Below are positions 1-64,000 of a stretch of DNA of 64,000 nucleotides, piece by piece. The position numbers and the translations under genes were made by a program. This stretch comes from Desulfosediminicola ganghwensis (lineage in GTDB: Bacteria; Desulfobacterota; Desulfobulbia; Desulfobulbales; Desulfocapsaceae). Within the stretch, counting starts at the first letter, position 1. Every line of letters begins with the position of its first letter. The notes below the pieces were generated by a model. That model had not been told where the DNA came from and did not search any database. It saw nothing but the letters and a program-made list of their open reading frames with translations. The stretch is from contig NZ_CP050699.1 of NCBI RefSeq assembly GCF_005116675.2, forward strand, positions 3,743,001 through 3,807,000, written 5' to 3'.

Positions 1-80
1 GAATAAGTGCAACGACCGGCCCCCGCACTCCTTTACTTAATATTTTTTTGGTATGATTTGCTGGCATCGTTGCGATTACT
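1..80. other. window edge, non-coding
   Basis: Short non-coding stretch downstream of nadE. Bases 2-13 read AATAAGTGCAAC, which is identical to the outer part of the IS30-family terminal repeats found at 45.66 and 49.13 kb in this window. No transposase is visible next to it, so it may be an element remnant, a target-like site or chance. Confidence 0.3.
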
Positions 81-1727
81 CTAGCCTCGATATCTTTGAG
101 TGGTCGGGTACCTTCTACCGCATCCGAAGGCCTTGGTGGTCACCTTGAGTCCCATGGGCGCCTGCTTACGTTTATACTCATTAATGCGCACCCGATGAAT
201 AATATCGTGCACCACAGCCTCAGCATAACCAAGATCGATAATTTCCGTGATGCCCTTCCCCTCTTCCAGGTAAAGCTCGAGAATAGCGTCGAGTATCTCG
301 TATGGCGGCAAATCATCCTGATCGAGTTGATCAGGCTTCAGCTCTGCGGAGGGCGGCTTTTCGATTATACGCTCCGGTATGATCTCCCGCGCAATGTTCA
401 CAAAACGCGACAGCTCATATACAAGCTGCTTGGGAACGTCGGATATCACCGCAAGCCCACCGCTCATGTCTCCATACAGGGTACAGTATCCAACCGCCAT
501 TTCACTCTTGTTGCCAGTGGTCAGCAACAGATGCCCGAACTTGTTTGACAGAGCCATCAATAAATTGCCGCGGATCCGCGCCTGAAGATTCTGCTCGGTA
601 AGATCGTGTTCAAAATCGGCAAATAATGGCGACAGACTTTCTTTAAACTGATCAAACAGCGGGGCAATGGGTATAATTTCAAAGCTGCAGTCAAGATTTG
701 CTGCAAGCTGCCGGGCATCTTCAAGTGACTCACGGGAGCTGTAGGGCGATGGCATCGCTACACCAAGCACGTTTTCTTTCCCCAGGGCTGCAACTGCAAG
801 CGCCGCAGTCAAGGCAGAGTCTATTCCCCCTGAAAGTCCAATCACAGCTGATTTGAATCCACACTTGGTAACGTAATCCCGAACTCCCAGCACCAACGCA
901 TCGTATACTGTGCTGATGGTCGGCGGATCGACCTGGGCGTGCATATCTCCACGCCAGTTATCAGTATCAACAATCACCATATCCTCGGCAAAGCCAAGCG
1001 ACTGGGCAACCACCTCACCTTTTTGGTCCATGGCCAGACTGCGGCCATCGAATATCAGGGAATCCTGCCCGCCCACCTGGTTACAGTAGAGGAAGGGAGT
1101 CTGATAATCATTGCAGTAGCGCTTAAAGATTGAGCGACGGGTGTCCTCTTTGTCTCGCTGGAAAGGAGAGGCGCTGATGTTGATCATCCCGCTCAGCTTA
1201 ACCCCTTGTTCATTCGCCTTGTTATGGATTTCGGCCAACGGATCAACTGTATAATCATGCACTTCATGATGCCAGACATCTTCACAGACGGAAACACCGA
1301 AAAAGTGACCATCCAACTCATACAGTTCAGACGGGGAACCGGGCTCGAAATATCGTGTTTCGTCAAAAACGTCGTAGGATGGAAGAAGCTGCTTGTGTGC
1401 CTTGAAAACAACCTCGCCGTTTCGAACAACAACTGCGGAGTTATAAAGCGGTTTACCCCCCCCTCCAATCCTTTGTTCTATGCAACCAAACATAACGTCG
1501 ATCGCCGGCAAAGAATTAATGAGAGCCACTTTAGCCTTTTCATGATCGCGGACAAAGGACTGACGTTCCAGCAGATCCTGCGGGGGATAGCCTGAAATTG
1601 CCAATTCAGGAAAAACAACCAGTTTACAGCCTTTGATGTATGCCTCCCCGGCATAATCAATCATTTTCTGGCAGTTGGCGGGGAAGTCCCCAAGGACCGG
1701 ATTTATTTGAACAAGAGCAATTTTCAC
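81..1727 (-). CDS. nadE: glutamine-dependent NAD+ synthetase
   Basis: Makes NAD+ from nicotinic acid adenine dinucleotide, ATP and glutamine, the last step of NAD synthesis, in the cytoplasm. The 548-residue length fits the two-domain glutamine-dependent class. The N-terminal nitrilase-type glutaminase shows the expected triad: Glu41 (FPELAISGYP), Lys112 (HKQLLP) and Cys148 (VSVCEDVW). The C-terminal synthetase carries the PP-loop SGGIDS at residues 299-304. The start is a GTG preceded by GGAG seven bases upstream. mltG lies 133 bp upstream in the same direction. Quinolinate synthase (nadA), from the same pathway, is at 18.5 kb but is not linked in an operon. Confidence 0.96.
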   Translation of the reverse strand: MKIALVQINPVLGDFPANCQKMIDYAGEAYIKGCKLVVFPELAISGYPPQDLLERQSFVRDHEKAKVALINSLPAIDVMFGCIEQRIGGGGKPLYNSAVVVRNGEVVFKAHKQLLPSYDVFDETRYFEPGSPSELYELDGHFFGVSVCEDVWHHEVHDYTVDPLAEIHNKANEQGVKLSGMINISASPFQRDKEDTRRSIFKRYCNDYQTPFLYCNQVGGQDSLIFDGRSLAMDQKGEVVAQSLGFAEDMVIVDTDNWRGDMHAQVDPPTISTVYDALVLGVRDYVTKCGFKSAVIGLSGGIDSALTAALAVAALGKENVLGVAMPSPYSSRESLEDARQLAANLDCSFEIIPIAPLFDQFKESLSPLFADFEHDLTEQNLQARIRGNLLMALSNKFGHLLLTTGNKSEMAVGYCTLYGDMSGGLAVISDVPKQLVYELSRFVNIAREIIPERIIEKPPSAELKPDQLDQDDLPPYEILDAILELYLEEGKGITEIIDLGYAEAVVHDIIHRVRINEYKRKQAPMGLKVTTKAFGCGRRYPTTQRYRG

Positions 1728-1860
1728 CTTTTACTCCAAACTCCATCATTATCTGCCATACAGGAGAACAAAATCCACTTCATTTTCACTCTACTATGAA
1801 AAGAAGAGAACCCGTCACGCCCGACCTTGCAGTTGCATCTCAATCTTTACAGGTTTTGAA

Positions 1861-2904
1861 CTATTTTTTCCGCTGATATTTTTGTACAGCCCGGTTGTGA
1901 TCTCTGAGATTTGTCGAAAATTGATGAGTTCCGTCATTTTTCGAAACAAAATACAGATACTTGGTTTCAGCCGGATTCAAAACAGCATGCAGCGCGTCTT
2001 TCCCCGGGTTGGCTATGGGGCCAACCGGCAATGCAGGTATAACATAAGTATTATAGGGCGTGGTTGCCCTCAGTTGCGATCTGGTGATGGGACCGTTGGC
2101 ACCCTCTACACCATACACAACCGTCGGATCAGACTGCAGACGCATGCCTTTTTGGAGTCGGTTATGAAAAACCCCGGCAATCAGTGGTCTCTCGGATGGC
2201 GCCCCGGTCTCTTTCTCCACTATGGAAGCGAGGGTGACCGTATCGGCCATATCAGGTGCGGAAGCGAGATCTTTTGTCAACTCGCCCCAGATTGTATGAA
2301 AACGTTTGACCTGCATTTCGATGAGCTTACGGGGGCCATGTTTACTGCGGGTCAGATAGTAGGTATCCGGGTAGAGGTATCCTTCCAGAGAAGGCATCTC
2401 ACCGAGCCCCAGTTCCTCTATAAAAGAAGGATCTCGCGAGAGCTTGATATATTCATTGGCCTCACACCACCCCTGACCGGCAAAGATTTCAGCAATTTCT
2501 TCAATTTTCAAACCTTCCGGGATGGTAACGCTGTGCTGGAGAGGAACAGCTTGAACCAGAAGGTCAATCACTTCGAGGGGATTTTTCCCGGTGGCAATGG
2601 CAAACTCTCCTGCCCTGAGTTTGCCTGAGACGCCAAGGATCCTGGTAAAGATCAGGAACCGGATATCGTCCTTGATCAGACCTGATTCTCCGAGAATGGC
2701 ACTGATTCCGCGTACGGAAGTTCCGGGTGGAATATCGATGATAACCGAATCTGTCTTGATATCGGTGTTGCGGCCCATCGCATAACTGCCAAGCCAGACA
2801 ACTATGCCAATGGTGATAAGAGATAGAAAAAGGGTCGTCCAGAGGACGACCCTTTTAAATAGTCGGAATGTTGTTTTCGGGCTACGTTCTGTAATTTCGT
2901 TCAC
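1861..2904 (-). CDS. mltG: endolytic murein transglycosylase MltG
   Basis: Inner-membrane lytic transglycosylase of the YceG/MltG family, which cleaves nascent glycan strands and is thought to set their length. The 347 residues show a short cytoplasmic tail, one membrane helix at about 20-40, a LysM-like subdomain at about 55-105 and the catalytic domain. The family motif ASIVEKET contains the probable catalytic Glu230, and SDPTV follows at 259-263. The start is a GTG with a weak ribosome site. lon ends 32 bp upstream, and a perfect hairpin with a U-tract lies inside codons about 17-26, so read-through from lon may be attenuated here. Confidence 0.93.
   Translation of the reverse strand: MNEITERSPKTTFRLFKRVVLWTTLFLSLITIGIVVWLGSYAMGRNTDIKTDSVIIDIPPGTSVRGISAILGESGLIKDDIRFLIFTRILGVSGKLRAGEFAIATGKNPLEVIDLLVQAVPLQHSVTIPEGLKIEEIAEIFAGQGWCEANEYIKLSRDPSFIEELGLGEMPSLEGYLYPDTYYLTRSKHGPRKLIEMQVKRFHTIWGELTKDLASAPDMADTVTLASIVEKETGAPSERPLIAGVFHNRLQKGMRLQSDPTVVYGVEGANGPITRSQLRATTPYNTYVIPALPVGPIANPGKDALHAVLNPAETKYLYFVSKNDGTHQFSTNLRDHNRAVQKYQRKK
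2827..2856 (-). terminator. intrinsic terminator inside the 5' end of mltG
   Basis: On the minus strand a perfect 13-bp stem (AAAAGGGTCGTCC, loop TCT, GGACGACCCTTTT) is followed directly by a run of five T. It lies about 80 bp past the lon stop codon but inside the mltG reading frame. It looks like the lon terminator or an attenuator between lon and mltG. Confidence 0.7.
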
Positions 2905-2936
2905 TGCTTATCGTAACTGGAATCCGTTGCTTTAAA

Positions 2937-5393
2937 TTACTTCTTACCGGTGGAAGCCTTCTTGGTACCGGGAGTGGCCTTGGTTTTGGCTTTGGCTTTT
3001 GCTTTTGCTTTTGCTTTAGTTTTGCCAAAAGCAATCTTCACCACCTCATCCATATCCTTTACAGGGAAAAAGTCCATCTTGTCGCGAATATCCTGAGGAA
3101 TATCTGCAAGATCCTTTTTATTCTGCTCAGGTATAATCACCTTGTCGATACCAGCTCTCAGAGCAGCCAGGGCCTTTTCTTTCAGACCACCGATTGGCAG
3201 AACCCTGCCCCGTAGAGTCACCTCACCGGTCATGGCGAGTTTACCGACAACCTTCTCCTTTACAATCGCAGAATAGAGCGCTGTTGCCATGGTAATACCG
3301 GCAGATGGCCCGTCTTTCGGAATAGCTCCTGCAGGAACGTGAACATGAAGATCAATCTTATCGAAGTAATCCTCAGCAACTTTCAGATCTTCTGAGCGGC
3401 TTCTGCAATACGTGAGCGCTGCCTGGGCAGACTCTTTCATCACATCGCCAAGCTGGCCTGTAAGGGTAAGTTTTCCTTTACCGGGCATCAGGTTAACTTC
3501 GATCTGCAGGATTTCCCCACCAACTTCTGTCCAGGCCAGACCGGTAACAAGACCGGGCTGCTCCAATCTCTCGATCTCAGACTCCGGAATGGTCTTTGGT
3601 GGTCCAAGGTACTTATCGATGTTATTCTTGCTCACGGTGTACGGTCCGCGTCCACCTTCAGCAACCTTACGGGCAACTTTTCGACAGACTTTACCGATTT
3701 CCCGCTCAAGATTTCGCAGGCCCGCCTCATAGGTGTAGTGAGTGATTACCTGCTGCAAGGTCTCATCAGTCATTCGCATGTGTGAGGGCTTCAGACCATT
3801 TTCCTTGAGCTGTCGCGGCAACAGATACTTGCGGGCGATAACTGTCTTTTCCTCAAGGGTGTATCCGGAAAGTCTGATCACCTCCATCCTGTCCAGGAGT
3901 GGACCGGGGATGGTATCTGACATATTTGCCGTGGTGATAAACATCACCTTGGACAGGTCCAGCGGCAAATTGAGGTAATGATCGGAGAATTCTGAGTTCT
4001 GTTCAGGATCAAGTACCTCGAGCAGGGCCGACGATGGATCGCCCCGGTAATCTGAGCCGATCTTGTCGATCTCATCCATCATGAAAATCGGGTTGTTCGA
4101 AGCGACAGTCTTCAAGCCCTGTACGATACGTCCAGGCATTGCACCGATATAGGTACGTCGATGACCTCGAATCTCAGCCTCGTCACGCATACCACCGAGG
4201 GAGATACGATGAAACTTACGTCCCATTGCTCGTGCTATCGACTGACCGAGAGATGTTTTACCAACACCCGGAGGGCCTACAAAGCAGAGAATCGGGCCCT
4301 TGGTGGATTCGTTGAGTTTGCGAACAGCAAGGTACTCAAGAATACGTTCCTTGACCTTTTCCAGGCCATAGTGATCCTCATCAAGAACCAGCTTGGCCTC
4401 GACCAGATCAAGCCGGTCTGTGGTCGATTTATGCCAGGGAATATCGAGAATCCAGTCTATATACGTGCGGATGATGGTCGCCTCTGAAGAATCAGGGTGC
4501 ATCATCTCCATACGACTCAGCTGCTTCTGCGCCTCTTTCTTCACGTCCTTAGGCATCTTGGTTTTCTTGAGTTTTTCCTCAAGTTCCTCGATCTCCTGGG
4601 CACGCTCGTCGGTATCACCAAGCTCTTTCTGGAGTGCATGAAGCTGTTCCCTGAGGAAATATTCCCGCTGGGATTTGCTCATTTCCTCTTTGGCGTCATT
4701 CTGAATCTTGGCCTGGACAGTAGAAACCTCAAGCTCTTTAGAAAGCAGCTGATTTACCAGCTTGAGACGCTTTACCGGGTCAACCTCCTCAAGAATCGCC
4801 TGTGATTCGACTATTTTCAGGCGCAGGTTTGAACCTACCAGATCAGCAAGACGACCTGGGTCCTCTATATTGTTGATGATCATCATCAGGTCTGCAGAGA
4901 GAATGCCGCGTAGAGACATAATTTTCTCAGTCTGCTCTCTGACCGTGCGCATCATCGCTTCGACTTCAACCGAAATTTCTTCAGCCTCTACATCCTCTAT
5001 GACTTCAACTGCAACTTCATAGGACGGATCCGTACGGGTGTATTCCTTAATGCGTGCTTTCGACATCGCCTGTACCAGAACTTTCAAACGGCCATCCGGC
5101 ATTTTCAGGGTCCGCATAACCATACACACCATACCTACGTCATACAGGTCATCTTCCTTAGGATCATCCTTTGTGGCATCCTTCTGGGTAACAAGCATGA
5201 GGAGCTTGTTTGAATTCAAGGCTTCATTCACAGCCTCCACAGATCCTGGACGACCCACAAATAGAGGAATGATCATGTAGTTGAAAACCACCACATCCCG
5301 TACTGCCATCATCGGCAGCACTTCGGGGATTTCCATGTCCTCATTACTTGAAAAATCATCCATGCTAATGCTCAAAGAATCATTAAATTCCAC
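2937..5393 (-). CDS. lon: ATP-dependent protease Lon
   Basis: Cytoplasmic AAA+ serine protease that degrades misfolded and regulatory proteins. The 818-residue protein has an N-terminal LonB substrate domain (about 22-215), a coiled-coil stretch, an ATPase domain with Walker A GPPGVGKT at 373-380 and Walker B FMMDEID near 440, and a C-terminal peptidase domain with catalytic Ser697 (KDGPSAG) and Lys740 (GGLKEK). The GTG start follows AGGAGG by five bases. Unusually, the last 28 or so residues are a Lys/Ala-rich low-complexity tail with several consecutive KA repeats. A single gene with its own strong ribosome site, divergent from the gene at 5746. Confidence 0.97.
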
Positions 5394-5452
5394 ACATACC
5401 TCCTGACAGCACTGCCGAACCTCGGGTCTGAACAGGCCAGTTCACTTTTTAT

Positions 5453-5481
5453 GAAAAAGGCAGGGTAACCCTGCCTTTTTC
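5453..5481. terminator. perfect bidirectional terminator-like hairpin
   Basis: GAAAAAGGCAGGG and its exact complement CCCTGCCTTTTTC are separated by TAA. The structure has A/T runs on both sides, so it would form a U-tailed hairpin when transcribed in either direction. It sits between the divergent lon and hexapeptide-protein genes, where a terminator is not expected. Confidence 0.65.
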
Positions 5482-5745
5482 ACTCCTGATTCAAAATATA
5501 TTTTACATAATATAAATATGCTATCTCAAAACAGCCGAAAAAACTAAACATCTGAAATACATTGTCAAGACATGATTCTGAAATCATTTTACTGTTTTGC
5601 ATTTTTACTTGAACTCAGGCCCGATTTTTATGATAGTTTGATCTTAGCCGACCGACCTTTCACTAATTTTGCCGTAACCAATCGATTATTCAATCATCTA
5701 TACAATCACAGTTTACCGTTAATTTTAACTCGGAGAAACGGACAC

Positions 5746-6549
5746 ATGCTCAACGCAGAATCACTTTTTGACCTCTCTGATTTCACATACGCCGATGTAT
5801 TTATTCAAAACGACTATGCCTGGGTTGCACTCAACAATCTCAAAAGTTACATGGACTCAATACACTACCCGGAACTCAACAAAACTCTGGTTCCCGATGG
5901 TAAGCCTCTGGCTGAAACTATAATTCTACATGAAGGGAAATGCATTAGCGCAGATGAAATAGAGATAGTGTATGGAGATACCACCAAAGGCGGTCTGAAA
6001 GCAACCAGAAATAACGAAATTCTTGAAGGGGCCTCAGTTATTATGGCCGGTGCCATTCTTACAGGGGAGCGTATTGCCATTGGTAAAGGCGTACTTATCG
6101 AGTCCGGTGCAATGGTTAAGTCCCCCACAGTTTTAGACGACTGCTGCGAGGTGCGTCAAGGCGCTTATGTTCGCGGTTACTGCCTTGCCGGCAAGCGTTG
6201 TGTATTAGGCCATACCACCGAGATCAAACATTCCATTTTCCTGAATGACGCCAAAGCGGGCCACTTTGCTTATATAGGTGATTCCATTCTCGGAAATAAC
6301 GCCAACCTCGGTGCGGGTACAAAATTTGCCAATCTGAAAATGATCAAAGGAAATGTTATCATACGCTGTAATGGAGACAGAATAGACACCGGTCGCCGAA
6401 AATTCGGCGCAATACTTGGAGATGAATGCCAAACTGGATGCAACTCCGTTACCAACCCGGGTACTATATTTGGTAAACAATGCATGCTCTTGCCCAACAC
6501 AACCTCCCCGGCAGGATTTCACAAAGCCAAATCACTTATCCGCAAGTAG
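5746..6549 (+). CDS. hexapeptide-repeat (left-handed beta-helix) protein
   Basis: Predicted 267-residue protein with many hexapeptide-type turns (for example VIMAGAILTGERIAIGKGVLIESGAMV and IGDSILGNNANLGAGT) that build a left-handed beta-helix. This resembles the C-terminal half of GlmU-type sugar-nucleotide acyl- and nucleotidyltransferases, but the N-terminal pyrophosphorylase signature is absent. It may be a sugar-nucleotide acetyltransferase or a non-enzymatic relative. I prefer the ATG at 5746, preceded by GGAG ten bases upstream, over an in-frame ATG at 5572, whose added 58 residues look non-coding. Monocistronic, about 270 bp before proC. Confidence 0.75.
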   Translation: MLNAESLFDLSDFTYADVFIQNDYAWVALNNLKSYMDSIHYPELNKTLVPDGKPLAETIILHEGKCISADEIEIVYGDTTKGGLKATRNNEILEGASVIMAGAILTGERIAIGKGVLIESGAMVKSPTVLDDCCEVRQGAYVRGYCLAGKRCVLGHTTEIKHSIFLNDAKAGHFAYIGDSILGNNANLGAGTKFANLKMIKGNVIIRCNGDRIDTGRRKFGAILGDECQTGCNSVTNPGTIFGKQCMLLPNTTSPAGFHKAKSLIRK

Positions 6550-6820
6550 TTTCATCGGTATTTCAAAATATACCGATTTCTGAATCGGCCACATCCCCGC
6601 TCACGTCTGCACCCTGCGCAACTGAATAATAGCCTTTCACCAGGTTATTATTTAGTTGCTGTTTATAGGTATATCACTGACGGGTCATTCTTTTTACCTT
6701 GACGAAAATCTGTTGAACAACGTACATTAATCAGTAATTCCGCATATCCAGTAAATAATCCCTCCCCGAGCCAGTCAGCAGGTCCGGATTTTCCAATTCG
6801 CAACAAGGAGTAGTATTCGC

Positions 6821-7672
6821 ATGTTAACTGATAAAAAAATTGGACTTATTGGCGGCGGCAATATGGCAGAAGCTCTCATCAGCGGGCTCGTTATGTCAAA
6901 TGCCGCCCTTCCTGAAAACATCATCTGCTCCGATATCAGGCAGGAACCACTTGACGAGCTCAAGAAAAAGTATGGTGTCTGCACCACCACCGACAACCTC
7001 GAGGTGGCAAGAAGAGCCGAAATACTCATCTACGCCACCAAGCCGCAAATCCTTGCCACTGTACTCAAGGAAACTTCCGAAGTTCTCGATAAGAGCAAAC
7101 TTATCATCTCCATCGCCGCAGGCGTTCCGCTGGCAGCAATTGAAGCTGGCCTGCAGAAAGAACTTCGTTTGATCCGGGTCATGCCCAACATCTGTGCCTT
7201 TGTTAAAGAAAGCGCCACAGCAATCGCAGCCGGCAAGTTTGTCGAGGATGGAGATATTGAATTGGCCAAGGCTATTTTCGATTCGGTGGGCATCAGTGTC
7301 TTCATCAAGGAGAACATACTGATGGATGCCTTCACCGGCCTGAGCGGTTCCGGACCTGCCTATGTCTTTCTCATTATCGAAGCAATGGCCGACGCCGGAG
7401 TCAAAATGGGACTTTCCCGCAAAGAATCTCTGCTGCTCTCCACCCAGACTGTTATGGGTTCAGCGAAACTGCTGCTGGAGTCCAATGAGCATCCGGGACA
7501 GCTGAAAGACCGTGTAACCTCACCGGGCGGTACCTCAATAGCAGGTATCCATACCCTGGAAAAGGGTGGTCTCAGGACTACAATCATGGATGCTGTCGAA
7601 GCGGCAACCAACAGGTCCAAAGAGCTAGGAGAAATGATGATTCAAAGCTTTATTGAATCAAACGGCAAATAA
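6821..7672 (+). CDS. proC: pyrroline-5-carboxylate reductase
   Basis: Reduces 1-pyrroline-5-carboxylate to proline with NAD(P)H, the last step of proline synthesis. The 283-residue length is typical. The N-terminal Rossmann motif IGLIGGGNMAEAL is at 7-19. The C-terminal ProC signature is clear, with GSGPAYVF, then VTSPGGTSIAG and the helical dimerisation region. A CAAGGAG ribosome site precedes the ATG. A strong hairpin terminator follows 26 bp after the stop, so the gene is probably a single transcription unit. Confidence 0.96.
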   Translation: MLTDKKIGLIGGGNMAEALISGLVMSNAALPENIICSDIRQEPLDELKKKYGVCTTTDNLEVARRAEILIYATKPQILATVLKETSEVLDKSKLIISIAAGVPLAAIEAGLQKELRLIRVMPNICAFVKESATAIAAGKFVEDGDIELAKAIFDSVGISVFIKENILMDAFTGLSGSGPAYVFLIIEAMADAGVKMGLSRKESLLLSTQTVMGSAKLLLESNEHPGQLKDRVTSPGGTSIAGIHTLEKGGLRTTIMDAVEAATNRSKELGEMMIQSFIESNGK

Positions 7673-7698
7673 TTTCACGTACAATTCTCCAAATTCAG

Positions 7699-7736
7699 CA
7701 AAAGGCCTGCAGATAGTACACACTGCAGGCCTTTTG
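7699..7736. terminator. proC terminator
   Basis: Inverted repeat CAAAAGGCCTGCAG / CTGCAGGCCTTTTG with a 10-base loop, flanked by A and T runs. It lies between proC (plus) and the small winged-helix gene (minus), so it can serve both convergent genes. Confidence 0.85.
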
Positions 7737-7759
7737 TTGGTATACGGTCATTTTATTTC

Positions 7760-7990
7760 TCAGACGGAAATAGTCCTCATCCCTTCCCTGGTAATAAGTG
7801 ACCGCATCCCTTCTGAGTCACTTTCGACCATTCCCATGCTGTTCATGATTTTGATAAGCTGACAGGTATCCTTGACACTCATGTTCAACCGCTTGGCAAT
7901 GATACCCGACTCAACAACCTGTGGATGCTCGTTCCTGAGATTCTCCACCAGAATATTCAACACCTGCTGTTTGTTTGCTAAAACTGACAT
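7760..7990 (-). CDS. small winged-helix DNA-binding-like protein
   Basis: Predicted 76-residue protein. Residues about 5-65 look like a single winged helix-turn-helix, with VVESGIIAKRLNMSVKD resembling HTH helices 2 and 3, followed by a wing-like stretch. I place the start at the ATG at 7990 because GAGG lies five bases upstream; the longer in-frame version adds 11 unlikely residues. It could be a stand-alone regulator. The target is unknown, and the next gene upstream on this strand is glutamate dehydrogenase, 319 bp away. Confidence 0.65.
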   Translation of the reverse strand: MSVLANKQQVLNILVENLRNEHPQVVESGIIAKRLNMSVKDTCQLIKIMNSMGMVESDSEGMRSLITREGMRTISV

Positions 7991-8128
7991 AAGCCTCACG
8001 CTATAAAACAAATAGTTATTCAAAGATGCGGCGAAACCAGCCCCACCGCACCGTCACCACTAATCACCCGTATCTGATCTGTTCGCTAACCCGAATTTCT
8101 CATCAGTACCGGCGGGCTCAGATCCAAA

Positions 8129-8172
8129 GTTTTCGGCTGTAAATCGTGTTGAACTGTTTTCACAGCCAAAAC
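8129..8172 (-). terminator. possible gdh terminator
   Basis: On the minus strand GTTTTGGCTGT and ACAGCCGAAAAC can pair as an 11-bp stem with one bulge around a roughly 21-base loop, 137 bp past the glutamate dehydrogenase stop. The U-tract is weak, so this is tentative. Confidence 0.35.
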
Positions 8173-8308
8173 ACTGAAGAATTTGGCGCCGCATGGTCTG
8201 ACTTCTAGTGAGCATTCTGTCGAAATTATTATCCTTTTCGCTATTCCCAAAGAATTGAAAACGTATTGTCTTCTTCTATTTCAACAAAATGCTCATGAGC
8301 AAGTCGGG

Positions 8309-11300
8309 TTAAACCGCAAAGGGTTTATACAGCGCACCGGGGAACGAGTCGCTCACCTCCTTGAGATATTCTTGCCAATCAATTCCGAACCGATAGTATG
8401 CCATTGAGGCAATTTTCTTGGTCAGAATCGTGTTTCTATATGTTTGAAGCTCTTCCGAACTGAAAATTCTGAGTATCGAATCCCGTCCGAGAATTTCGAT
8501 AAGACCTTTCGGGATGTAGTGCATGAGTACCTGCCAGACCAGTTCCTCGTCTGCCACAATTTCCTCAATCCGCTCGAAAAGTTCTTCCTGAAAGGCGAAA
8601 ATCCGTTCACTGGTTCTCTCACTCAGGTCAAAAAGCGGCACCATCGGATCCTTGTCGTAATGCTCAAGCAGCATTTTCGCCTCTATCGAAGCATACCGTT
8701 CGACCAGTTCGATCATGTCCCGAATCAGCGCCCACCGGTTATCCACGTTGTCAAGAAGCTGCTCTTCATACGAATCCTGAAACAGGAAGGCCGTGAGAAC
8801 CTCGGAGACAGAACTGCTGTACACCCCGCCCTTGTTGGCAGAAGAATCCTTGATCTGCTGAATATCGGTGGTGAGGGCAATATAGCGCCGGGCTACATCG
8901 TCAAAGAAAACGTTCGCTCCTTCCACGATAAACTTCAACTCCCTGAACAACTCCAGGAACTGTTTGACGTTGCCATGATTGATGGTGTCTTTAAAACCAC
9001 CACAGGGAATGAAAACTGTGATATCTGCTTCTTCGATGTACTTCCTGTTCGCCGGATTCGAGAGGAAAGTCCGGTGGAACAGTGCTCCATCCTCAACCAG
9101 CGTACCATCGGGCAAAGTGACATTTGTGCTTCCCAGCGGCACCATAAAGCCCTTCTTGCTCAGCTTTTCAGTGGGGAAACCCAGAGAGTTGACTCGGGGA
9201 TCGCTGTTTCGCATAAAACCGATCTTCATCAACTCTTTCTTGTCGAGCCCTTCAGGATCAAACAGGATGGAACCACCATCGATGATCAGACACACTTTAC
9301 CCTTGTAACACTGGATCTCGTTGGCACCGAGGTCTCCATCCGGCCCACCGGTGATCATCAGATTGAGATTTTCCTCCTGTTCACCATAATGGCTGATCAG
9401 GCTGCGGAAGCTGCTCATCACCGAAGTAGTGGTCATACCGCTCAGCACGATCTTGCCGCCTATTCGCTGATAAATCTCGTCCATATCGTTGGTGACCATT
9501 ACAGATTCACCATCAATCTGCAGATCGACACCTTCTTCGCCCCGATTAAAGAGGCCAAACAACTCGCCGCTGGCCAGAACTCCATAGGTATCATGGGGGA
9601 TTCCTATGGACTTGCCAGTGGTAATCGTTCGCCAATAGGGATAGCCGCGCTCTTTGGCTCTCACAGCCACCGCATCCATGAGCGGCGCTGTACCCTCATC
9701 CGGCCCGAAGAAGATCAAATCCGGTTTACCGTAGTAATCGACTATGGAATCATCGAGTAGCATCAGGTCCATGATGCCCTCGGTGTAATCATAGAGAGCC
9801 TCCAGGCCGTAACCGGCATACTCAGGGTGAGGAACGACCACACCCTTTGAACCGCTCTCGCATATATCCTTATGCTTGAGTCGCTGAGCTTTCGGACCAA
9901 GGGCATAATTGAGCAGCACCGCGTTATCGAGCTCTGAATCGTAATTCGCCCTGGAAACCCGTATGAGTCGAAGACCGCCTCGGGCGATATCACCAGCTCG
10001 CAGGTGGGTACCGCTGGCATAATGGCCATTGACGTAAAAAATGCCAAAAACAAACTGATTGAAGACCAACGGATCGAGAATGGAGTTGTCGAAACGGAAA
10101 CAGAAAGAGCGTTTCTCCTCCTTGTAAAAGTTGGTTTTCAAGGTGCAACTGACGATTTTGAACATGAACTTGAAAATGTCATATCCAAGACTGAAATCGA
10201 TGAATCTGGAAGAAATAATTTTATCGTATTCAAGCCACTTCGCCTCAATCTCACCGTCCTTGAGCCGCTCCACTGCTCCTGGCTTGAATTTGCGTTCGAA
10301 AAGCGCATAGAGGAATTTGACCAGATCCAGGTTTTTGTTCACCATCTCGGTAATCAGCCGATCACCATAAATTGACTTATTTGAGCTCTGCAGCCTTTTG
10401 GCGAAAGCATCCTGGTGGTCTTTACTGGTCAGGCTCTCGAGAATCTCCCTGTCAGTGGCGTTTTCACTCTCCTTATAAATGAACAGATGAGTGAAATCGA
10501 TGGCATTGCCACCAAAAAGCATCTCCTGATAGCTCAAATCTCCCGTAATATAGGCATCTTTAATATCACTTACTGAAAACGAGAGAAAACAGCGGAGATC
10601 GGCAAGCAGAGCGTTCTCCATGGTCCGGGTAAGCTCACCCTGAATATAGAGCGCACAGACCGATGAAGGGGTGCTTGATTTACTCAGGTACGGCTCCCAA
10701 TAAGCTCGAACCAGGGTGAGGCCGTGGTCTTCAAGCAGCCTACGCAAAAGCGGCAACTGAGGCTTTTCAAAATCGCTGTTATACATCAAACGGGTTTCGC
10801 CGGTCTCAGGCAGGTTAAACACCTCAATATGGGGAACTACAGCTTTCTCACATTTTTTGAGAAAGCTTTCGTAACGTTTTCTGGTCGGCTCCGGAGTTAT
10901 GGCATAATCCCCGGCAAGAGAAAACAGAAACCTTGAGCCGGTATACTGTTCCTTAGGAAAGTCGACTACTGTTTCAGGCCGAATGATATATGTGAAATAT
11001 TTAGATTCAGGAGAGTAATAATATTCCCTGCGGTGCCCTGAAATCTGGTCTTCAAGCACCTCCTCCATCGAATCACGGGTCTCATCGGTGGCAATGCGAA
11101 TCTTGCCGACGCTTTCCCCGTACGAGAGATCGAAATCGATATTGGCAACACGACCATAGAGAGTGACACTGCCCTCAACGATCTTGATACTTGTTGCGAT
11201 TGATTTAAGCAGGTGGACAAGAGAGTCTTTCTGGATATGCTCGAAGAAGTAACGCGGCAATCCAAGATCCTCTAAAAATATACCTGCCGCGATATTAATG

Positions 11301-11443
11301 CAGTTTGCAGTAATCAACCCCTCCGTGGAGAGGTCAATTACTGCCTCATAAAGCAGCCGGGGATCGAGTCCGACCCCTTCTGCTTTTCTGATAATATCTG
11401 CTCCTTGAGCGACTGGTCCTGAAGTGTTGATAATCGTGTTCAT
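8309..11443 (-). CDS. large NAD-type glutamate dehydrogenase
   Basis: Oxidative deamination of glutamate to 2-oxoglutarate with NAD+. At 1044 residues it belongs to the large NAD-GDH class, longer than the 450-residue enzymes and shorter than the 1600-residue ones. The N-terminal half (about 1-440) holds regulatory, ACT-like segments. The catalytic core follows, with AGDIARGGLRLIRVSR and GSKGVVVP typical of the dehydrogenase fold, and a NAD-binding region at about 600-850. The ATG follows a GGAGGGT ribosome site. It is the last gene of the kor-suc-gdh block, 89 bp after sucD, where its product 2-oxoglutarate is the substrate of the Kor complex. Confidence 0.88.
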   Translation of the reverse strand: MNTIINTSGPVAQGADIIRKAEGVGLDPRLLYEAVIDLSTEGLITANCINIAAGIFLEDLGLPRYFFEHIQKDSLVHLLKSIATSIKIVEGSVTLYGRVANIDFDLSYGESVGKIRIATDETRDSMEEVLEDQISGHRREYYYSPESKYFTYIIRPETVVDFPKEQYTGSRFLFSLAGDYAITPEPTRKRYESFLKKCEKAVVPHIEVFNLPETGETRLMYNSDFEKPQLPLLRRLLEDHGLTLVRAYWEPYLSKSSTPSSVCALYIQGELTRTMENALLADLRCFLSFSVSDIKDAYITGDLSYQEMLFGGNAIDFTHLFIYKESENATDREILESLTSKDHQDAFAKRLQSSNKSIYGDRLITEMVNKNLDLVKFLYALFERKFKPGAVERLKDGEIEAKWLEYDKIISSRFIDFSLGYDIFKFMFKIVSCTLKTNFYKEEKRSFCFRFDNSILDPLVFNQFVFGIFYVNGHYASGTHLRAGDIARGGLRLIRVSRANYDSELDNAVLLNYALGPKAQRLKHKDICESGSKGVVVPHPEYAGYGLEALYDYTEGIMDLMLLDDSIVDYYGKPDLIFFGPDEGTAPLMDAVAVRAKERGYPYWRTITTGKSIGIPHDTYGVLASGELFGLFNRGEEGVDLQIDGESVMVTNDMDEIYQRIGGKIVLSGMTTTSVMSSFRSLISHYGEQEENLNLMITGGPDGDLGANEIQCYKGKVCLIIDGGSILFDPEGLDKKELMKIGFMRNSDPRVNSLGFPTEKLSKKGFMVPLGSTNVTLPDGTLVEDGALFHRTFLSNPANRKYIEEADITVFIPCGGFKDTINHGNVKQFLELFRELKFIVEGANVFFDDVARRYIALTTDIQQIKDSSANKGGVYSSSVSEVLTAFLFQDSYEEQLLDNVDNRWALIRDMIELVERYASIEAKMLLEHYDKDPMVPLFDLSERTSERIFAFQEELFERIEEIVADEELVWQVLMHYIPKGLIEILGRDSILRIFSSEELQTYRNTILTKKIASMAYYRFGIDWQEYLKEVSDSFPGALYKPFAV

Positions 11444-11532
11444 GGTACCCTCCGGTAGAGTACTCTAAAAGTATCGTTATCCCGACACTGTTCAGTAAAA
11501 ATGCAGCTTATTATTGATCAGCGACATTTTGA

Positions 11533-12408
11533 TTACAGGCCGAATGTATCTTTACAAACCTGACCGATAAGGCCGAGGTTTTCACAAACGGTGATACCAT
11601 TTTCGCGCATGGCCTCGATCTTCGCCTGGCCGGTACCGCTGCCACCGCTGATAATCGCGCCTGCATGGCCCATCCTGCGCCCCGGAGGAGCTGTCAAGCC
11701 CGCAATAAAACCGACAACTGGCTTGGTAACATGCTCATTAATAAAAGCTGCAGCTTCCTCTTCTGCATTACCGCCAATCTCGCCGACCATCACAATTCCC
11801 CTGGTTTCAGGATCGGCCTCAAAAGCTGACAGCACATCAATAAAATTGGTACCGTTTACCGGGTCGCCACCGATACCTATGCAGGTGGTCTGGCCAATAC
11901 CGAGCTTGGTAAGCTGATCGACGACTTCATAAGTGAGTGTTCCTGAACGGGAAACAACCCCAACCGGACCGCCAGGCTTATGAATTGAACCCGGCATAAT
12001 ACCGATCTTGCACTCACCTGGAGTAATAATTCCGGGACAGTTCGGACCAATCAGCCTGCACGCTTTGCCTGCCATGAAGTTTTTCACTTTCAGCATGTCC
12101 ATTACCGGCACACCTTCGGTGATCGCAATTATAAGCTCAACTCCACCATCAACCGCCTCCATGATGGCATCGGCACAAAAAGCTGGTGGCACAAAGATCA
12201 TAGAGGTGTTGGCACCGGTTTGCACTACTGCTTCACGAACCGTATTGAAAACCGGAACACCATCCATCTCCTGGCCGCCTTTACCCGGTGTCACTCCGGC
12301 AACAACCCGGGTGCCATAGGCAATGCACTGACGGGTGTGAAACTGCCCTTCCCTGCCGGTAATACCCTGCACCAGCAGCTTTGTTTCCTTATTTACGAAT
12401 ATAGACAC
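11533..12408 (-). CDS. sucD: succinyl-CoA ligase alpha subunit
   Basis: Alpha subunit of succinyl-CoA synthetase, which interconverts succinyl-CoA with succinate and CoA while forming ATP or GTP. The 291 residues contain the CoA-binding N-terminal Rossmann domain and the phosphohistidine loop [10 protein letters not shown] with active-site His248. The start is a GTG behind GGGAGTTAGG. It lies 26 bp downstream of sucC, consistent with co-translation of a 1:1 complex. Confidence 0.96.
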
Positions 12409-12434
12409 AACCTAACTCCCTGGTTCGATTTCGT

Positions 12435-13595
12435 TTATTTAACCGCAGCAGCAATTTTCTCAGCAGCATCTTTCAGGTCAACAGCGGTCAGCAGATTCAA
12501 GCCGGATTCGGCAAGAATTCTTCTTCCCTCCTCGACATTGGTGCCTTCCATCCGCACTACGACCGGAATGTTCAGCCCTACGCTTTTAGCTGCCTGCACA
12601 ACACCTTCGGCAAAGACGTCGCAACGGAGAATGCCGCCGAAAATATTGATCAATACCGCTTTTACTTTCTCATCACGCAGGATGATACGCAGACCGTTCT
12701 CAACCATCTCCGCAGTAGCACCACCACCAACATCCATAAAGTTGGCGGGCTCGGCACCTGCATTTTTGATGATGTCCATGGTCGCCATGGCAAGGCCGGC
12801 ACCGTTAACGATATTGCCGACATTTCCGTCGAGGTTGATGTAGTTGAGGTTAAACTCAGATGCTTCTACTTCCAGGGGATCTTCTTCGTCTGTGTCACGG
12901 TAGCTGAGGATATCCTTGTGTCTGAACAAGGCATTGGAGTCTATGTCGACCTTGGCATCGAGGGCCAGCACCTCGTCACCGCCGGTGATGATAAGCGGAT
13001 TGATCTCGACCAGGGAGCAATCTTTTTCCACGAAGAGCGTGAACAGATTACGAACCAGACCGGCAAAACTTTTCTGGACCTCTTTGGGAAGATCAAGCCC
13101 GAAAATGAGTTCGCGAAGATGATATCCCTGCAGGCCGAGAAGAGGATCGACAGCCACTTTGATGATTTTCTCAGGAGAGCGCTCAGCCACCTCTTCGATA
13201 TCCATACCGCCTTCTCGGCAGGTCATGATCACAACTCTGGCAGAATCGCGATCTACCAGCAGGCTGAGGTAGAGTTCTTCCCTGATATCCTGCCCCGCTT
13301 CAACAAGCAGTTTCTGAACCAGACGGCCTTCGGGTCCGGTCTGGGGAGTAACCAGATTCATTCCCAGGATTGCCTCGGCATGCTCCCGGGCTTCCTCCTG
13401 TGACTTGGCAAGCTTTACTCCACCGCCTTTACCGCGTCCGCCAGCGTGGATCTGAGCCTTGACTACAACCGGATAACCGCCCAGACCACCTGCGATTTCA
13501 ACAGCCTCGTCTACAGTAACTGCTGCCTTTCCTTCCGGTACAGGAACATCATATTGCCGAAAGAGTTCTTTTGCCTGATACTCGTGAATTTTCAT
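12435..13595 (-). CDS. sucC: succinyl-CoA ligase beta subunit
   Basis: Beta subunit of succinyl-CoA synthetase, carrying the ATP-grasp nucleotide-binding domain (about 1-235) and a C-terminal flavodoxin-like ligase domain. The N-terminus [12 protein letters not shown] is the family hallmark, the Gly-rich [12 protein letters not shown] follows, and [10 protein letters not shown] and [10 protein letters not shown] mark the ligase domain. The 386-residue length is standard. AGGGA lies five bases before the ATG. The gene is separated from korC by 89 bp that contain a terminator-like hairpin. Confidence 0.96.
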
Positions 13596-13614
13596 AATTC
13601 CCTAAATACAGTGG

Positions 13615-13664
13615 ATATAAAAAAAGCCGGGTGCAGAACCTGTTGTATGTCCCTTTCACCCGGC
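13615..13664 (-). terminator. hairpin between korC and sucC
   Basis: On the minus strand GCCGGGTG (with CAG before it) pairs with CACCCGGC and is followed by seven T. The loop is about 23 bases. It looks like an intrinsic terminator ending the kor transcript, possibly leaky so that sucCD is transcribed from both kor and its own promoter. Confidence 0.7.
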
Positions 13665-13684
13665 CTGAAATACCTCGTTACTCT

Positions 13685-14233
13685 TTAGTACAACTTGTTT
13701 GCCAGACCAAGTTCGTAGCCGATGCCCAAAGCGGTTTTGTTCATTTCAACAAAATCTTTCGGCACCCGGTCGGCAATTGCCTTCATGACAGAATCCGGCT
13801 TCACCAGATCTGCAAGACCTATCAGAGCGCCAAGCACACAGATGTTGAAAACAATCGGCTTACCGATCTGCTCCATAACACTTTCGTACATGGGCAATTC
13901 AACCTGTCTGGCATCCACATTCTTCGTCGTTTCCACAAATCGTGTATCGGTCAAAAGAGTGCCGCCAGGTCGTATCTCCGGTGCATAGCTGGTATACGCC
14001 TTCTGAGTAAGGCAGACCAGAATGTTGGGTTGTGAAACAACAGGAAAGTTGATTTCATGCTCAGAGATGATAACATCACTTCGTGTCGTCCCGCCTCGCG
14101 CAGCAGCGCCATAACTCTGGGACTGGGTGGCGTTCATACCCTCATGGATTACCGCCGCTTCTGCCAGAATAATGGCTGCGGTAATCACGCCCTGGCCTCC
14201 GGAGCCTGAAAAGACAAGTCGTGTACGTTTCAT
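13685..14233 (-). CDS. korC: 2-oxoacid:ferredoxin oxidoreductase gamma subunit
   Basis: Gamma subunit of a four-subunit 2-oxoglutarate (2-oxoacid):ferredoxin oxidoreductase. The 182 residues show the family start RLVFSGSGGQGV and the loop SYGAAARGG. It overlaps korB by four bases (ATGA type), so translation is coupled. Substrate assignment to 2-oxoglutarate comes from the sucCD and gdh neighbours, not from the sequence alone. Confidence 0.9.
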   Translation of the reverse strand: MKRTRLVFSGSGGQGVITAAIILAEAAVIHEGMNATQSQSYGAAARGGTTRSDVIISEHEINFPVVSQPNILVCLTQKAYTSYAPEIRPGGTLLTDTRFVETTKNVDARQVELPMYESVMEQIGKPIVFNICVLGALIGLADLVKPDSVMKAIADRVPKDFVEMNKTALGIGYELGLANKLY

Positions 14234-15039
14234 TTGGACGCCCCCTTCATTGCAACTTCGATAATCTTGTCATACTCTTGGCAGTATTCCGGTCTCTCCT
14301 TCTGCACGAAAATACCACGTCCCAGCAATTCAGGGTTCTCCTCGAGAGTCTTTGAGCCGACCGGTGCGGTGATGTTCTTGTAGTTTTCCATCATCGCGGC
14401 GGCATCTCCACCCTTATTTTTACGGCCAAAATGGGTCGGACACTGGGAGAGAATCTCAACTACAGAAAAGCCCTTATGCTGAATCGCATTTTTGAGCAGT
14501 TCTGTGGATTCCTTGGCGTGATACACGGTTGAGCGCGCTACAAAGGTTGCTCCTGCGGCGGCTGCCAGATCAACCACATTGAAATCATTATCAATTGTAG
14601 TATATGGGGCGGTAGTTGCCTTAATGCCACAACCGGAGAGTGGAGAGAACTGACCTCCTGTCATACCGTAAATACGGTTATTCATGACTATGGCGGTCAT
14701 ATCGATGTTTCTTCTGGCGGCATGTATGAAGTGATTACCACCAATTGCCAGTGCATCGCCATCGCCCATGGGCACCAAAAGGGTGAGTTCAGGCTTGGAA
14801 AGTTTCACACCTGTGGCAAATGCCAGGGCTCGACCGTGGATTGTATGCAACGAGTGAAAGTCAACATATCCGGAAATTCTGGCTGAGCAGCCGATTCCGG
14901 ATGTCATGACGATGTCGTTTTTGTCCAGTTCCAGCTGCTCCACTGCGCGGAGCAGAGAGTTCAGCACGATGCCGTGTCCGCATCCCGGACACCACATATG
15001 AGGGAAAAATCTTTGTCTGATATAATCTTGAACAGCCAT
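14230..15039 (-). CDS. korB: 2-oxoacid:ferredoxin oxidoreductase beta subunit
   Basis: Thiamine diphosphate-binding subunit of the Kor complex. Residues near 16-22 read MWCPGCGHG, a conserved beta-subunit motif that contributes cluster or cofactor ligands. GDGDALAIGGNHF starting near residue 91 is the ThDP/Mg-binding motif. The 269-residue length fits. A GGGGAGGGGG ribosome site precedes the ATG, and korA ends two bases upstream, in a compact operon. Confidence 0.94.
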   Translation of the reverse strand: MAVQDYIRQRFFPHMWCPGCGHGIVLNSLLRAVEQLELDKNDIVMTSGIGCSARISGYVDFHSLHTIHGRALAFATGVKLSKPELTLLVPMGDGDALAIGGNHFIHAARRNIDMTAIVMNNRIYGMTGGQFSPLSGCGIKATTAPYTTIDNDFNVVDLAAAAGATFVARSTVYHAKESTELLKNAIQHKGFSVVEILSQCPTHFGRKNKGGDAAAMMENYKNITAPVGSKTLEENPELLGRGIFVQKERPEYCQEYDKIIEVAMKGASK

Positions 15040-15041
15040 TG

Positions 15042-16190
15042 TTAAATCCCCCTCCCCTGGATGACCCGAAGAAGTCTCTTGATGTCAGAAGGTGTGATGA
15101 GTTTGCCGTCGATACGGTTTGCCAGAAATACTTTTTCCGGATTGTCTACAGAAGCTTTTACCTGTGCCATTACCTGACCAAGGTTCATTTCAACAACAAC
15201 AACGGACTTCGCCCTTGAACATTTTTCGCGAACCAGATCATGTGGAAATGGCCAGATTGACTGAAGCTCTAACACGCCGATCTTCTCACCTTTTTCGCGC
15301 CTGTTCTTGGCAAGATGAATAGCAGATCGTGCTGAAGATCCGTAAGAAACCAGAATGTATTCCGCATCATCGAGAAAGTACTCTTTATAGCGGGTAATCT
15401 TCTCGATATTTATATCGATCTTGTCCACCAGGTGTCGCAGGAGTTCATTGACTACCTGGGGACTGGCTGATGGAAAGCCCCACATATCGTGGTAGAGACC
15501 GGTTACATTGTAACGATGCTCGCCACCAAAATCAGACATCGGCAACCGCCCATCTTCACGAGGCAGATATGGTCGGTAATCAACACCTTTAGGCACGGAG
15601 GTACGAAGTCGCTCGACAAGTTCGATCTCACCAGCTGCCGGAATTTCCAGCTTTTCACGCATGTGGCCAATCGCTTCATCAAGCAGGAGAATTACCGGTG
15701 TACGGTAGGTTTCCGCCAGGTTGAAGGCATCGATTGTCATTTCAAACACATCCTGATGATTGGATGCAGTAAGAGCAATGATGGCATGATCACCATGGGT
15801 ACCCCAGCGAGCCTGATTGATGTCACCCTGACTCACATGGGTTGGGTTACCGGTAGATGGGCCGCCACGCTGCACATTGGCGATAACGCAGGGAATCTCT
15901 GCCATGCAGGCGTAACCGATGGCTTCCTGCTTGAGAGAGAAACCCGGGCCGCTGGTCGCGGTCATTACTTTATGGCCAGTCAGTGAGGCACCGATAATAG
16001 CGCACATGGAAGCTATTTCATCTTCCATCTGAATAAACTTGCCACCCGCCTGAGGCAGTCTCTGGGATAGTACTTCAGCGATTTCTGTGGACGGAGTAAT
16101 GGGGTACCCCGCGTAGAAGTCGACACCAGCGTACAACGCCCCTTCCACACAGGCTTCGTTACCCTGAACAAATTTGATCTTATTTTCCAT
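15042..16190 (-). CDS. korA: 2-oxoacid:ferredoxin oxidoreductase alpha subunit
   Basis: Alpha subunit of the Kor complex, with the pyrimidine-binding domain at the N-terminus (QGNEACVEGALYAG, then GYPITPSTEI) and the C-terminal transketolase-like domain. The 382-residue length and motifs match KorA-type rather than the longer fused Por/Nif-J proteins. It overlaps the ferredoxin subunit gene by 11 bp, and GGAAGGGG lies five bases before its ATG. It acts in the cytoplasm, giving CoA-thioester, CO2 and reduced ferredoxin. Confidence 0.94.
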   Translation of the reverse strand: MENKIKFVQGNEACVEGALYAGVDFYAGYPITPSTEIAEVLSQRLPQAGGKFIQMEDEIASMCAIIGASLTGHKVMTATSGPGFSLKQEAIGYACMAEIPCVIANVQRGGPSTGNPTHVSQGDINQARWGTHGDHAIIALTASNHQDVFEMTIDAFNLAETYRTPVILLLDEAIGHMREKLEIPAAGEIELVERLRTSVPKGVDYRPYLPREDGRLPMSDFGGEHRYNVTGLYHDMWGFPSASPQVVNELLRHLVDKIDINIEKITRYKEYFLDDAEYILVSYGSSARSAIHLAKNRREKGEKIGVLELQSIWPFPHDLVREKCSRAKSVVVVEMNLGQVMAQVKASVDNPEKVFLANRIDGKLITPSDIKRLLRVIQGRGI

Positions 16191-16449
16191 TTTCCCCTTC
16201 CTGACTTGTCAGCACAGTAATTGCGAGATCCGGACATCGCAGTTCACATAGTTTGCACACAATGCAATCCTCAGGCCGAGCAACCGTCGCCTTCTCCTTT
16301 TTGTCAAGTTCAAGAACATTTTTGGGACAGAGCGCAATACAAATAGAGCACCCTTTGCACCAGTCCCGGTTGATTATGATTTCCTGAAGTTTTTGCCTCG
16401 CCATAACCTTTTTTTTAACGGATTTTTCCGTCCCTCGTTGGTGATGCAT
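16180..16449 (-). CDS. korD: 2-oxoacid:ferredoxin oxidoreductase delta (ferredoxin) subunit
   Basis: Small 2x[4Fe-4S] ferredoxin subunit that passes electrons out of the Kor complex. Two classical CxxCxxCxxxCP motifs are visible, CKGCSICIALCP and CIVCKLCELRCP. It is the first gene of the kor block. The start is uncertain: the ATG at 16449 gives 89 residues with a basic leader, while the ATG at 16404 (MARQKLQE) gives 74 and is closer to the usual length. Possible operators of the divergent GntR regulator lie upstream. Confidence 0.9.
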   Translation of the reverse strand: MHHQRGTEKSVKKKVMARQKLQEIIINRDWCKGCSICIALCPKNVLELDKKEKATVARPEDCIVCKLCELRCPDLAITVLTSQEGENGK

Positions 16450-16646
16450 TTGGACTATTCATTATGAAGGGTTAAAGTGTTTATTTTATCCCTCCTGTTA
16501 GTACCATTTTGATGTATTTTGCACTTCATATGAAACGAAAAACCGAAACCCGGTTTCCTCCGCTTCCTGGCTTTTTAACACCGTGCATTTGCACACTAAC
16601 AGCAAGACCCCCAAAGGAGTCCTCGAACTGCTGCAAAACAATGCAT

Positions 16647-16656
16647 TGTATACATT
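16647..16656. promoter_or_regulatory. putative GntR/FCD operator 1
   Basis: TTGTATACAT contains the perfect palindrome TGTATACA. FCD-class GntR proteins generally bind short palindromes of this kind. It lies about 200 bp upstream of korD. Inference only. Confidence 0.3.
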
Positions 16657-16847
16657 TTCTGCACACCGGACAATTAGCTCTATGGAATGCCTATGTCAAT
16701 AGTTTTTTATGCATCCTCTCAGAAAGATTTTTCTTTTGATATCAATGCCTCTTTTTCACCCGATAACTCTTGACGTTTCACCATTCCTACAGACGCTTTC
16801 AACCTGACATATTCCTCCATCTCCCTGCAAATATTCGTGCACTTTTT

Positions 16848-16857
16848 TTGTACACAA
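16848..16857. promoter_or_regulatory. putative GntR/FCD operator 2
   Basis: TTGTACACAA matches site 1 in TTGTA-Y-ACA and lies about 196 bp upstream of the regulator start, suggesting autoregulation if both sites are real. Inference only. Confidence 0.28.
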
Positions 16858-17052
16858 TCTGTGTGTCTTTTTTTTGAAGGTATGCTATAGCTAAGAGAAT
16901 TCGCCCATATTTACAACAAATTGGGGGGCGGCAAACTCTGTCATAAACAGCATCTATGACATTCAGACATAACCTTGGATATGAGCCTGGTTCTGTCTCT
17001 GAAGGATCTTTGGTCAACTCTTTTATTATCATTTGTACTCAGCAGGTGGAGA

Positions 17053-17724
17053 ATGGGAGCAGTTCATAAAAATTCAGAGGAAGAAGTCTACGCAAAGATT
17101 AAAAACGCAATTCGTAAGCGTTATATCAAGCAAGGCAGTCAGCTCGTGGAGATCACACTGGCCCAGCAACTCGGCGTCAGCAGAACTCCAGTCAGAAGTG
17201 CCATCAAACGCCTGGAATCTGAAGGTGTAGTAAAATCGATTCCCAACCGGGGCGCTTTTGTGATCACCCCCACGAGCCAGGAAATAGAGGAAACGTATCA
17301 GGTACGCATGGAGCTGGAGCAAATGGCTGCACGCCTTACGGCAGTCTCCATATCCAGCAAGCAGGTAAATGAACTGCTGGATCTGGTCGAGCGTGAGAAA
17401 AACATATTCGACTGGACCAACCTCGACGAATATGACGTATTAAATGCCAGCCTGCACCTGAAAATAGCCGAATTTTCAGGCAACAATGTATTGTATTACT
17501 ATGTCAAGGAACTGCTTGACCGCACCAGAATCTACCTGATTCTCTTCGATCCGTTCTTTAAGTTGGAATACAGCCCCACAGTTGATGCACATCTGGGAAT
17601 TGTGGAAGCTCTCTCCAGACACGATGTGGAGTTATCTTCTTCACTGGTTCGGGACCATCTTCAAAGCTCAGTAGATGGTCTGGAAAAAGCTGAAGTTATG
17701 CCTGAAGATTATCTATCGCTTTGA
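17053..17724 (+). CDS. GntR-family regulator with FCD ligand domain
   Basis: Transcription factor of 223 residues. An N-terminal winged helix-turn-helix (about 8-75) has the typical LAQQLGVSRTPVRSAIKRLE recognition region and the wing NRGAFV. The C-terminal all-helical FCD domain (about 80-215) contains metal or organic-acid ligand positions such as His in NASLHLKIA and DAHLGIVEAL. I chose the ATG at 17053, with AGGTGGAG just before it; the longer frame from 16975 adds 26 hydrophobic residues not seen in the family. Its divergent position suggests it controls the kor-suc-gdh block, perhaps sensing an organic acid. Confidence 0.88.
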   Translation: MGAVHKNSEEEVYAKIKNAIRKRYIKQGSQLVEITLAQQLGVSRTPVRSAIKRLESEGVVKSIPNRGAFVITPTSQEIEETYQVRMELEQMAARLTAVSISSKQVNELLDLVEREKNIFDWTNLDEYDVLNASLHLKIAEFSGNNVLYYYVKELLDRTRIYLILFDPFFKLEYSPTVDAHLGIVEALSRHDVELSSSLVRDHLQSSVDGLEKAEVMPEDYLSL

Positions 17725-18513
17725 TTATCAAAGTAATCACACATTGACGATAGTCGTTACAATTCAGGCAAATATCTTAGAAGACTGAGTGTCATGACAA
17801 TTGCGCACGCTGACACCACGGTTTTCTCAATAGAACTTTGCCTATAGCTGGTACATCTTCCATACTTCAAGCCTGCGATTCTTGCCCGCCCATCCTTACA
17901 TGGGCCAGCGCTGCAAGGAACTCGCTGCCGATATCCACATGGGTTTCGTCCCTCCTGGGCGGTGCCCCCTGTTTTCTACATGTCAGTGATGAATGCAACC
18001 AAAACGAATGCGTCCTCCTTATTGTGATTTGAGGTTGCATCATTTTTAGTAGCCGTTTAAAACACTAAACGAATCAACTCAGGAAATATCCGCCGAATAG
18101 ATGTTGTGCTTTTCAGGCTCTGTTATCATTATCTTCTTCACCGCTCCTCCCGACAGACATCTATGCTGATAGAACTCTTTTTAGTGGGGAACTGCAGGAG
18201 ACAGGAACTACACTCTTTCCCGGTATTGCCACTGCAAAACGTTATCACAGGCAATTTTAGGGAAAATTACAATACCATTAGACTTACACTATTTAATATG
18301 TGATTATTTCCACAATAATAGCATGTTGTACCATATACCGATTTGTATTCAGTTGCCTTTCACTGCCGATTACGAGTTGGCATATTATGAAAACCTCTTG
18401 ACAGCAGCCCCTTACAGATGCAGGATATTCTGCTGATTACAACTATCGCCGTACAGTAAATACAATTCTAGCCAACCCCAGCATAATAATCGCTTTACAC
18501 AAAGGTTATTCCT
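17725..18513. other. 789-bp intergenic region
   Basis: Between the GntR regulator and nadA. Small ATG-started frames (for example near 17838 and 18106) have no ribosome site or recognisable motif, and I regard them as chance. The nadA promoter should lie in the last 150 bp, where a TTGACA hexamer occurs near 18399. No riboswitch fold could be assigned by eye. Confidence 0.4.
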
Positions 18514-19563
18514 ATGTCGCATCCTAACGCTGACGCCCCTATCATTCCCGAAGTACATGTTCCTGATAACCCGGTCTGGCCCGCACTCGGCGAGGCCGCA
18601 ACCAAAACTCTCAAGACAGATATCAAAAAGATGCTGCAAGAGCAGAACGCGGTACTGGTCGCCCACTACTACACCGATGGTGAAATTCAGGATCTCGCTG
18701 AAGAAACTGGCGGTTGCGTAGCTGATTCACTTGAAATGGCCCGCTTTGGAACAGAACATGCTGCCAAGACCCTGGTCGTGGCCGGCGTTCGCTTTATGGG
18801 AGAAACCTCGAAAATTCTCAACAATGAAAAGCGGGTCATAATGCCCGATCTGGCAGCCACCTGTTCACTCGACGAAGGGTGCCCCAAGGAAATGTTCTCC
18901 CAATTCTGCGACGCACATCCGGAACATACCGTGGTGGTTTACGCCAACACCAGTGCGGAAGTGAAAGCTCGCTCTGACTGGGTGGTTACTTCCGGTATTG
19001 CCCTGCCAATTATCAAGCATCTGGCAGAGAAAGGTGAAAAAATCCTCTGGGGACCAGATAAACATCTCGGTCGCTACGTTCAGCGCCTTACCGGAGCAGA
19101 GATGCTTTTCTGGCCAGGCTCCTGTGTCGTACACGAGGAGTTTCGCTCAGTAGCTCTTGAACGATTAAGAAAACTTCATCCTGATGCAGCCATTCTTGTT
19201 CACCCTGAGTCACCGGAACAGGTTGTAGACCAGGCTGATGTGGTAGGATCAACCACCGCCCTGATCGATGCTGTCAAGACTATGGACCATCAGGAGTTCA
19301 TAGTCGCCACAGATGCCGGAATTTTTAACAAGATGCGCCAGGTAGCACCAGACAAGGTCTTGCTTGAAGCACCAACGATGGGTGAAGGAGCAACCTGCCA
19401 GAGTTGCGCACGATGCCCCTGGATGGGTATGAATTCCTTGCAGAATCTTGCCGAGGTGCTAAAAAATGGCAGCAACGAAGTTGAAGTTTCGGCCAACCTT
19501 GCTGCAAAAGCCAGGCTGCCGATTCAGCGCATGCTCGATTTTGCCAAAACCATGCGAAAATAA
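18514..19563 (+). CDS. nadA: quinolinate synthase A
   Basis: [4Fe-4S] enzyme that condenses iminoaspartate with dihydroxyacetone phosphate to quinolinate in de novo NAD synthesis. The 349-residue length fits. Conserved Cys ligands occur in [22 protein letters not shown] and [13 protein letters not shown], and [11 protein letters not shown] is the conserved N-terminal motif. AAAGG lies eight bases before the ATG. It is monocistronic, ending in a strong hairpin at 19630. nadB and nadC are not in the window. Confidence 0.95.
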
Positions 19564-19629
19564 GCTACTCCTGTCCTTACCGAACTTCGAACAACCAGAT
19601 CGTTTCTACACGAACAGCCCAAATACTCA

Positions 19630-19665
19630 AAAGTTACCTGATTCACATTCGAATCAGGTAACTTT
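19630..19665. terminator. bidirectional terminator between nadA and a convergent gene
   Basis: Perfect 15-bp inverted repeat AAAGTTACCTGATTC / GAATCAGGTAACTTT with a six-base loop, 67 bp after nadA and 81 bp before the end of the convergent glycosyltransferase gene. The terminal T/A runs are short. Confidence 0.75.
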
Positions 19666-19745
19666 GGTTAGTATGCTTTCAATCGCAGGACTGGTGCAAA
19701 ATGCATTCATTAACTCCCATCAGAAGTATTGGTCGAAATCACCCA

Positions 19746-20855
19746 TTACCTGCCGAATAGCCATTCAGTGTAATCCTCTCTAAGGCTGCTCCAGCAATAA
19801 CACTCAGTATTTTTCCTGCCTCGCTCACTGCCTAGTCTTCCACAGCGTGTTATCGCGTCCTCAAGTTTGTCTACCAGTTCCCCCTCGCTATACAAAAATG
19901 AAGAGTCAAAAAGTTCCGGATAGGAAAGACGATTCGGCAATAACGGCCTGCATCCCGCCCGAACCGCCTCAAGCACAGAGATACCAAAAAACTCGTGAAT
20001 CGAAGTAGAAATCACGATATCGCCCTGATGAAGCAACTCGGCATAGCGGTCTTTTGAGTCGGCATAGCCAAAATGAATTATTTCATTGGCGAATACATCT
20101 TTCGCCCAGGAAAAACACTCAGGCTGACTTTTAAATGATTGCCCCAGGACTATCAGCTTAAACTTGAGCCCACGTTGTTTTATCTTCCAGAGCGCCGTAA
20201 AAAAATCATCCGGATTCTTATCATGCTCCCAGCGGTGGTTCCAAACGATGACGGGCGCGGCTCCATTATCGTTTGGAATGTCGCTGTTTGGCACCTTATC
20301 AATCGCAGAAAAATCTATCCCCGGATAGAGAACCACACTCTTTTCCGCTATCGCCTGATGATGATCAAGAAGAGATGGCTCTGACGTCTTTTTTAAGAGC
20401 TTCCCACTTGAGTCCAAAAAAGAATTAAGATTGTAATGAGAGTTAAATGCCAGACGATCAGAGACCAGAGCCGTGTTAAAATTAATCGAAGTAAACTGAT
20501 GTATGGATGGATCTTTAACCTGGCTTGGGTATGCGAATTGATTTTCATGGAAATAGGTACAAAACCTCACCTGCGGATTCCAGCCCGGTAACCGTGAAAG
20601 CATTGCCCGCAATACAGCTACATCAACAAAGGTGGAGCAGAGAACCGTATCGAACCATCGCAGGTTCTCCGCCAGCCTCGCCACCTGTGATGCAAACCAG
20701 GGGGCAGAAACCCTCATGCGCATTTTCCACTTTCGGGCAGGGAGTGTGAAAAACACTGCCTGGCATTTCACGCTGCTGAGCAAGCCATCTAGAAATGCCT
20801 GGTGAGATCCGCCATAGTACGGTTCAATCACCAGTACACGTTTTTGCATTGTCAT
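19746..20855 (-). CDS. glycosyltransferase, tRNA-queuosine mannosyltransferase (QTMAN)-like
   Basis: About 369 residues from the preferred ATG at 20855 (MTMQKRVLVIEPYYGGSH). The N-terminal block (EPYYGGSHQAFLDG, PARKWKWRMR-like ARKWKMRMR, then FHENQFAYP) is the DUF3524 domain of the GTDC1/QTMAN group. The C-terminal half is a GT4-type domain with NHRWEHDKNP, HFGYADSKDRYAELL and STSIHEFFGISVLEAVRAG. Animal members mannosylate queuosine in tRNA-Asp; for bacterial members a similar tRNA role is an extrapolation. The longer frame to 20990 adds 45 improbable residues. No clear ribosome site is visible. Confidence 0.78.
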   Translation of the reverse strand: MTMQKRVLVIEPYYGGSHQAFLDGLLSSVKCQAVFFTLPARKWKMRMRVSAPWFASQVARLAENLRWFDTVLCSTFVDVAVLRAMLSRLPGWNPQVRFCTYFHENQFAYPSQVKDPSIHQFTSINFNTALVSDRLAFNSHYNLNSFLDSSGKLLKKTSEPSLLDHHQAIAEKSVVLYPGIDFSAIDKVPNSDIPNDNGAAPVIVWNHRWEHDKNPDDFFTALWKIKQRGLKFKLIVLGQSFKSQPECFSWAKDVFANEIIHFGYADSKDRYAELLHQGDIVISTSIHEFFGISVLEAVRAGCRPLLPNRLSYPELFDSSFLYSEGELVDKLEDAITRCGRLGSERGRKNTECYCWSSLREDYTEWLFGR

Positions 20856-21136
20856 ATTAAATTGGATTGCTCTCGCAACCTTCCTTTTTCTTAGCCGGTG
20901 GCGGAAGATATACGAATTATGTGTATGGCTTTTCGGATATATCATCTTATGATCATCTAGAAAAAGCGCTGCTGTGAGTCTTCCCGGCACAAAGGATTAC
21001 CAGGGCCCAATGGTATCATAAAGAACCCGGCTCTTCACCCTGCTTTTCCATTGAACAGGCTGAGTTTCCAATGTAAGGTGGATCAATCCTCATACCTGTT
21101 CAGCAGGAAACTGAAAACCGCACCGGAGACACATGC

Positions 21137-21955
21137 ATGTGGAAGTCTAAAGACGTTTATTATATATCAGGAAATACCGGAATTTTAGCTAAAGACTTGG
21201 GCACTGCCCTGCTCTGCCAGTTCCCCGAAACAAGTTTCAACGAAGAACTCATTCCTTTCATTCGTACCGAGTCTCAAGCCAGGAAAGCTCTCGATAAAAT
21301 ACTCAAGCAGTCGGCTGGCAGATACCCGATAGTTTTCTCAACCCTTTTCAGCAAAAATCTCAACAGGGTATTCGATGTCCCTGAGGTTGAGTTTATAAAC
21401 ATCTTTGATCACTTTCTCGGCCAATTAGAAGAATCCCTCGAAGCCAAAGCTATCCGGGAGGCCGGAACCGCCAGGGCCATGGATGATACAGCGATGAACA
21501 GGCGCGTTAACGCCATCCATTACTCAATTGCCCACGACGATGGTACCGGTACCAAAGATTATGATGATGCCGACCTGATCATTGTTGGCGTCTCCCGCTC
21601 AGGCAAAACACCGGTATCGGTTTTTCTAGCTACCCAAATGGGATTGAAGACAGCAAACTATCCACTGGTAGACGATAACCTGCAAACCTGCCGCCTTCCT
21701 CCTGAGATCATCCGCAACAAGAGTCGTGTTGTCGGCCTTTCAACCACTCCGGAAATGCTCCATGCATTCCGTGAAAAACGATACCAGGGAAGCACCTACG
21801 CCAAGGTTGCTACCTGCAACACCGAGTTGAAACAGTCTGACCAGATCTTCCTTAAGTACCACATACCAGTCGTTTTCTCGGATGGACGGTCCATCGAAGA
21901 GACCGCAACCCAGGTTGCCCAGGAGTTGCGCAATTTACAGGAAGTAAAGAAGTAG
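21137..21955 (+). CDS. PEP synthase / pyruvate phosphate dikinase regulatory kinase-phosphotransferase
   Basis: Bifunctional DUF299-family regulator that inactivates phosphoenolpyruvate synthase or pyruvate phosphate dikinase by ADP-dependent threonine phosphorylation and reactivates it by Pi-dependent removal. The 272 residues start with the typical YYISGNTGILAKDLG, and the P-loop GVSRSGKTP is near 155-163, followed by ANYPLV. GGAG lies eight bases before the ATG. The target enzyme is not in the window, so the choice between PEP synthase and PPDK cannot be made. Confidence 0.93.
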   Translation: MWKSKDVYYISGNTGILAKDLGTALLCQFPETSFNEELIPFIRTESQARKALDKILKQSAGRYPIVFSTLFSKNLNRVFDVPEVEFINIFDHFLGQLEESLEAKAIREAGTARAMDDTAMNRRVNAIHYSIAHDDGTGTKDYDDADLIIVGVSRSGKTPVSVFLATQMGLKTANYPLVDDNLQTCRLPPEIIRNKSRVVGLSTTPEMLHAFREKRYQGSTYAKVATCNTELKQSDQIFLKYHIPVVFSDGRSIEETATQVAQELRNLQEVKK

Positions 21956-22178
21956 AGGTAATATAGACTACGATCACCTACAGCAAATTGCCCGTAGGTG
22001 ATATACTACAGGTGCTGGATAAATTTCTTTCTTGATTCCGCTACCAGCCATGCACTCTAATGCACTCAGGAAGCACGGTGGAAAATTTCGTTCAAAAGAT
22101 TTCGCAAATAATTATCGTAAATTCACCTGCGTTCTCATCACAACACATGAACACTCAAACCTTCAAGATCTATCCTTC

Positions 22179-22658
22179 ATGACAATCAACTTTGCGCCCT
22201 GCTTCTGCTGCAGCGACCGCCCATTCAACCTCTGCTGTGAACCCATCCTGCAGGATCATGCCAAAGCCACAGTCCCAGAGGTTTTGATGCGATCGCGTTA
22301 CACCGCGTATGTTCTGAAAAACGAAACCTACCTGCTGGCAACATGGGCGCCATCCACCAGACCTGGAGCCCTTCTCTTGGAGGAGAGTACAACCAAATGG
22401 CTTGGGTTGGAGATCATTGCCAGCACTGAGGTTGTGCCTGAGAGCGATACTGGGGAGGTGGAATTCAAAGCCAGGTTCATTGAAGGCGATCAGCTATACA
22501 CTATGCACGAGAAGAGTCGTTTTATTCGACACTCCGGCCTCTGGTATTATCTTGATGGTACCTGCGAAATTGACAAACAAAAAGTCGCCCGCAATGGTCA
22601 TTGCCCCTGCGGGTCGGGTAAAAAATTCAAGCGTTGTTGCCTGCAGATAACCTCGTAA
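22179..22658 (+). CDS. YchJ-family protein with SEC-C motif
   Basis: Predicted 159-residue protein. It has an N-terminal Cys-rich SEC-C-like motif (PCFCCSDRPFNLCC), a central NTF2-like domain (RSRYTAYVLKN to YYLDG) and a C-terminal classical SEC-C zinc motif, CPCGSGKKFKRCC. This is the YchJ layout. The function is unknown; SEC-C motifs bind zinc and in SecA bind SecB or ribosomes. I start at the ATG at 22179; the upstream in-frame extension to 22032 has no family support. No strong ribosome site is seen. Confidence 0.82.
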   Translation: MTINFAPCFCCSDRPFNLCCEPILQDHAKATVPEVLMRSRYTAYVLKNETYLLATWAPSTRPGALLLEESTTKWLGLEIIASTEVVPESDTGEVEFKARFIEGDQLYTMHEKSRFIRHSGLWYYLDGTCEIDKQKVARNGHCPCGSGKKFKRCCLQITS

Positions 22659-22705
22659 TCCTCAGGCAACCACTTTGTCTCATCTGCACCAGTGCACCAG
22701 CCAAT

Positions 22706-23905
22706 TTACTGCATAAGCTCCAGCACCTTGTTGAGTAGCAAATCTGCAGTTCTGTCCTTTGAGGCAAAGGGCAATTTCTCCGAACTTTCATGTGTTATCA
22801 GGAGCAATTGATTGCTGTCCACCTCAAACCCCGTTGAATCTGAGTTGATATTATTCACCGCAATCATATCCAGGTTCTTGGCTTCGAGCTTTCTTTTCCC
22901 TTCTTCTTCCAGCCTGGTACTTTCTGCTGCGAATCCGATGAGAAGCTGTCCTTTTTTCTTTCGTTTGCCAAGCTCCAGGAGAATATCCGGGTTTCTCTCC
23001 AATTCCAGACTTTCCCCGATCTTTTCCTTTTTGACCTTTTCGCCGTAAACTGACTTTGCCCTGTAATCAGCCACTGCCGCTGATTTAATAACAATATCAG
23101 CAGCATCTGCATACTTCATGACCGCATCATGCATTTCCCGGGCAGTTTGCACATTAACCCGCTGAACACCTACAGGAGTTGACAGATTAGCCGGACCTGC
23201 CACCAATGTTACCTCAGCCCCACGCCGAAAGGCGGCTTTTGCCAGGGAAAATCCCATCTTTCCGGAGGAGCGGTTACTTAAAAACCGGGCAGGATCGATA
23301 GGCTCGCGAGTGGGCCCGGCCGTTACCAGAATTTTCTTGCCGGCAAGATCATGCACTGTCAACGCTCGCTGAAAGATTTCATCCACGTCTTCCCACTCTG
23401 GAAGACGCCCCTGCCCCTCTTCTTTACAGGCCATCATGCCAACACCAGGCTCAATCACTTGATATCCGTAACCGGCCAGTTTAGCGATATTTTCACGTGT
23501 TGCCGGATGCTCGAACATCCTGGTGTTCATAGCCGGGCAGATGTATATCGGCGCGCGGGTGGCGAGAACCGTGGTTGAGAGGAGGTCGCTGCTCATGCCG
23601 TGGGCCAGCCTGGCAATAGTCTCTGCACTGGCAGGAGCAATTATGACAAGATCAGCTTCCCGGCCAAGGTTGATATGGGCCATCCACTCATCGCTCTCAT
23701 TATCAAACATTCCCGTATGTGTTTGAGTTCCGGAGAGACTGCTGAAAGTCAGGGGAGTGACAAACTTCTGGGCAGCACTGGTCATCACCACGCTCACCTG
23801 GGCCTCCGCCTTGGCTAAAGTACTGACCCAGCCAGCGACCTTGAACGCTGCAATACTTCCCGTAACTCCAACAACTATATTTTTGCCGGCATATGCCCTG
23901 CTCAT
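22706..23905 (-). CDS. coaBC: phosphopantothenoylcysteine synthetase/decarboxylase
   Basis: Bifunctional coenzyme A enzyme. The N-terminal CoaC flavoprotein (about 1-185) shows GVTGSIAAFKVAGW, the probable active-site His in MAHINLGREAD and the PAMNTRMFEHPA substrate loop. The C-terminal CoaB domain shows KILVTAGPTREPIDPARFLSNRSSG. CoaB joins phosphopantothenate and cysteine, CoaC decarboxylates the product. The 399-residue length is standard. CGGAG precedes the ATG. A terminator of the upstream gene lies in the 107-bp gap before it. Confidence 0.95.
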   Translation of the reverse strand: MSRAYAGKNIVVGVTGSIAAFKVAGWVSTLAKAEAQVSVVMTSAAQKFVTPLTFSSLSGTQTHTGMFDNESDEWMAHINLGREADLVIIAPASAETIARLAHGMSSDLLSTTVLATRAPIYICPAMNTRMFEHPATRENIAKLAGYGYQVIEPGVGMMACKEEGQGRLPEWEDVDEIFQRALTVHDLAGKKILVTAGPTREPIDPARFLSNRSSGKMGFSLAKAAFRRGAEVTLVAGPANLSTPVGVQRVNVQTAREMHDAVMKYADAADIVIKSAAVADYRAKSVYGEKVKKEKIGESLELERNPDILLELGKRKKKGQLLIGFAAESTRLEEEGKRKLEAKNLDMIAVNNINSDSTGFEVDSNQLLLITHESSEKLPFASKDRTADLLLNKVLELMQ

Positions 23906-23943
23906 ATTCGCTCCGTGTTTACCCTCAAACTTGACAGATAGTT

Positions 23944-23982
23944 AAAAAAAGAAAAGCACGCCTTTTAACCAAAAGACATGCT
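23944..23982 (-). terminator. terminator of the Bax inhibitor-like gene
   Basis: On the minus strand AGCATGTCTTTT pairs with AAAAGGCGTGCT (12 bp including two G-U pairs, GGTT loop), followed by TTTTCTTTTTTT. A convincing intrinsic terminator. Confidence 0.85.
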
Positions 23983-24012
23983 CCTCTATGATCAGTAAAC
24001 CTACACCCAAGC

Positions 24013-24720
24013 CTACTCCCGGGCAACTCCAAAAAATCTAAGAAGCATCAGGAACAGGTTGATAAAGTCAAGATAAAGTGCAAGGGCGCCCATGATAGCA
24101 CCTTTACGAACCGCACTTTCTCCAGCCTCTAGAATACCCCCTTCACCCATTTTTTTGATCTTCTGCACATCATACGCTGTGAGGCCGACAAACACGATGA
24201 CTCCGATCATGGAAATGGCCCAGTAAAGGCTGGAGCTCTGCAAAAAGATGTTCACTATGCTGGCAATGATGATTCCGAAAACACCCATCATCATGAATGA
24301 TCCCATTCCGGTGAGGTCACGCTTGGTAACCAGCCCGTAAATTGCCATGGCCCCGAACATACCAGCGGTGATGAAAAAGGTTCCGGCAATGGAAGAACTG
24401 GTGTACATCAGGAAAATCATCGACAAAGTGACACCGTTTAAGGCGGAATATCCGACAAACAGCGCAGTGGCAGTCGAAGCCTTCAGCTTCTCAATTCTGG
24501 CTGAAAGATAGAAAACCAGGCCGAGTTCACCGATAATCAGCAGAAAGAAAAGAGGGCCGCGTACCAGAGTTGCCGCCAAACCACTATAGGCGGTGATATA
24601 GGCGACTATACCTGTCAGCCCGAGACCAACAGCCATCCAGTTAAAAACTTTGGCCAGAAAAATTGACGACGCCTCTGCCCGAGTCTGGGCAATGGCGGCC
24701 TGACTACCTTGTCCGTACAT
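24013..24720 (-). CDS. Bax inhibitor-1 / YccA family membrane protein
   Basis: Seven-helix inner-membrane protein of 235 residues, of the BI-1 (UPF0005) family. Hydrophobic segments are evenly spaced from about residue 27 to 232, and the family pattern GLTAYDVQKIKKM near the sixth helix and LYLDFINLFLMLLR at the C-terminus is present. Family members are linked to calcium leak or FtsH-associated membrane protein quality control, but the bacterial role is not settled. AAAGGAG is well placed before the ATG. It has its own terminator, so is probably monocistronic. Confidence 0.9.
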   Translation of the reverse strand: MYGQGSQAAIAQTRAEASSIFLAKVFNWMAVGLGLTGIVAYITAYSGLAATLVRGPLFFLLIIGELGLVFYLSARIEKLKASTATALFVGYSALNGVTLSMIFLMYTSSSIAGTFFITAGMFGAMAIYGLVTKRDLTGMGSFMMMGVFGIIIASIVNIFLQSSSLYWAISMIGVIVFVGLTAYDVQKIKKMGEGGILEAGESAVRKGAIMGALALYLDFINLFLMLLRFFGVARE

Positions 24721-24843
24721 GTTTCACTCCTTTATATGATAAGTGCTTTAAATGCAGATAAACTTTCACTTACGTATAGTAATTCTTCCTGCTGATTGTG
24801 CAAGGAAAAGAGAAGGCCGGACAAATCCTGTATTACGAGGAAG

Positions 24844-26247
24844 TTATCGTCCGTTTTGGCGGGCTACAGTAAGCAGTGTCCGGGCTATGATTTTAATATC
24901 CGTCCAGAGCGAATAATTCAGGATGTACCAGTCGTCCATATTGACTCTCTCCCTGTAATCTTCCACTTCAGACCGTTTGCCCACCTGCCATGGCCCGGTT
25001 ATGCCGGGTTTCATAGAGCAATAGCGGCCTGCACTCTCCTTATAGAAATCATACAGTTCTCTGCCGACAATGGGCCTGGCCCCCACTACACTCATTTCAC
25101 CTTTCAATACATTGATAAACTGAGGGAATTCATCAAGACTCAATTTCCGCAAAAGTTTACCAAGCCTGGTAATGCGCGGATCATTTTTCAACTTGAAGGT
25201 TTTGTTCCACTCTTCACGTAATTTTTCATCGGTTGCCAGGATTTCCTCAAGCTGTTCCTCCGCTCCCGCCCGCATCGTCCTGAACTTCAGACATTTAAAT
25301 TTTCGACCGGTCATGGTTATCCGTTCATGCCCATAAAATATCGGCCCACCATCAATCAGTTTAATCATGAGGGCTATTGACAGGGTCAGGGGCAGTGTAA
25401 CAGTAAGGACAAACATGGAGAATAAAACATCGAAACTTCGTTTCCACTCGGTATGTGGATTAAAGTTGAGGATGATCAGATCACCGAGGGACTGCAATTC
25501 AGCATGATGGAGGCCATAGAGATAGAGATCAGGAATCAGGTAGATCTTAGCACCGAGAGACCGGCACTCCCGCAAAATCTGAAAGATCATCTGCTCTGCG
25601 CGCATGGGCAAAGCGATGTAAACATAATCGATGTCATTACTATCGAGATAATCCTGAATATTGTCCACTGCGCCAAGCACCGGGATATCCATTACTTCAT
25701 CAACATCTTCTTTGTAAACATTATCGAAAAATCCCAGCACATCTATTCCCGCCCAAGGCATTGCCTCAATTTCCTTAACAAGAGTTACACCTAACTCCCC
25801 AGCTCCCACCACCACCGCCCTTCTGACATTTTTTCCTTTCTTACGTATCGCTCTCAAACATTTTCTGGCTGTTGCATGCAGGATGAATATCAAAAATGGT
25901 GTTGTCAGCGACCAGATCGTGAACACAACACGGGAATAGGCGTGAGATATTTTAAAGATGAAAAAATAGAACAGCAGCACTCCGGTTATTATGATCCATG
26001 CCTTTATTATGGCAATAAATTCCAGATAAAATTTACCACCACGCCAGGAACGGTACAGCTGCACCGATTGAAAGGCGATAAAGCTCAGCATAAAAGTGAT
26101 AATCATCAGCCTGGTGTAGTAGACACTCCATGGAACCCTGTACCAGTGAACAAGCATTGCCAGGTATCCAACGCAGAGGAGACAGTCAATTATATGCAGG
26201 ATTCTGGCAATATACGTACTCTGCTCTCTGAGATTGGTAGCAACCAT
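24844..26247 (-). CDS. undecaprenyl-phosphate sugar-1-phosphate transferase (WbaP/WcaJ type)
   Basis: Initiating enzyme that transfers a hexose-1-phosphate from a nucleotide sugar to undecaprenyl phosphate at the inner membrane. The 467 residues include about five N-terminal helices (15-120), a Rossmann-like domain (RAVVVGAGELG near 142) and the C-terminal bacterial sugar transferase domain, with KRSFDVLFS, FKCLKFRTM, RKLSLDEFPQF and SVVGARP. AGGA lies before the ATG. It is the distal gene of a long minus-strand glycan operon and would supply the lipid-linked primer for the polymer exported by Wzm/Wzt. The exact sugar cannot be read from sequence. Confidence 0.92.
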   Translation of the reverse strand: MVATNLREQSTYIARILHIIDCLLCVGYLAMLVHWYRVPWSVYYTRLMIITFMLSFIAFQSVQLYRSWRGGKFYLEFIAIIKAWIIITGVLLFYFFIFKISHAYSRVVFTIWSLTTPFLIFILHATARKCLRAIRKKGKNVRRAVVVGAGELGVTLVKEIEAMPWAGIDVLGFFDNVYKEDVDEVMDIPVLGAVDNIQDYLDSNDIDYVYIALPMRAEQMIFQILRECRSLGAKIYLIPDLYLYGLHHAELQSLGDLIILNFNPHTEWKRSFDVLFSMFVLTVTLPLTLSIALMIKLIDGGPIFYGHERITMTGRKFKCLKFRTMRAGAEEQLEEILATDEKLREEWNKTFKLKNDPRITRLGKLLRKLSLDEFPQFINVLKGEMSVVGARPIVGRELYDFYKESAGRYCSMKPGITGPWQVGKRSEVEDYRERVNMDDWYILNYSLWTDIKIIARTLLTVARQNGR

Positions 26248-26296
26248 AATATCCTGTGATTTGAATACATTTTTTACCGGTGGCCCTGCACGTGGG

Positions 26297-27268
26297 TCAT
26301 GCCTGTCTCTGTTTACTCCACCAGGATTTATGCAAACTGAGTTCTGGGACTACTGCGGCTGGTAACTTCTCAAAGTTTTTGCCGGCTTTATAACCAAGAT
26401 ATTTCATTGCGGTCCGAACAGAAAAATCTGCTATCAACCCAAAACGCCTTCTTTGCATAATTTCTGCAAAGCCTGACTTGAAGTAGGCGCCCCCTTTTCT
26501 CTCGGCTCTGCCGAAATCCTTGAATAAAGATGCCTCAACAGTGTGAAGTACACCGATATCAAAATACCGTTTAAACTCTTGGGAAATTTTGTAATTATGG
26601 CTGTGGTAGACAACAGCTTCGCTCACATATTGTGCGATATAACCCTTTTGCAATAACCTGCCTGCTGCAAATGTGTCTTCTCCAAAAATGAGACTGTCTT
26701 TGAAATAGCCAATTTCTGCCAGCGCAGATGCCCTGAAGGCAGCAAAGGAATTTGAGGTGAAAATTGTCCCCAACCCTGCAGTTTTTCGATCCTGATATCT
26801 GCGTACCATACTTTGGTCCAGATAATTGAAATGTCGCAGGTGGGCAGCGGCAAATGATGCATCCTGGCGCGGCAATTGGCGCCCATATGTCATAGCCAGC
26901 TGCTCCTGGTCAGCAAATGGTGCCACGAGATTTTCAACCGCTTTATCGTCTTTGGGTATTGCATCCTGGGTCATAAACAGCAGCAGTTCGCCTCTGGCTT
27001 TCTGTGCCATCATGGTTCTGGTGCCACCATGATCAAAATCTTCCCGGGCTATTATGGTCAGATCCACACCAAAATCGTTACAGATAGCCACCGACCCGTC
27101 TGTTGATGAAGAATCCACCACCAGAATCTCCTCAGCCTGTAAGGTCTGGCTGGCAAGGGACTCAAAAAGACTTCTCAGGTACTTCTCGCCATTACATACT
27201 GGGATAATAATAGATAGATTCATCGGATCAACTACTCCCCGGCTAGATGTGGGCTCGTCTCCAGCCAT
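26297..27268 (-). CDS. GT2 glycosyltransferase (rhamnosyltransferase-like)
   Basis: Family 2 glycosyltransferase of about 323 residues in the polysaccharide operon. The GT-A fold opens with LSIIIPVCNGEKYLRSLFESL, followed by VVDSSSTDGS and the acidic metal-site region MTQDAIPKD; GEDTFAAGRLL is the probable catalytic-base segment. I choose the ATG at 27268, which overlaps the upstream stop codon (TGATG) and follows GGAG; a later ATG at 27223 is possible. It probably adds a sugar to the O-chain or its adaptor. The substrate is unknown. Confidence 0.85.
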   Translation of the reverse strand: MAGDEPTSSRGVVDPMNLSIIIPVCNGEKYLRSLFESLASQTLQAEEILVVDSSSTDGSVAICNDFGVDLTIIAREDFDHGGTRTMMAQKARGELLLFMTQDAIPKDDKAVENLVAPFADQEQLAMTYGRQLPRQDASFAAAHLRHFNYLDQSMVRRYQDRKTAGLGTIFTSNSFAAFRASALAEIGYFKDSLIFGEDTFAAGRLLQKGYIAQYVSEAVVYHSHNYKISQEFKRYFDIGVLHTVEASLFKDFGRAERKGGAYFKSGFAEIMQRRRFGLIADFSVRTAMKYLGYKAGKNFEKLPAAVVPELSLHKSWWSKQRQA

Positions 27269-28098
27269 CACACTCCGGCCCAACGCACCAGTAGATATTT
27301 ACACATCGCCCAAACCATATATGGCGAAGGATGCTTCCTGTAAAGAATCACCTCACTCTGTGCTGCAATCTTTCGTAACAGCCAGGAAACTTCGCTGCGT
27401 TTTTTCTGCCACCCCCTTGCATGATAGGCTATCAGGTGCGGATCAAAGAGAAGACTCCAGCCTCTTTCCCTCAACCGGAGTGATAACTCTATATCTTCCT
27501 TATAAAGAAAAAAATCAGGATCGAATACCAGACCATTATCAGCTTCTAAAGCCGTTCTTCGACAGGCAAACACCGCACCGCAAACCGCAGGCAGATATTG
27601 TCTGGATCTTTTTACATCAGCCACCCGCCGTCCCTGATCCCGATCATACCAGCGGCCATACCAGCTTCGAAAAACACCTGTCGAATCTAAATACTGAGAA
27701 GGCCTTCGCCTATTGGCATCAAATCCAACCAGCATACCCGATACCACGGCCGACGAAAGATCAGCAGCCATACCTTTCTGAAGTTTTCTGCAGTAATCAT
27801 AGGGTAATACAACATCAGGGTTGAGAAAGATCACGATCTCAGACTGAGACGTAAGCGCCTTATACCCCATGTTATTCGCACGTGCATATCCGATATTATC
27901 AATCTTGATCAGGCGAAAGGGATACCGCTTCTGAAGCCTGTTCAGATATCGTGTATCGGTCGACCCGCTATCGACAATCACCTGCTCTAAAGAAACCTCA
28001 ACCTGTTGCCGCAATGCTTCAAGACATAACGGCAGCATGACTTGCGAATTATGACTGACGATTACTACAGATACTTCGGGTTTCTTCTTATGCGCCAT
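27268..28098 (-). CDS. GT2 glycosyltransferase
   Basis: A 276-residue family 2 glycosyltransferase. N-terminal SVVIVSHNSQVMLPLCLEAL and DSGSTDTRYL, NPDVVLPYDY as the metal-site region and LYKEDIELSLRLRERGW as the acceptor/base motif place it near the rhamnosyltransferase-like WbbL group. GAG lies just before the ATG. It is translationally coupled to the next glycosyltransferase by a one-base stop/start overlap. Confidence 0.85.
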   Translation of the reverse strand: MAHKKKPEVSVVIVSHNSQVMLPLCLEALRQQVEVSLEQVIVDSGSTDTRYLNRLQKRYPFRLIKIDNIGYARANNMGYKALTSQSEIVIFLNPDVVLPYDYCRKLQKGMAADLSSAVVSGMLVGFDANRRRPSQYLDSTGVFRSWYGRWYDRDQGRRVADVKRSRQYLPAVCGAVFACRRTALEADNGLVFDPDFFLYKEDIELSLRLRERGWSLLFDPHLIAYHARGWQKKRSEVSWLLRKIAAQSEVILYRKHPSPYMVWAMCKYLLVRWAGV

Positions 28099-28149
28099 AT
28101 CTCACCAATACTCGTGACTGGATCGTGAGAAATTCACGACACTTTTGTG

Positions 28150-29193
28150 CTACAGAAACCATTTGCTATATGTGTGGAGTAGCCTGTTTCCCTTGCCCTG
28201 GGCGGAACGCCTTGAGATTATCGATTGCACAGCCTCCCGCTCACTTGCGATCAACGCTCCGCCAAAATCCTCAACAGATAGAAGATTCCTCAAGTACAGT
28301 TGTTCTCTCTTGCGTTTCATATCAGTCAACTGCAAAAGCGCACCTGCCACACCTTTTAGATAGGCCTTTAATTGCCTTTTCTTTATAACAAAGCACAACC
28401 ACATAATTTGATAGAATAAAATTGCAGGTAAAAAGCGCCAAAGCAGTGAAATCGGATAATTTTTTACCAGGACGTTGATATTATTCCTGGTCGAAAGACG
28501 GATAGTAAACGGATTAATCTTAGAGCCGCTGGAAGCGCTACCGATATGGTAGACGACCGCCTGGGAGAGGAATCGGCACTTTAAACCTGCACGGGCTGCT
28601 CGCATATTGAGATCAACATCTTCGAGGTAAGCGAAAAAATCTTCGTCGAATAGCCCAACCTTATCGAAAAAACGACGGTTATACAGTGCGGCCCCGGCAC
28701 ATGCACCAAAGACATCTCTATCTTCGGCGAATTGGCCCTTATCCTCCTCCAGGGTGCCAACCTTATAACCCGCCCCCCCGCGAAGCACAGCATCACCTGC
28801 CCCGTCCAGGACCTGGCGCTGGTGATAGCTCATCATTTTCAGGCTGAAAAAATCATATCCAGGATATTGCTGAATAGCTCGCCCGAGGACTTCGATACAG
28901 TCCCTGGCGATCTCAGTATCATTATTTAAAAGGAGATACCAATCAGTCTCCCCTGCCTTGATACCAGCATTTACTGCAGCACTGAACCCCTGGTTTTGCT
29001 CAAAACGTATCAGCCGCACCCAGGGATGATACTCTCTCAAAAAACCCTCTGTATCATCGCACGAACCGTTATCAACCACAGTTACACTAAAAGCACTACA
29101 GGACTGTTCTTTGAGTGAACGAAGGCAGCCTGCCAGATAATTCCTGCCATTCCAGCTGGGAATGATAACTTCGATAATAGGTTTTTCGCGCAT
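28150..29193 (-). CDS. GT2 glycosyltransferase with C-terminal membrane-associated segment
   Basis: Family 2 glycosyltransferase of 347 residues. VIIPSWNGRNYLAGCLRSL opens the GT-A domain, VVDNGSCDDTE and LLNNDTEIARD mark the nucleotide and metal sites, and FAYLEDVDLNMRAARAG is the base motif. A hydrophobic helix (LWRFLPAILFYQIMWLCF) near 255-275 suggests membrane attachment. The ATG at 29193 has GAGG seven bases upstream, so I prefer it to a TTG at 29211. Followed by another glycosyltransferase 51 bp downstream. Confidence 0.86.
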   Translation of the reverse strand: MREKPIIEVIIPSWNGRNYLAGCLRSLKEQSCSAFSVTVVDNGSCDDTEGFLREYHPWVRLIRFEQNQGFSAAVNAGIKAGETDWYLLLNNDTEIARDCIEVLGRAIQQYPGYDFFSLKMMSYHQRQVLDGAGDAVLRGGAGYKVGTLEEDKGQFAEDRDVFGACAGAALYNRRFFDKVGLFDEDFFAYLEDVDLNMRAARAGLKCRFLSQAVVYHIGSASSGSKINPFTIRLSTRNNINVLVKNYPISLLWRFLPAILFYQIMWLCFVIKKRQLKAYLKGVAGALLQLTDMKRKREQLYLRNLLSVEDFGGALIASEREAVQSIISRRSAQGKGNRLLHTYSKWFL

Positions 29194-29223
29194 GTATTCC
29201 TCTATCCTCAAGCGAGCAGTTTG

Positions 29224-30189
29224 TCAGTTGACTCTGGCCGCTCTTCTTTTACTGCCAATGATCCTGCGGACATGATAAACCGGCTTATTCTGTGCCTCAT
29301 GATAGGTTCGGGCCTGTAACTCGGCCAGAAGCCCCATGGTGATAAATTGAAAACCGATGAAAATCAGCATAACTGCAAGGAGCAGCAACGGACGATCTCC
29401 CAGGGGAATACCAAACAGCTGCCGTTGTATTGTCATAATCGTTGCTATTATAAATCCTATTCCGCCGGTCATCACTCCCATAAGACCGAACACCTGGATC
29501 GGTCTGGTGGCATAGCACAGCAGGAATTTAACTGTGAGCAAGTCGAGAACCACACGCAGGGTACGTGATATTCCATACTTGGTAGCACCAAACCTTCTTG
29601 GTCTGTGATTAACCTTAACTTCAGTGATATCAATCCCCATACCACTTGCAATTGCAGGAATAAACCTGTGCATTTCCCCATAGAGTTTGACGCACTTGAT
29701 CACTTCTCTGCGAAATGCCTTCAGGGTACAGCCATAATCGTGCAAACTGACTCCAGTCGTAATTGAAATCAGCTTATTGGCAATCATCGAAGGCAGTTTT
29801 CTATTTATGAAGGCATCCTTGCGATCATGACGCCAGCCTGTTACCACATCATAGCCCTCTCGTATTTTGTCGAGCATCATCGGGATATCTTTCGGATCAT
29901 TCTGCAGGTCACCGTCCAGGGTAATGATCACATCTCCAAGCGCGTAATCAAATCCGGCTGCCATTGCCGCAGTCTGACCAAAATTTTTCCTGAAGGTTAC
30001 AACTGTCACGGTATCGTCTACAGCCTGTATTTCTTCCAGCAACTCGATACTCCTGTCCGTACTGCCATCATCGATGAAGAGAATCTCATGTTCCTCAGGG
30101 AGCTTATTCAGTACCTGCTTTAACTCATTATAGAGCAACGGTATGTTCTCTTCCTCATTAAGAATAGGAATCACGACGGAAAGTAGCAC
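29224..30189 (-). CDS. polyprenyl-phosphate glycosyltransferase (DPM1/ArnC/GtrB type)
   Basis: A 321-residue GT2 enzyme with two C-terminal membrane helices (about 232-256 and 267-290). SVVIPILNEEENIPLLY, FIDDGSTDRSIE, ITLDGDLQNDPKD and GTxR-like PRRFGATKYG are the motifs of dolichol- and undecaprenyl-phosphate sugar synthases. It would load a single sugar onto undecaprenyl phosphate as a periplasmic donor. The adjacent UPF0104 membrane protein may be a partner. GTG start behind GGAGAGG. A second enzyme of this type lies at 52.8 kb, so the locus has two lipid-linked donor routes. Confidence 0.9.
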   Translation of the reverse strand: MLLSVVIPILNEEENIPLLYNELKQVLNKLPEEHEILFIDDGSTDRSIELLEEIQAVDDTVTVVTFRKNFGQTAAMAAGFDYALGDVIITLDGDLQNDPKDIPMMLDKIREGYDVVTGWRHDRKDAFINRKLPSMIANKLISITTGVSLHDYGCTLKAFRREVIKCVKLYGEMHRFIPAIASGMGIDITEVKVNHRPRRFGATKYGISRTLRVVLDLLTVKFLLCYATRPIQVFGLMGVMTGGIGFIIATIMTIQRQLFGIPLGDRPLLLLAVMLIFIGFQFITMGLLAELQARTYHEAQNKPVYHVRRIIGSKRRAARVN

Positions 30190-30444
30190 AGCCTCTCCTT
30201 ATAGGTACAAGGGGCACATTCCTCTGTGCAGAAAACACCTTTTATTTGCTTGCGTATTGACCATTTTCTGTGAAAAAACTCTCTTTTACCCGAACAAACC
30301 GACAACGGCTTTGAGACCATGGCAAAACAGAAGGAGCACCTAATAAAAGTCAGGCATTATTTTATTTTTACCTGTACGAATGACAACAATCAAATATCAG
30401 ACCAAAAGTTTGCACATGCTCAGTTTGCAGTTTCCGGCTCAATC
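30190..30444. other. intergenic, minus-strand operon
   Basis: A gap of 255 bp between the polyprenyl-phosphate glycosyltransferase and the UPF0104 gene, both minus strand. No credible gene or hairpin seen. A promoter for the downstream glycosyltransferases could lie here. Confidence 0.3.
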
Positions 30445-31608
30445 TCACAATGGACAGTCAACCGAATCTGTTGTTTTTTCTATTAACTGTTCGGAATATA
30501 GTGCGTTTTTCAACGGACTAACCAATTTTCCAGGCTTTTTCTTATCACCGCCTGCAAAGGTGAAGTAAAAAATCATTCCCACAATTCCAAGCAGGAACAT
30601 CTTAAATCTCAGCAGCAATCCCATAACCAGTGATTCTGCGGGAGGCACTCCGGCGATCATAAAAAAGATCACAAATACAGATTCGAAGTAACCGAGATTA
30701 CCGAGAATAGTGACAGGCAAATGTGCAAAAAACAGCGCCGCGGGAACCAGTATAGCTACGAGTAATAACTCCACATGAACCCCGAATGCCTTGAATGAAA
30801 AATAGACATTGAGTATGGCAATCACATAGAACATCAGGGTTAAAGTGATGAGCTTGAATAGAAATGTCTTGTCCTTTGACATTGTCTGCCATGCGAGGTG
30901 CAGACGATGACGTACTTTATCTGTTTTGGCAGCAACAAACCGGATAACGTCTTCGAGTCGTGTCGCCATCCTGGCCACCCTGGCCATCTTCAGTCCATTC
31001 AGCCAGAGGATGATATTGCTTGTGAGCACGTTACCGACCCGCAACATCCTATCTGTTATCGATGGTACGAAAATAAGTACTGAAATCACTACCAGGCCGG
31101 CAAACCCACTCAAGGATGTAACAAATACAGTTGGATTCTGATAAAGCGCAGGTCGTAATAATGGCATCATCAATACCAGCAGCAGGAGAAAAATAAGTCC
31201 GGAAAACCGCTCTATAAAAACTGAAATTGCCGAATAGACCTGATCATTAATCTCATTGCCTCCGTAATAGGCCCGTACGACATCACCACCGACGGTGGAA
31301 GGAAGAATATTTGAAAAAAAATAGCCAATGCAATAAATCTGCAACAGCCTGGCAAATGAAACGCGTTTATCACCATGCACCAGAATCAAGCGCCACTTCA
31401 GGCAGGATGCTGTCAAAACAGCAGGCCCCATCAGTAAGGACAATAGAAAATAGCCCCAGTGGATCTGCCTCAACACGTCTGCTAACTCACTTCCCCGAAC
31501 AAAGGAAAAGAGAAGCACGAAGAAGAGAATACTAAAGGCAAATTTTATCAGGATCGTTCCACGAACTCGCACTCTGGACAGCCTATGTACTCCTGCTTGA
31601 TTGCACAA
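30445..31608 (-). CDS. UPF0104 / lysylphosphatidylglycerol synthase TM-domain family membrane protein
   Basis: Polytopic inner-membrane protein of about 387 residues with seven to eight hydrophobic helices. LPSTVGGDVVRAYYG near 120 and HLPVTILGNLGYFE near 300 are family-typical loops. Members (AglD/MprF-TM-like) occur in glycan and lipid loci, and some are suspected lipid or lipid-sugar flippases. Beside a GtrB-like enzyme, a role in moving a lipid-linked sugar across the membrane is plausible but unproven. The start is uncertain: the frame begins with a TTG at 31608 and no in-frame ATG exists near the N-terminus. Confidence 0.82.
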   Translation of the reverse strand: MCNQAGVHRLSRVRVRGTILIKFAFSILFFVLLFSFVRGSELADVLRQIHWGYFLLSLLMGPAVLTASCLKWRLILVHGDKRVSFARLLQIYCIGYFFSNILPSTVGGDVVRAYYGGNEINDQVYSAISVFIERFSGLIFLLLLVLMMPLLRPALYQNPTVFVTSLSGFAGLVVISVLIFVPSITDRMLRVGNVLTSNIILWLNGLKMARVARMATRLEDVIRFVAAKTDKVRHRLHLAWQTMSKDKTFLFKLITLTLMFYVIAILNVYFSFKAFGVHVELLLVAILVPAALFFAHLPVTILGNLGYFESVFVIFFMIAGVPPAESLVMGLLLRFKMFLLGIVGMIFYFTFAGGDKKKPGKLVSPLKNALYSEQLIEKTTDSVDCPL

Positions 31609-31766
31609 AGGGATAGCGAAAACAACGTCTGCAATTCAAAACAATCACCACATATTTTAGCTAATTTATTGCCTGCATATCATTACACTACCAATTCCGG
31701 CAGCCACTAATAGTCTTTGTTAAGAGACTTAACCCGGCACCAGCGTACGCCACAACAGGGTTATCG

Positions 31767-32009
31767 TTATCGGACCAATATCTTACGCAACCGGCTATGC
31801 ACACCTACGACAAAACGTTCATGGCGAACCATAAACCAGAACATCATGCCGGAAAAATAGTGCAGATAGATAAACATTATCAGGCAACGGGGACCAGGCC
31901 CTCCCCTGAAGCTTCCCAGTGGAATTAATTTTGACAAAATGAAGGTCCTACACACCCTAAGACTTTCGTTACCTGTCAAATCATAGTTATTATTTAATAT
32001 CCGTTTCAT
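31767..32009 (-). CDS. small protein of unknown function after the HAD gene
   Basis: An 80-residue frame starting at an ATG directly after the stop of the HAD-protein gene (an in-frame ATG at 32030 overlaps that gene). It contains a hydrophobic helix (CLIMFIYLHYFSGMMFWFMV), then a basic C-terminus (HSRLRKILVR). The Gly/Pro-rich GSFRGGPGPR stands just before the helix. I recognise no family. It may be a real small membrane protein, or the decayed tail of a longer glycan gene. Confidence 0.4.
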   Translation of the reverse strand: MKRILNNNYDLTGNESLRVCRTFILSKLIPLGSFRGGPGPRCLIMFIYLHYFSGMMFWFMVRHERFVVGVHSRLRKILVR

Positions 32010-32010
32010 A

Positions 32011-34068
32011 TTATTCACATATCCTGTCATGGATGTGACGCATAAATAGCCTCACCCGTAGAAGTGGATTGTATTTCAAATGAAATAGCGGATAATCCCA
32101 GAGAGTTCTGTTTCTCCTAGCTTTACCTGTGAGTTCCGGCGTGTGCTTACCGTGGAAATCGTCCAGATGATACTTATGTCTGATCTTAGCTATCTCACAA
32201 CTCTTGGGAAAAGCTAGCTTACTGACCATGAGATAATTCAGCCAGGGTTTGTAATCACTCATATTATAACCGAGGATAGCTGAAGCGGCACCATACCTGG
32301 GTGCGGCATCGATGAGACCTCGCTGGAGCGGCGCAAAATACTTATCCTGCTTTTGCTCTGCCCTACCGATATCGTCATCTTCTTGCCTGAACTCCAGTTC
32401 ATAGCCATTCTCAGTGAGTTTATAACCGTTAAGGGTCGGATGAGGTGCTCTGCATGCTTCCTCAAAAAGATCCCGTGCGTACAATACAGTTGACCCTGCT
32501 ATATCAAATTTAAATTTATCGTAGATAACCCCTTCGAGCATATTATTTTGATCACTCGGAAACTCAATACCACGTGTCGCACCCAGCAAGAATCCAAACA
32601 ATCGGGGTTTATCACTTCGATGGCAGACAGCTTCATAGAGGAAACGCTGAATAGTACCAAGCCAGCCGATATCGACCAATGCGATATTGTTATGTTCAAA
32701 AAATCCTACATCTTCAAAATACCGTAGCATTGCCTGACCGCTACTTCGCGTCTGTCCTTTAACTTCAGCCTGAAATTCCGCATCTTCGAGCATTTTAAAA
32801 AATCTTTGCTCAATCTCAGGGTCATATCCGCTGTGTTGAAAGCTGAGGCAATCATCTGGTTGTAAATTGTATCTTTCCAGATGTGGAAGAAAACCTTCTC
32901 CTTTCAGCTTAAAAATTCGGCAAATATCATTGAAGTCTCTGTTGCCTTTGGGAAGAAATGCGATCCTGGCATTGGTTTTAGTAAGGCCCTGATTCGAACA
33001 ACTGGCGCTTGCCAAAGCCATCCTGCTCACATAGAGATACTCTATCTCGGGCAAACCTCCCTGTGGATAGAGTGAGGGAATTGCCTTCTCCCAAAACTTT
33101 TTAAAAGTATACCCCTCCCGCGAGAGGAAAAAGATTTTTGTTATCGACTGTTCGAGACATCGCTCAGCAATGTGCTGCAGAAAGCCACCAATAATCGGTG
33201 CCAGAAAACTATAACCTTCGCGATATAGAGCTGGTTGCTCTCTGTTTTCCCCTTCATGGGGCAGCATGAGCTGTTGAAGTGCCCGGCCTCTCCAAAACGG
33301 CATTCCCTTGCTGTAGTTGATGTACCGCTTAACAATCGATTTTCTACGTCGCTCAGCGGCATCCTTGAGCACCATAGCTTCTATGCCAAATTCTGTAGGC
33401 CGCAATCCATCCGAGATAGGATTATCACCGACATGAAGCCATCCGGTCCTGTCTAATTCAAATTTGTCTGCAATATATTGATAGGCTTTACCAGAGGCCT
33501 TGCCCAGAAAAGTATCGGCAGAGGATATCACCTCTTCAACAGAATCAAGAAACCCCGCTCTCCTGACAAGAGTTTTGAGATGCTCAGAAGGGAGATAAAT
33601 ATCCGAAACTACCAACACCCTTTTGCCCTCTGCAGCAAGCTCACGAAGCCAGTTCACTATCTCCATTCTCGGGATAATCATCTGCTGCTCCATACCTAAC
33701 TCGAACCGGGTAACCCGCGCCAGCAGGTCATCTGTCTGGCTTTCACCAGTTACGCTTTGCAACAACTCAGACATAAACTTCGGATAACAGGCTTCCTGGT
33801 CATCAAAGCATTTGCCGGTTTCTTGCCGGTGCCTGCTTTCTATCATGTCACGAAGTTGTTGAACTTCCCTGGCGGTTATTCTTATGCCCAACGAGAGGGC
33901 GAGCTCAGATATATACCTGGCAACCGGCTTCTTCACTAGATCAGGGTCATGGAGCCGACGAATGACCAGGGTGTCAAAAAGGTCAAAAGAGACAACCTTC
34001 AAGTGAGGCTGCCTTTTGTGGCCATCTTTCAATAAGGCTGAAAGTGAATAATATTCGTTGAAACCCAT
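32011..34068 (-). CDS. large HAD-superfamily protein of polysaccharide loci
   Basis: A 685-residue cytoplasmic protein. The N-terminal HAD domain (about 22-240) shows motif I DLFDTL with Asp29, motif II VVSDIYLP and motif III/IV HVGDNPISD, so a phosphohydrolase or phosphotransferase activity is expected. Residues 270-685 form a second large domain that I cannot assign; related long HAD proteins occur in O-antigen and capsule clusters. It is coded in the minus-strand glycan operon between a GT2 gene and the UPF0104 gene. It may dephosphorylate a sugar precursor or handle a glycerol-phosphate-type substituent (inference). Confidence 0.7.
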   Translation of the reverse strand: MGFNEYYSLSALLKDGHKRQPHLKVVSFDLFDTLVIRRLHDPDLVKKPVARYISELALSLGIRITAREVQQLRDMIESRHRQETGKCFDDQEACYPKFMSELLQSVTGESQTDDLLARVTRFELGMEQQMIIPRMEIVNWLRELAAEGKRVLVVSDIYLPSEHLKTLVRRAGFLDSVEEVISSADTFLGKASGKAYQYIADKFELDRTGWLHVGDNPISDGLRPTEFGIEAMVLKDAAERRRKSIVKRYINYSKGMPFWRGRALQQLMLPHEGENREQPALYREGYSFLAPIIGGFLQHIAERCLEQSITKIFFLSREGYTFKKFWEKAIPSLYPQGGLPEIEYLYVSRMALASASCSNQGLTKTNARIAFLPKGNRDFNDICRIFKLKGEGFLPHLERYNLQPDDCLSFQHSGYDPEIEQRFFKMLEDAEFQAEVKGQTRSSGQAMLRYFEDVGFFEHNNIALVDIGWLGTIQRFLYEAVCHRSDKPRLFGFLLGATRGIEFPSDQNNMLEGVIYDKFKFDIAGSTVLYARDLFEEACRAPHPTLNGYKLTENGYELEFRQEDDDIGRAEQKQDKYFAPLQRGLIDAAPRYGAASAILGYNMSDYKPWLNYLMVSKLAFPKSCEIAKIRHKYHLDDFHGKHTPELTGKARRNRTLWDYPLFHLKYNPLLRVRLFMRHIHDRICE

Positions 34069-34106
34069 TCGGTCACGAGTGAGTTGAAGGTTATTATTTA
34101 ACCACT

Positions 34107-35033
34107 TTATCCTTGAGCGAAATGAACTTTTTTCTGCAACCAGATACTCAAACTATTGCACAACGCCTTAGCTGCGGGCCTCACACCTCTGTTTACACGA
34201 TCGGGCTGTAAAACGGTTTTGACCTGCTGCAATTCCTGCTCTAACTCCATCAACCTGCTAGCTCCTGCCTCTGCGTATTTTCTCTCTTCTCGTGGTAACC
34301 TGGCCAGCATATATTTCAAGATCACTTGTTTGTCCTGCTCTCTGCCTGTAATGGCAGCTTCCCCCAGGGTGTTCTTTGAATGAATACGATAATAGAGCAG
34401 GCGTTCGTTATGGAGATAACTCACACCTTTTGGGTATGCCATCATCATTCTAAAGATGAAATCATAATCGTGCAGGTACCTTAACGAGGTAAATAATCCG
34501 ACCTCTTGCTGAGCTTTTGTGGTCATGAAGAGGTTTGATGTAGTGACCAGGAGATTCCCTTTAAGAAACGAGGCGTAGAGATCATTGCTGTCGAAAAAGG
34601 TTTGTCGATTCTTTCTGTGCCAGATGTTCCAGCCGAAATCAAATTCTGTAAACTCTATACTCGTATCAGAAACAGGAATAACGTCAGTGAAAATACATGC
34701 TGCATCACTCTCTTTTTGATGAGCCAATAATTTTTCCAGCCTGTTTTGAGCATATACATCGTCCGAATTCAAAATGGAGATATACTCGCCTTTCGCCAAC
34801 CCCATGCCGCGGTTTAGCGTATTATAGGCATCTCTATTTTCCTGAAAGAGATATGTGAGACGTTTATCGTCATAACTTTGTACGATCTCCCCTGTTCGAT
34901 CTGTTGAACCATCATCAATGACAATTAATTCCAGGTCGGCAAAAGTTTGCTGCAGAACGCTTTCCACCGCTGCACCAATATACCTCTCATGGTTATATGC
35001 AGGAATGACCACTGAAATAAGAGGTGTCACCAT
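34107..35033 (-). CDS. GT2 glycosyltransferase
   Basis: First gene of the minus-strand glycan operon, 308 residues. VVIPAYNHERYIGAAVESVL, VIDDGSTDRTGEI and ILNSDDVYAQNRL give a standard GT2 GT-A domain, with LHDYDFIFRMM as the probable base/acceptor motif. The C-terminal 60 residues include an amphipathic helix and a basic end. Transcribed away from wzm across a 730-bp divergent region. Confidence 0.86.
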   Translation of the reverse strand: MVTPLISVVIPAYNHERYIGAAVESVLQQTFADLELIVIDDGSTDRTGEIVQSYDDKRLTYLFQENRDAYNTLNRGMGLAKGEYISILNSDDVYAQNRLEKLLAHQKESDAACIFTDVIPVSDTSIEFTEFDFGWNIWHRKNRQTFFDSNDLYASFLKGNLLVTTSNLFMTTKAQQEVGLFTSLRYLHDYDFIFRMMMAYPKGVSYLHNERLLYYRIHSKNTLGEAAITGREQDKQVILKYMLARLPREERKYAEAGASRLMELEQELQQVKTVLQPDRVNRGVRPAAKALCNSLSIWLQKKVHFAQG

Positions 35034-35763
35034 TTGCTCGAAAACTCTCTCCTGGTGTTGAATTTACAGGGGTGTCCGACAGCGAATTCCGGCAGAATGC
35101 CTGAAGGTCTTTATCCCTGATCGTGTGCAAATGCGAAGTTATCCTGTTGGAAAAAAAGGCTGGAATACTCTCAAAGTATGTCACAAAGAAAAGTGATTTT
35201 GAAGGGGAGGTACGAAAAAAAGCTCTGTAGTTTATGGCTCTTCAGCGCTGTTTGTCAGCTAAGTTAAACATGTATTTCATAAAACAACGGGTAATTACAG
35301 CAAATCTCAGACTTCCGTTAATATAAGTTGGATTTTCAGGCCATTCAGTATTAATTGAAAATTTTTCTTTCACACTTTTCAGCTTACAGCATATTACAAC
35401 CCGACTGTTTTTCTCTTTCTTATATATATCAGGGTATTTCAGCACTTTGCCCTCATCTTTACACTAAAAACTATCTGGGTTTCCCATGCATTCAGGAGAA
35501 TTAAACAAATCCCAAAAGATCCCTCATTCACCAAACGGGTTAGAGTCCCACAGTTGAGTCGCATCCTATCATGAGGTTGCTACTGAAAATTTGTATCAAT
35601 AGTATGAATTTCAGAGAAATATCTTTACCTGCACTGCTTTTATGGGTTAGGATTTATCCAGTCTACTGGTTCAGAATTGCCACACTGACCCGTTCAGGCA
35701 GTAACAATAACTCAATCTATAATTCGACTCACCATAGACTTACAGCTCGAACAAAGCGAACAT
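35034..35763. promoter_or_regulatory. divergent promoter region of the polysaccharide locus
   Basis: A 730-bp AT-rich stretch with no convincing gene between the GT2 gene (minus) and wzm (plus). It must hold promoters for both halves of the locus. The JUMPstart/ops core GGCGGTAGCGTG was looked for and not seen. Confidence 0.4.
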
Positions 35764-36582
35764 ATGCAACATTTTCCAATGACACCCAAAGAGATGGTCA
35801 TCAGCCCATGGCGTAACCGCTATCTGCTGAAAAAGGCCATTCAACGGGAAATAAACGGGCGATACAGAGGCTCCATTTTAGGAATACTCTGGTCATTCTT
35901 TACGCCCTTGCTCATGCTCAGCGTCTATACTTTTGTGTTCAGCGTGGTATTCAAGGCAAGATGGAGCGGCGGATCTGGTTCAAAAACAGAATTCGCCCTG
36001 ATACTTTTTTCAGGACTTATGGTGTTCAACCTCTTTGCAGAGTGCGTGAACCGAGCGCCCACGATGATTTTGGGACATAGCGATTATGTAAAACGGGTGA
36101 TTTATCCGCTTGAGATCCTGCCGTTGGTAACCATGGGTTCAGCAATATTTCAGACTACCATCAGCTTAGGTGTATGGTTATTGGCCTACGTTGTCCTTTT
36201 TGGTATCCCCCAAGTGACGGTATTTTTACTACCCCTGGTACTAATGCCACTGGTCTTTCTCACATTAGGAATATGCTGGTGGCTGGCGGCCCTGGGAGTA
36301 TATTTACGCGATGTATCACAAATCATAGGTATCATCACAACAGCAATGCTGTTTTTATCCCCGATTTTCTATTCAGCATCACGGTTGCCGGAAAACTATC
36401 AAAAGATTCTGAAACTGAACCCGCTGACCCTGATAATTGAACACACACGTGGCATCCTGCTTTGGGGGAGATTACCAGACTCAATCACTCTGATCATCCA
36501 ATATATCCTGACCATTTCAATCTGCTACATGGGATTTGCCTGGTTCCAGAAAACTCGAAAAGGGTTCGCCGATGTCCTGTGA
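35764..36582 (+). CDS. wzm: O-polysaccharide ABC transporter, permease
   Basis: ABC-2-type membrane subunit of 272 residues that exports lipid-linked polysaccharide across the inner membrane. Six helices are visible from about residue 50, and RYLLKKAIQREINGRYRGSILG with FTPLLMLSVYTFVF is the family N-terminus. The start may be the ATG at 35764 or the one 15 bp later (MTPKEMV). It overlaps wzt by 11 bp. Its presence shows the main polymer uses the ABC-transporter route rather than Wzx/Wzy. Confidence 0.94.
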   Translation: MQHFPMTPKEMVISPWRNRYLLKKAIQREINGRYRGSILGILWSFFTPLLMLSVYTFVFSVVFKARWSGGSGSKTEFALILFSGLMVFNLFAECVNRAPTMILGHSDYVKRVIYPLEILPLVTMGSAIFQTTISLGVWLLAYVVLFGIPQVTVFLLPLVLMPLVFLTLGICWWLAALGVYLRDVSQIIGIITTAMLFLSPIFYSASRLPENYQKILKLNPLTLIIEHTRGILLWGRLPDSITLIIQYILTISICYMGFAWFQKTRKGFADVL

Positions 36583-37927
36583 AGTCCCAATTCTGATCAA
36601 AGATCTGTCAAAATGCTATCAGATCTATGACAGACCTCATCATAGGCTATTGCAGATGATTCACCGCGGGCATCGTCAGTACTACCACGAATTCTGGGCA
36701 TTAAAAAACTTATCGATGAACGTTGAGAGAGGAGAAACAGTTGGAATAATTGGTCGAAATGGTGCAGGTAAGTCAACGCTGTTGAAAATGATATGCGGTA
36801 CTCTAAACCCAACTAAAGGTACTATTAAGACAAATGGTAGAATAGCAGCAATTCTCGAACTTGGTACGGGCTTTAATCCTGAATTCACAGGCAGGGAAAA
36901 TGTCTACCTTAAAGCTTCGATCCTTGGGTTAAAAAACAAAGAGATTGATGATCGTTTCGGCTCCATCGCAGATTTCGCAGAGATAGGCGACTTTATCGAT
37001 CAACCTGTACGCACCTACTCTAGCGGAATGCTGGTCCGCCTGGCATTTGCAGTCTCAGTAAACGTTGACCCAGAAATTCTCATTGTCGATGAGGCTCTCT
37101 CTGTAGGAGATGAACGTTTCCAGAGAAAATGCTTTTCGAGAATTGAGTCGATACGAAACAGCGGTGCAACCATTCTCTTCGTATCACACTCCGGCTCCAC
37201 GGTAATCCAACTCTGCGACCGAGCCATTCTCCTGGAAGACGGTGCAAAGCTTGCTGAGGGCATGCCTAAAAAAATATACGGCTATTACCAAAAATTGCTG
37301 TATGCCCCTGATGACAAAAAAGACTTTGTTAAATTAAGCATAGTAGCCGATGAGCCATTACCAGCAGCTATAGAATCTGACCAGAAGGTGGCAGAAGTAA
37401 ATACACAAGCCCCAGATCGACAACAACAAGATGCTGAAAACTTCAACCCGGATCTGGTCCCTACCAGTACTATCGAATATGAGTCTTGCGGTGCTGTGAT
37501 TTACAACCCGCAAATACTCACTTTAAGTGGGAAGATCGTTAACAATCTTGTTCGTTCAAAACGTTATATTTACAACTACGCTGTCGATTTTACAGAAGAT
37601 GTTCAAAACGTACGTTTTGGCATGTTAATAAAAACCAAAACAGGTGTAGAACTCGGTGGCGCGACCTCTGCCTGTTCACTTCATGAAATGGTGGAGTTCA
37701 TTCCTGCTGGAACGAAATATTCGGTGCAGTTCAATTTCCGCTGCGCACTTAATGAAGGTACGTATTTTCTCAACGCAGGAGTTATAGGCGAAATTTCAGG
37801 TGTTGAAACTGTTTTACACCGTTTGCTTGACCTGGCAATGTTCAAAGTTCAGCCTGAACCGAAACGCCTGACAACTGCCATTATCGACTTTGATTGCAAA
37901 CCTGATTTTTCGATTCTTAAAAACTAA
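36572..37927 (+). CDS. wzt: O-polysaccharide ABC transporter, ATPase with carbohydrate-binding C-terminus
   Basis: A 451-residue ATPase partner of Wzm. The nucleotide-binding domain has Walker A GRNGAGKST at 61-69, signature YSSGMLVRLAF and Walker B ILIVDEALSVGD. Residues about 300-451 form the extra Wzt-C beta-sandwich that in other systems recognises the finished, capped non-reducing end of the O-chain. AGGG precedes the ATG at 36572, which gives a typical Wzt N-terminus. The long C-domain predicts that export depends on a terminal modification, and sulfation or methylation are candidates here. Confidence 0.93.
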   Translation: MSCEVPILIKDLSKCYQIYDRPHHRLLQMIHRGHRQYYHEFWALKNLSMNVERGETVGIIGRNGAGKSTLLKMICGTLNPTKGTIKTNGRIAAILELGTGFNPEFTGRENVYLKASILGLKNKEIDDRFGSIADFAEIGDFIDQPVRTYSSGMLVRLAFAVSVNVDPEILIVDEALSVGDERFQRKCFSRIESIRNSGATILFVSHSGSTVIQLCDRAILLEDGAKLAEGMPKKIYGYYQKLLYAPDDKKDFVKLSIVADEPLPAAIESDQKVAEVNTQAPDRQQQDAENFNPDLVPTSTIEYESCGAVIYNPQILTLSGKIVNNLVRSKRYIYNYAVDFTEDVQNVRFGMLIKTKTGVELGGATSACSLHEMVEFIPAGTKYSVQFNFRCALNEGTYFLNAGVIGEISGVETVLHRLLDLAMFKVQPEPKRLTTAIIDFDCKPDFSILKN

Positions 37928-37933
37928 CGCCAC

Positions 37934-40504
37934 ATGAATAAGATAAATCATCTAGACAACCAACAACTACAGGATGAATTAACATCATTACGTGCATTTA
38001 AGGAACAGGTGCGAGGTTCCAGGTCATGGAGGTTCACTTCACCATTGCGGCACCTAGCTAGGAAGCTGACTCGTTTAGGTTCCATACCTGATATCACCTC
38101 CCGACTGCAGGACATAACAACTCAATCTAACCTCCAGAGGTCCTTTGATCCGCTTTTTTATAAACGCGCTTATCCTGAATCATCAAATGATCCTCGCAAA
38201 CATTACCTAACGTACGGGCTGCCTTCAGGAAAACCGGGCACAGCCCCGGTGCTAATAACAGAAAAGCAGATAACTCTGCTCGATTCAACCAAGCAGACTG
38301 TCCTCCTGGTTGTGCATGACTCAGATCATTCAGGCACTCCGGTTCTTACCTATAATATTGCCAGGCATCTGCGAACTCAGTTCAACGTAATCCTACTTCC
38401 GCTTCATGGAGGTAAGCTGATACCTGCATTCTCCATGTCCGCAGATGTATGCATTGAGCCATTCCCCGATGGTTACAATGAAAATGTGGCCTCAGCTGTT
38501 CTCGATGATTTCCTGGCCAGAGGCTTAATCGATTTTGCTATTGTAAACAGTATCGTTTCAAGATCAGTTCTTCGCATACTCGCCGAGCATTACATCCCGT
38601 CTGTATGTCTGATCCACGAATTTCCAACATATATCCGGCCTAAAAATGCATCATTGCAGGTACAGTTATGGGCCACCAGAACAATTTACTCTGCGAGACT
38701 GGTTTACGAAAACACTGCTGAGCAGTGTCCTGAATTGAAAGAGTCAAACGCACTTATCATCCCTCAGGGAAAGTGTTCTCCGCCTGAAAATGACACACAT
38801 TCAGGATCGCTATCTGATCCTCTAGCTACTATTGAGGATGCACTTGACCTTCTAAAGTCTTACCAATTACCTGATGGTGCCATACTCATCATTGGCGTAG
38901 GTACCGTTGAGTTTCGCAAAGGGGTCGACCTATTTATAGATTGCGCCAGTCGACTACTTCATGCTTGTACTGATCTTCCCCTGCTTTTTGCATGGATTGG
39001 ACCCGGCTATGATCCTGAATCAGACCTGAATTATTCAACCTTTCTAAAAGATCAGATACATAGACTCGGCTTGACCGATAAATTCGTTTTTACCGGACAT
39101 ATCCAACAAATAGGTAAAATTTACGAAATGGCAGATGTGCTCTTTTTAAGCTCTCGTCTCGACCCATTACCTAACACCGCTATAGAAGCTATGAGTTCAG
39201 GTGTGCCTGTTGTATGTTTTCAGAACGCCTCTGGAATAGCCGATGTTCTCACCGACTTTAACATGGATCGCGAATGTGTCGTTCCTTATCTTAGAACCGA
39301 TCTGGCGGCTCAAAAAATTGCCGCGCTATGTAACAAAACCGCACTTAGGACTTATGTAGGGAACACTCTTAAAAAGCAGGCCTCCAGCACTTTTGATATG
39401 GGTAACTACTCAGGGCAACTTGCAGATATTGCGCTTAACTGCACCCAAACAGTCAATAAAGAAAAGGAAGAGTGTCTTCGTCTCATCAACAGTGACCTTA
39501 TTGATCTCTCTTTTTTCCCCCCCCCTACTTTGGGTCCGCTTACTCAGCAACAGGCCGCCCGCTTATTCGTGCGCTCATGGCGAAGCGGTGTGCAGCGCAG
39601 AAAACCTTTTCCAGGCTTCCATCCCGGGATCTATGCCGAACTAAATGATGTCGATTTATCCAGCTCAACCCCCCTCATTCACTTTATTGATGCAGGCAGA
39701 CCAAAAGGCCGTTGGCGATCCCGGCTGATTAGTCCCTCAAAAAATAGCTGTTTTGAAAATCCTGAACTGAATAGCCAGCTAAAGATAGGCCTCCATATCC
39801 ATTGCTATTACCCTGAATTACTTTCGGGGTTGATTGAGCAAATTAGCAGGCAACCACTCAAGCAATTCGACCTGCTTGTAAGTACAACGACTGACGATGG
39901 CTTCCGCCTAGCTAAAAAGGTGACTGACTCCTGGCAATCAGGCAAAGCAATCTGCCGTAAAGTCCCTAATAAAGGTCGTGATATCGGTCCATTTTTAACT
40001 GAGTTCGGCGACAGAATCATCAACGATTACGATATAATTGGCCATTTCCATACAAAAAAAAGCCTTGCTGTTGCTGATAATGGGGTAGTTCAGGTCTGGG
40101 TTGATTATCTGCTAGAGCATCTGATTGGCGCAAATCATCATATGATACCGACAATCCTTGATGCTTTTGCGAGAAGCCCAAAGCTTGGACTCGTCTTCCC
40201 CGAAGATCCATACATTGTCGGGTGGTCAGCCAATCATCACACAGCCAGACAATTAGCCGAAGAACTGGGAATTGAAGATATAGGTTATAAATTCTTTAAC
40301 TTCCCGGTCGGCAACATGTTTTGGGCTCGCCCGGAGGCTTTGTCATCACTATTTCTGCGCAACTTTCAATGGGATGATTACCCAGAGGAGCCATTGGCTA
40401 ACGATGGCTCCCTCCTTCACGCCCTTGAGAGGATGATCCCATTAATAGTACAAAAGCACGGATTTCGACACGCCTTGACCTATATACCAGGAATGACGAG
40501 GTAA
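37934..40504 (+). CDS. GT4 glycosyltransferase fused to rhamnan-synthesis F-like domain
   Basis: An 856-residue protein starting six bases after wzt. Order: short coiled coil (8-22), linker SWRFTSPLRHLARKL (32-46), a FDPLFYKRAYP...HYLTYG motif (about 72-100), GT4 glycosyltransferase (about 115-500, with FRKGVDLFIDCASRLL and LSSRLDPLPNTAIEAMSSG), a second copy of the motif (FHPGIYAELN...LIHFIDAG, about 557-590), then an RgpF domain (about 615-856) with NKGRDIGPFL and HFHTKKS. RgpF-type domains polymerise or extend rhamnan in streptococci. This is probably a bifunctional chain-extending glycosyltransferase acting at the cytoplasmic face. Confidence 0.85.
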   Translation: MNKINHLDNQQLQDELTSLRAFKEQVRGSRSWRFTSPLRHLARKLTRLGSIPDITSRLQDITTQSNLQRSFDPLFYKRAYPESSNDPRKHYLTYGLPSGKPGTAPVLITEKQITLLDSTKQTVLLVVHDSDHSGTPVLTYNIARHLRTQFNVILLPLHGGKLIPAFSMSADVCIEPFPDGYNENVASAVLDDFLARGLIDFAIVNSIVSRSVLRILAEHYIPSVCLIHEFPTYIRPKNASLQVQLWATRTIYSARLVYENTAEQCPELKESNALIIPQGKCSPPENDTHSGSLSDPLATIEDALDLLKSYQLPDGAILIIGVGTVEFRKGVDLFIDCASRLLHACTDLPLLFAWIGPGYDPESDLNYSTFLKDQIHRLGLTDKFVFTGHIQQIGKIYEMADVLFLSSRLDPLPNTAIEAMSSGVPVVCFQNASGIADVLTDFNMDRECVVPYLRTDLAAQKIAALCNKTALRTYVGNTLKKQASSTFDMGNYSGQLADIALNCTQTVNKEKEECLRLINSDLIDLSFFPPPTLGPLTQQQAARLFVRSWRSGVQRRKPFPGFHPGIYAELNDVDLSSSTPLIHFIDAGRPKGRWRSRLISPSKNSCFENPELNSQLKIGLHIHCYYPELLSGLIEQISRQPLKQFDLLVSTTTDDGFRLAKKVTDSWQSGKAICRKVPNKGRDIGPFLTEFGDRIINDYDIIGHFHTKKSLAVADNGVVQVWVDYLLEHLIGANHHMIPTILDAFARSPKLGLVFPEDPYIVGWSANHHTARQLAEELGIEDIGYKFFNFPVGNMFWARPEALSSLFLRNFQWDDYPEEPLANDGSLLHALERMIPLIVQKHGFRHALTYIPGMTR

Positions 40505-40549
40505 TATAATACGACAACTGCACTGCTCTGTATAAACTATAGGAATAGA

Positions 40550-41416
40550 ATGCAGCTATTTTCAAAAATACGCGACCAGTTCATCAAACCCAAAGAGCAC
40601 TTGGACATCACCATTGTTGGCAGCTGCCTATCAAATTTTGTTGTTTCGAGCTATCTCGAAAAGCATCTTCCACCGAACCTGCCAATTCGCCGCCTAACAA
40701 GCGCCTTACAATTGCGTACTGATATTATTCTTGAGTTACTGGAACACAAAGGCATGGACATCGACCTCGTTGAACATTATCTCAAAGCCGGAAAGTGGGG
40801 AAAAAGTGCTACCCAACACAAATATGCCCAATGGTTCTCTTCATTCGTCCTTGAAAAATGTCTAGAGTCAAGAAACATCCATGACGATTGTCCTGATCTG
40901 CTGATCATGGATTCTCTTTGTGATATTCGCCATAGCCTTTATGCCCATCGCAGTAAAGGCTGGAAAGCATTTTTTGGTAATATTCAATTCAGTGACGCCT
41001 CAGTAGAAAAAAACTTTACAAATGAATTCTCCCACATCGGCCTGCTTCCTGCTGATGAGCAACTCAAAAAACTAATCAGGCTAGTAATGCACTTCAAAAA
41101 AAGAAACTCAAGCCTAAGAGTTGTTTATATGCATTTCCCTTTAAATCCTAATTATGTAGATCAGAAGTGGATAGCCCGCAGCTCTCATTTCGAGATGTTA
41201 CTCAATGTCTTTTTGGAAAGAGATAAGCATAAGGATATTCTCTCAATTTCTGTTCCTGAAAAGTTGAATATCCCAGTGACTGACCCTGAACATCCAAATT
41301 ACAGCCCCCAGATATGGAATCATTTTTACCCGGAAACATATAATTTTTTCGCGGAGCATATCTCACATTTTATACTTAATAGAAAACCTATGTTCAAGCC
41401 ATCAGGCACAAATTAA
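40550..41416 (+). CDS. SGNH-hydrolase-like protein of glycan locus
   Basis: A 288-residue protein without signal peptide. Residues about 20-28 (DITIVGSCLSNFV) resemble the GSC/GDS nucleophile block seen in SGNH-like families of capsule loci (WcbI/DUF6270-like), and WNHFYPETYNFFAEHI near 263-278 could be the D/E..H block. This suggests an acyl- or other group transferase or esterase acting on the polymer, but family membership is by eye only. AGGAA lies before the ATG. It sits between two multi-domain glycosyltransferases in the wzm-wzt operon. Confidence 0.5.
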   Translation: MQLFSKIRDQFIKPKEHLDITIVGSCLSNFVVSSYLEKHLPPNLPIRRLTSALQLRTDIILELLEHKGMDIDLVEHYLKAGKWGKSATQHKYAQWFSSFVLEKCLESRNIHDDCPDLLIMDSLCDIRHSLYAHRSKGWKAFFGNIQFSDASVEKNFTNEFSHIGLLPADEQLKKLIRLVMHFKKRNSSLRVVYMHFPLNPNYVDQKWIARSSHFEMLLNVFLERDKHKDILSISVPEKLNIPVTDPEHPNYSPQIWNHFYPETYNFFAEHISHFILNRKPMFKPSGTN

Positions 41417-41530
41417 CACTGTGATCCCAGACTACAATCGGTTTCGTTTATATCGCATATTTTTTCTTATGTATGCATAGGCTTAACATTATTATCCCAA
41501 AATATCTCAACCGGAAAACAGGCTATTCTC

Positions 41531-44500
41531 ATGAAAAAATGTCTCTTAATCCTTGGTATGCATCGTAGTGGAACTTCTGCTTTTACCGGTACACTTAATA
41601 ACCTTGGGGTTAATCTCGGAAAAAACCTGATGCCTTCGAAACCTGACAATCCCAAAGGTTTTTTTGAGAATCGCATAGTCCACGATATAAACAACGACAT
41701 TTTTACCCTCTTGAATTCTCATTGGAGCGATATTTTCCCCCTTTCCGAAAAATGGTGGGAATCACCTATCATCAGACCTTTTCATCGTAGAATTTCATCA
41801 TTTATTAATAACGAATTCAATGACAACGCCATATTTGCACTGAAAGATCCCCGGCTATGCCGTTTGGCACCAATCTGGATTCAGGTTCTAAAAGAAAATA
41901 ATATCGAACCGTTTTTTGTATTAATCGCACGCAACCCGGCAGAAGTTGCTGCTTCTTTGAAAGAACGGAACGATATGGCGCCTGAGGTTGCAATGCATTT
42001 ATGGTTCAGACATGTACTTGAAGCCGAATTTCAGACGAGAGATCATCATAGAGGATTTGTATCTTTCGAAAAACTTATAGAACAGCCTAACACTTCTGTT
42101 CTCGGTACCATTAAACAACTCAGACTAGAATCAGATATCGATACCACTCCACTTGTTCAGGCCGAAACCAATTTTATAGATAAAAGCATGCGTCACCATG
42201 TCATCACTAATTCTGATGATTCCACCTTCAAACTTGCTGCAACTTGCTATGAGATCTTACAATCTCTATCTGAAAACATCTTGGCACCAATAACCATCCA
42301 TGAAAAGTTCGACGAAATTCGAAACGAATACCAAAATCTATTCGATATTTTTCTCAGTGAAGAGATGTGCGATTTAGCAAAAATGCGATCCATAATAACT
42401 ACTTGTGGTGAAGAAATTTCACATCTCAAACAGCGACACAAGGAAGAACTGAAGCTCGTTCAGGATAAAGCAGACCAGGAACTTGAAGTTCTTCATGAAC
42501 AATATGAAGGCAAGATGAAAGGTGCTCTATTCACGTTGAAGTGTCAAAATGAATTCGCTGCTACAGAATCTCAGAAACTAATCAATAAACTGAAAACTGA
42601 AAACGAACTGCTCAAAGCACATCTCAGTCACTCACAAACAACTGTTGAGCAGATGCAGGAAACCCTGGGTTGGCAATTAGCAGATAAAACAAGGGCAGTA
42701 GCCCATAAACTTTTACCCCCTGATTCTCTGCGAAGACGCGCTGGTCGGGTATCAGTGCGCAGCGCAAAAGTTCTGATACAAGAGGGGCCAAAATCTTTGC
42801 TGCAAAAAAGTGGCAATAAAATAATCGGTTCAAAGTTATCATTTCAAGATACTCTACTTGAATCGTTAAATATAAACCCTGATTCCGAAAATTCATTACA
42901 TTTTAAGGAGAATGATAACGTACAAGCCAGCATTATTATTCCAGTCTACAATAACTGGTCATACACCTGGAAATGTCTTCTCTCAATTTACCACCGTACC
43001 GAAGGGAATTACGAGATTATCATTGTTGATAACGGCTCAACAGATGAGACACCGAAAAGATTGGCTAAATGTACCGGGATTACGGTAATAACCAACTCAA
43101 CCAACGAGGTATTTGTTACCGGATGCAATCAGGGCGCTGAGGCGGCTAATGGTGAATACCTAATTTTCTTAAATAATGATACAGAAGTGACTATTGGTTG
43201 GCTACAGGCACTGCTGGCCCCCTTTAGTGACCCGAAAACTGGAATCGTTGGCGGACGCTTACTGTATCCGGACGGTAGCTTACAAGAAGCTGGAAATATT
43301 GTATGGAGTGACGGTAATGGCTGGAACTATGGCCATGGAGACGATCCTTACCTACCTCAATACTCCTATCGTAAAGAAGTCGATTACTGTTCAGGTGCCT
43401 GCCTTGCTATTCCACAAAATCTTTGGCAAAAACTTGGCGGATTCGATATTCGTTATCGTCCTGCATACTATGAAGACACCGATCTTTGTTTTAGTGCCAG
43501 GAAATATGGCTATAAAGTAATTTACCAGCCAGAGGCGCAGGTAATTCATCACGGAGGGGCCTCCGCAGGTACTAATACAAGTCAAGGTTACAAAAAGTAC
43601 CAGGAGATCAACAAAGCGAAGTTCCAGCACAAGTGGAAGCACACCTTAACAAGAGATCATTATTCCGATCCCAGTATGCTGTACCTGGCAAGAGAGCGTG
43701 GAGCAGAGAAGAGAATTTTAATTATTGACCATTATGCACCGACCTTCGATAAAGACTCAGGTTCTCTCAGAATGTTCAGCCTGATTCAAATCTTTCAAGA
43801 ACTGGGCTTTAAGGTGCTTTTCTGGCCTGACAATCGGGAGTATGACAAGAGATATACCCTTGAACTTCAGAGGTTGGGAGTAGAAGTGTTTTTTGGTGAT
43901 ACCACCTTCGAGCAATTCATTATCGAATATGGCAAATACCTGGACGTCGTCCTCCTTTCAAGACCATATATCGCTAAGAATTACATCCATCTAGTTAAAA
44001 CCAACTCGAATGCCATCACCATCTTCGATACTGTTGACCTTCATTATCTTAGGGAAGAGAGGAAGGCAAAGCTTATAGTAGAACAATGGAAAAACCTGGA
44101 ATTCTATTTGGCAAATGAAACTGATGCAACTCTTGTTGTTAGCCCAACTGAAAAAGAGATACTTAGCCAGGAAGAATTTATCGATAAAGTGCACATTGTC
44201 AGCAACGTTCATCAACTTCAAGATTGCAACAATAACTTCATAGACCGCACCGGATTGATGTTCATAGGTGGTTTTAATCATCCACCAAACGAAGATGGAA
44301 TACTGTGGTTCGTGAATGCTGTTTTACCATTAATCAAGAGAAAACTTCCAGGCATTCACTTAACAATCGTTGGCAGCAATCCATCTCAGGAATTACAAAA
44401 TCTCCAAAATCAGACCATTGATGTAACTGGTTATGTAGAGGATGTGAGTACATATTTTGAAGATGCTCGGGTCTTCGTGTGCCCTTTGAGGTATGGAGCA

Positions 44501-45613
44501 GGAGTCAAGGGAAAATTGGGGCAAAGTATTAGCTATGGGTTACCTGTAGTAACAACATCTGTTGGCGCTGAAGGCATGGGACTGTCACATGGAGTCAATG
44601 CCTTGATAGCAGACCAAGCAGAAGATTTCGCACAAAACGTAATCGAACTTTATACAGACGCGAACACATGGCAAAAGATATCAAATAATAGCAGGAAGGT
44701 TATAGAGGAAAATTTCTCTATACCTGTGATAAAAAATTCACTAATTAATATTTTCGACCAAAATAAAAGTGACAACAAACCAAGGTATATTTTATTACAT
44801 TGTCATCTTTTTAAAAATGCAGGAACAACATTTGATTGGAGTCTTCACAGATTTTTTGGCGCGAAGTTTTACGAACATCATGATGATGAACAGATGAAAC
44901 GTGGACGCAAGTATCTCGGACCATTCCTCAAAGAGAATAAGGGTATATCTGCGCTTACCAGTCATCATGTTACATTTCCGTTACCAACCGAAGAAAGTCT
45001 TCATTTGATACCTGCGATTATATTTCGCCATCCCATAGACAGGATTGGCTCCGTCTACTCATTTGAGAGACAGCAATTTTCAAACACTCCAGGTGCTAAG
45101 AAAGCAAAAGAGTTGTCTTTCAAAGACTATGTAGGATGGAGGTTGTTAAAAAATACAGGCGCAACGATACGAAATTACCAAACAAGGTATTTTATTGAAG
45201 AAGACTCAGCAGATTTAACACAGTATCATTTCGAGGTCGCCCTCGATGAAATAGAAAAGATACCTTTGATTGGTGTTGTTGAACGCTATGATGAAACCAT
45301 GGTTGTGTTTGAACATTATCTTGATCATTTTTTCCCACATATAGATTTATCCTACATAAGGCAGAATGTTTCAAACAGCAGAGATAACGTCATAACAAAG
45401 CGTATAGCAACGATAAAAACAAGCCTTGGGCCGCAGTTATTTGAAAAAGTTATTGAAAGTAATGGTTATGATTTGAAAATACATGATATCGCCAACCGGA
45501 AACTCGATTGTCAAATTAGTCAAATTACCAATTTTGAAAAGAAATTATCAGACTTCAAAGATCGATGCCGGATGCTGCAACTTTCTGCAAACTCATCTGT
45601 TGATAAAAATTAG
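41531..45613 (+). CDS. four-domain fusion: sulfotransferase - GT2 - GT4 - sulfotransferase
   Basis: A 1360-residue protein. Residues 1-260 are a sulfotransferase-like domain with the PAPS 5'-phosphate loop GMHRSGTSA (9-17) and 3'-phosphate segment ARNPAEVAASLKERN. A coiled coil follows (about 290-385). GT2 is at about 463-710 (IIIPVYNNWSYTW, VDNGSTDET, LNNDTEVT, YYEDTDLCFSARK). GT4 is at about 727-1070 (LIIDHYAPTFDKDSGS, GAGVKGKLGQSISYGLPVV). The C-terminal domain (about 1087-1330) again looks like a sulfotransferase (HLFKNAGTTFDWSL, RHPIDRIGSVYSFE). It probably builds and sulfates the O-chain or its cap. Last gene of the operon. Confidence 0.83.
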   Translation: MKKCLLILGMHRSGTSAFTGTLNNLGVNLGKNLMPSKPDNPKGFFENRIVHDINNDIFTLLNSHWSDIFPLSEKWWESPIIRPFHRRISSFINNEFNDNAIFALKDPRLCRLAPIWIQVLKENNIEPFFVLIARNPAEVAASLKERNDMAPEVAMHLWFRHVLEAEFQTRDHHRGFVSFEKLIEQPNTSVLGTIKQLRLESDIDTTPLVQAETNFIDKSMRHHVITNSDDSTFKLAATCYEILQSLSENILAPITIHEKFDEIRNEYQNLFDIFLSEEMCDLAKMRSIITTCGEEISHLKQRHKEELKLVQDKADQELEVLHEQYEGKMKGALFTLKCQNEFAATESQKLINKLKTENELLKAHLSHSQTTVEQMQETLGWQLADKTRAVAHKLLPPDSLRRRAGRVSVRSAKVLIQEGPKSLLQKSGNKIIGSKLSFQDTLLESLNINPDSENSLHFKENDNVQASIIIPVYNNWSYTWKCLLSIYHRTEGNYEIIIVDNGSTDETPKRLAKCTGITVITNSTNEVFVTGCNQGAEAANGEYLIFLNNDTEVTIGWLQALLAPFSDPKTGIVGGRLLYPDGSLQEAGNIVWSDGNGWNYGHGDDPYLPQYSYRKEVDYCSGACLAIPQNLWQKLGGFDIRYRPAYYEDTDLCFSARKYGYKVIYQPEAQVIHHGGASAGTNTSQGYKKYQEINKAKFQHKWKHTLTRDHYSDPSMLYLARERGAEKRILIIDHYAPTFDKDSGSLRMFSLIQIFQELGFKVLFWPDNREYDKRYTLELQRLGVEVFFGDTTFEQFIIEYGKYLDVVLLSRPYIAKNYIHLVKTNSNAITIFDTVDLHYLREERKAKLIVEQWKNLEFYLANETDATLVVSPTEKEILSQEEFIDKVHIVSNVHQLQDCNNNFIDRTGLMFIGGFNHPPNEDGILWFVNAVLPLIKRKLPGIHLTIVGSNPSQELQNLQNQTIDVTGYVEDVSTYFEDARVFVCPLRYGAGVKGKLGQSISYGLPVVTTSVGAEGMGLSHGVNALIADQAEDFAQNVIELYTDANTWQKISNNSRKVIEENFSIPVIKNSLINIFDQNKSDNKPRYILLHCHLFKNAGTTFDWSLHRFFGAKFYEHHDDEQMKRGRKYLGPFLKENKGISALTSHHVTFPLPTEESLHLIPAIIFRHPIDRIGSVYSFERQQFSNTPGAKKAKELSFKDYVGWRLLKNTGATIRNYQTRYFIEEDSADLTQYHFEVALDEIEKIPLIGVVERYDETMVVFEHYLDHFFPHIDLSYIRQNVSNSRDNVITKRIATIKTSLGPQLFEKVIESNGYDLKIHDIANRKLDCQISQITNFEKKLSDFKDRCRMLQLSANSSVDKN

Positions 45614-45657
45614 ATTACTCATTGATTATTTATCTGAAAGACAGCTGGATTAGTACA

Positions 45658-45675
45658 ATAAGTGCAACACACTGA
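45658..45675 (+). repeat. IS30-family left inverted repeat
   Basis: AATAAGTGCAACACACTG. The first 14 bases match the right repeat exactly. Confidence 0.8.
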
Positions 45676-46580
45676 ATATGGAAAAGTGAGTGAGTTGAAG
45701 GTATGGTGTCAGCTCCTACACTTAACCAACGCCAGGATTGCATGAAACAACATAAACACCACCGACAACCAACTCTTGAACAAAGATACCAGATTTCAAG
45801 ACTTCGTAAAGCAGGTATGAGTCTCAGAGCTATAGCCGATGAGGTTGGAATCAGTTGCAGCACAGTAATCAGAGAACTTAGCAAGAACTCTACTGCTGAT
45901 GGCTATAACGCTGATGCTGCGCAAATATCAACCAATAAAAGACGATCAGAAAGCCATAAACACAACAAACGATCTCCTGAAACTGATCGTATTATTTCTG
46001 AATCTTTATCGCTTGGCTTGTCTCCTGAAGCAATCAGTCAGAGGACGAAAGTTGAATTGTCGCCTGAATCGGTCCTATGCCATGGCACTATCTACACAAG
46101 TATTTATAACAATAAAGCGCGTGGAGGGAGGTTATTCAGTCGACTGCCAAGGCATGTTAAAAAACGTTGGAAAGGCGGTAAGAGAAGACACATGGCGGGA
46201 GCTTCGTTGATACCTCAACAACAAGATATTTCAAAAAGACATACAATTTTGGACAAACGCAGTCGTATAGGTGACTGGGAAGACGACACTGGCCTCGGCA
46301 AGAAGGGTTTACCTGGTGACACTCCTTGATCGAATCAACAGGTTCACATTTGTTCTACGAGTTTCTAAGAAAACTAAAAATTAGGCGGCCTCAGCAATGG
46401 CAGCGTTGTTGAGCAGAGTGCAGGAGGTCCGCACAATAACCCTTGACCACTGTTCGGAATGTGCATTCATTCAACCGCTTCCGTAGCGGCGGGGGCGGGA
46501 ACTATTTTTCCAAAAAAAAGCGAGTTGGTAGCGTGGACCTAATAAAAACTCAAATAGCAGGATTAGGCGCTTCTGGCCCA

Positions 46581-46588
46581 AGGGATTT
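46581..46588. repeat. IS66 target-site duplication, left copy
   Basis: AGGGATTT directly abuts the left end of the IS66 element. The identical copy is at 49000-49007. Confidence 0.9.
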
Positions 46589-46609
46589 GTAAGCGGTAAT
46601 TAAACCCCA
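46589..46609 (+). repeat. IS66 left inverted repeat
   Basis: GTAAGCGGTAATTAAACCCC plus A; 17 of 21 positions match the right repeat. Confidence 0.85.
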
Positions 46610-48228
46610 CTCACATTTCCAGCTATTCGTAGATCGTCAGCTTTTAAATTCATCGGCAAAAGTTTCAACAGCTCTGAACGAGATTCTGCAAACGGTAATT
46701 TTTCAAATAGATATCGAAGGTAGTTATACGGTTCCAAATTATTGGCCTTGGCTGTTTCAACCAGGCTATAGATCACGGCGCTCGCCTTAGCACCTTCCTG
46801 TGTTCCTGCAAACAGCCAGTTTTTTCTGCCAACGACAAATGGGCGTATTGCGTTCTCAGCGGCATTATTGTCCGGCGTCATTTCAGGAATATCGAGGTAG
46901 ACCAATAAGCGTTTCCACTGGTTGAGGGTATAATTCACCGCAGATCCAAGCAAACTCTTCGGTGTCACTTGGCTAGACTTTTTGCTCAGCCAAAGGAAGA
47001 AATCTTCCAGAATCGGCCGAGCCTTTTTTCGACGCAAGGCAAGCAGGTCTTCATCTGCAAGACCTTGTTTAGCTGCCTCTTTTTCAATTGCATAAATTTG
47101 TCGAATATAGTTCAGCGCTACATCGGTGCTGCCCGCCTTTTTGGTTTTGCCACGACCTTTTTGTGCATCAACAAATTTACGGCGAACATGAGCCCAACAG
47201 CCAGCGTGGGCAATATTCGGTTGCGTATCAAGAAAGTCGTACCCAGCGTAACCATCTGATTGCACGGCTCCACGATATCCCGCAAGCAGCTCCCTTGCAA
47301 TTTTGGCTGAACGACTTGGAGCATAATGATAGATCAGGCCGGGATGATGTGGATCACCACCGCGACATATCCACATATACGATTTAGTTGTTGGTGACCG
47401 CCCCGGTTCAGCCAGAACCTGAACCGAGGTTTCATCGATATTGATTAACGGACCGGAATGAATCTCTCGCCACAGCAGTTCAAGAAGTGGTGTGCAGGCA
47501 CCGGCAGCTTTCATTGCCCAATTAGCCATGGTTGCCCTGGGTATTTCAGCTCCCAGCCGGGAAAATTGTCTTTCCTGCCGGTAAAATGGCAGTGCATCAC
47601 AGAATTTTGCAGTAAGTATATGGGCGAGTAAGCCCGCGGTAGCAATTCCCTTGCTGATAATCTGCTTTGGCGGTGGTGCAATTTTCACCACTGGCCCTTC
47701 AGACTCCAATCCTTCACAGGCTTTACAAGCATATTTAGGGCGAATATGACGCACAACCCGTATAATAGCTGGGACGATATCCAACTTTTCGGAAATATCC
47801 TCACCTATACGATCCAGCTCCGCCCCACAATTGCAGACTTTATCATCTTCGGGAATGTCATGTACGATTTCGACCCTGGGCAGGTTAGCCGGTAACGGCT
47901 TGCGGCCTCGTTTCGCTCGAGTATGTTCAGGGACTTCAACAACCTCGGCAACTGGCTCAACCTCAGGTTCAGGCATGTCAAAGAGAGGCAGTTGCATCAC
48001 GCCTGCTTCGGCTCCTCCTTTTTCACTTTTTTTGCCAAACAGTTTGGCATAGAGTAGACGAACCTGCTCTCGTAAAAGCTCGGTTTCCCGCTCGTAACGA
48101 CGTTGGGTTTCAACGAGAAGTCGTTTGAGTTCTGCCGGGTCATCAGGAAGGTTTGCTGTATCGAAATTCATGTGTGCAATATACCACATAAACATTGCCA
48201 TAACAGCTAGTTCAAGCAATATTTCCAT
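46600..48228 (-). CDS. tnpC: IS66-family transposase TnpC
   Basis: DDE-type transposase of 542 residues. The N-terminal leucine-zipper-like stretch and FGKKSEK motif are followed by a zinc-finger-like domain (VCNCGAELD ... CKACEG) and the IS66 catalytic region: INIDETSVQVL, QSDGYAGYDF, AGCWAHVRRKF and DNNAAENAIRPFVVGRKNWLF with the final Glu. The C-terminus YNYLRYLFEKLP is the family tail. The ATG at 48228 is possible, but the ATG at 48171 (MNFDTANLPDDP) gives the more usual N-terminus. The frame is intact. Confidence 0.96.
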   Translation of the reverse strand: MEILLELAVMAMFMWYIAHMNFDTANLPDDPAELKRLLVETQRRYERETELLREQVRLLYAKLFGKKSEKGGAEAGVMQLPLFDMPEPEVEPVAEVVEVPEHTRAKRGRKPLPANLPRVEIVHDIPEDDKVCNCGAELDRIGEDISEKLDIVPAIIRVVRHIRPKYACKACEGLESEGPVVKIAPPPKQIISKGIATAGLLAHILTAKFCDALPFYRQERQFSRLGAEIPRATMANWAMKAAGACTPLLELLWREIHSGPLINIDETSVQVLAEPGRSPTTKSYMWICRGGDPHHPGLIYHYAPSRSAKIARELLAGYRGAVQSDGYAGYDFLDTQPNIAHAGCWAHVRRKFVDAQKGRGKTKKAGSTDVALNYIRQIYAIEKEAAKQGLADEDLLALRRKKARPILEDFFLWLSKKSSQVTPKSLLGSAVNYTLNQWKRLLVYLDIPEMTPDNNAAENAIRPFVVGRKNWLFAGTQEGAKASAVIYSLVETAKANNLEPYNYLRYLFEKLPFAESRSELLKLLPMNLKADDLRIAGNVSGV

Positions 48229-48233
48229 AAATA

Positions 48234-48581
48234 TTATGATACTGAATTGTAGCTAAGTTGCATGTGAGCCTGTTGCACATCAAGCCCATGTAAAAGCCAC
48301 TGCAAAGCAGTTTCATGGACTTCAATTACCTCTTCTTCTGATTCCGGCCAACGAAAGACATCTGCCTCAAGTCGTTTTTGCCAGATGCAAAAACCATTTT
48401 GATACCAGTAAAGGATCTTGACCATATCCCTTTTCCTATTACAGAAAGCGAACAGACTGCCCGAGAAAAGATCGAGGTCAAACTGATCTTCAACAAGAAG
48501 AGACAAACCGTTTATTGACTTGCGCATATCGGTAACCCCGAGAGCAATGTAGACTCGGACATTTGCTGGAGTGGGAATCAT
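48234..48581 (-). CDS. tnpB: IS66 accessory protein TnpB (Orf2)
   Basis: 115-residue IS66 Orf2 protein, required for transposition of this family although its biochemical role is unclear. GVTDMRKSINGLSLLV, LFAFCNRKRDMVKILYW and WQKRLEADVFRWP are the family hallmarks. Its start overlaps the tnpA stop by four bases. Confidence 0.96.
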   Translation of the reverse strand: MIPTPANVRVYIALGVTDMRKSINGLSLLVEDQFDLDLFSGSLFAFCNRKRDMVKILYWYQNGFCIWQKRLEADVFRWPESEEEVIEVHETALQWLLHGLDVQQAHMQLSYNSVS

Positions 48582-48916
48582 GTTAGCTGCTCCAGGGTCT
48601 TCACAGCTTTTTTCAATTGTTCGGCGCAGAAGTCACTCTGAATTTCGAGCTTAAATCGATTGACATGTACTGCGATGCTAGCAGGAGAAGCCGTAACAGG
48701 ATTATCTGGAAGTGTTGCTGGTACAGTAAGTGGGTAAAACGCAACCTGCCTATCATTCAGGTTTTTTAGTTTGCGCTTCCAGTAGCCAAATGTCGCCAGA
48801 GCAATGCCGTGCGATTGACAATAGGTTTTCTGACTCAGATTACTTGATTGCCAAGCAGTGATATGTTTTTGCCAGTATTCCTGCTTCTGCTGTAGTTTCG
48901 AGATTGTGCCGTTCAC
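48578..48916 (-). CDS. tnpA: IS66 accessory protein TnpA (Orf1)
   Basis: 112-residue IS66 Orf1 protein. YWQKHITAWQSSNLSQKTYC and HGIALATFGYWKRKLK are typical of this small DNA-binding-like protein. The GTG start follows a strong AGGAGG site, consistent with a well-expressed first gene of the element. Confidence 0.94.
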   Translation of the reverse strand: MNGTISKLQQKQEYWQKHITAWQSSNLSQKTYCQSHGIALATFGYWKRKLKNLNDRQVAFYPLTVPATLPDNPVTASPASIAVHVNRFKLEIQSDFCAEQLKKAVKTLEQLT

Positions 48917-48978
48917 GATGTATACCTCCTTGGTTATGGTGAGGCATACTGGAACATGAATTTATAGGACTGAAAAGA

Positions 48979-48999
48979 TGGGGTTTATTGGTCGCTTAC
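48979..48999 (-). repeat. IS66 right inverted repeat
   Basis: Reads GTAAGCGACCAATAAACCCC plus A on the minus strand, inverse of the left end with four mismatches. Confidence 0.85.
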
Positions 49000-49007
49000 A
49001 GGGATTT
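49000..49007. repeat. IS66 target-site duplication, right copy
   Basis: AGGGATTT, identical to 46581-46588. Confidence 0.9.
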
Positions 49008-49117
49008 GATATCTCAACTCCGTCTGAGCAGGAAATAGAGGATAGGATTTTACTGTTAAACCTAACACCGAGAAAGGTACTTGGAGGGCGAACTCCCCTG
49101 GAAACCTTCTCAGGTAA

Positions 49118-49133
49118 CAGTGTTGCACTTATT
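49118..49133 (-). repeat. IS30-family right inverted repeat
   Basis: CAGTGTTGCACTTATT, reverse complement AATAAGTGCAACACTG. The last transposase codons lie within it, as is common in this family. Confidence 0.8.
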
Positions 49134-49334
49134 ACTTAAATCCAGCCCATTCGCTGATTTGTTAAAATCAGCCTGACAAGCAAGGTAAAGCAAGAGTTTC
49201 ACCACAACTTGCATTGTGGAATTAACTATGAGACAGCAGTGAGAGAATATATTAGGGACTCTATTCCTGCTGGGTATGATATTCATGCCTGGCAAATTTC
49301 GCCCGTCGAAATACTCTAATCTAGCCAGAAAATA

Positions 49335-50726
49335 TTATCTTACCAGATGACCTTCATCCTTATTAAAAAGGGAGAGGTTATTATTCTTCAAAAAAACTAG
49401 GTCATCATAAGCGTTATTGTATCCATAGACTCTATGATATTTCTCAAAGGGTATTTGACCAGCAGCTTGCCGATACAGTTTATCCGTATATATTTCTCTA
49501 GACCTATTCACGTATTTCAAACCTTTCCAGCGATCAACAACAAAATTCCCTTCTATTGAAATACACACTAACAGTACAATCACTTTTGTCATATTTAACA
49601 CGACTGCTTTCCTATCAGAACTCAATGCAGCTACAATCCAAACTAACCCTATACCCGCTAACTGATAAGCTATAAAGTATCGATGAGGAACACTATTCCA
49701 TCTAGCACCTGATTCCGGCAGATATCTATTCCAACAACAAGCCAAGTAAAATAGTGAAGAAAAAACTATCAAACACAATGGAAAAACATCATATCTCCAC
49801 ATTTTTCTTATTACATACAATACAACATAATACAAGTAAACAACAAGAAGGCAAATACCAACTATAGAGGATAATTTCAATGTATTTGCATTATATTTCA
49901 TGATCGGAATAAATGAAGAAGTAACACTGATAAGGGTGGTTGTAATGAAATTCTCAATATTTTGGGAAAAACCTTCAATCGCTTGTATTATTGATATTCT
50001 ATTTCGTGATTGATAATATGAAATATTCTTCAATAACGAAATAGCCACCATTAAAACTAGACCTTGTATCAGCCACAATGCTAGCATAAACCTTTCCCTA
50101 TGAGATAGGTAAAATATCACTGTCAAAAACAAGGTGGAACATATAGCCAATATAGCAATATCCTTATTAAGGACAATGAATATTGTTGCATAGGCAGCGA
50201 AAACAGACAGCAAATAGCCCACGTCATTTTGCCCATAATAGCGATTAATCACCTTACTAAAAATCAGGAAATATATAATAGCAAGAAAGTAATGAATATT
50301 CGCAGTGGCCAATATTGACCACGTAAACTGTGATGAAGTTGCGAAGCTGAGAGACAGAAGTAGGACCACAATTGTCCAGCACAAACTGACTTTTTTTTGC
50401 GACTTTATGAAATTATACATCAAGACAATAGAAATAATAATTCTGAATATAATGCCGCAAATCAACTCGTATTTAAAATTCAAATCTAAAAATTTAGCAT
50501 TGACAAATAGCAAAACTACTCGTAAGGGATTTGGATGCAAAGGCCCCCATAACATCCCAATTTCATAATCCCCCGCATACAAGGGTTCCAAATGCAATCT
50601 AATATAACGCCAAGAATCACCAATCGGATAGGGGTGATCTACAAAAGACACATATAACAGCAAGTGCAAATGTAAAATCACTAGTATTAAGCATGCGAGT
50701 AATATTTTATAATTGTAATTTTTCAT
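49335..50726 (-). CDS. polytopic membrane protein, possible GT-C-type glycosyltransferase
   Basis: A 463-residue protein with about ten hydrophobic helices and markedly AT-rich codons. After the first helix comes a periplasmic loop VDHPYPIGDSWRYIRLHLEP with acidic and aromatic residues, the position where GT-C enzymes (ArnT/GtrC-like) carry catalytic Asp residues. I cannot assign a named family. As the last gene of a cassette with a polyprenyl-phosphate glycosyltransferase and two small flippase-like proteins, it is the natural candidate for the transferase that moves the lipid-linked sugar onto the surface glycan (inference from context). Confidence 0.6.
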   Translation of the reverse strand: MKNYNYKILLACLILVILHLHLLLYVSFVDHPYPIGDSWRYIRLHLEPLYAGDYEIGMLWGPLHPNPLRVVLLFVNAKFLDLNFKYELICGIIFRIIISIVLMYNFIKSQKKVSLCWTIVVLLLSLSFATSSQFTWSILATANIHYFLAIIYFLIFSKVINRYYGQNDVGYLLSVFAAYATIFIVLNKDIAILAICSTLFLTVIFYLSHRERFMLALWLIQGLVLMVAISLLKNISYYQSRNRISIIQAIEGFSQNIENFITTTLISVTSSFIPIMKYNANTLKLSSIVGICLLVVYLYYVVLYVIRKMWRYDVFPLCLIVFSSLFYLACCWNRYLPESGARWNSVPHRYFIAYQLAGIGLVWIVAALSSDRKAVVLNMTKVIVLLVCISIEGNFVVDRWKGLKYVNRSREIYTDKLYRQAAGQIPFEKYHRVYGYNNAYDDLVFLKNNNLSLFNKDEGHLVR

Positions 50727-50799
50727 TAATTTTTCTTAGCGATTATATGTATATAATTATCAAAATCACATATAATAAAAATATATAAAAACAGATTTA

Positions 50800-51360
50800 T
50801 TACCCCGTAAACATACTATAATTATGTTTAATTACTCGCGCGGGGACGCCGACAGCAATACTATTTGAAGGTATACTTTTTGATACGACACTACCAGCTC
50901 CTACAACACAGTTGTCACCTATTATTACTCCTGGAAGCACGGTAGTATTACCTCCTAACCAAACATTTTTTCCTACAATTATGTCACCACCAGTTGGTAT
51001 CTTAAAATTGGCAACATCATGCCCTGAGGCAAAAAAACATACATTCGGTCCTAGATAAACATCATTACCGATTTTAATCATATTTCCACTCTTATAAGCA
51101 GGAAAAAATTGACCACCTCGATTTATTGACACATTACTGCCTATCTCAACTAACCATGGGAATTTAATAAATATATTGTAGTCAAAAACGACCTTTTCAC
51201 CGCATTTTTTGACCATATGCTTATAAATCACATTCCGAATAAATGGTGGCATAAAGTCCAAGACAAACTGAAACCAAAACAAAATATATGTAAACATTTG
51301 GTTAACAAACCGCATACGAGATTGATCTTTATAAATACAATCTTTGAATGATTCCATCAT
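50800..51360 (-). CDS. hexapeptide-repeat acyltransferase
   Basis: About 186 residues of the LbH xenobiotic/sugar O- or N-acetyltransferase type. Repeats such as NVSINRGGQF, IGNDVYLGPNVCF, VGKNVWLGGNTTVLPGVIIG and NCVVGAGSVVSKSIPSN are plain, and FASGHD contains the likely catalytic His. Start at the ATG at 51360, with AGGTG upstream, rather than the GTG at 51366. It may acetylate the amino sugar formed through the RffA-like enzyme, in place of WecD, or acylate the polymer. Confidence 0.88.
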   Translation of the reverse strand: MMESFKDCIYKDQSRMRFVNQMFTYILFWFQFVLDFMPPFIRNVIYKHMVKKCGEKVVFDYNIFIKFPWLVEIGSNVSINRGGQFFPAYKSGNMIKIGNDVYLGPNVCFFASGHDVANFKIPTGGDIIVGKNVWLGGNTTVLPGVIIGDNCVVGAGSVVSKSIPSNSIAVGVPARVIKHNYSMFTG

Positions 51361-51392
51361 AAGCACCTAATGCATTCTTTTCATGACAAATT

Positions 51393-51716
51393 CTAGACAT
51401 TAAACATTATTATACCAACAATAATAATAGATATTGCTATGCGTTGTTTCATTGATATAACTTCTTTAAGGAAATAATTTGATAACAACAGAACCAGTAC
51501 ATGAGTCAAAGCCGTGCTCATATACACAAACGACAAGGGAAGATTGATCAATGAAAAGTAACTAAAAAAAGGTACTAGCAAAAACAGTATAAGAGCGCCT
51601 ATTAAAAAGATACTGGAAGACTTAACGTGGTACATCCTGAATAACAATTGAGCCATCGATGTAGAAATTATAGCTAGAGTCAAGAATAAATATGATGAGA
51701 CACTTGATATGTGCAT
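51393..51716 (-). CDS. small 4-TM EmrE/ArnE-like protein
   Basis: 107 residues, almost entirely four hydrophobic helices, of the DMT/SMR-like superfamily. FSLINLPLSFVYMSTALTHVLV and KEVISMKQRIAISIIIVGI match the pattern of ArnE/ArnF-type half-flippases. It follows a second such gene by only ten bases. The two probably form a heterodimer that flips undecaprenyl-phosphate-linked sugar. AGGTGAAAATAT precedes the ATG. Confidence 0.75.
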   Translation of the reverse strand: MHISSVSSYLFLTLAIISTSMAQLLFRMYHVKSSSIFLIGALILFLLVPFFSYFSLINLPLSFVYMSTALTHVLVLLLSNYFLKEVISMKQRIAISIIIVGIIMFNV

Positions 51717-51726
51717 ATATTTTCAC

Positions 51727-52092
51727 CTAATCATACAGAACTTCCATCTTTTTTCCAACTCCTATAAGCAAAACTACACCTAGCGTTATCAAACCAGTAC
51801 CCATAATTTCATTAAACCCTATCTGATCCCCATAATAAACAGAAACCACTAGTATTACTGGAAAAAATACACTTGATAAAGGGTAGGAATAGGAAAGTTG
51901 ATAACGTTTATGTATAGCCGACCACAAAAATAGGCGAGCAATATTTATTATTAATACTGAAAATACAATAGTTATTTTTCCCGGAATTACAGAATACCTG
52001 AAACTAGTCGCTTCCTTTAGCAATATTGCGCTAATAACACTTAATATCACTGCAATAATCACCAAAATTAAAGCAAGAATATTTTTCCCCAT
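51727..52092 (-). CDS. small 4-TM EmrE/ArnF-like protein
   Basis: 121 residues with four hydrophobic helices. YQLSYSYPLSSVFFPVILVVSV and GFNEIMGTGLITLGVVLLIGVG are typical of DMT-type half-transporters. Pairs with the gene at 51393. It begins six bases after the sulfotransferase gene, within a tight operon. Specificity is inferred from the ArnE/ArnF-like pairing and the neighbouring GtrB/ArnC-type enzyme. Confidence 0.75.
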   Translation of the reverse strand: MGKNILALILVIIAVILSVISAILLKEATSFRYSVIPGKITIVFSVLIINIARLFLWSAIHKRYQLSYSYPLSSVFFPVILVVSVYYGDQIGFNEIMGTGLITLGVVLLIGVGKKMEVLYD

Positions 52093-52098
52093 TCCACG

Positions 52099-52851
52099 CT
52101 ACCGCCACATCGAAGTATCTATTCCATACTTGCATTCCAATCCTTTATTACTCACCATGAAAATCTCATCTAATCTAGATTTAAGATTTTGATTTAACAT
52201 TACATTATACCCTTTGCTCCTAGCGGGATTTACTATCTCATTTATATGGGGTGAAGAATATGAACCATCCACCCCAATCCTTTTGTACAAATTGGATATT
52301 TCTTCCTTGTCACCAACCATTTTTTCAAAAACTATAAATATCATATTATCCTTACCAAATACTTGTTCCCAAATGGGTAAATATTTAACATAATGTCCTC
52401 TTTCTGTGTACGCATAGGGATTTACTGATATATTTAATTTTCTCCAATGCTTCGAACGTGCCTCCTCACATTTTATTGCATTTTCAAAACTTAAAGATTC
52501 AAGGCCATTATTTACGGTAAATTGGTAATTAGATATTGCCCTCTCAATAGGATCTCTTAGTGACACGATTATCAAGCAATTAGGGATAACAGCTTTAATG
52601 GCCCTAGCGGACGCAACCTTTTCAATATACGACGTACTTTTTTCACCAAGCAACTGATATTTATTAGAACTCATAAAATATCGCTTATAATAAGCGCTAT
52701 ACCCATTAACAATATTTGCTTGATCTATAAAATATTTCGGTTCAGGCTTAACCGGTTTGGCCATAAACACTTCAGGGTGAGAATCAAGGATCTTATATAA
52801 ATACGTTGTGCCAGATCGTTGCGCCCCAATTATAACAAAATGCCTATGCAT
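52099..52851 (-). CDS. PAPS-dependent sulfotransferase
   Basis: A 250-residue sulfotransferase-family protein. The N-terminal PAPS 5'-phosphate loop IIGAQRSGTTYLYKIL (7-22) and 3'-phosphate motif SLRDPIERAISNYQF (near 95-110) are complete, and TERGHYVKYLPIWEQVFG is a typical core segment. This is the third sulfotransferase-like domain within 11 kb. It overlaps the upstream glycosyltransferase gene by eight bases. It may sulfate the amino-sugar branch. Acceptor unknown. PAPS supply would need an APS kinase, not present in the window. Confidence 0.88.
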   Translation of the reverse strand: MHRHFVIIGAQRSGTTYLYKILDSHPEVFMAKPVKPEPKYFIDQANIVNGYSAYYKRYFMSSNKYQLLGEKSTSYIEKVASARAIKAVIPNCLIIVSLRDPIERAISNYQFTVNNGLESLSFENAIKCEEARSKHWRKLNISVNPYAYTERGHYVKYLPIWEQVFGKDNMIFIVFEKMVGDKEEISNLYKRIGVDGSYSSPHINEIVNPARSKGYNVMLNQNLKSRLDEIFMVSNKGLECKYGIDTSMWR

Positions 52852-53770
52852 TTATGGACTCTTTGACATGATAACTAGCTCCTCTGCTAGTTTGATTAAT
52901 CAATCTTATCAAATACTCTCCTAACATTCCAATAACTAAAAGAGTAATACCATTAAAAAATGATAACAACACCACTACGGTTGCCCACCCTGCAACAGAC
53001 GTACCTAAAAACATTGCTTTTAATAAGTAAAAACCTGCAAGGAGAAAGCATATAAATGAAAATGCAAATCCAAGTCCAGTTACAAAACGAAGTGGATAAG
53101 AGGAATAATTAAACAAAATCCTCATAAGCAGTTTTATAATTTTAACTGCATTATAACCGCTTTTACCATTACCCCTAGGGTGGTGTTCCACTTCTGTGTT
53201 TCCAGGGTTAGCTGAGAACATTATTGTCAATCCAGGAATATATGGATATGCAGTATGGTATTCACATATCCTTTCAACGACATCTCTCCTAATAACTCTA
53301 AAGTTTGTTATGGTAACATTACTTGGCTTATTAAATAATTTTTGATTCAGGTAATTAACGAACCTTGTACCAATTTTTCGATGTAAAGCATGCATTTTTT
53401 TATTGAATTTTCCAAAGACCACATCATGGCAATTATCGTCATGAATTTTATTTATTAATTTAGATATTTCACTTGGTGGATTTTGTAAATCATCATCCAT
53501 TGTAATCAAGTAATCCCCATTCGACTCTTTAAATCCACAAAAATTCGCTGTATGTTGACCGTAATTTTTTAGTAAATCAAATACCTTAACCCTTTCATCC
53601 ATTAATGCTTTTTGCTTTAGCACATTCCAACTACCATCGGTACTCCCATCATTGACTAGAATAATTTCGAAATCCAAAAGATTAGAGTCAAAAAATAGAA
53701 TTGTTTCATCTATTGTTTTACCAACGATTTTTTCACTATTATATACCGGTATCACAACACTATATTTCAT
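52844..53770 (-). CDS. polyprenyl-phosphate glycosyltransferase (GtrB/ArnC-like)
   Basis: 308 residues. The GT2 domain has YSVVIPVYNSEKIVGKTIDE, LVNDGSTDGSW, ITMDDDLQNPPSE and EHHPRGNGKSGY, followed by two C-terminal membrane helices (about 225-250 and 262-288). These are the hallmarks of enzymes that charge undecaprenyl phosphate with one sugar for periplasmic transfer. It lies directly downstream of the RffA-like aminotransferase gene, so TDP-Fuc4N(Ac) or a derivative is a reasonable donor. AT-rich coding. Confidence 0.9.
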   Translation of the reverse strand: MKYSVVIPVYNSEKIVGKTIDETILFFDSNLLDFEIILVNDGSTDGSWNVLKQKALMDERVKVFDLLKNYGQHTANFCGFKESNGDYLITMDDDLQNPPSEISKLINKIHDDNCHDVVFGKFNKKMHALHRKIGTRFVNYLNQKLFNKPSNVTITNFRVIRRDVVERICEYHTAYPYIPGLTIMFSANPGNTEVEHHPRGNGKSGYNAVKIIKLLMRILFNYSSYPLRFVTGLGFAFSFICFLLAGFYLLKAMFLGTSVAGWATVVVLLSFFNGITLLVIGMLGEYLIRLINQTSRGASYHVKESINA

Positions 53771-53830
53771 GACTTTATAAATGGATTTAATTAATATTAG
53801 AAATATATACTTATTTTGCCCAATGAATTC

Positions 53831-55024
53831 TTAATTTACTCCATTGATTATACTTGCAGGGACCTTCGGTAATCTACGTATCAACTTTCTAATATTTTTA
53901 TGTAGCGACAATATGATTTTTTCCTGTTGCCACTCTTTAATTCCCACCCAAAGAGGCAACCGGAGAACCTTACTTGAGTAATAATCTGTTAGGACAAGTT
54001 TTCCTCCACATCTTCCTAACTTTCTTCCAGCTGGACTAGAGTGCAGGGGTACATAATGAAATACCACCCCTATCCCTTCTTTCCTTAATTCAGATATCAA
54101 TTTCTGCCTGTTAATAATTGGAGCAAGAAGAATGTAATACATATGTGCATTATGCTCGCATTCTCGAGGAACAATAGGTCTTCGTAGCAACCCATCTTTT
54201 TCCATACTTTTTAGCCCTTCATGATACAGATTCCAGCTAGCCAATCTATTCTTAGTTATAGATTCAGCTTCTTCCAACTGCGCCCATAAAAACGCGGCAA
54301 TAAGTTCACCAGGCAAAAAAGACGAGCCACAATCCTGCCAAGTGTACTTATCAACATCACCTCTGAAAAACTGACTTCTATTTGTTCCTTTCTCTCGGAT
54401 TATCTCAGCACGGGCAATCATGCTTTGATCATTTACCAACAGTGCCCCCCCCTCACCCGAGATGACATTTTTCGTTTCGTGAAAACTGAACGCCCCGAGA
54501 TCCCCAAAGGTTCCCAGTGCTCTGCCTTTATACTTGGCCATCACGCCTTGAGCCGCATCTTCGATAACTTTCAAATTATACCGGTCTGCTATCTCTAGAA
54601 TGGTGTCCATCTCACAAGCGACGCCCGCATAATGTACCGGCACTATCGCCTTTGTCCTTGGTGTGATAGCATCTTCGATTAGCCGTTCATCGATATTTAG
54701 CGTATCTTCACGTATATCGACAAACACAGGTACTGCCCGGCGTAGTACGAAGGCATTCGCTGTTGATACAAAAGTATATGAAGGCATTATCACTTCGTCT
54801 CCCTCATCTAATTCCAATAACAACGCAGCCATCTCTAGAGCTGCTGTACATGAGTGAGTTAGTAATGCCTTTCTAGTTCCTGTTAATCTTTCCAACCAGG
54901 AATGACATTTTTCTGTGAAGGGCCCATCTCCCGCAAGCTTTCCATTAAAATGACATTCGGCTATATAAAATAGCTCCTTCCCTGTCATGTAAGGCCAATT
55001 AAAAGGGATTGCGTTATCAGACAT
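53831..55024 (-). CDS. dTDP-4-amino-4,6-dideoxygalactose transaminase (RffA/WecE-like)
   Basis: A 397-residue PLP-dependent DegT/DnrJ/EryC1 aminotransferase that closely follows E. coli RffA by eye: IPFNWPYMTGKELFYI, KLAGDGPFTEKC, SCTAALEMAALLL, DEVIMPSYTFVSTANAF, VPVHYAGVACEMDTI, EDAAQGVMAKYKGRALGT and FSFHETKNVISGEGG, with the internal-aldimine Lys in ETKN. It would convert dTDP-4-keto-6-deoxyglucose plus glutamate to dTDP-Fuc4N. First gene of the cassette. RmlA/RmlB, which make its substrate, are not in the window. Confidence 0.9.
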   Translation of the reverse strand: MSDNAIPFNWPYMTGKELFYIAECHFNGKLAGDGPFTEKCHSWLERLTGTRKALLTHSCTAALEMAALLLELDEGDEVIMPSYTFVSTANAFVLRRAVPVFVDIREDTLNIDERLIEDAITPRTKAIVPVHYAGVACEMDTILEIADRYNLKVIEDAAQGVMAKYKGRALGTFGDLGAFSFHETKNVISGEGGALLVNDQSMIARAEIIREKGTNRSQFFRGDVDKYTWQDCGSSFLPGELIAAFLWAQLEEAESITKNRLASWNLYHEGLKSMEKDGLLRRPIVPRECEHNAHMYYILLAPIINRQKLISELRKEGIGVVFHYVPLHSSPAGRKLGRCGGKLVLTDYYSSKVLRLPLWVGIKEWQQEKIILSLHKNIRKLIRRLPKVPASIINGVN

Positions 55025-55819
55025 AAGAGCTATTCCTTTAAGTAGTCAATACTTCAAACGTATATCTCCTTATTACCCCAGCCCATGCTGTCCTAACTGT
55101 CACCAATTCGAAGCAGTTATTGGCGGTACTTTCCTGCATTTCCCTATGATATTTTCTTGAAATTGCGTTATCCAATTGCTAAAAGACGCCAATGTCACCT
55201 AGACCGTTTTGAGTTAGGCAAAAAACGTAATTACTCATAATTCTTATCTGAGCAATTGATTTCATAACTCTTTACAGTGAAGAGAACTGATCCTGTAGGC
55301 ATAGAAGCACTCGATTGCAACTAACCTCACTCAACAGGAATAAATTAGATACAAACCATTATGTAATTCGTTCATCACCTTGGGGTTGGGGTCGATAGCT
55401 GATGCCAGTTCAATCGGCTAAAATTTTATACCTGAGATTCAGCGACTCCAAATTTGCCTAACAAAATTCTTGCACAGAAAATCTATATTTGGAAGTATTT
55501 TCAATACAAAATGTCATAATCAGATGAAGATAGCAGATATACAGCTACTTTGTGATTTCTCAATCATGGTTGCCATGATAAACATCTAACACAATCATGG
55601 ATTTAATCTTACAATGCGATATTACAACTCAAGTTCAATACGCCAAACTCTAAGGAGGGCGTATTCACTACCCTCCCCCTCTTTGCTCTTGCCCTTTGAA
55701 ATTACCACACTATACTAGCCATTCATCTGCAACGAGCACGGAAAACGCACCTAGTGCGCTGTTAGATCTAACAAAATGGTAGGCGGATAGCCAACCCAGC
55801 ATCAACCAAAAAGGGAAGA
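55025..55819. other. 795-bp divergent intergenic region
   Basis: Non-coding by eye, between the RffA-like gene (minus) and the LpxL-like gene (plus). It should hold promoters for both. The 9-mer CAATCATGG occurs twice (55561 and 55592) with a CCATGAT inverse between them. No JUMPstart, tRNA or transposon end was found. Confidence 0.4.
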
Positions 55820-56752
55820 ATGAGTATCTCACTTAAACATCGTATCGAATATGGCACACTCCGCTCGATAATCTTCATCATCAACCTTCTTCCCGTGCCA
55901 GTTATTCTTGGTTTTTCTGGTCTGCTTGGCCGACTTGCCTGGATTATTTACCCCTTTCGTCTCGACGTAGCCTACAAAAACCTCTCAACGATTCTCCCTG
56001 GTCAACCAAAGAAAGACAGGATGGGGATATTACGAAGGACATACATCCAGTTCGCTCAGACCTTTGGCCTGATATTCATTCTCCACAGAAAAAAGATGAT
56101 GGAGCAGATTGCCAACGCTGAAATCAGTGGTCTTGATAAGGTTGAGAAGGCCCTTGCACAGGGTAAAGGTGCAATACTGACCACCTACCACGGTTGTTGG
56201 TTCGAAGCATATTTCGCCTGGTTTAATAAAACGAATTTGCCAACTACCCTGATTTATCAAAAGCAGAGCAACCCCCTTTCGAACCAATACTTTGTTAGGC
56301 AGCGTACCAGATATGGCAACGCTTTGCATCATCTAGATAGTGCTTCAGGCATGAAAGCCTACGAAGAAGCCCTGGCCAAAAATCATTTGCTGATTGTCAG
56401 TCTCGATCAGCGCTACAGCGCCAAGGGTACAGACGTCCTCTTCTTCGACACCCCGCTCAAGTGCGCTAAAGGTACCGCTGTTCTGCATATGCGGACCAAG
56501 GCCCCGGTACTGACAAGCGTCTACTATATGAAGAATGGTAAGCTTCACATCGATTTCGACTCTGTTGATTTGCCCGATTATACGGAGATAAGTGAAGACG
56601 CTATCCAGGATCTCACCACCCGTGCCATCAGCAAGTATGAAATGCACATCCGCAATTACCCTGAACAATGGTTCAGCCTTTTTCACAAACTCTGGACGAA
56701 AAAGGGTTATGACAAGGTCAGTAGAAATTTTCGGGATCTCATTTTTTCTTAA
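55820..56752 (+). CDS. LpxL/HtrB-family lipid A acyltransferase
   Basis: Inner-membrane lysophospholipid acyltransferase-type protein of 310 residues that should add a secondary acyl chain to Kdo-lipid A. One N-terminal hydrophobic segment (about 17-45) is followed by the HX4E catalytic motif, His124 to Glu129 in TTYHGCWFEAYFAW. VSLDQRYSAKGTDVLFFDTP matches the substrate-binding block. AGGGAAGA precedes the ATG by few bases. Its place just before msbA and waaL supports a role in lipid A completion; some relatives acylate other lipids. Confidence 0.88.
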   Translation: MSISLKHRIEYGTLRSIIFIINLLPVPVILGFSGLLGRLAWIIYPFRLDVAYKNLSTILPGQPKKDRMGILRRTYIQFAQTFGLIFILHRKKMMEQIANAEISGLDKVEKALAQGKGAILTTYHGCWFEAYFAWFNKTNLPTTLIYQKQSNPLSNQYFVRQRTRYGNALHHLDSASGMKAYEEALAKNHLLIVSLDQRYSAKGTDVLFFDTPLKCAKGTAVLHMRTKAPVLTSVYYMKNGKLHIDFDSVDLPDYTEISEDAIQDLTTRAISKYEMHIRNYPEQWFSLFHKLWTKKGYDKVSRNFRDLIFS

Positions 56753-56812
56753 CCCTAAAACTATATCAAGGCAACATTTCACTCCACCTTGATTTTACGG
56801 TACAATACCGTG

Positions 56813-56947
56813 ATGCGACACTGGGATATATCGCATATCATACTCCTTTCTGCAAAATACAGCTTTGGGATTCTGCTGAAGTGGTGTAATACTAAGCGAT
56901 TTTCCAATCGCTGTTTGGCCGTAGCTGAAGCAATTGCCGGTCATTAA
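56813..56947 (+). CDS. possible 44-residue small protein
   Basis: An open frame from ATG to TAA in the 229-bp gap before msbA (MRHWDISHIILLSAKYSF at its start). Part of it is hydrophobic. No ribosome site, and no family known to me. A palindrome ACGGTA-CAA-TACCGT lies immediately upstream. Could equally be non-coding leader. Confidence 0.2.
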   Translation: MRHWDISHIILLSAKYSFGILLKWCNTKRFSNRCLAVAEAIAGH

Positions 56948-56981
56948 AAAGCGAGAATTCTTAATATAATTCACATAACAC

Positions 56982-58709
56982 ATGTCTAATAAAGAAATTC
57001 TCAAGAAACTGTATCAAGTAATACGTCCCTATCGAGTTCAGCTGGCAGTGGCAATGGTCACCATGATCTTCTTTGCCTCTTCCACAGCCGGGCAAGCGTA
57101 TATCCTGAAACCAGTAATCGACCAGATTTTTGTCGAAAAGGACCTCTCTGCTCTCGCAATGTTGCCTTTCGGTATAATCGGCATCTTTCTCCTGAAATCG
57201 ATTACCTATTATATTTACACATTCCTGCTGGAGAGAGTTGGTCAGTCTGTCATTCGCGACATGCGAATTCGAGTCTTTCACCATATCCACCAGCAGCCTG
57301 TCTCTTTTTATAACGACTACTCGACCGGTACTCTGATTTCGCGAGTCATATCTGATGTCTCTCTCATGCAGCAGGCTGTATCCAATGCCCTCGTGAGCTG
57401 TATCAGGGATACCTTTTCTGTAATATTTCTCATCGGCTTAGTCTTCTTCCTGAACTGGCGCCTCTCCCTGGTCATCTTTATTATCCTGCCTATTGCCGCA
57501 ACGGCCATAGTGAAGTTTGGTAAAATTTTCAGAAAACTCAGTCGACGTTCCCAGGAAGAGACAGCAAAGGTTTCAGACAGACTTTATGAATCCATTACCG
57601 GCAACCGAATTGTAAAGGCCTTTACCCGCGAAGATTACGAAGATCAGCGCTTTGGCAACCAGATTAACACCCTTTTCAACATCACCATCAAGGATGCAAA
57701 GTATCGTACTATGCAGCATCCGATCATGGAACTGATTGGCGGTCTGGCCATCGCTCTCATTATCTGGTTTGGTGGTAAGGAAGTCATCCAGGGGACCGCA
57801 ACACCTGGTACCTTTTTTGCCTTTATCACTGCACTTATTGCCGCCTATGAGCCGATTAAAGGTATCAGCAATATCAATCCTGCTATTCAAAGAGGACTTG
57901 CTGCCTCAACCAGGGTTTTTGAGTTGCTGGATATAGAACCTGCCATTAAAGACAAACCGGGCGCTCAAGAGCTGAAACCGTTTACCAATTCCATCGATTT
58001 TAAAGATGTCAACTTCAGCTACGAAGATGGTACCCAGGTTATCCAGGGGTTGAACCTCACGGTACCCAAAGGTGAGGCCCTGGCTATTGTTGGTTCAAGC
58101 GGTGGCGGCAAGACCACTCTTACCAACCTGATCCCACGCTTTTTAGATATAAACGAAGGGCAGATCCAGATAGATGGCGTAAATATACAGGATGTAACCT
58201 TATCATCCCTGCGCCGGCAAATAGCCATGGTTACCCAGCAGACCATTCTCTTTAATGACACTGTCCGCAACAATATTGCCTATGGTGATCTTGATGCTTC
58301 CGAGGAAGATATTCGCCGGGCAGCGTCTGCCGCCCATGCCCTTGACTTTATAAATAAACTACCAAATGGTCTTGATACTCTCATTGGAGAAGGCGGTGCC
58401 CGTCTCTCCGGTGGAGAACGTCAGCGTCTTTCTATCGCACGTGCAATTCTAAAGAATGCTCCTATACTCATTCTCGACGAAGCAACCTCCGCCCTTGACA
58501 CCGAATCTGAGCGAGAGGTTCAAAAGGCTCTAGAAAACCTGATGAAGGATAAGACCACATTTGTCATTGCACATCGTTTATCTACTATAATAAACTGTGA
58601 TAGAATCATAGTTGTAAAGGGTGGTAAAATAGTTGAGCAGGGATCACATAACCAACTTCTGGAGCTGAACGGCGAATACGAAACCCTATACAATATGCAA
58701 TACACCTAG
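56982..58709 (+). CDS. msbA: lipid A export ABC transporter, ATPase/permease
   Basis: A 575-residue half-transporter acting as a homodimer that flips lipid A-core across the inner membrane. The six-helix permease domain (about 20-310) is followed by the ATPase domain: Walker A GSSGGGKTT at 371-379, signature LSGGERQR from 475, Walker B ILILDEATSALD and the H-loop IAHRLST. No clear ribosome site is seen before the ATG. Its neighbours (LpxL-like gene upstream, O-antigen ligase downstream) favour MsbA over other exporters of this class. Confidence 0.92.
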   Translation: MSNKEILKKLYQVIRPYRVQLAVAMVTMIFFASSTAGQAYILKPVIDQIFVEKDLSALAMLPFGIIGIFLLKSITYYIYTFLLERVGQSVIRDMRIRVFHHIHQQPVSFYNDYSTGTLISRVISDVSLMQQAVSNALVSCIRDTFSVIFLIGLVFFLNWRLSLVIFIILPIAATAIVKFGKIFRKLSRRSQEETAKVSDRLYESITGNRIVKAFTREDYEDQRFGNQINTLFNITIKDAKYRTMQHPIMELIGGLAIALIIWFGGKEVIQGTATPGTFFAFITALIAAYEPIKGISNINPAIQRGLAASTRVFELLDIEPAIKDKPGAQELKPFTNSIDFKDVNFSYEDGTQVIQGLNLTVPKGEALAIVGSSGGGKTTLTNLIPRFLDINEGQIQIDGVNIQDVTLSSLRRQIAMVTQQTILFNDTVRNNIAYGDLDASEEDIRRAASAAHALDFINKLPNGLDTLIGEGGARLSGGERQRLSIARAILKNAPILILDEATSALDTESEREVQKALENLMKDKTTFVIAHRLSTIINCDRIIVVKGGKIVEQGSHNQLLELNGEYETLYNMQYT

Positions 58710-58747
58710 CCCCAATCTCCCACGAGATTGTAATCTCAACAGGGGCT
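58708..58747 (+). repeat. nested inverted repeat after msbA
   Basis: AGCCCC (58708-58713) pairs with GGGGCT (58742-58747), enclosing a second hairpin GAGATT-GT-AATCTC (58724-58737). It starts within the msbA stop codon. There is no U-tract, so it may be an mRNA-stabilising or regulatory fold rather than a terminator. Confidence 0.45.
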
Positions 58748-58846
58748 GGCAAACAACCTTTGTCACAATAAACACGTTTCCTTCTGTGATATTTGCTGGA
58801 TGATCCAGTTTTATCGCAGAAGGCATGCTGCAGTCAGCCGACCGCT

Positions 58847-60052
58847 ATGACAAGAATGAAGCAATTCAGGAATGTTACTAGTATCGCCGGACAATACTCA
58901 GTCGTTGCGGCCTGTTTCGCAATACCGCTCTCAACTTCGGCCATGGGGCTGTTTGCCGGCCTGGCCCTGATCTTCTGGCTTCTTTCCGGTTGCATAACAA
59001 CTCTGCCAAGAGATCTCATCCGCAACCCGGTAATACTAACCGCCACCGCGTTGTTCTTTTTACTGGCCGTTAGTACACTCTACTCTTCAGCATCGCTATC
59101 AACCAGTCTGGACGCCTTGATGAAATACAGGGAGTTGCTCTACCTCCCTGTGGTATTCGCTCTGCTGAACCAGCAAAGCCGATACGCAATATTAGCGAAA
59201 AACGCATTCATCGCAGGCTGCATCATACTTCTCTTCATTTCGTACGGGATGTATTTGTCGCTCATCCCCACCCATAAATTCGGATATTCCCTGCTCTTTC
59301 ACATTACCCACAGCTTTTTCATGGCAATCCTGGGGTTCTTTGCCCTGCACAATGCCTTCGACTCAAAACGCTACCGTATAGTCTGGCTTATCGTATTCGC
59401 TTTAACGGCGTTCAATATAATTCAGGTAGCACCGGGAAGAACCGGCATGGTAACCTTTATCGCGCTGACCTTTCTGACTTTCGTCCAACGCATTTCTTCC
59501 CATCATCTGGTTCTGGCAACACTTGCGACTTTGGTCTTTTTTTCCACGGCATTTCTTTATTCGGACAATTTCTCATCCAGAACACAGATCGCTGTGGCAG
59601 AAATTCAGAATTACACACCGCAAAAATCACGAACCTCGATAGGTCAACGCTTTGACTGGTGGTTTAACAGTTTGGAAATGATTAAAACATCACCGCTATT
59701 CGGTCATGGTGTAGGATCTTTCGCCGTAGAACAGGCGAAACTCATTAAAGGCAAGCGTACCACCCCGACAGAAAACCCCCATAACGAATATCTTCTCCTT
59801 GGCAGCCAAATCGGTACAGTTGGTGTCGCTCTCTATATTATGCTGCTATCTTCCCTGCTCTATGGCGCGCGCAATCTTCCTGCACGACAGAAATACCTTC
59901 TTCAAGGCGTAGTTCTTGCCATGGCAATTGGATGCCTGATGAACTCGTTCCTATATGACTCACACCAGGGACACTTTTTTGCTCTTCTCTCTGGATTATT
60001 TCTGGCACAGACTTCCAGCAAAGTCCCCATTGAGAACACTCATCATCCTTGA
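58847..60052 (+). CDS. waaL: O-antigen ligase family protein
   Basis: Polytopic inner-membrane protein of about 401 residues with roughly eleven helices. The Wzy_C/WaaL-type region has GRTGMVTFIALTFLTF and a large periplasmic loop ending in LFGHGVGSF and NPHNEYLLLGSQIGTVG, where the conserved His and Arg of ligases reside. It should join the exported O-polysaccharide from undecaprenyl diphosphate to lipid A-core. Ligases and Wzy polymerases share this fold; the ABC-type export genes nearby favour ligase. The start is uncertain: ATG at 58847 or 58856; a TTG at 58793 opens the frame. Confidence 0.82.
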   Translation: MTRMKQFRNVTSIAGQYSVVAACFAIPLSTSAMGLFAGLALIFWLLSGCITTLPRDLIRNPVILTATALFFLLAVSTLYSSASLSTSLDALMKYRELLYLPVVFALLNQQSRYAILAKNAFIAGCIILLFISYGMYLSLIPTHKFGYSLLFHITHSFFMAILGFFALHNAFDSKRYRIVWLIVFALTAFNIIQVAPGRTGMVTFIALTFLTFVQRISSHHLVLATLATLVFFSTAFLYSDNFSSRTQIAVAEIQNYTPQKSRTSIGQRFDWWFNSLEMIKTSPLFGHGVGSFAVEQAKLIKGKRTTPTENPHNEYLLLGSQIGTVGVALYIMLLSSLLYGARNLPARQKYLLQGVVLAMAIGCLMNSFLYDSHQGHFFALLSGLFLAQTSSKVPIENTHHP

Positions 60053-60102
60053 GAACATCTGTTTTTTTATGTTAATACCTGTTATTTACATTCTCTATTC
60101 GA

Positions 60103-61908
60103 TCAGTCGTTTTTAAAAGGAAAGAACAGTTTGACGCATGTACCCTCCCCTTCACCACTGCTCATGGTGATAGTGCCACCGTGCTCCTCAACAATTTTTG
60201 CAGAAAGCGCGAGTCCGAGTCCGGTCCCATCACTTTTTGTTGTGAAATAGGGATCAAAGACTTTTGACAGGTTTTCTTCAGCTACCCCGATACCACTATC
60301 TTCTATTTCACAACCGACCCCGGCGGCCTCAGTCGCCATGGTAATCGTCAACTCACCACCATCGGGCATAGCCTGGATCGCGTTCAGAAGCAGATTTAAA
60401 AATACCTGATTGATTTTGTCTTCATCCAGCTTGATCAAATCACCAGATTCGGGCAAGTCGGTGGTAAGCTTTATGGACATTGCTTCCGCATCAACAGCCA
60501 CCAGGCTAATAGCCTTGTTAAGAACATCTGATAACCTGACTGCAGTGAACTGTAATTGACCAGGTCGTGCGTAGTCGAGTAGTTCACCAATGCTGCGATT
60601 CAACCGTTCGACTTCCTGCACCAGAATGTCTGCGGTCTCCTTGCCCCTCTCATCTTCAGGTACTTTCCCCTTCAATAACAGCGCAAGACCTTTGATAGAA
60701 CTCAACGGGTTTCGGAGTTCGTGGGCAACGCCTGCCGCCATCTTGCCAAGGGCTGCGAGCCGCTCAGTTCGACGCAACTCACCTTCCAGCTTCCGCAACT
60801 CACTGATATCCTGCAGGAGCAACACATCACCGGAAAATTCACCCTGGGAATCAGCAACTGTAAGCGCGGTTAGAAGAAGAGCTCTCTTTTGCCCATCTGC
60901 AAATTGGATTTCCCGCTCAGCTGCTCTCGCCCCAAGGTGTGAATCTTCGCCAGAGTGTTCAAGAAAATTCTGGTAAAGTTCCTCTGGCAGAACCTGCTCA
61001 ATTTTTCTATTCAACAAGCTCTCTGCTTTGATGCCGGAGATACGCTCTGCAGCCTCATTAACAATCTGCACATCACCGTCCGAATTTGTGGCAATCAGGC
61101 CTATCGGCAATGATCCTACGAGCATATCATTAAAAGCCCGAACTCTTTGCAGTCTGTTTTGAGTCCCCCTGAATCCTTGCAGGGTAAGCAGTGAAAGCCA
61201 ACCACCAACACCGACAAGCAACAGCACAACCGAAAGAATGACGATCTGCCAAAGCTGGCGGGCAACAGCGTTATCAAAAGCTTCCAAATCGAGCTCAACG
61301 ACTATGGCAAATCCCTTATTCACCGCACCGGGCAACGCCGGAGTGCTACCAGCGTCATTCCCGCCTCTATGCATATGGGCCGGCATACGCATGTTTTGTG
61401 GGTTCCCTGGAAAAGCTCCCCGTAATCTCGGAGTGAATACCCTGGCAATTTGGAATCCCTGCTTGGAACCTTCACGGTGCATACGAAAAACATAGTCGCC
61501 GCCTATGCTTTTCTGCACAAATTCCTCTAGATCCGTGTCATATTTGCGACCAACACGTTTGGAATCCGTTGCGGCCAATACTACACCACTGGAGTCGAGC
61601 AGCTCGACAAAATGAATGTCACTCTGCTCCTGAAGTTGGTTGATTACCTCCTGGACATGATCCACCCAATCAACTGCTGATTGGGTGGACATATCCCTCC
61701 TGCCCTGCCAGCCTGCACGCATTGAAACGCGCACACCGGTATCGAGAAAACGTATAACCGACAAACCCTTCTGCACCAGGGCTTCGGTCATGAGCTCTTT
61801 TTCGCGATTATAATTAGACACCGCGAAAGCACCGATAATAAAGGTCAGCAAGGTACAGGCAGCAGCCAGTATCCAGGGGCTGACGCTGGCAAGATGTCTT
61901 TTCATCAT
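60103..61908 (-). CDS. membrane sensor histidine kinase (NtrB/ZraS-like)
   Basis: 601-residue kinase. TM1 (about 10-30), a periplasmic sensor region, TM2 (about 225-247), a PAS domain (about 260-370), a HisKA domain with GVAHELRNPLSSIKG (phospho-acceptor His near 396) and a HATPase domain with NLLLNAIQAMPDGG, DSGIGVAEE and TGLGLALSAKIVEEHGG. HELRNPL and the CA-domain style are those of kinases that work with sigma-54-dependent response regulators. The ATG at 61908 follows GGAG. The 12-bp gap to the preceding gene implies an operon. No response regulator is in the window. Convergent with waaL. Confidence 0.93.
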   Translation of the reverse strand: MMKRHLASVSPWILAAACTLLTFIIGAFAVSNYNREKELMTEALVQKGLSVIRFLDTGVRVSMRAGWQGRRDMSTQSAVDWVDHVQEVINQLQEQSDIHFVELLDSSGVVLAATDSKRVGRKYDTDLEEFVQKSIGGDYVFRMHREGSKQGFQIARVFTPRLRGAFPGNPQNMRMPAHMHRGGNDAGSTPALPGAVNKGFAIVVELDLEAFDNAVARQLWQIVILSVVLLLVGVGGWLSLLTLQGFRGTQNRLQRVRAFNDMLVGSLPIGLIATNSDGDVQIVNEAAERISGIKAESLLNRKIEQVLPEELYQNFLEHSGEDSHLGARAAEREIQFADGQKRALLLTALTVADSQGEFSGDVLLLQDISELRKLEGELRRTERLAALGKMAAGVAHELRNPLSSIKGLALLLKGKVPEDERGKETADILVQEVERLNRSIGELLDYARPGQLQFTAVRLSDVLNKAISLVAVDAEAMSIKLTTDLPESGDLIKLDEDKINQVFLNLLLNAIQAMPDGGELTITMATEAAGVGCEIEDSGIGVAEENLSKVFDPYFTTKSDGTGLGLALSAKIVEEHGGTITMSSGEGEGTCVKLFFPFKND

Positions 61909-61920
61909 CAAAAACTCCGA

Positions 61921-63618
61921 CTACTCATCTGAATAGTTCAATATTTTCTGCAGAATAACTTTTGAAATCATATAGGTCGGTACTACTCCTTCATCCCCCA
62001 TAGGGCCTGAAGCAAGAGTCTGCCCACTAACAAGTGGGTTATCTGACGCATAGTAGGCATACCTGGTTTTCATGTCACCGGTAATATGCCCTTGAATTAT
62101 CGCAGCACTTATTGCCCTTTGATAATGCCCGCCCTCCATCTCAAGACCTATGGCTTTCCAGCTTGAGGCATGAAACCGTTCAAGGACATCACGGTTCTGC
62201 AGGGAGGTACCGAGGACAGTCACCATTGGCCCCGAAAATACACTTACCCCATTTTCAAAATCACCTATCTCCAGGTCGTTGTTCACTATGTAATTGTGCG
62301 GGGTACCTTCCATAACATGAGCGGTCGCCAACATTATGTCGCCCTTTTTTCCCGGCAGAATTCCGGCTTTCCCCATAATAGAGATAGACTCAACATTAAA
62401 AGTGATCATCTGGTCATCAAGGTGGCACGGACAAAGCAACTCATCCATAACCTCGAAAGCCTGGGTACCAAAAGCGTAGTCCATCACCACCACCACAGGC
62501 TTTTGTTCCTTAATCAGGTGCACATTCACCTTAAGGCATGGATGCATTGCAGATTCATCAATAAGCGAGGTATCTATTATGTGTACGTCGATGTTAGAAC
62601 CAGAATGATCTTCATGGACATAGAAACCATGATTTTCAGCATAACTCTCGACCTCTTCCTCCCGGTCTCTCAGCAGCTTTACCGTCTGATACAAATCAGA
62701 GGGCAATTCCTTGCCTTCTTCCTTCAGCGCACCAGGACCATAAACCACGTTTCGTATTGAATGCATATTGGCGCTGATCACGTGCAAGGGCCTGTCCTTA
62801 AAACCAAGCTCAAACAGACGCTCTTTCAATGATTGTGCCCAGATAGTGGCATATTTATGCTGACCGATAACCTCTCGCAAAGACGGGGTGAAATATACTG
62901 AAAGTTCGCTATTCTGATGATTCTCTTCGTCAATTACCCTCTTCCCGATGGTGTATATAATTTTAAAGAGGCCGTTATTGCTTTGATATCTATCTTTATT
63001 GCGATTCAGATACTCATAGGTATCCCGTGTTTCTTTATAAGTTCGGCCTAGAATAATAGAGAGATTCCAGATTGCCTGGTCAAGTTCACCACCTGTCATT
63101 TTTCGGTTTTCGAGCACAATCTTCTCAAGCTCTTTCCATTCCGAAGTAGTGCCTTCGAGTCGGTTGCATGCCTGGTGGTATATCTTATGCGCTTCGATAT
63201 TTAAGAATGTAATGTGAGTCAGGATGTCATATATTTCACTCAACCCCCTGGTTATGACAAAGCACATCTCAGTGTCAGAAACTGCATAGGATACTCGCCT
63301 TCTCTTTAATGGCACTATCCTGGTAAAAGCTGTATCGTGAAAATCTTCCTGGGCAGTTAAGATGAGCTTCGTACATTGCTCAATCCCACAGGGCATACGA
63401 TCAATTACATATTCAAGCCCCTTCAGTTCAACAATTCGTGGATCCGTCATCGAGCCATAAATTTCCGGGCTCAACATTTTCAAGGCTTCGGCCAGCTTTT
63501 CTCCAGCTTTACCTGATGGGGTATATGAGCCTTGAAGAATCAGTGAATCTGCAATGGTTTTAAAGGTACGAATTGCGGTACGTGCTATATGTGATTTTGA
63601 AGGTTCCTGCATTGGCAT
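61921..63618 (-). CDS. uncharacterised protein with nucleoside-phosphorylase-like C-terminus
   Basis: About 565 residues, no signal peptide. Residues 1-270 are mostly helical and unassigned. The C-terminal half contains VVVVMDYAFGTQAFEVMDELL, GIMGKAGILPG-like SIMGKAGILPGKKGD and, near 494, AIGLEMEGGHYQRAI, which resembles the GxEMEG nucleoside-binding motif of purine nucleoside phosphorylases. It may belong to a DUF family (DUF6909-like, from memory). Probable start ATG 63618 or 63612; GTG 63621 opens the frame. Co-transcribed with the downstream histidine kinase, so it may supply or sense its signal. Confidence 0.6.
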   Translation of the reverse strand: MPMQEPSKSHIARTAIRTFKTIADSLILQGSYTPSGKAGEKLAEALKMLSPEIYGSMTDPRIVELKGLEYVIDRMPCGIEQCTKLILTAQEDFHDTAFTRIVPLKRRRVSYAVSDTEMCFVITRGLSEIYDILTHITFLNIEAHKIYHQACNRLEGTTSEWKELEKIVLENRKMTGGELDQAIWNLSIILGRTYKETRDTYEYLNRNKDRYQSNNGLFKIIYTIGKRVIDEENHQNSELSVYFTPSLREVIGQHKYATIWAQSLKERLFELGFKDRPLHVISANMHSIRNVVYGPGALKEEGKELPSDLYQTVKLLRDREEEVESYAENHGFYVHEDHSGSNIDVHIIDTSLIDESAMHPCLKVNVHLIKEQKPVVVVMDYAFGTQAFEVMDELLCPCHLDDQMITFNVESISIMGKAGILPGKKGDIMLATAHVMEGTPHNYIVNNDLEIGDFENGVSVFSGPMVTVLGTSLQNRDVLERFHASSWKAIGLEMEGGHYQRAISAAIIQGHITGDMKTRYAYYASDNPLVSGQTLASGPMGDEGVVPTYMISKVILQKILNYSDE

Positions 63619-63621
63619 CAC

Positions 63622-64000
63622 CTGTTTACTAAGCGAGTTGACCTATTCAGCGGCTGCCATTCCAATAATGGAACTTAAAGAATAGTTCCCACGGCAACCT
63701 CCTTAATTCTTTCTGGAATTGATCATACCAGTTCAGTTACTATTTTCTGAACTATTTTTCCTGGAAAAGGAGTGCATTGGGCGCAAAAAAAACAGGAAAC
63801 GAACGAGACAGAACACGGGTTGCCAACGATACAACCTGAAACACGCTTGCAATCGCAGTCTATGGGAAGAGAAGCGGTGATGATGAAAAGATGAGCCGAG
63901 ACAGAACCGGGGGCTGAACCTGTCGCAGCCCCCACCACCCATCTAGAGAAATCGCTGAAGAGCTTCAATCAGTTCTTGCCTGCCCTGGCCCGTTTTTGAA
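63622..64000. other. window end, non-coding
   Basis: Upstream region of the operon ending at 60103. A minus-strand frame at 63723-63968 is Cys-rich and without ribosome site or known motif, and I do not accept it. An imperfect repeat CCATT-CCAAT-AATGG lies near 63657-63671. Promoter not assigned. Confidence 0.35.

Follow-up and report, generated by a model that had tools for sequence, protein, structure and literature searches.

An ABC-exporter locus with a long fusion frame

In the window (the whole stretch of 64,000 nucleotides that was analysed) a single long frame joins two sulfotransferase domains, one N-terminal (ST_N) and one C-terminal (ST_C), to two glycosyltransferase (GT) modules (Table 1). 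The genes for Wzm and for a Wzt with a Wzt_C domain lie upstream on the same strand, in agreement with the ABC-exporter locus proposed in the first-pass annotation. Two genes separate wzt from the fusion, and the 288-aa product of one of them had no Pfam match.

Table 1. Coordinates of genes and protein segments in the window
Feature	Coordinates	Strand	Basis or remark
Wzm, ABC-2 membrane subunit	35764..36582	+	PF01061 E 6.7e-24
Wzt, ATPase + C-terminal carbohydrate-binding domain (Wzt_C)	36536..37927	+	PF00005, PF14524
Wzt carbohydrate-binding domain (CBM), residues 305-451	37448..37888	+	Arg429 (37820-37822) at place of A. aeolicus Trp362
Second GT protein, GT4 + RgpF	37934..40504	+	Pfam; in locus L084 these modules carry ST_N
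288-aa protein, family unassigned by Pfam	40550..41416	+	Conserved in homologous operon L084 (54%)
Sulfotransferase-GT fusion ORF	41531-45613	+	1360 aa, no internal stop
ST_N, residues 1-268, Sulfotransfer_3/1 type	41531..42334	+	GMHRSGTS loop, KDPR 105-108, R134, S142; predicted fold, conserved motifs
Helical/coiled-coil stretch, about residues 285-381, predicted ruler	42383..42673	+	Heptad score; remainder inferred
Basic segment after coil, residues 380-415, possibly membrane-associated	42668..42775	+	Weak motif counterpart; inferred
GT2 glycosyltransferase module, residues 456-715	42896..43675	+	PF00535 E 7.7e-30
GT4 glycosyltransferase module, residues 716-1072	43676..44746	+	PF13692 E 8.5e-28
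ST_C, residues 1081-1350, Sulfotransfer_2 type	44771..45580	+	HxHxxKNAG loop, R1166, S1174; PF03567 matches, invariant columns

The fusion of two sulfotransferases with GT2 and GT4 in one frame is real. The PAPS loops at its two ends are located at residues 9-16 (GMHRSGTS) and 1092-1100 (HLFKNAGTT), and the two different GT modules between them are recovered by Pfam far above the cut-off (GT2 at residues 467-589, GT4 at 909-1043). A fusion through sequencing error is unlikely, because the GT4 module of the window continues in frame into ST_C via a short linker, whereas in locus L076 GT4 and ST_C are separate frames 75 bp apart. As the first-pass annotation had supposed, the two ends belong to different sulfotransferase subfamilies; their Pfam families differ, which rules out the duplication of one sulfotransferase as the origin of both.

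Among the 10 genomes with an ST_C match (257 were searched), only this one has ST_C in a long frame. In the 12 ST_C loci that were inspected, ST_C lies inside, or about 2 kb or less from, a protein with GT2 and GT4. Three weaker ST_C matches (G106:C3, G036:C21 and G019:C182) fall outside this set of 12, and G106 has its GT2-GT4 relative and the ST_C match on different contigs. The architecture in the window is one permutation of a shuffled set of modules. A plasmid search with the window DNA gave no match, and in one with the fusion protein no record reached 80% coverage of the query; the protein search did return GT2-GT4 genes of Alphaproteobacteria that have an ST_C gene close by. No relatives of ST_C were found in viral contigs, and one scan of genome contigs had a single irrelevant GT2 locus as its sole match.

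The two sulfotransferase domains

The AF2 model of ST_N (pLDDT 91.2) matches TPST1 with a Foldseek E of 1.8e-5 and a Z of 15.8, and all 10 Foldseek matches at E<=1e-3 are sulfotransferases. The likeness to TPST1/2 is one of fold, since these are animal enzymes that act on proteins. An assignment of ST_N as a kinase was rejected, as adenylate kinases reach a Z of about 10 versus up to 15.8 for sulfotransferases. GMHRSGTS, R134 and S142 are invariant across 9 homologs; in a set of 27 homologs GMHRSG, R134 and S142 are invariant, and T15 and S16 are conserved in at least 90%. We take these residues, together with KDPR, to be the PAPS motifs (5'- and 3'-phosphate). The ST_N of the window alone matches Sulfotransfer_1 with an E of 0.0014, just under the Pfam cut-off, and in the homolog set Sulfotransfer_3 and Sulfotransfer_1 each match 8 of the 9 sequences at E<=0.1. 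With both the predicted fold and the PAPS residues that the first-pass annotation had expected of the end domains, ST_N is, judged by a confident model, a PAPS sulfotransferase.

ST_C of the window alone likewise stays just under the Pfam cut-off (Sulfotransfer_2, E 3e-4), and PF03567 (Sulfotransfer_2) matches all 8 ST_C homologs at E<=0.1. The PAPS-binding motifs are present, as anticipated, and invariant among the 8 homologs aligned; KNAG and the R...S pair are invariant in 11. Weak profile matches (HS6ST3, E 0.026; HS2ST, E 0.53) point to a likeness to heparan sulfate 6-O- and 2-O-sulfotransferases, which, however, are animal enzymes acting on heparan sulfate. The family profile and the conserved motifs thus identify ST_C as a putative sulfotransferase. 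A scaffold role, with P-loop domains at either or both ends that are degenerate or do not sulfate, is very improbable. The Pfam scores of both ends alone and the low confidence of the single-sequence structure model of ST_C (pLDDT 35.7) would fit such a scaffold, but the invariance of the PAPS motifs in the 9 ST_N and 8 ST_C homologs argues against it, as do the PAPS enzymes that are the best matches of the ST_N model. An APS kinase is encoded in the genome.

ST_N and the Wzt carbohydrate-binding domain in other genomes

The coiled coil proposed for the fusion is present but short: at the threshold used, the 99.5th percentile of globular windows in a home-made heptad score, only residues 346-381 (36 residues) are retained. 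Across ST_N proteins a coil run follows ST_N in 18 of 21 and is lacking in three. In the segment behind the coil, GWQLADKTR of the window protein is a weak counterpart of SW[RK][LIV]TxP[LFV]R, a post-coil motif of several relatives; an amphipathic-helix scan of the whole fusion protein did not place this segment in its top 15.

The set of loci comprised 121, 12 of which were chosen for ST_N near Wzt_C. ST_N is N-terminal and is joined to GT2-GT4, GT4-RgpF, RgpF-WbsX, WbsX-GT4-GT2 or no partner at all. ORFs of 382-402 aa with ST_N and coil but no polymerase (L202, L203, L207 and L211, the end of L203 being masked) resemble WbdD in their separate-terminator format. All 18 full-length Wzts that share a locus with ST_N are on the ST_N strand, and in 10 of these 18 loci ST_N starts -3 to +94 bp after wzt. 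Many ST_N relatives have wzt directly before them, as, presumably, does the terminator gene of E. coli O9a. By analogy, the layout of ST_N, with a coil behind it, various polymerases and a position close after wzt, corresponds to the format of known chain terminators.

Both sulfotransferases might instead decorate residues of the repeat unit, with no terminator involved; the linkage of ST_N to the CBM would then reflect co-inheritance or recognition of a backbone sugar. We consider this rather unlikely, although several observations agree with it. ST_N also occurs beside short Wzts without a CBM (L075, L078, L082 and L085; also L332 and L341), and 15 of 20 further regions from the phylum, chosen by ST_N alone, contain no Wzt (two contigs being only 3-4 kb). 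Against repeat decoration stand the position of ST_N in front of the coil, as in terminators, the existence of a separate ST-coil protein, and the different polymerases that accompany ST_N.

The CBM tree bears on the same question. A clade of 18 (SH-aLRT 99) contains 14 of the 18 ST_N-linked Wzts, and two more wzt genes of this clade precede genes whose products begin with a Sulfotransfer_2 domain (E 1e-21), so that a second sulfotransferase family occupies the same place beside two clade CBMs, which also argues against repeat decoration. In all, 16 of the 18 members have a sulfotransferase in their locus, and these enzymes belong to two families; L263 and L264 have no visible sulfotransferase. 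The ORF after wzt belongs to Sulfotransfer_3 in 11 and to Sulfotransfer_2 in 2 of the 16 clade loci scanned. Of the 78 such ORFs outside the clade, 24 belong to Methyltransf_23 and 3 to Sulfotransfer_3, counted from the 25 commonest families, a list in which other sulfotransferase families with three or fewer members could be hidden. A Fisher test of the sulfotransferase link (16/18 in the clade vs 10/89 outside, the latter a generous hand count and not a computed list) gave p 1.5e-10, uncorrected for kinship. On the side of repeat decoration, the tree of the Wzt ATPase domain clusters with the sulfotransferases almost like the CBM tree (6-7 vs 4-5 changes), and a nearest-neighbour test hardly separated CBM from ATPase domain (79 vs 75 of 96).

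That L267 and L270, which belong to the sister CBMs, have a third type of sulfotransferase next to them is unproven: L267 has no Pfam match, and L270 has an E of 0.011 and no sulfotransferase among its PDB matches. In L258, a Sulfotransfer_1 ORF follows wzt directly (E 2e-6).

The closest solved CBM to that of the window Wzt is the one of E. coli O9a (PDB 2r5o, E 1.1e-11). At the column of A. aeolicus Trp362, Arg is found in 18/18 clade CBMs, in 21/21 when the sister CBMs are included, and in all three full-length Wzts from the 20 regions chosen by ST_N alone. Four sulfotransferase-linked Wzts (L212, L213, L283, L284) are outside the clade and have no Arg. Outside the clade and its sisters 18 of 86 CBMs carry the Arg, and in 13 of these 18 a protein with methyltransferase motifs is encoded downstream; the Arg is thus not specific for sulfate. 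This last finding would suit a variant in which ST_N terminates the chain while the CBM responds to something else produced along with the sulfate, e.g. a terminal sugar, and in which the Arg has a structural role. We regard that variant as improbable: according to PMC9445017, Trp362 of the A. aeolicus Wzt contacts the methyl cap and the W362L mutant loses LPS binding, and the Wzt of O9a, which reads a methyl-phosphate cap (PMC3482155), has Arg at this column.

A putative sulfate cap and its relation to known systems

The analysis itself shows the domain composition, the fold predicted for ST_N, the conservation of the PAPS motifs, the row of genes, the CBM association and the Arg. The reading we favour, with a probability somewhat better than even, is that the fusion is a polymerase-terminator of an ABC-exported surface polysaccharide, with a sulfate cap that would be added by ST_N and read by the Wzt CBM. 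GT2 and GT4 would add two sugars of the repeat, and ST_C may sulfate a residue built by this pair. The two sulfotransferases probably divide the work, ST_N acting on the cap and ST_C on the repeat unit. The coiled coil would hold ST_N away from the polymerase; judged from the terminator format, ST_N would sulfate a chain at its non-reducing end once the chain has grown far enough to reach ST_N, and terminal sulfation would stop chain growth. The CBM, whose cap pocket would contain Arg429, may then bind the sulfated terminus and let the chain pass to export, as co-occurrence and this one pocket position suggest. That the cap is the signal read by the C-terminal domain of Wzt, as the first-pass annotation proposed, is favoured by the comparative evidence of CBM clade and Arg. 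Of its suggestion that one enzyme could assemble and sulfate or cap the chain, the flanking of GT2-GT4 by two sulfotransferases is supported; probably the fusion does not do everything alone, because a second GT protein (GT4-RgpF) lies in the same gene row.

The nearest parallels share some features and differ in others. Klebsiella pneumoniae O7 ORF6, a methyltransferase-kinase with a coiled coil and two GT2 modules (PMC11231755), shares the N-terminal cap enzyme, the coil, two polymerising GT modules and the Wzm/Wzt exporter, whereas the window fusion has a predicted N-terminal sulfotransferase, GT2 plus GT4, and an extra, putative C-terminal sulfotransferase. Klebsiella O12 WbbB (PMC11231755) also unites polymerase and terminator on one polypeptide, but its cap is a beta-Kdo added by a glycosyltransferase, and the window row has the additional GT4-RgpF protein. 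E. coli O9a (PMC3482155; PDB 2r5o) has a coiled-coil terminator and a CBM with Arg at the cap column, although its terminator, WbdD, caps with methyl-phosphate and is a different protein from the polymerase, WbdA (PMC3482155). In the wbsalmo cluster of Aeromonas salmonicida (PMC4483657), wzt, a gene with a sulfotransferase domain (ORF19) and a large WbbB protein lie in a row, but sulfotransferase and WbbB are in separate genes. A literature search that covered few subscription journals found no description of a sulfotransferase terminator.

We give an even chance to the wider proposal that sulfate is a further cap chemistry of ABC-exported polysaccharides, with at least two sulfotransferase families serving as terminators beside one CBM lineage, in whose cap pocket Arg occupies the position of the stacking Trp of the methyl-reading A. 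aeolicus domain. To this the window protein would add, on one polypeptide, a second sulfotransferase that modifies the repeat. If true, this proposal would widen the list of caps read by Wzt, which comprises methyl, (methyl-)phosphate and Kdo (PMC9445017, PMC11231755). Sulfated chain ends would become predictable from sequence in many uncultured bacteria, and a single residue of the Wzt pocket, Trp or Arg, would hint at a neutral or an anionic cap. The fusion also provides Rosetta-stone evidence that the stand-alone gene annotated as "sulfotransferase family 2" works with GT2-GT4 polymerases.

Fusion gene and locus

The fusion gene (see table) encodes Pfam GT2 and GT4 domains. Searched alone, the first 275 residues of its product matched Sulfotransfer_1 (E 0.0014) and the last 291 Sulfotransfer_2 (E 3e-4), each slightly under the Pfam cut-off; we call these domains ST_N and ST_C. 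On the same strand, the gene is preceded by those for Wzm, for a Wzt with a C-terminal carbohydrate-binding domain (CBM, Wzt_C), for a GT4-RgpF protein and for a 288-aa protein to which a Pfam search assigned no match.

Features of the window and of the fusion protein
Feature	Position	Strand	Remarks
288-aa protein	40550-41416	+	IVGSCLSN stretch near N-terminus
Fusion gene	41531-45613	+	1360 residues, frame free of stops
GT2 domain of fusion protein	residues 467-589		Pfam
GT4 domain of fusion protein	residues 909-1043		Pfam
ORF with transposase-type helix-turn-helix domains	45703-46329	+	directly downstream of fusion gene
IS66 transposase	46600-48228	-	follows helix-turn-helix ORF
Stand-alone sulfotransferase	52099-52851	-	Sulfotransfer_3 E 1.8e-17, Sulfotransfer_1 E 1.3e-13
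DegT aminotransferase	53831-55024		close to stand-alone sulfotransferase

The transposase-type ORF and the IS66 transposase beside the fusion gene suggest a mobile or reshuffled locus. GC content is about 40% here vs 45-50% over the first 32 kb of the window. In the three genomes of the same genus that were searched, the matches listed are confined to the GT2 part (best E 1.2e-21, 1.5e-15 and 1.4e-14), which suggests an accessory, probably acquired locus. The stand-alone sulfotransferase lies in the lowest-GC part of the window (about 33%).

The two sulfotransferase domains and their partners

GMHRSGTS, KDPR and R134/S142 are invariant in nine aligned ST_N domains, as are GMHRSG, K105, R108, R134 and S142 in a set of 27 sequences, of which 26 come from viral contigs. 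A model built on those 27 sequences (pLDDT 91.2, pTM 0.90) had sulfotransferases as all ten of its Foldseek matches at E ≤ 1e-3, and VIA-align scored TPST1 at Z 15.8 and adenylate kinases at about 10. A sulfotransferase fold of ST_N is thus supported by prediction. HxHxxKNAG and R...S are kept in eight aligned ST_C domains, all of which match Sulfotransfer_2 at E ≤ 0.1. In the PDB, the ST_C profile has weak matches to HS6ST3 (E 0.026) and HS2ST (E 0.53); the single-sequence model is poor (pLDDT 35.7), and we only infer the fold here. Because the genome encodes an APS kinase, PAPS supply is plausible.

ST_N is always N-terminal, and its partner varies between the comparison loci (L-numbers). 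It is joined to GT2-GT4 (L075, L076, L081, L082), GT4-RgpF (L084, L209), RgpF-WbsX (L204) or WbsX-GT4-GT2 (L213), or has no partner (L202, L203, L207, L211; 382-402 aa). A methyltransferase replaces it before GT2-GT4 in L079 and L080 (Pfam) and on a Pseudodesulfovibrio plasmid (sequence reading only), and in L081:9480-13814 a methyltransferase follows ST_N-GT2-GT4 at the position of ST_C in the window protein. The clearest case of module shuffling is the homologous operon L084, in which ST_N is carried on GT4-RgpF and ST_C is a gene of its own; identity to the window is 72% for Wzm, 77% for the ATPase part of Wzt, 37-44% for the GT4-RgpF regions and 54% for the 288-aa protein.

Of 257 genomes of the order (and as many in a class search), 10 had ST_C matches, the window's included; ST_C lies within a long frame only in the window genome, the other frames having 258-364 aa. 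In a phylum sample, 20 of 395 genomes had matches; the longest other frames, of 646 and 584 aa, both belong to weak matches. Twelve loci were inspected for neighbourhood, window included, with weaker matches outside this count. A separate ST_C gene adjoins a GT2+GT4 protein, or lies about 2 kb at most from one, in L075, L076, L077, L078 (order GT4-GT2), L082, L084, L091 and L341; in L077 and L091 the large ORF is truncated by a contig end. Tropicibacter, Paracoccus and Sulfitobacter plasmids show the same neighbourhood. ST_C thus accompanies the GT2-GT4 pair, and ST_N, whose partner changes, is a terminal plug-in.

A 455-aa "sulfotransferase family 2" protein on a Tropicibacter oceani plasmid (L145:7976-9343) is ST_C-like in its C-terminal half; by eye, the N-terminal half resembles a second, different sulfotransferase domain.

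ST_N and the Wzt carbohydrate-binding domain

In known polymerase-terminator systems, a coiled-coil ruler bears the terminating enzyme at its far end, and the GT modules lie beyond; the parts reside on one or several proteins, and the cap is recognised by the CBM of Wzt (PMC11231755, excerpts). With a heptad score of our own making, 18 of 21 ST_N proteins show a coil run that starts at residues 267-346; it is short in the window protein (346-381), and L081, L212 and L213 have none.

ST_N shares a locus with 18 of 107 full-length Wzts (121 loci, 12 of which were chosen because ST_N lay near Wzt_C), on the same strand in all 18; the ST_N matches of two, L283 and L284, are weaker (91-97 bits). 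In 10 of the 18, ST_N starts -3 to +94 bp after wzt. Without that choice, cross-reading of the matches listed places Wzt_C within about 5 kb of 15 of the 24 ST_N places of at least 100 bits in a listing limited to some two matches per genome.

A tree of all 107 CBMs places 14 of the 18 ST_N-linked Wzts in one clade of 18 (SH-aLRT 99); the ST_N label needs 5 changes on the tree, vs 16.9 on average when shuffled (none of 500 shuffles as low). A scan of the ORF following wzt in 16 clade members (all but L084 and L263; for L202, the ST_N gene was entered instead of a longer rule-picked ORF) gave Sulfotransfer_3 in 11, Sulfotransfer_1, with overlap, in 4 and Sulfotransfer_2 in 2. In the window and in L210, an ORF other than ST_N comes next. 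Among the four clade members outside the 14, L260 and L277 have, after wzt, a large GT protein with an N-terminal Sulfotransfer_2 domain (E 1e-21). L264 lies on a contig of 3.9 kb, and L263 is a wzm-wzt pair with no sulfotransferase visible at the locus; its genome, G015, has ST_N on another contig. Outside the clade, 78 next ORFs (11 Wzts had none downstream) gave Methyltransf_23 in 24 and Sulfotransfer_3 in 3, among the 25 commonest families. In the sister group of three CBMs, L258 has a Sulfotransfer_1 ORF directly after wzt; the next ORFs of L267 and L270 show a loop-like HSLFR(S/A)GST and no convincing family match.

ATPase-domain trees are nearly as clustered (6-7 changes vs 4-5 for the CBM), and a nearest-neighbour test hardly separated the two (79 vs 75 of 96). 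A few swaps, picked by eye, run in the expected direction: L076, L206 and L211 combine a CBM of the clade with an ATPase domain that falls outside the main sulfotransferase group, and L247, L249, L252, L254 and L271, with methyltransferase motifs, show the reverse.

In A. aeolicus, Wzt recognises a 3-O-methyl cap: Trp362 stacks against its methyl group, and the W362L exchange all but eliminates LPS binding (PMC9445017, excerpts). A profile of the 21 clade and sister CBMs matches this protein (E 1e-10 to 2e-10) and E. coli O9a Wzt (2r5o, E 1.1e-11; identified as O9a by a figure legend in PMC6286764). The Trp362 column holds Arg429 in the window Wzt and Arg in 18/18 clade and 3/3 sister CBMs; the 86 others have Trp in 54 and Arg in 18 (Fisher p 6e-12 for Arg, uncorrected for relatedness of the sequences). 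The profile alignment puts Arg there in O9a Wzt too; methyl-phosphate terminates the O9a chains (PMC3482155, excerpts). From these two solved cases, we read Trp as going with methyl caps and Arg with anionic ones. A methyltransferase-motif protein lies downstream in 13 of the 18 Arg carriers outside the clade, as expected if some of these putatively make methyl-phosphate. Among 20 regions picked by ST_N match from a phylum sample, five have a Wzt, three of them full-length, and Arg is present in 3/3.

The CBMs of L247, L249, L252, L254, L257 and L271 have an O9a-like DRRYD pattern and are followed by methyltransferase-motif proteins, which are candidate methyl-phosphate terminators.

Sulfate as a proposed terminating cap

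The best explanation, to which we give slightly better than even credence, is that ST_N caps the chain with sulfate, the Wzt CBM reads this cap, and ST_C sulfates the repeat. Our confidence is held there because ST_N also occurs without a CBM-bearing Wzt (beside short Wzts in L075, L078, L082, L085, L332 and L341, and with no Wzt in 15 of the 20 phylum regions chosen by ST_N), because the ATPase domains cluster too and swaps are few, and because sulfotransferase-linked Wzts of L212, L213, L283 and L284 have different CBMs lacking the Arg. The Wzt ORFs L212:7419-9560 and L213:4841-6964 are unusually long (713 and 707 aa), deviate in their C-terminal part and adjoin several different sulfotransferase genes.

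In the portions of the literature on such systems available to us, we found no description of a sulfotransferase as terminator or of a double-sulfotransferase fusion, and PMC11231755 and PMC9445017 contain no word beginning with "sulf". A. salmonicida carries a sulfotransferase gene with no assigned role between wzt and wbbB (PMC4483657, excerpts). The kind of system is already known: a coiled-coil polymerase-terminator with a CBM-bearing Wzt.
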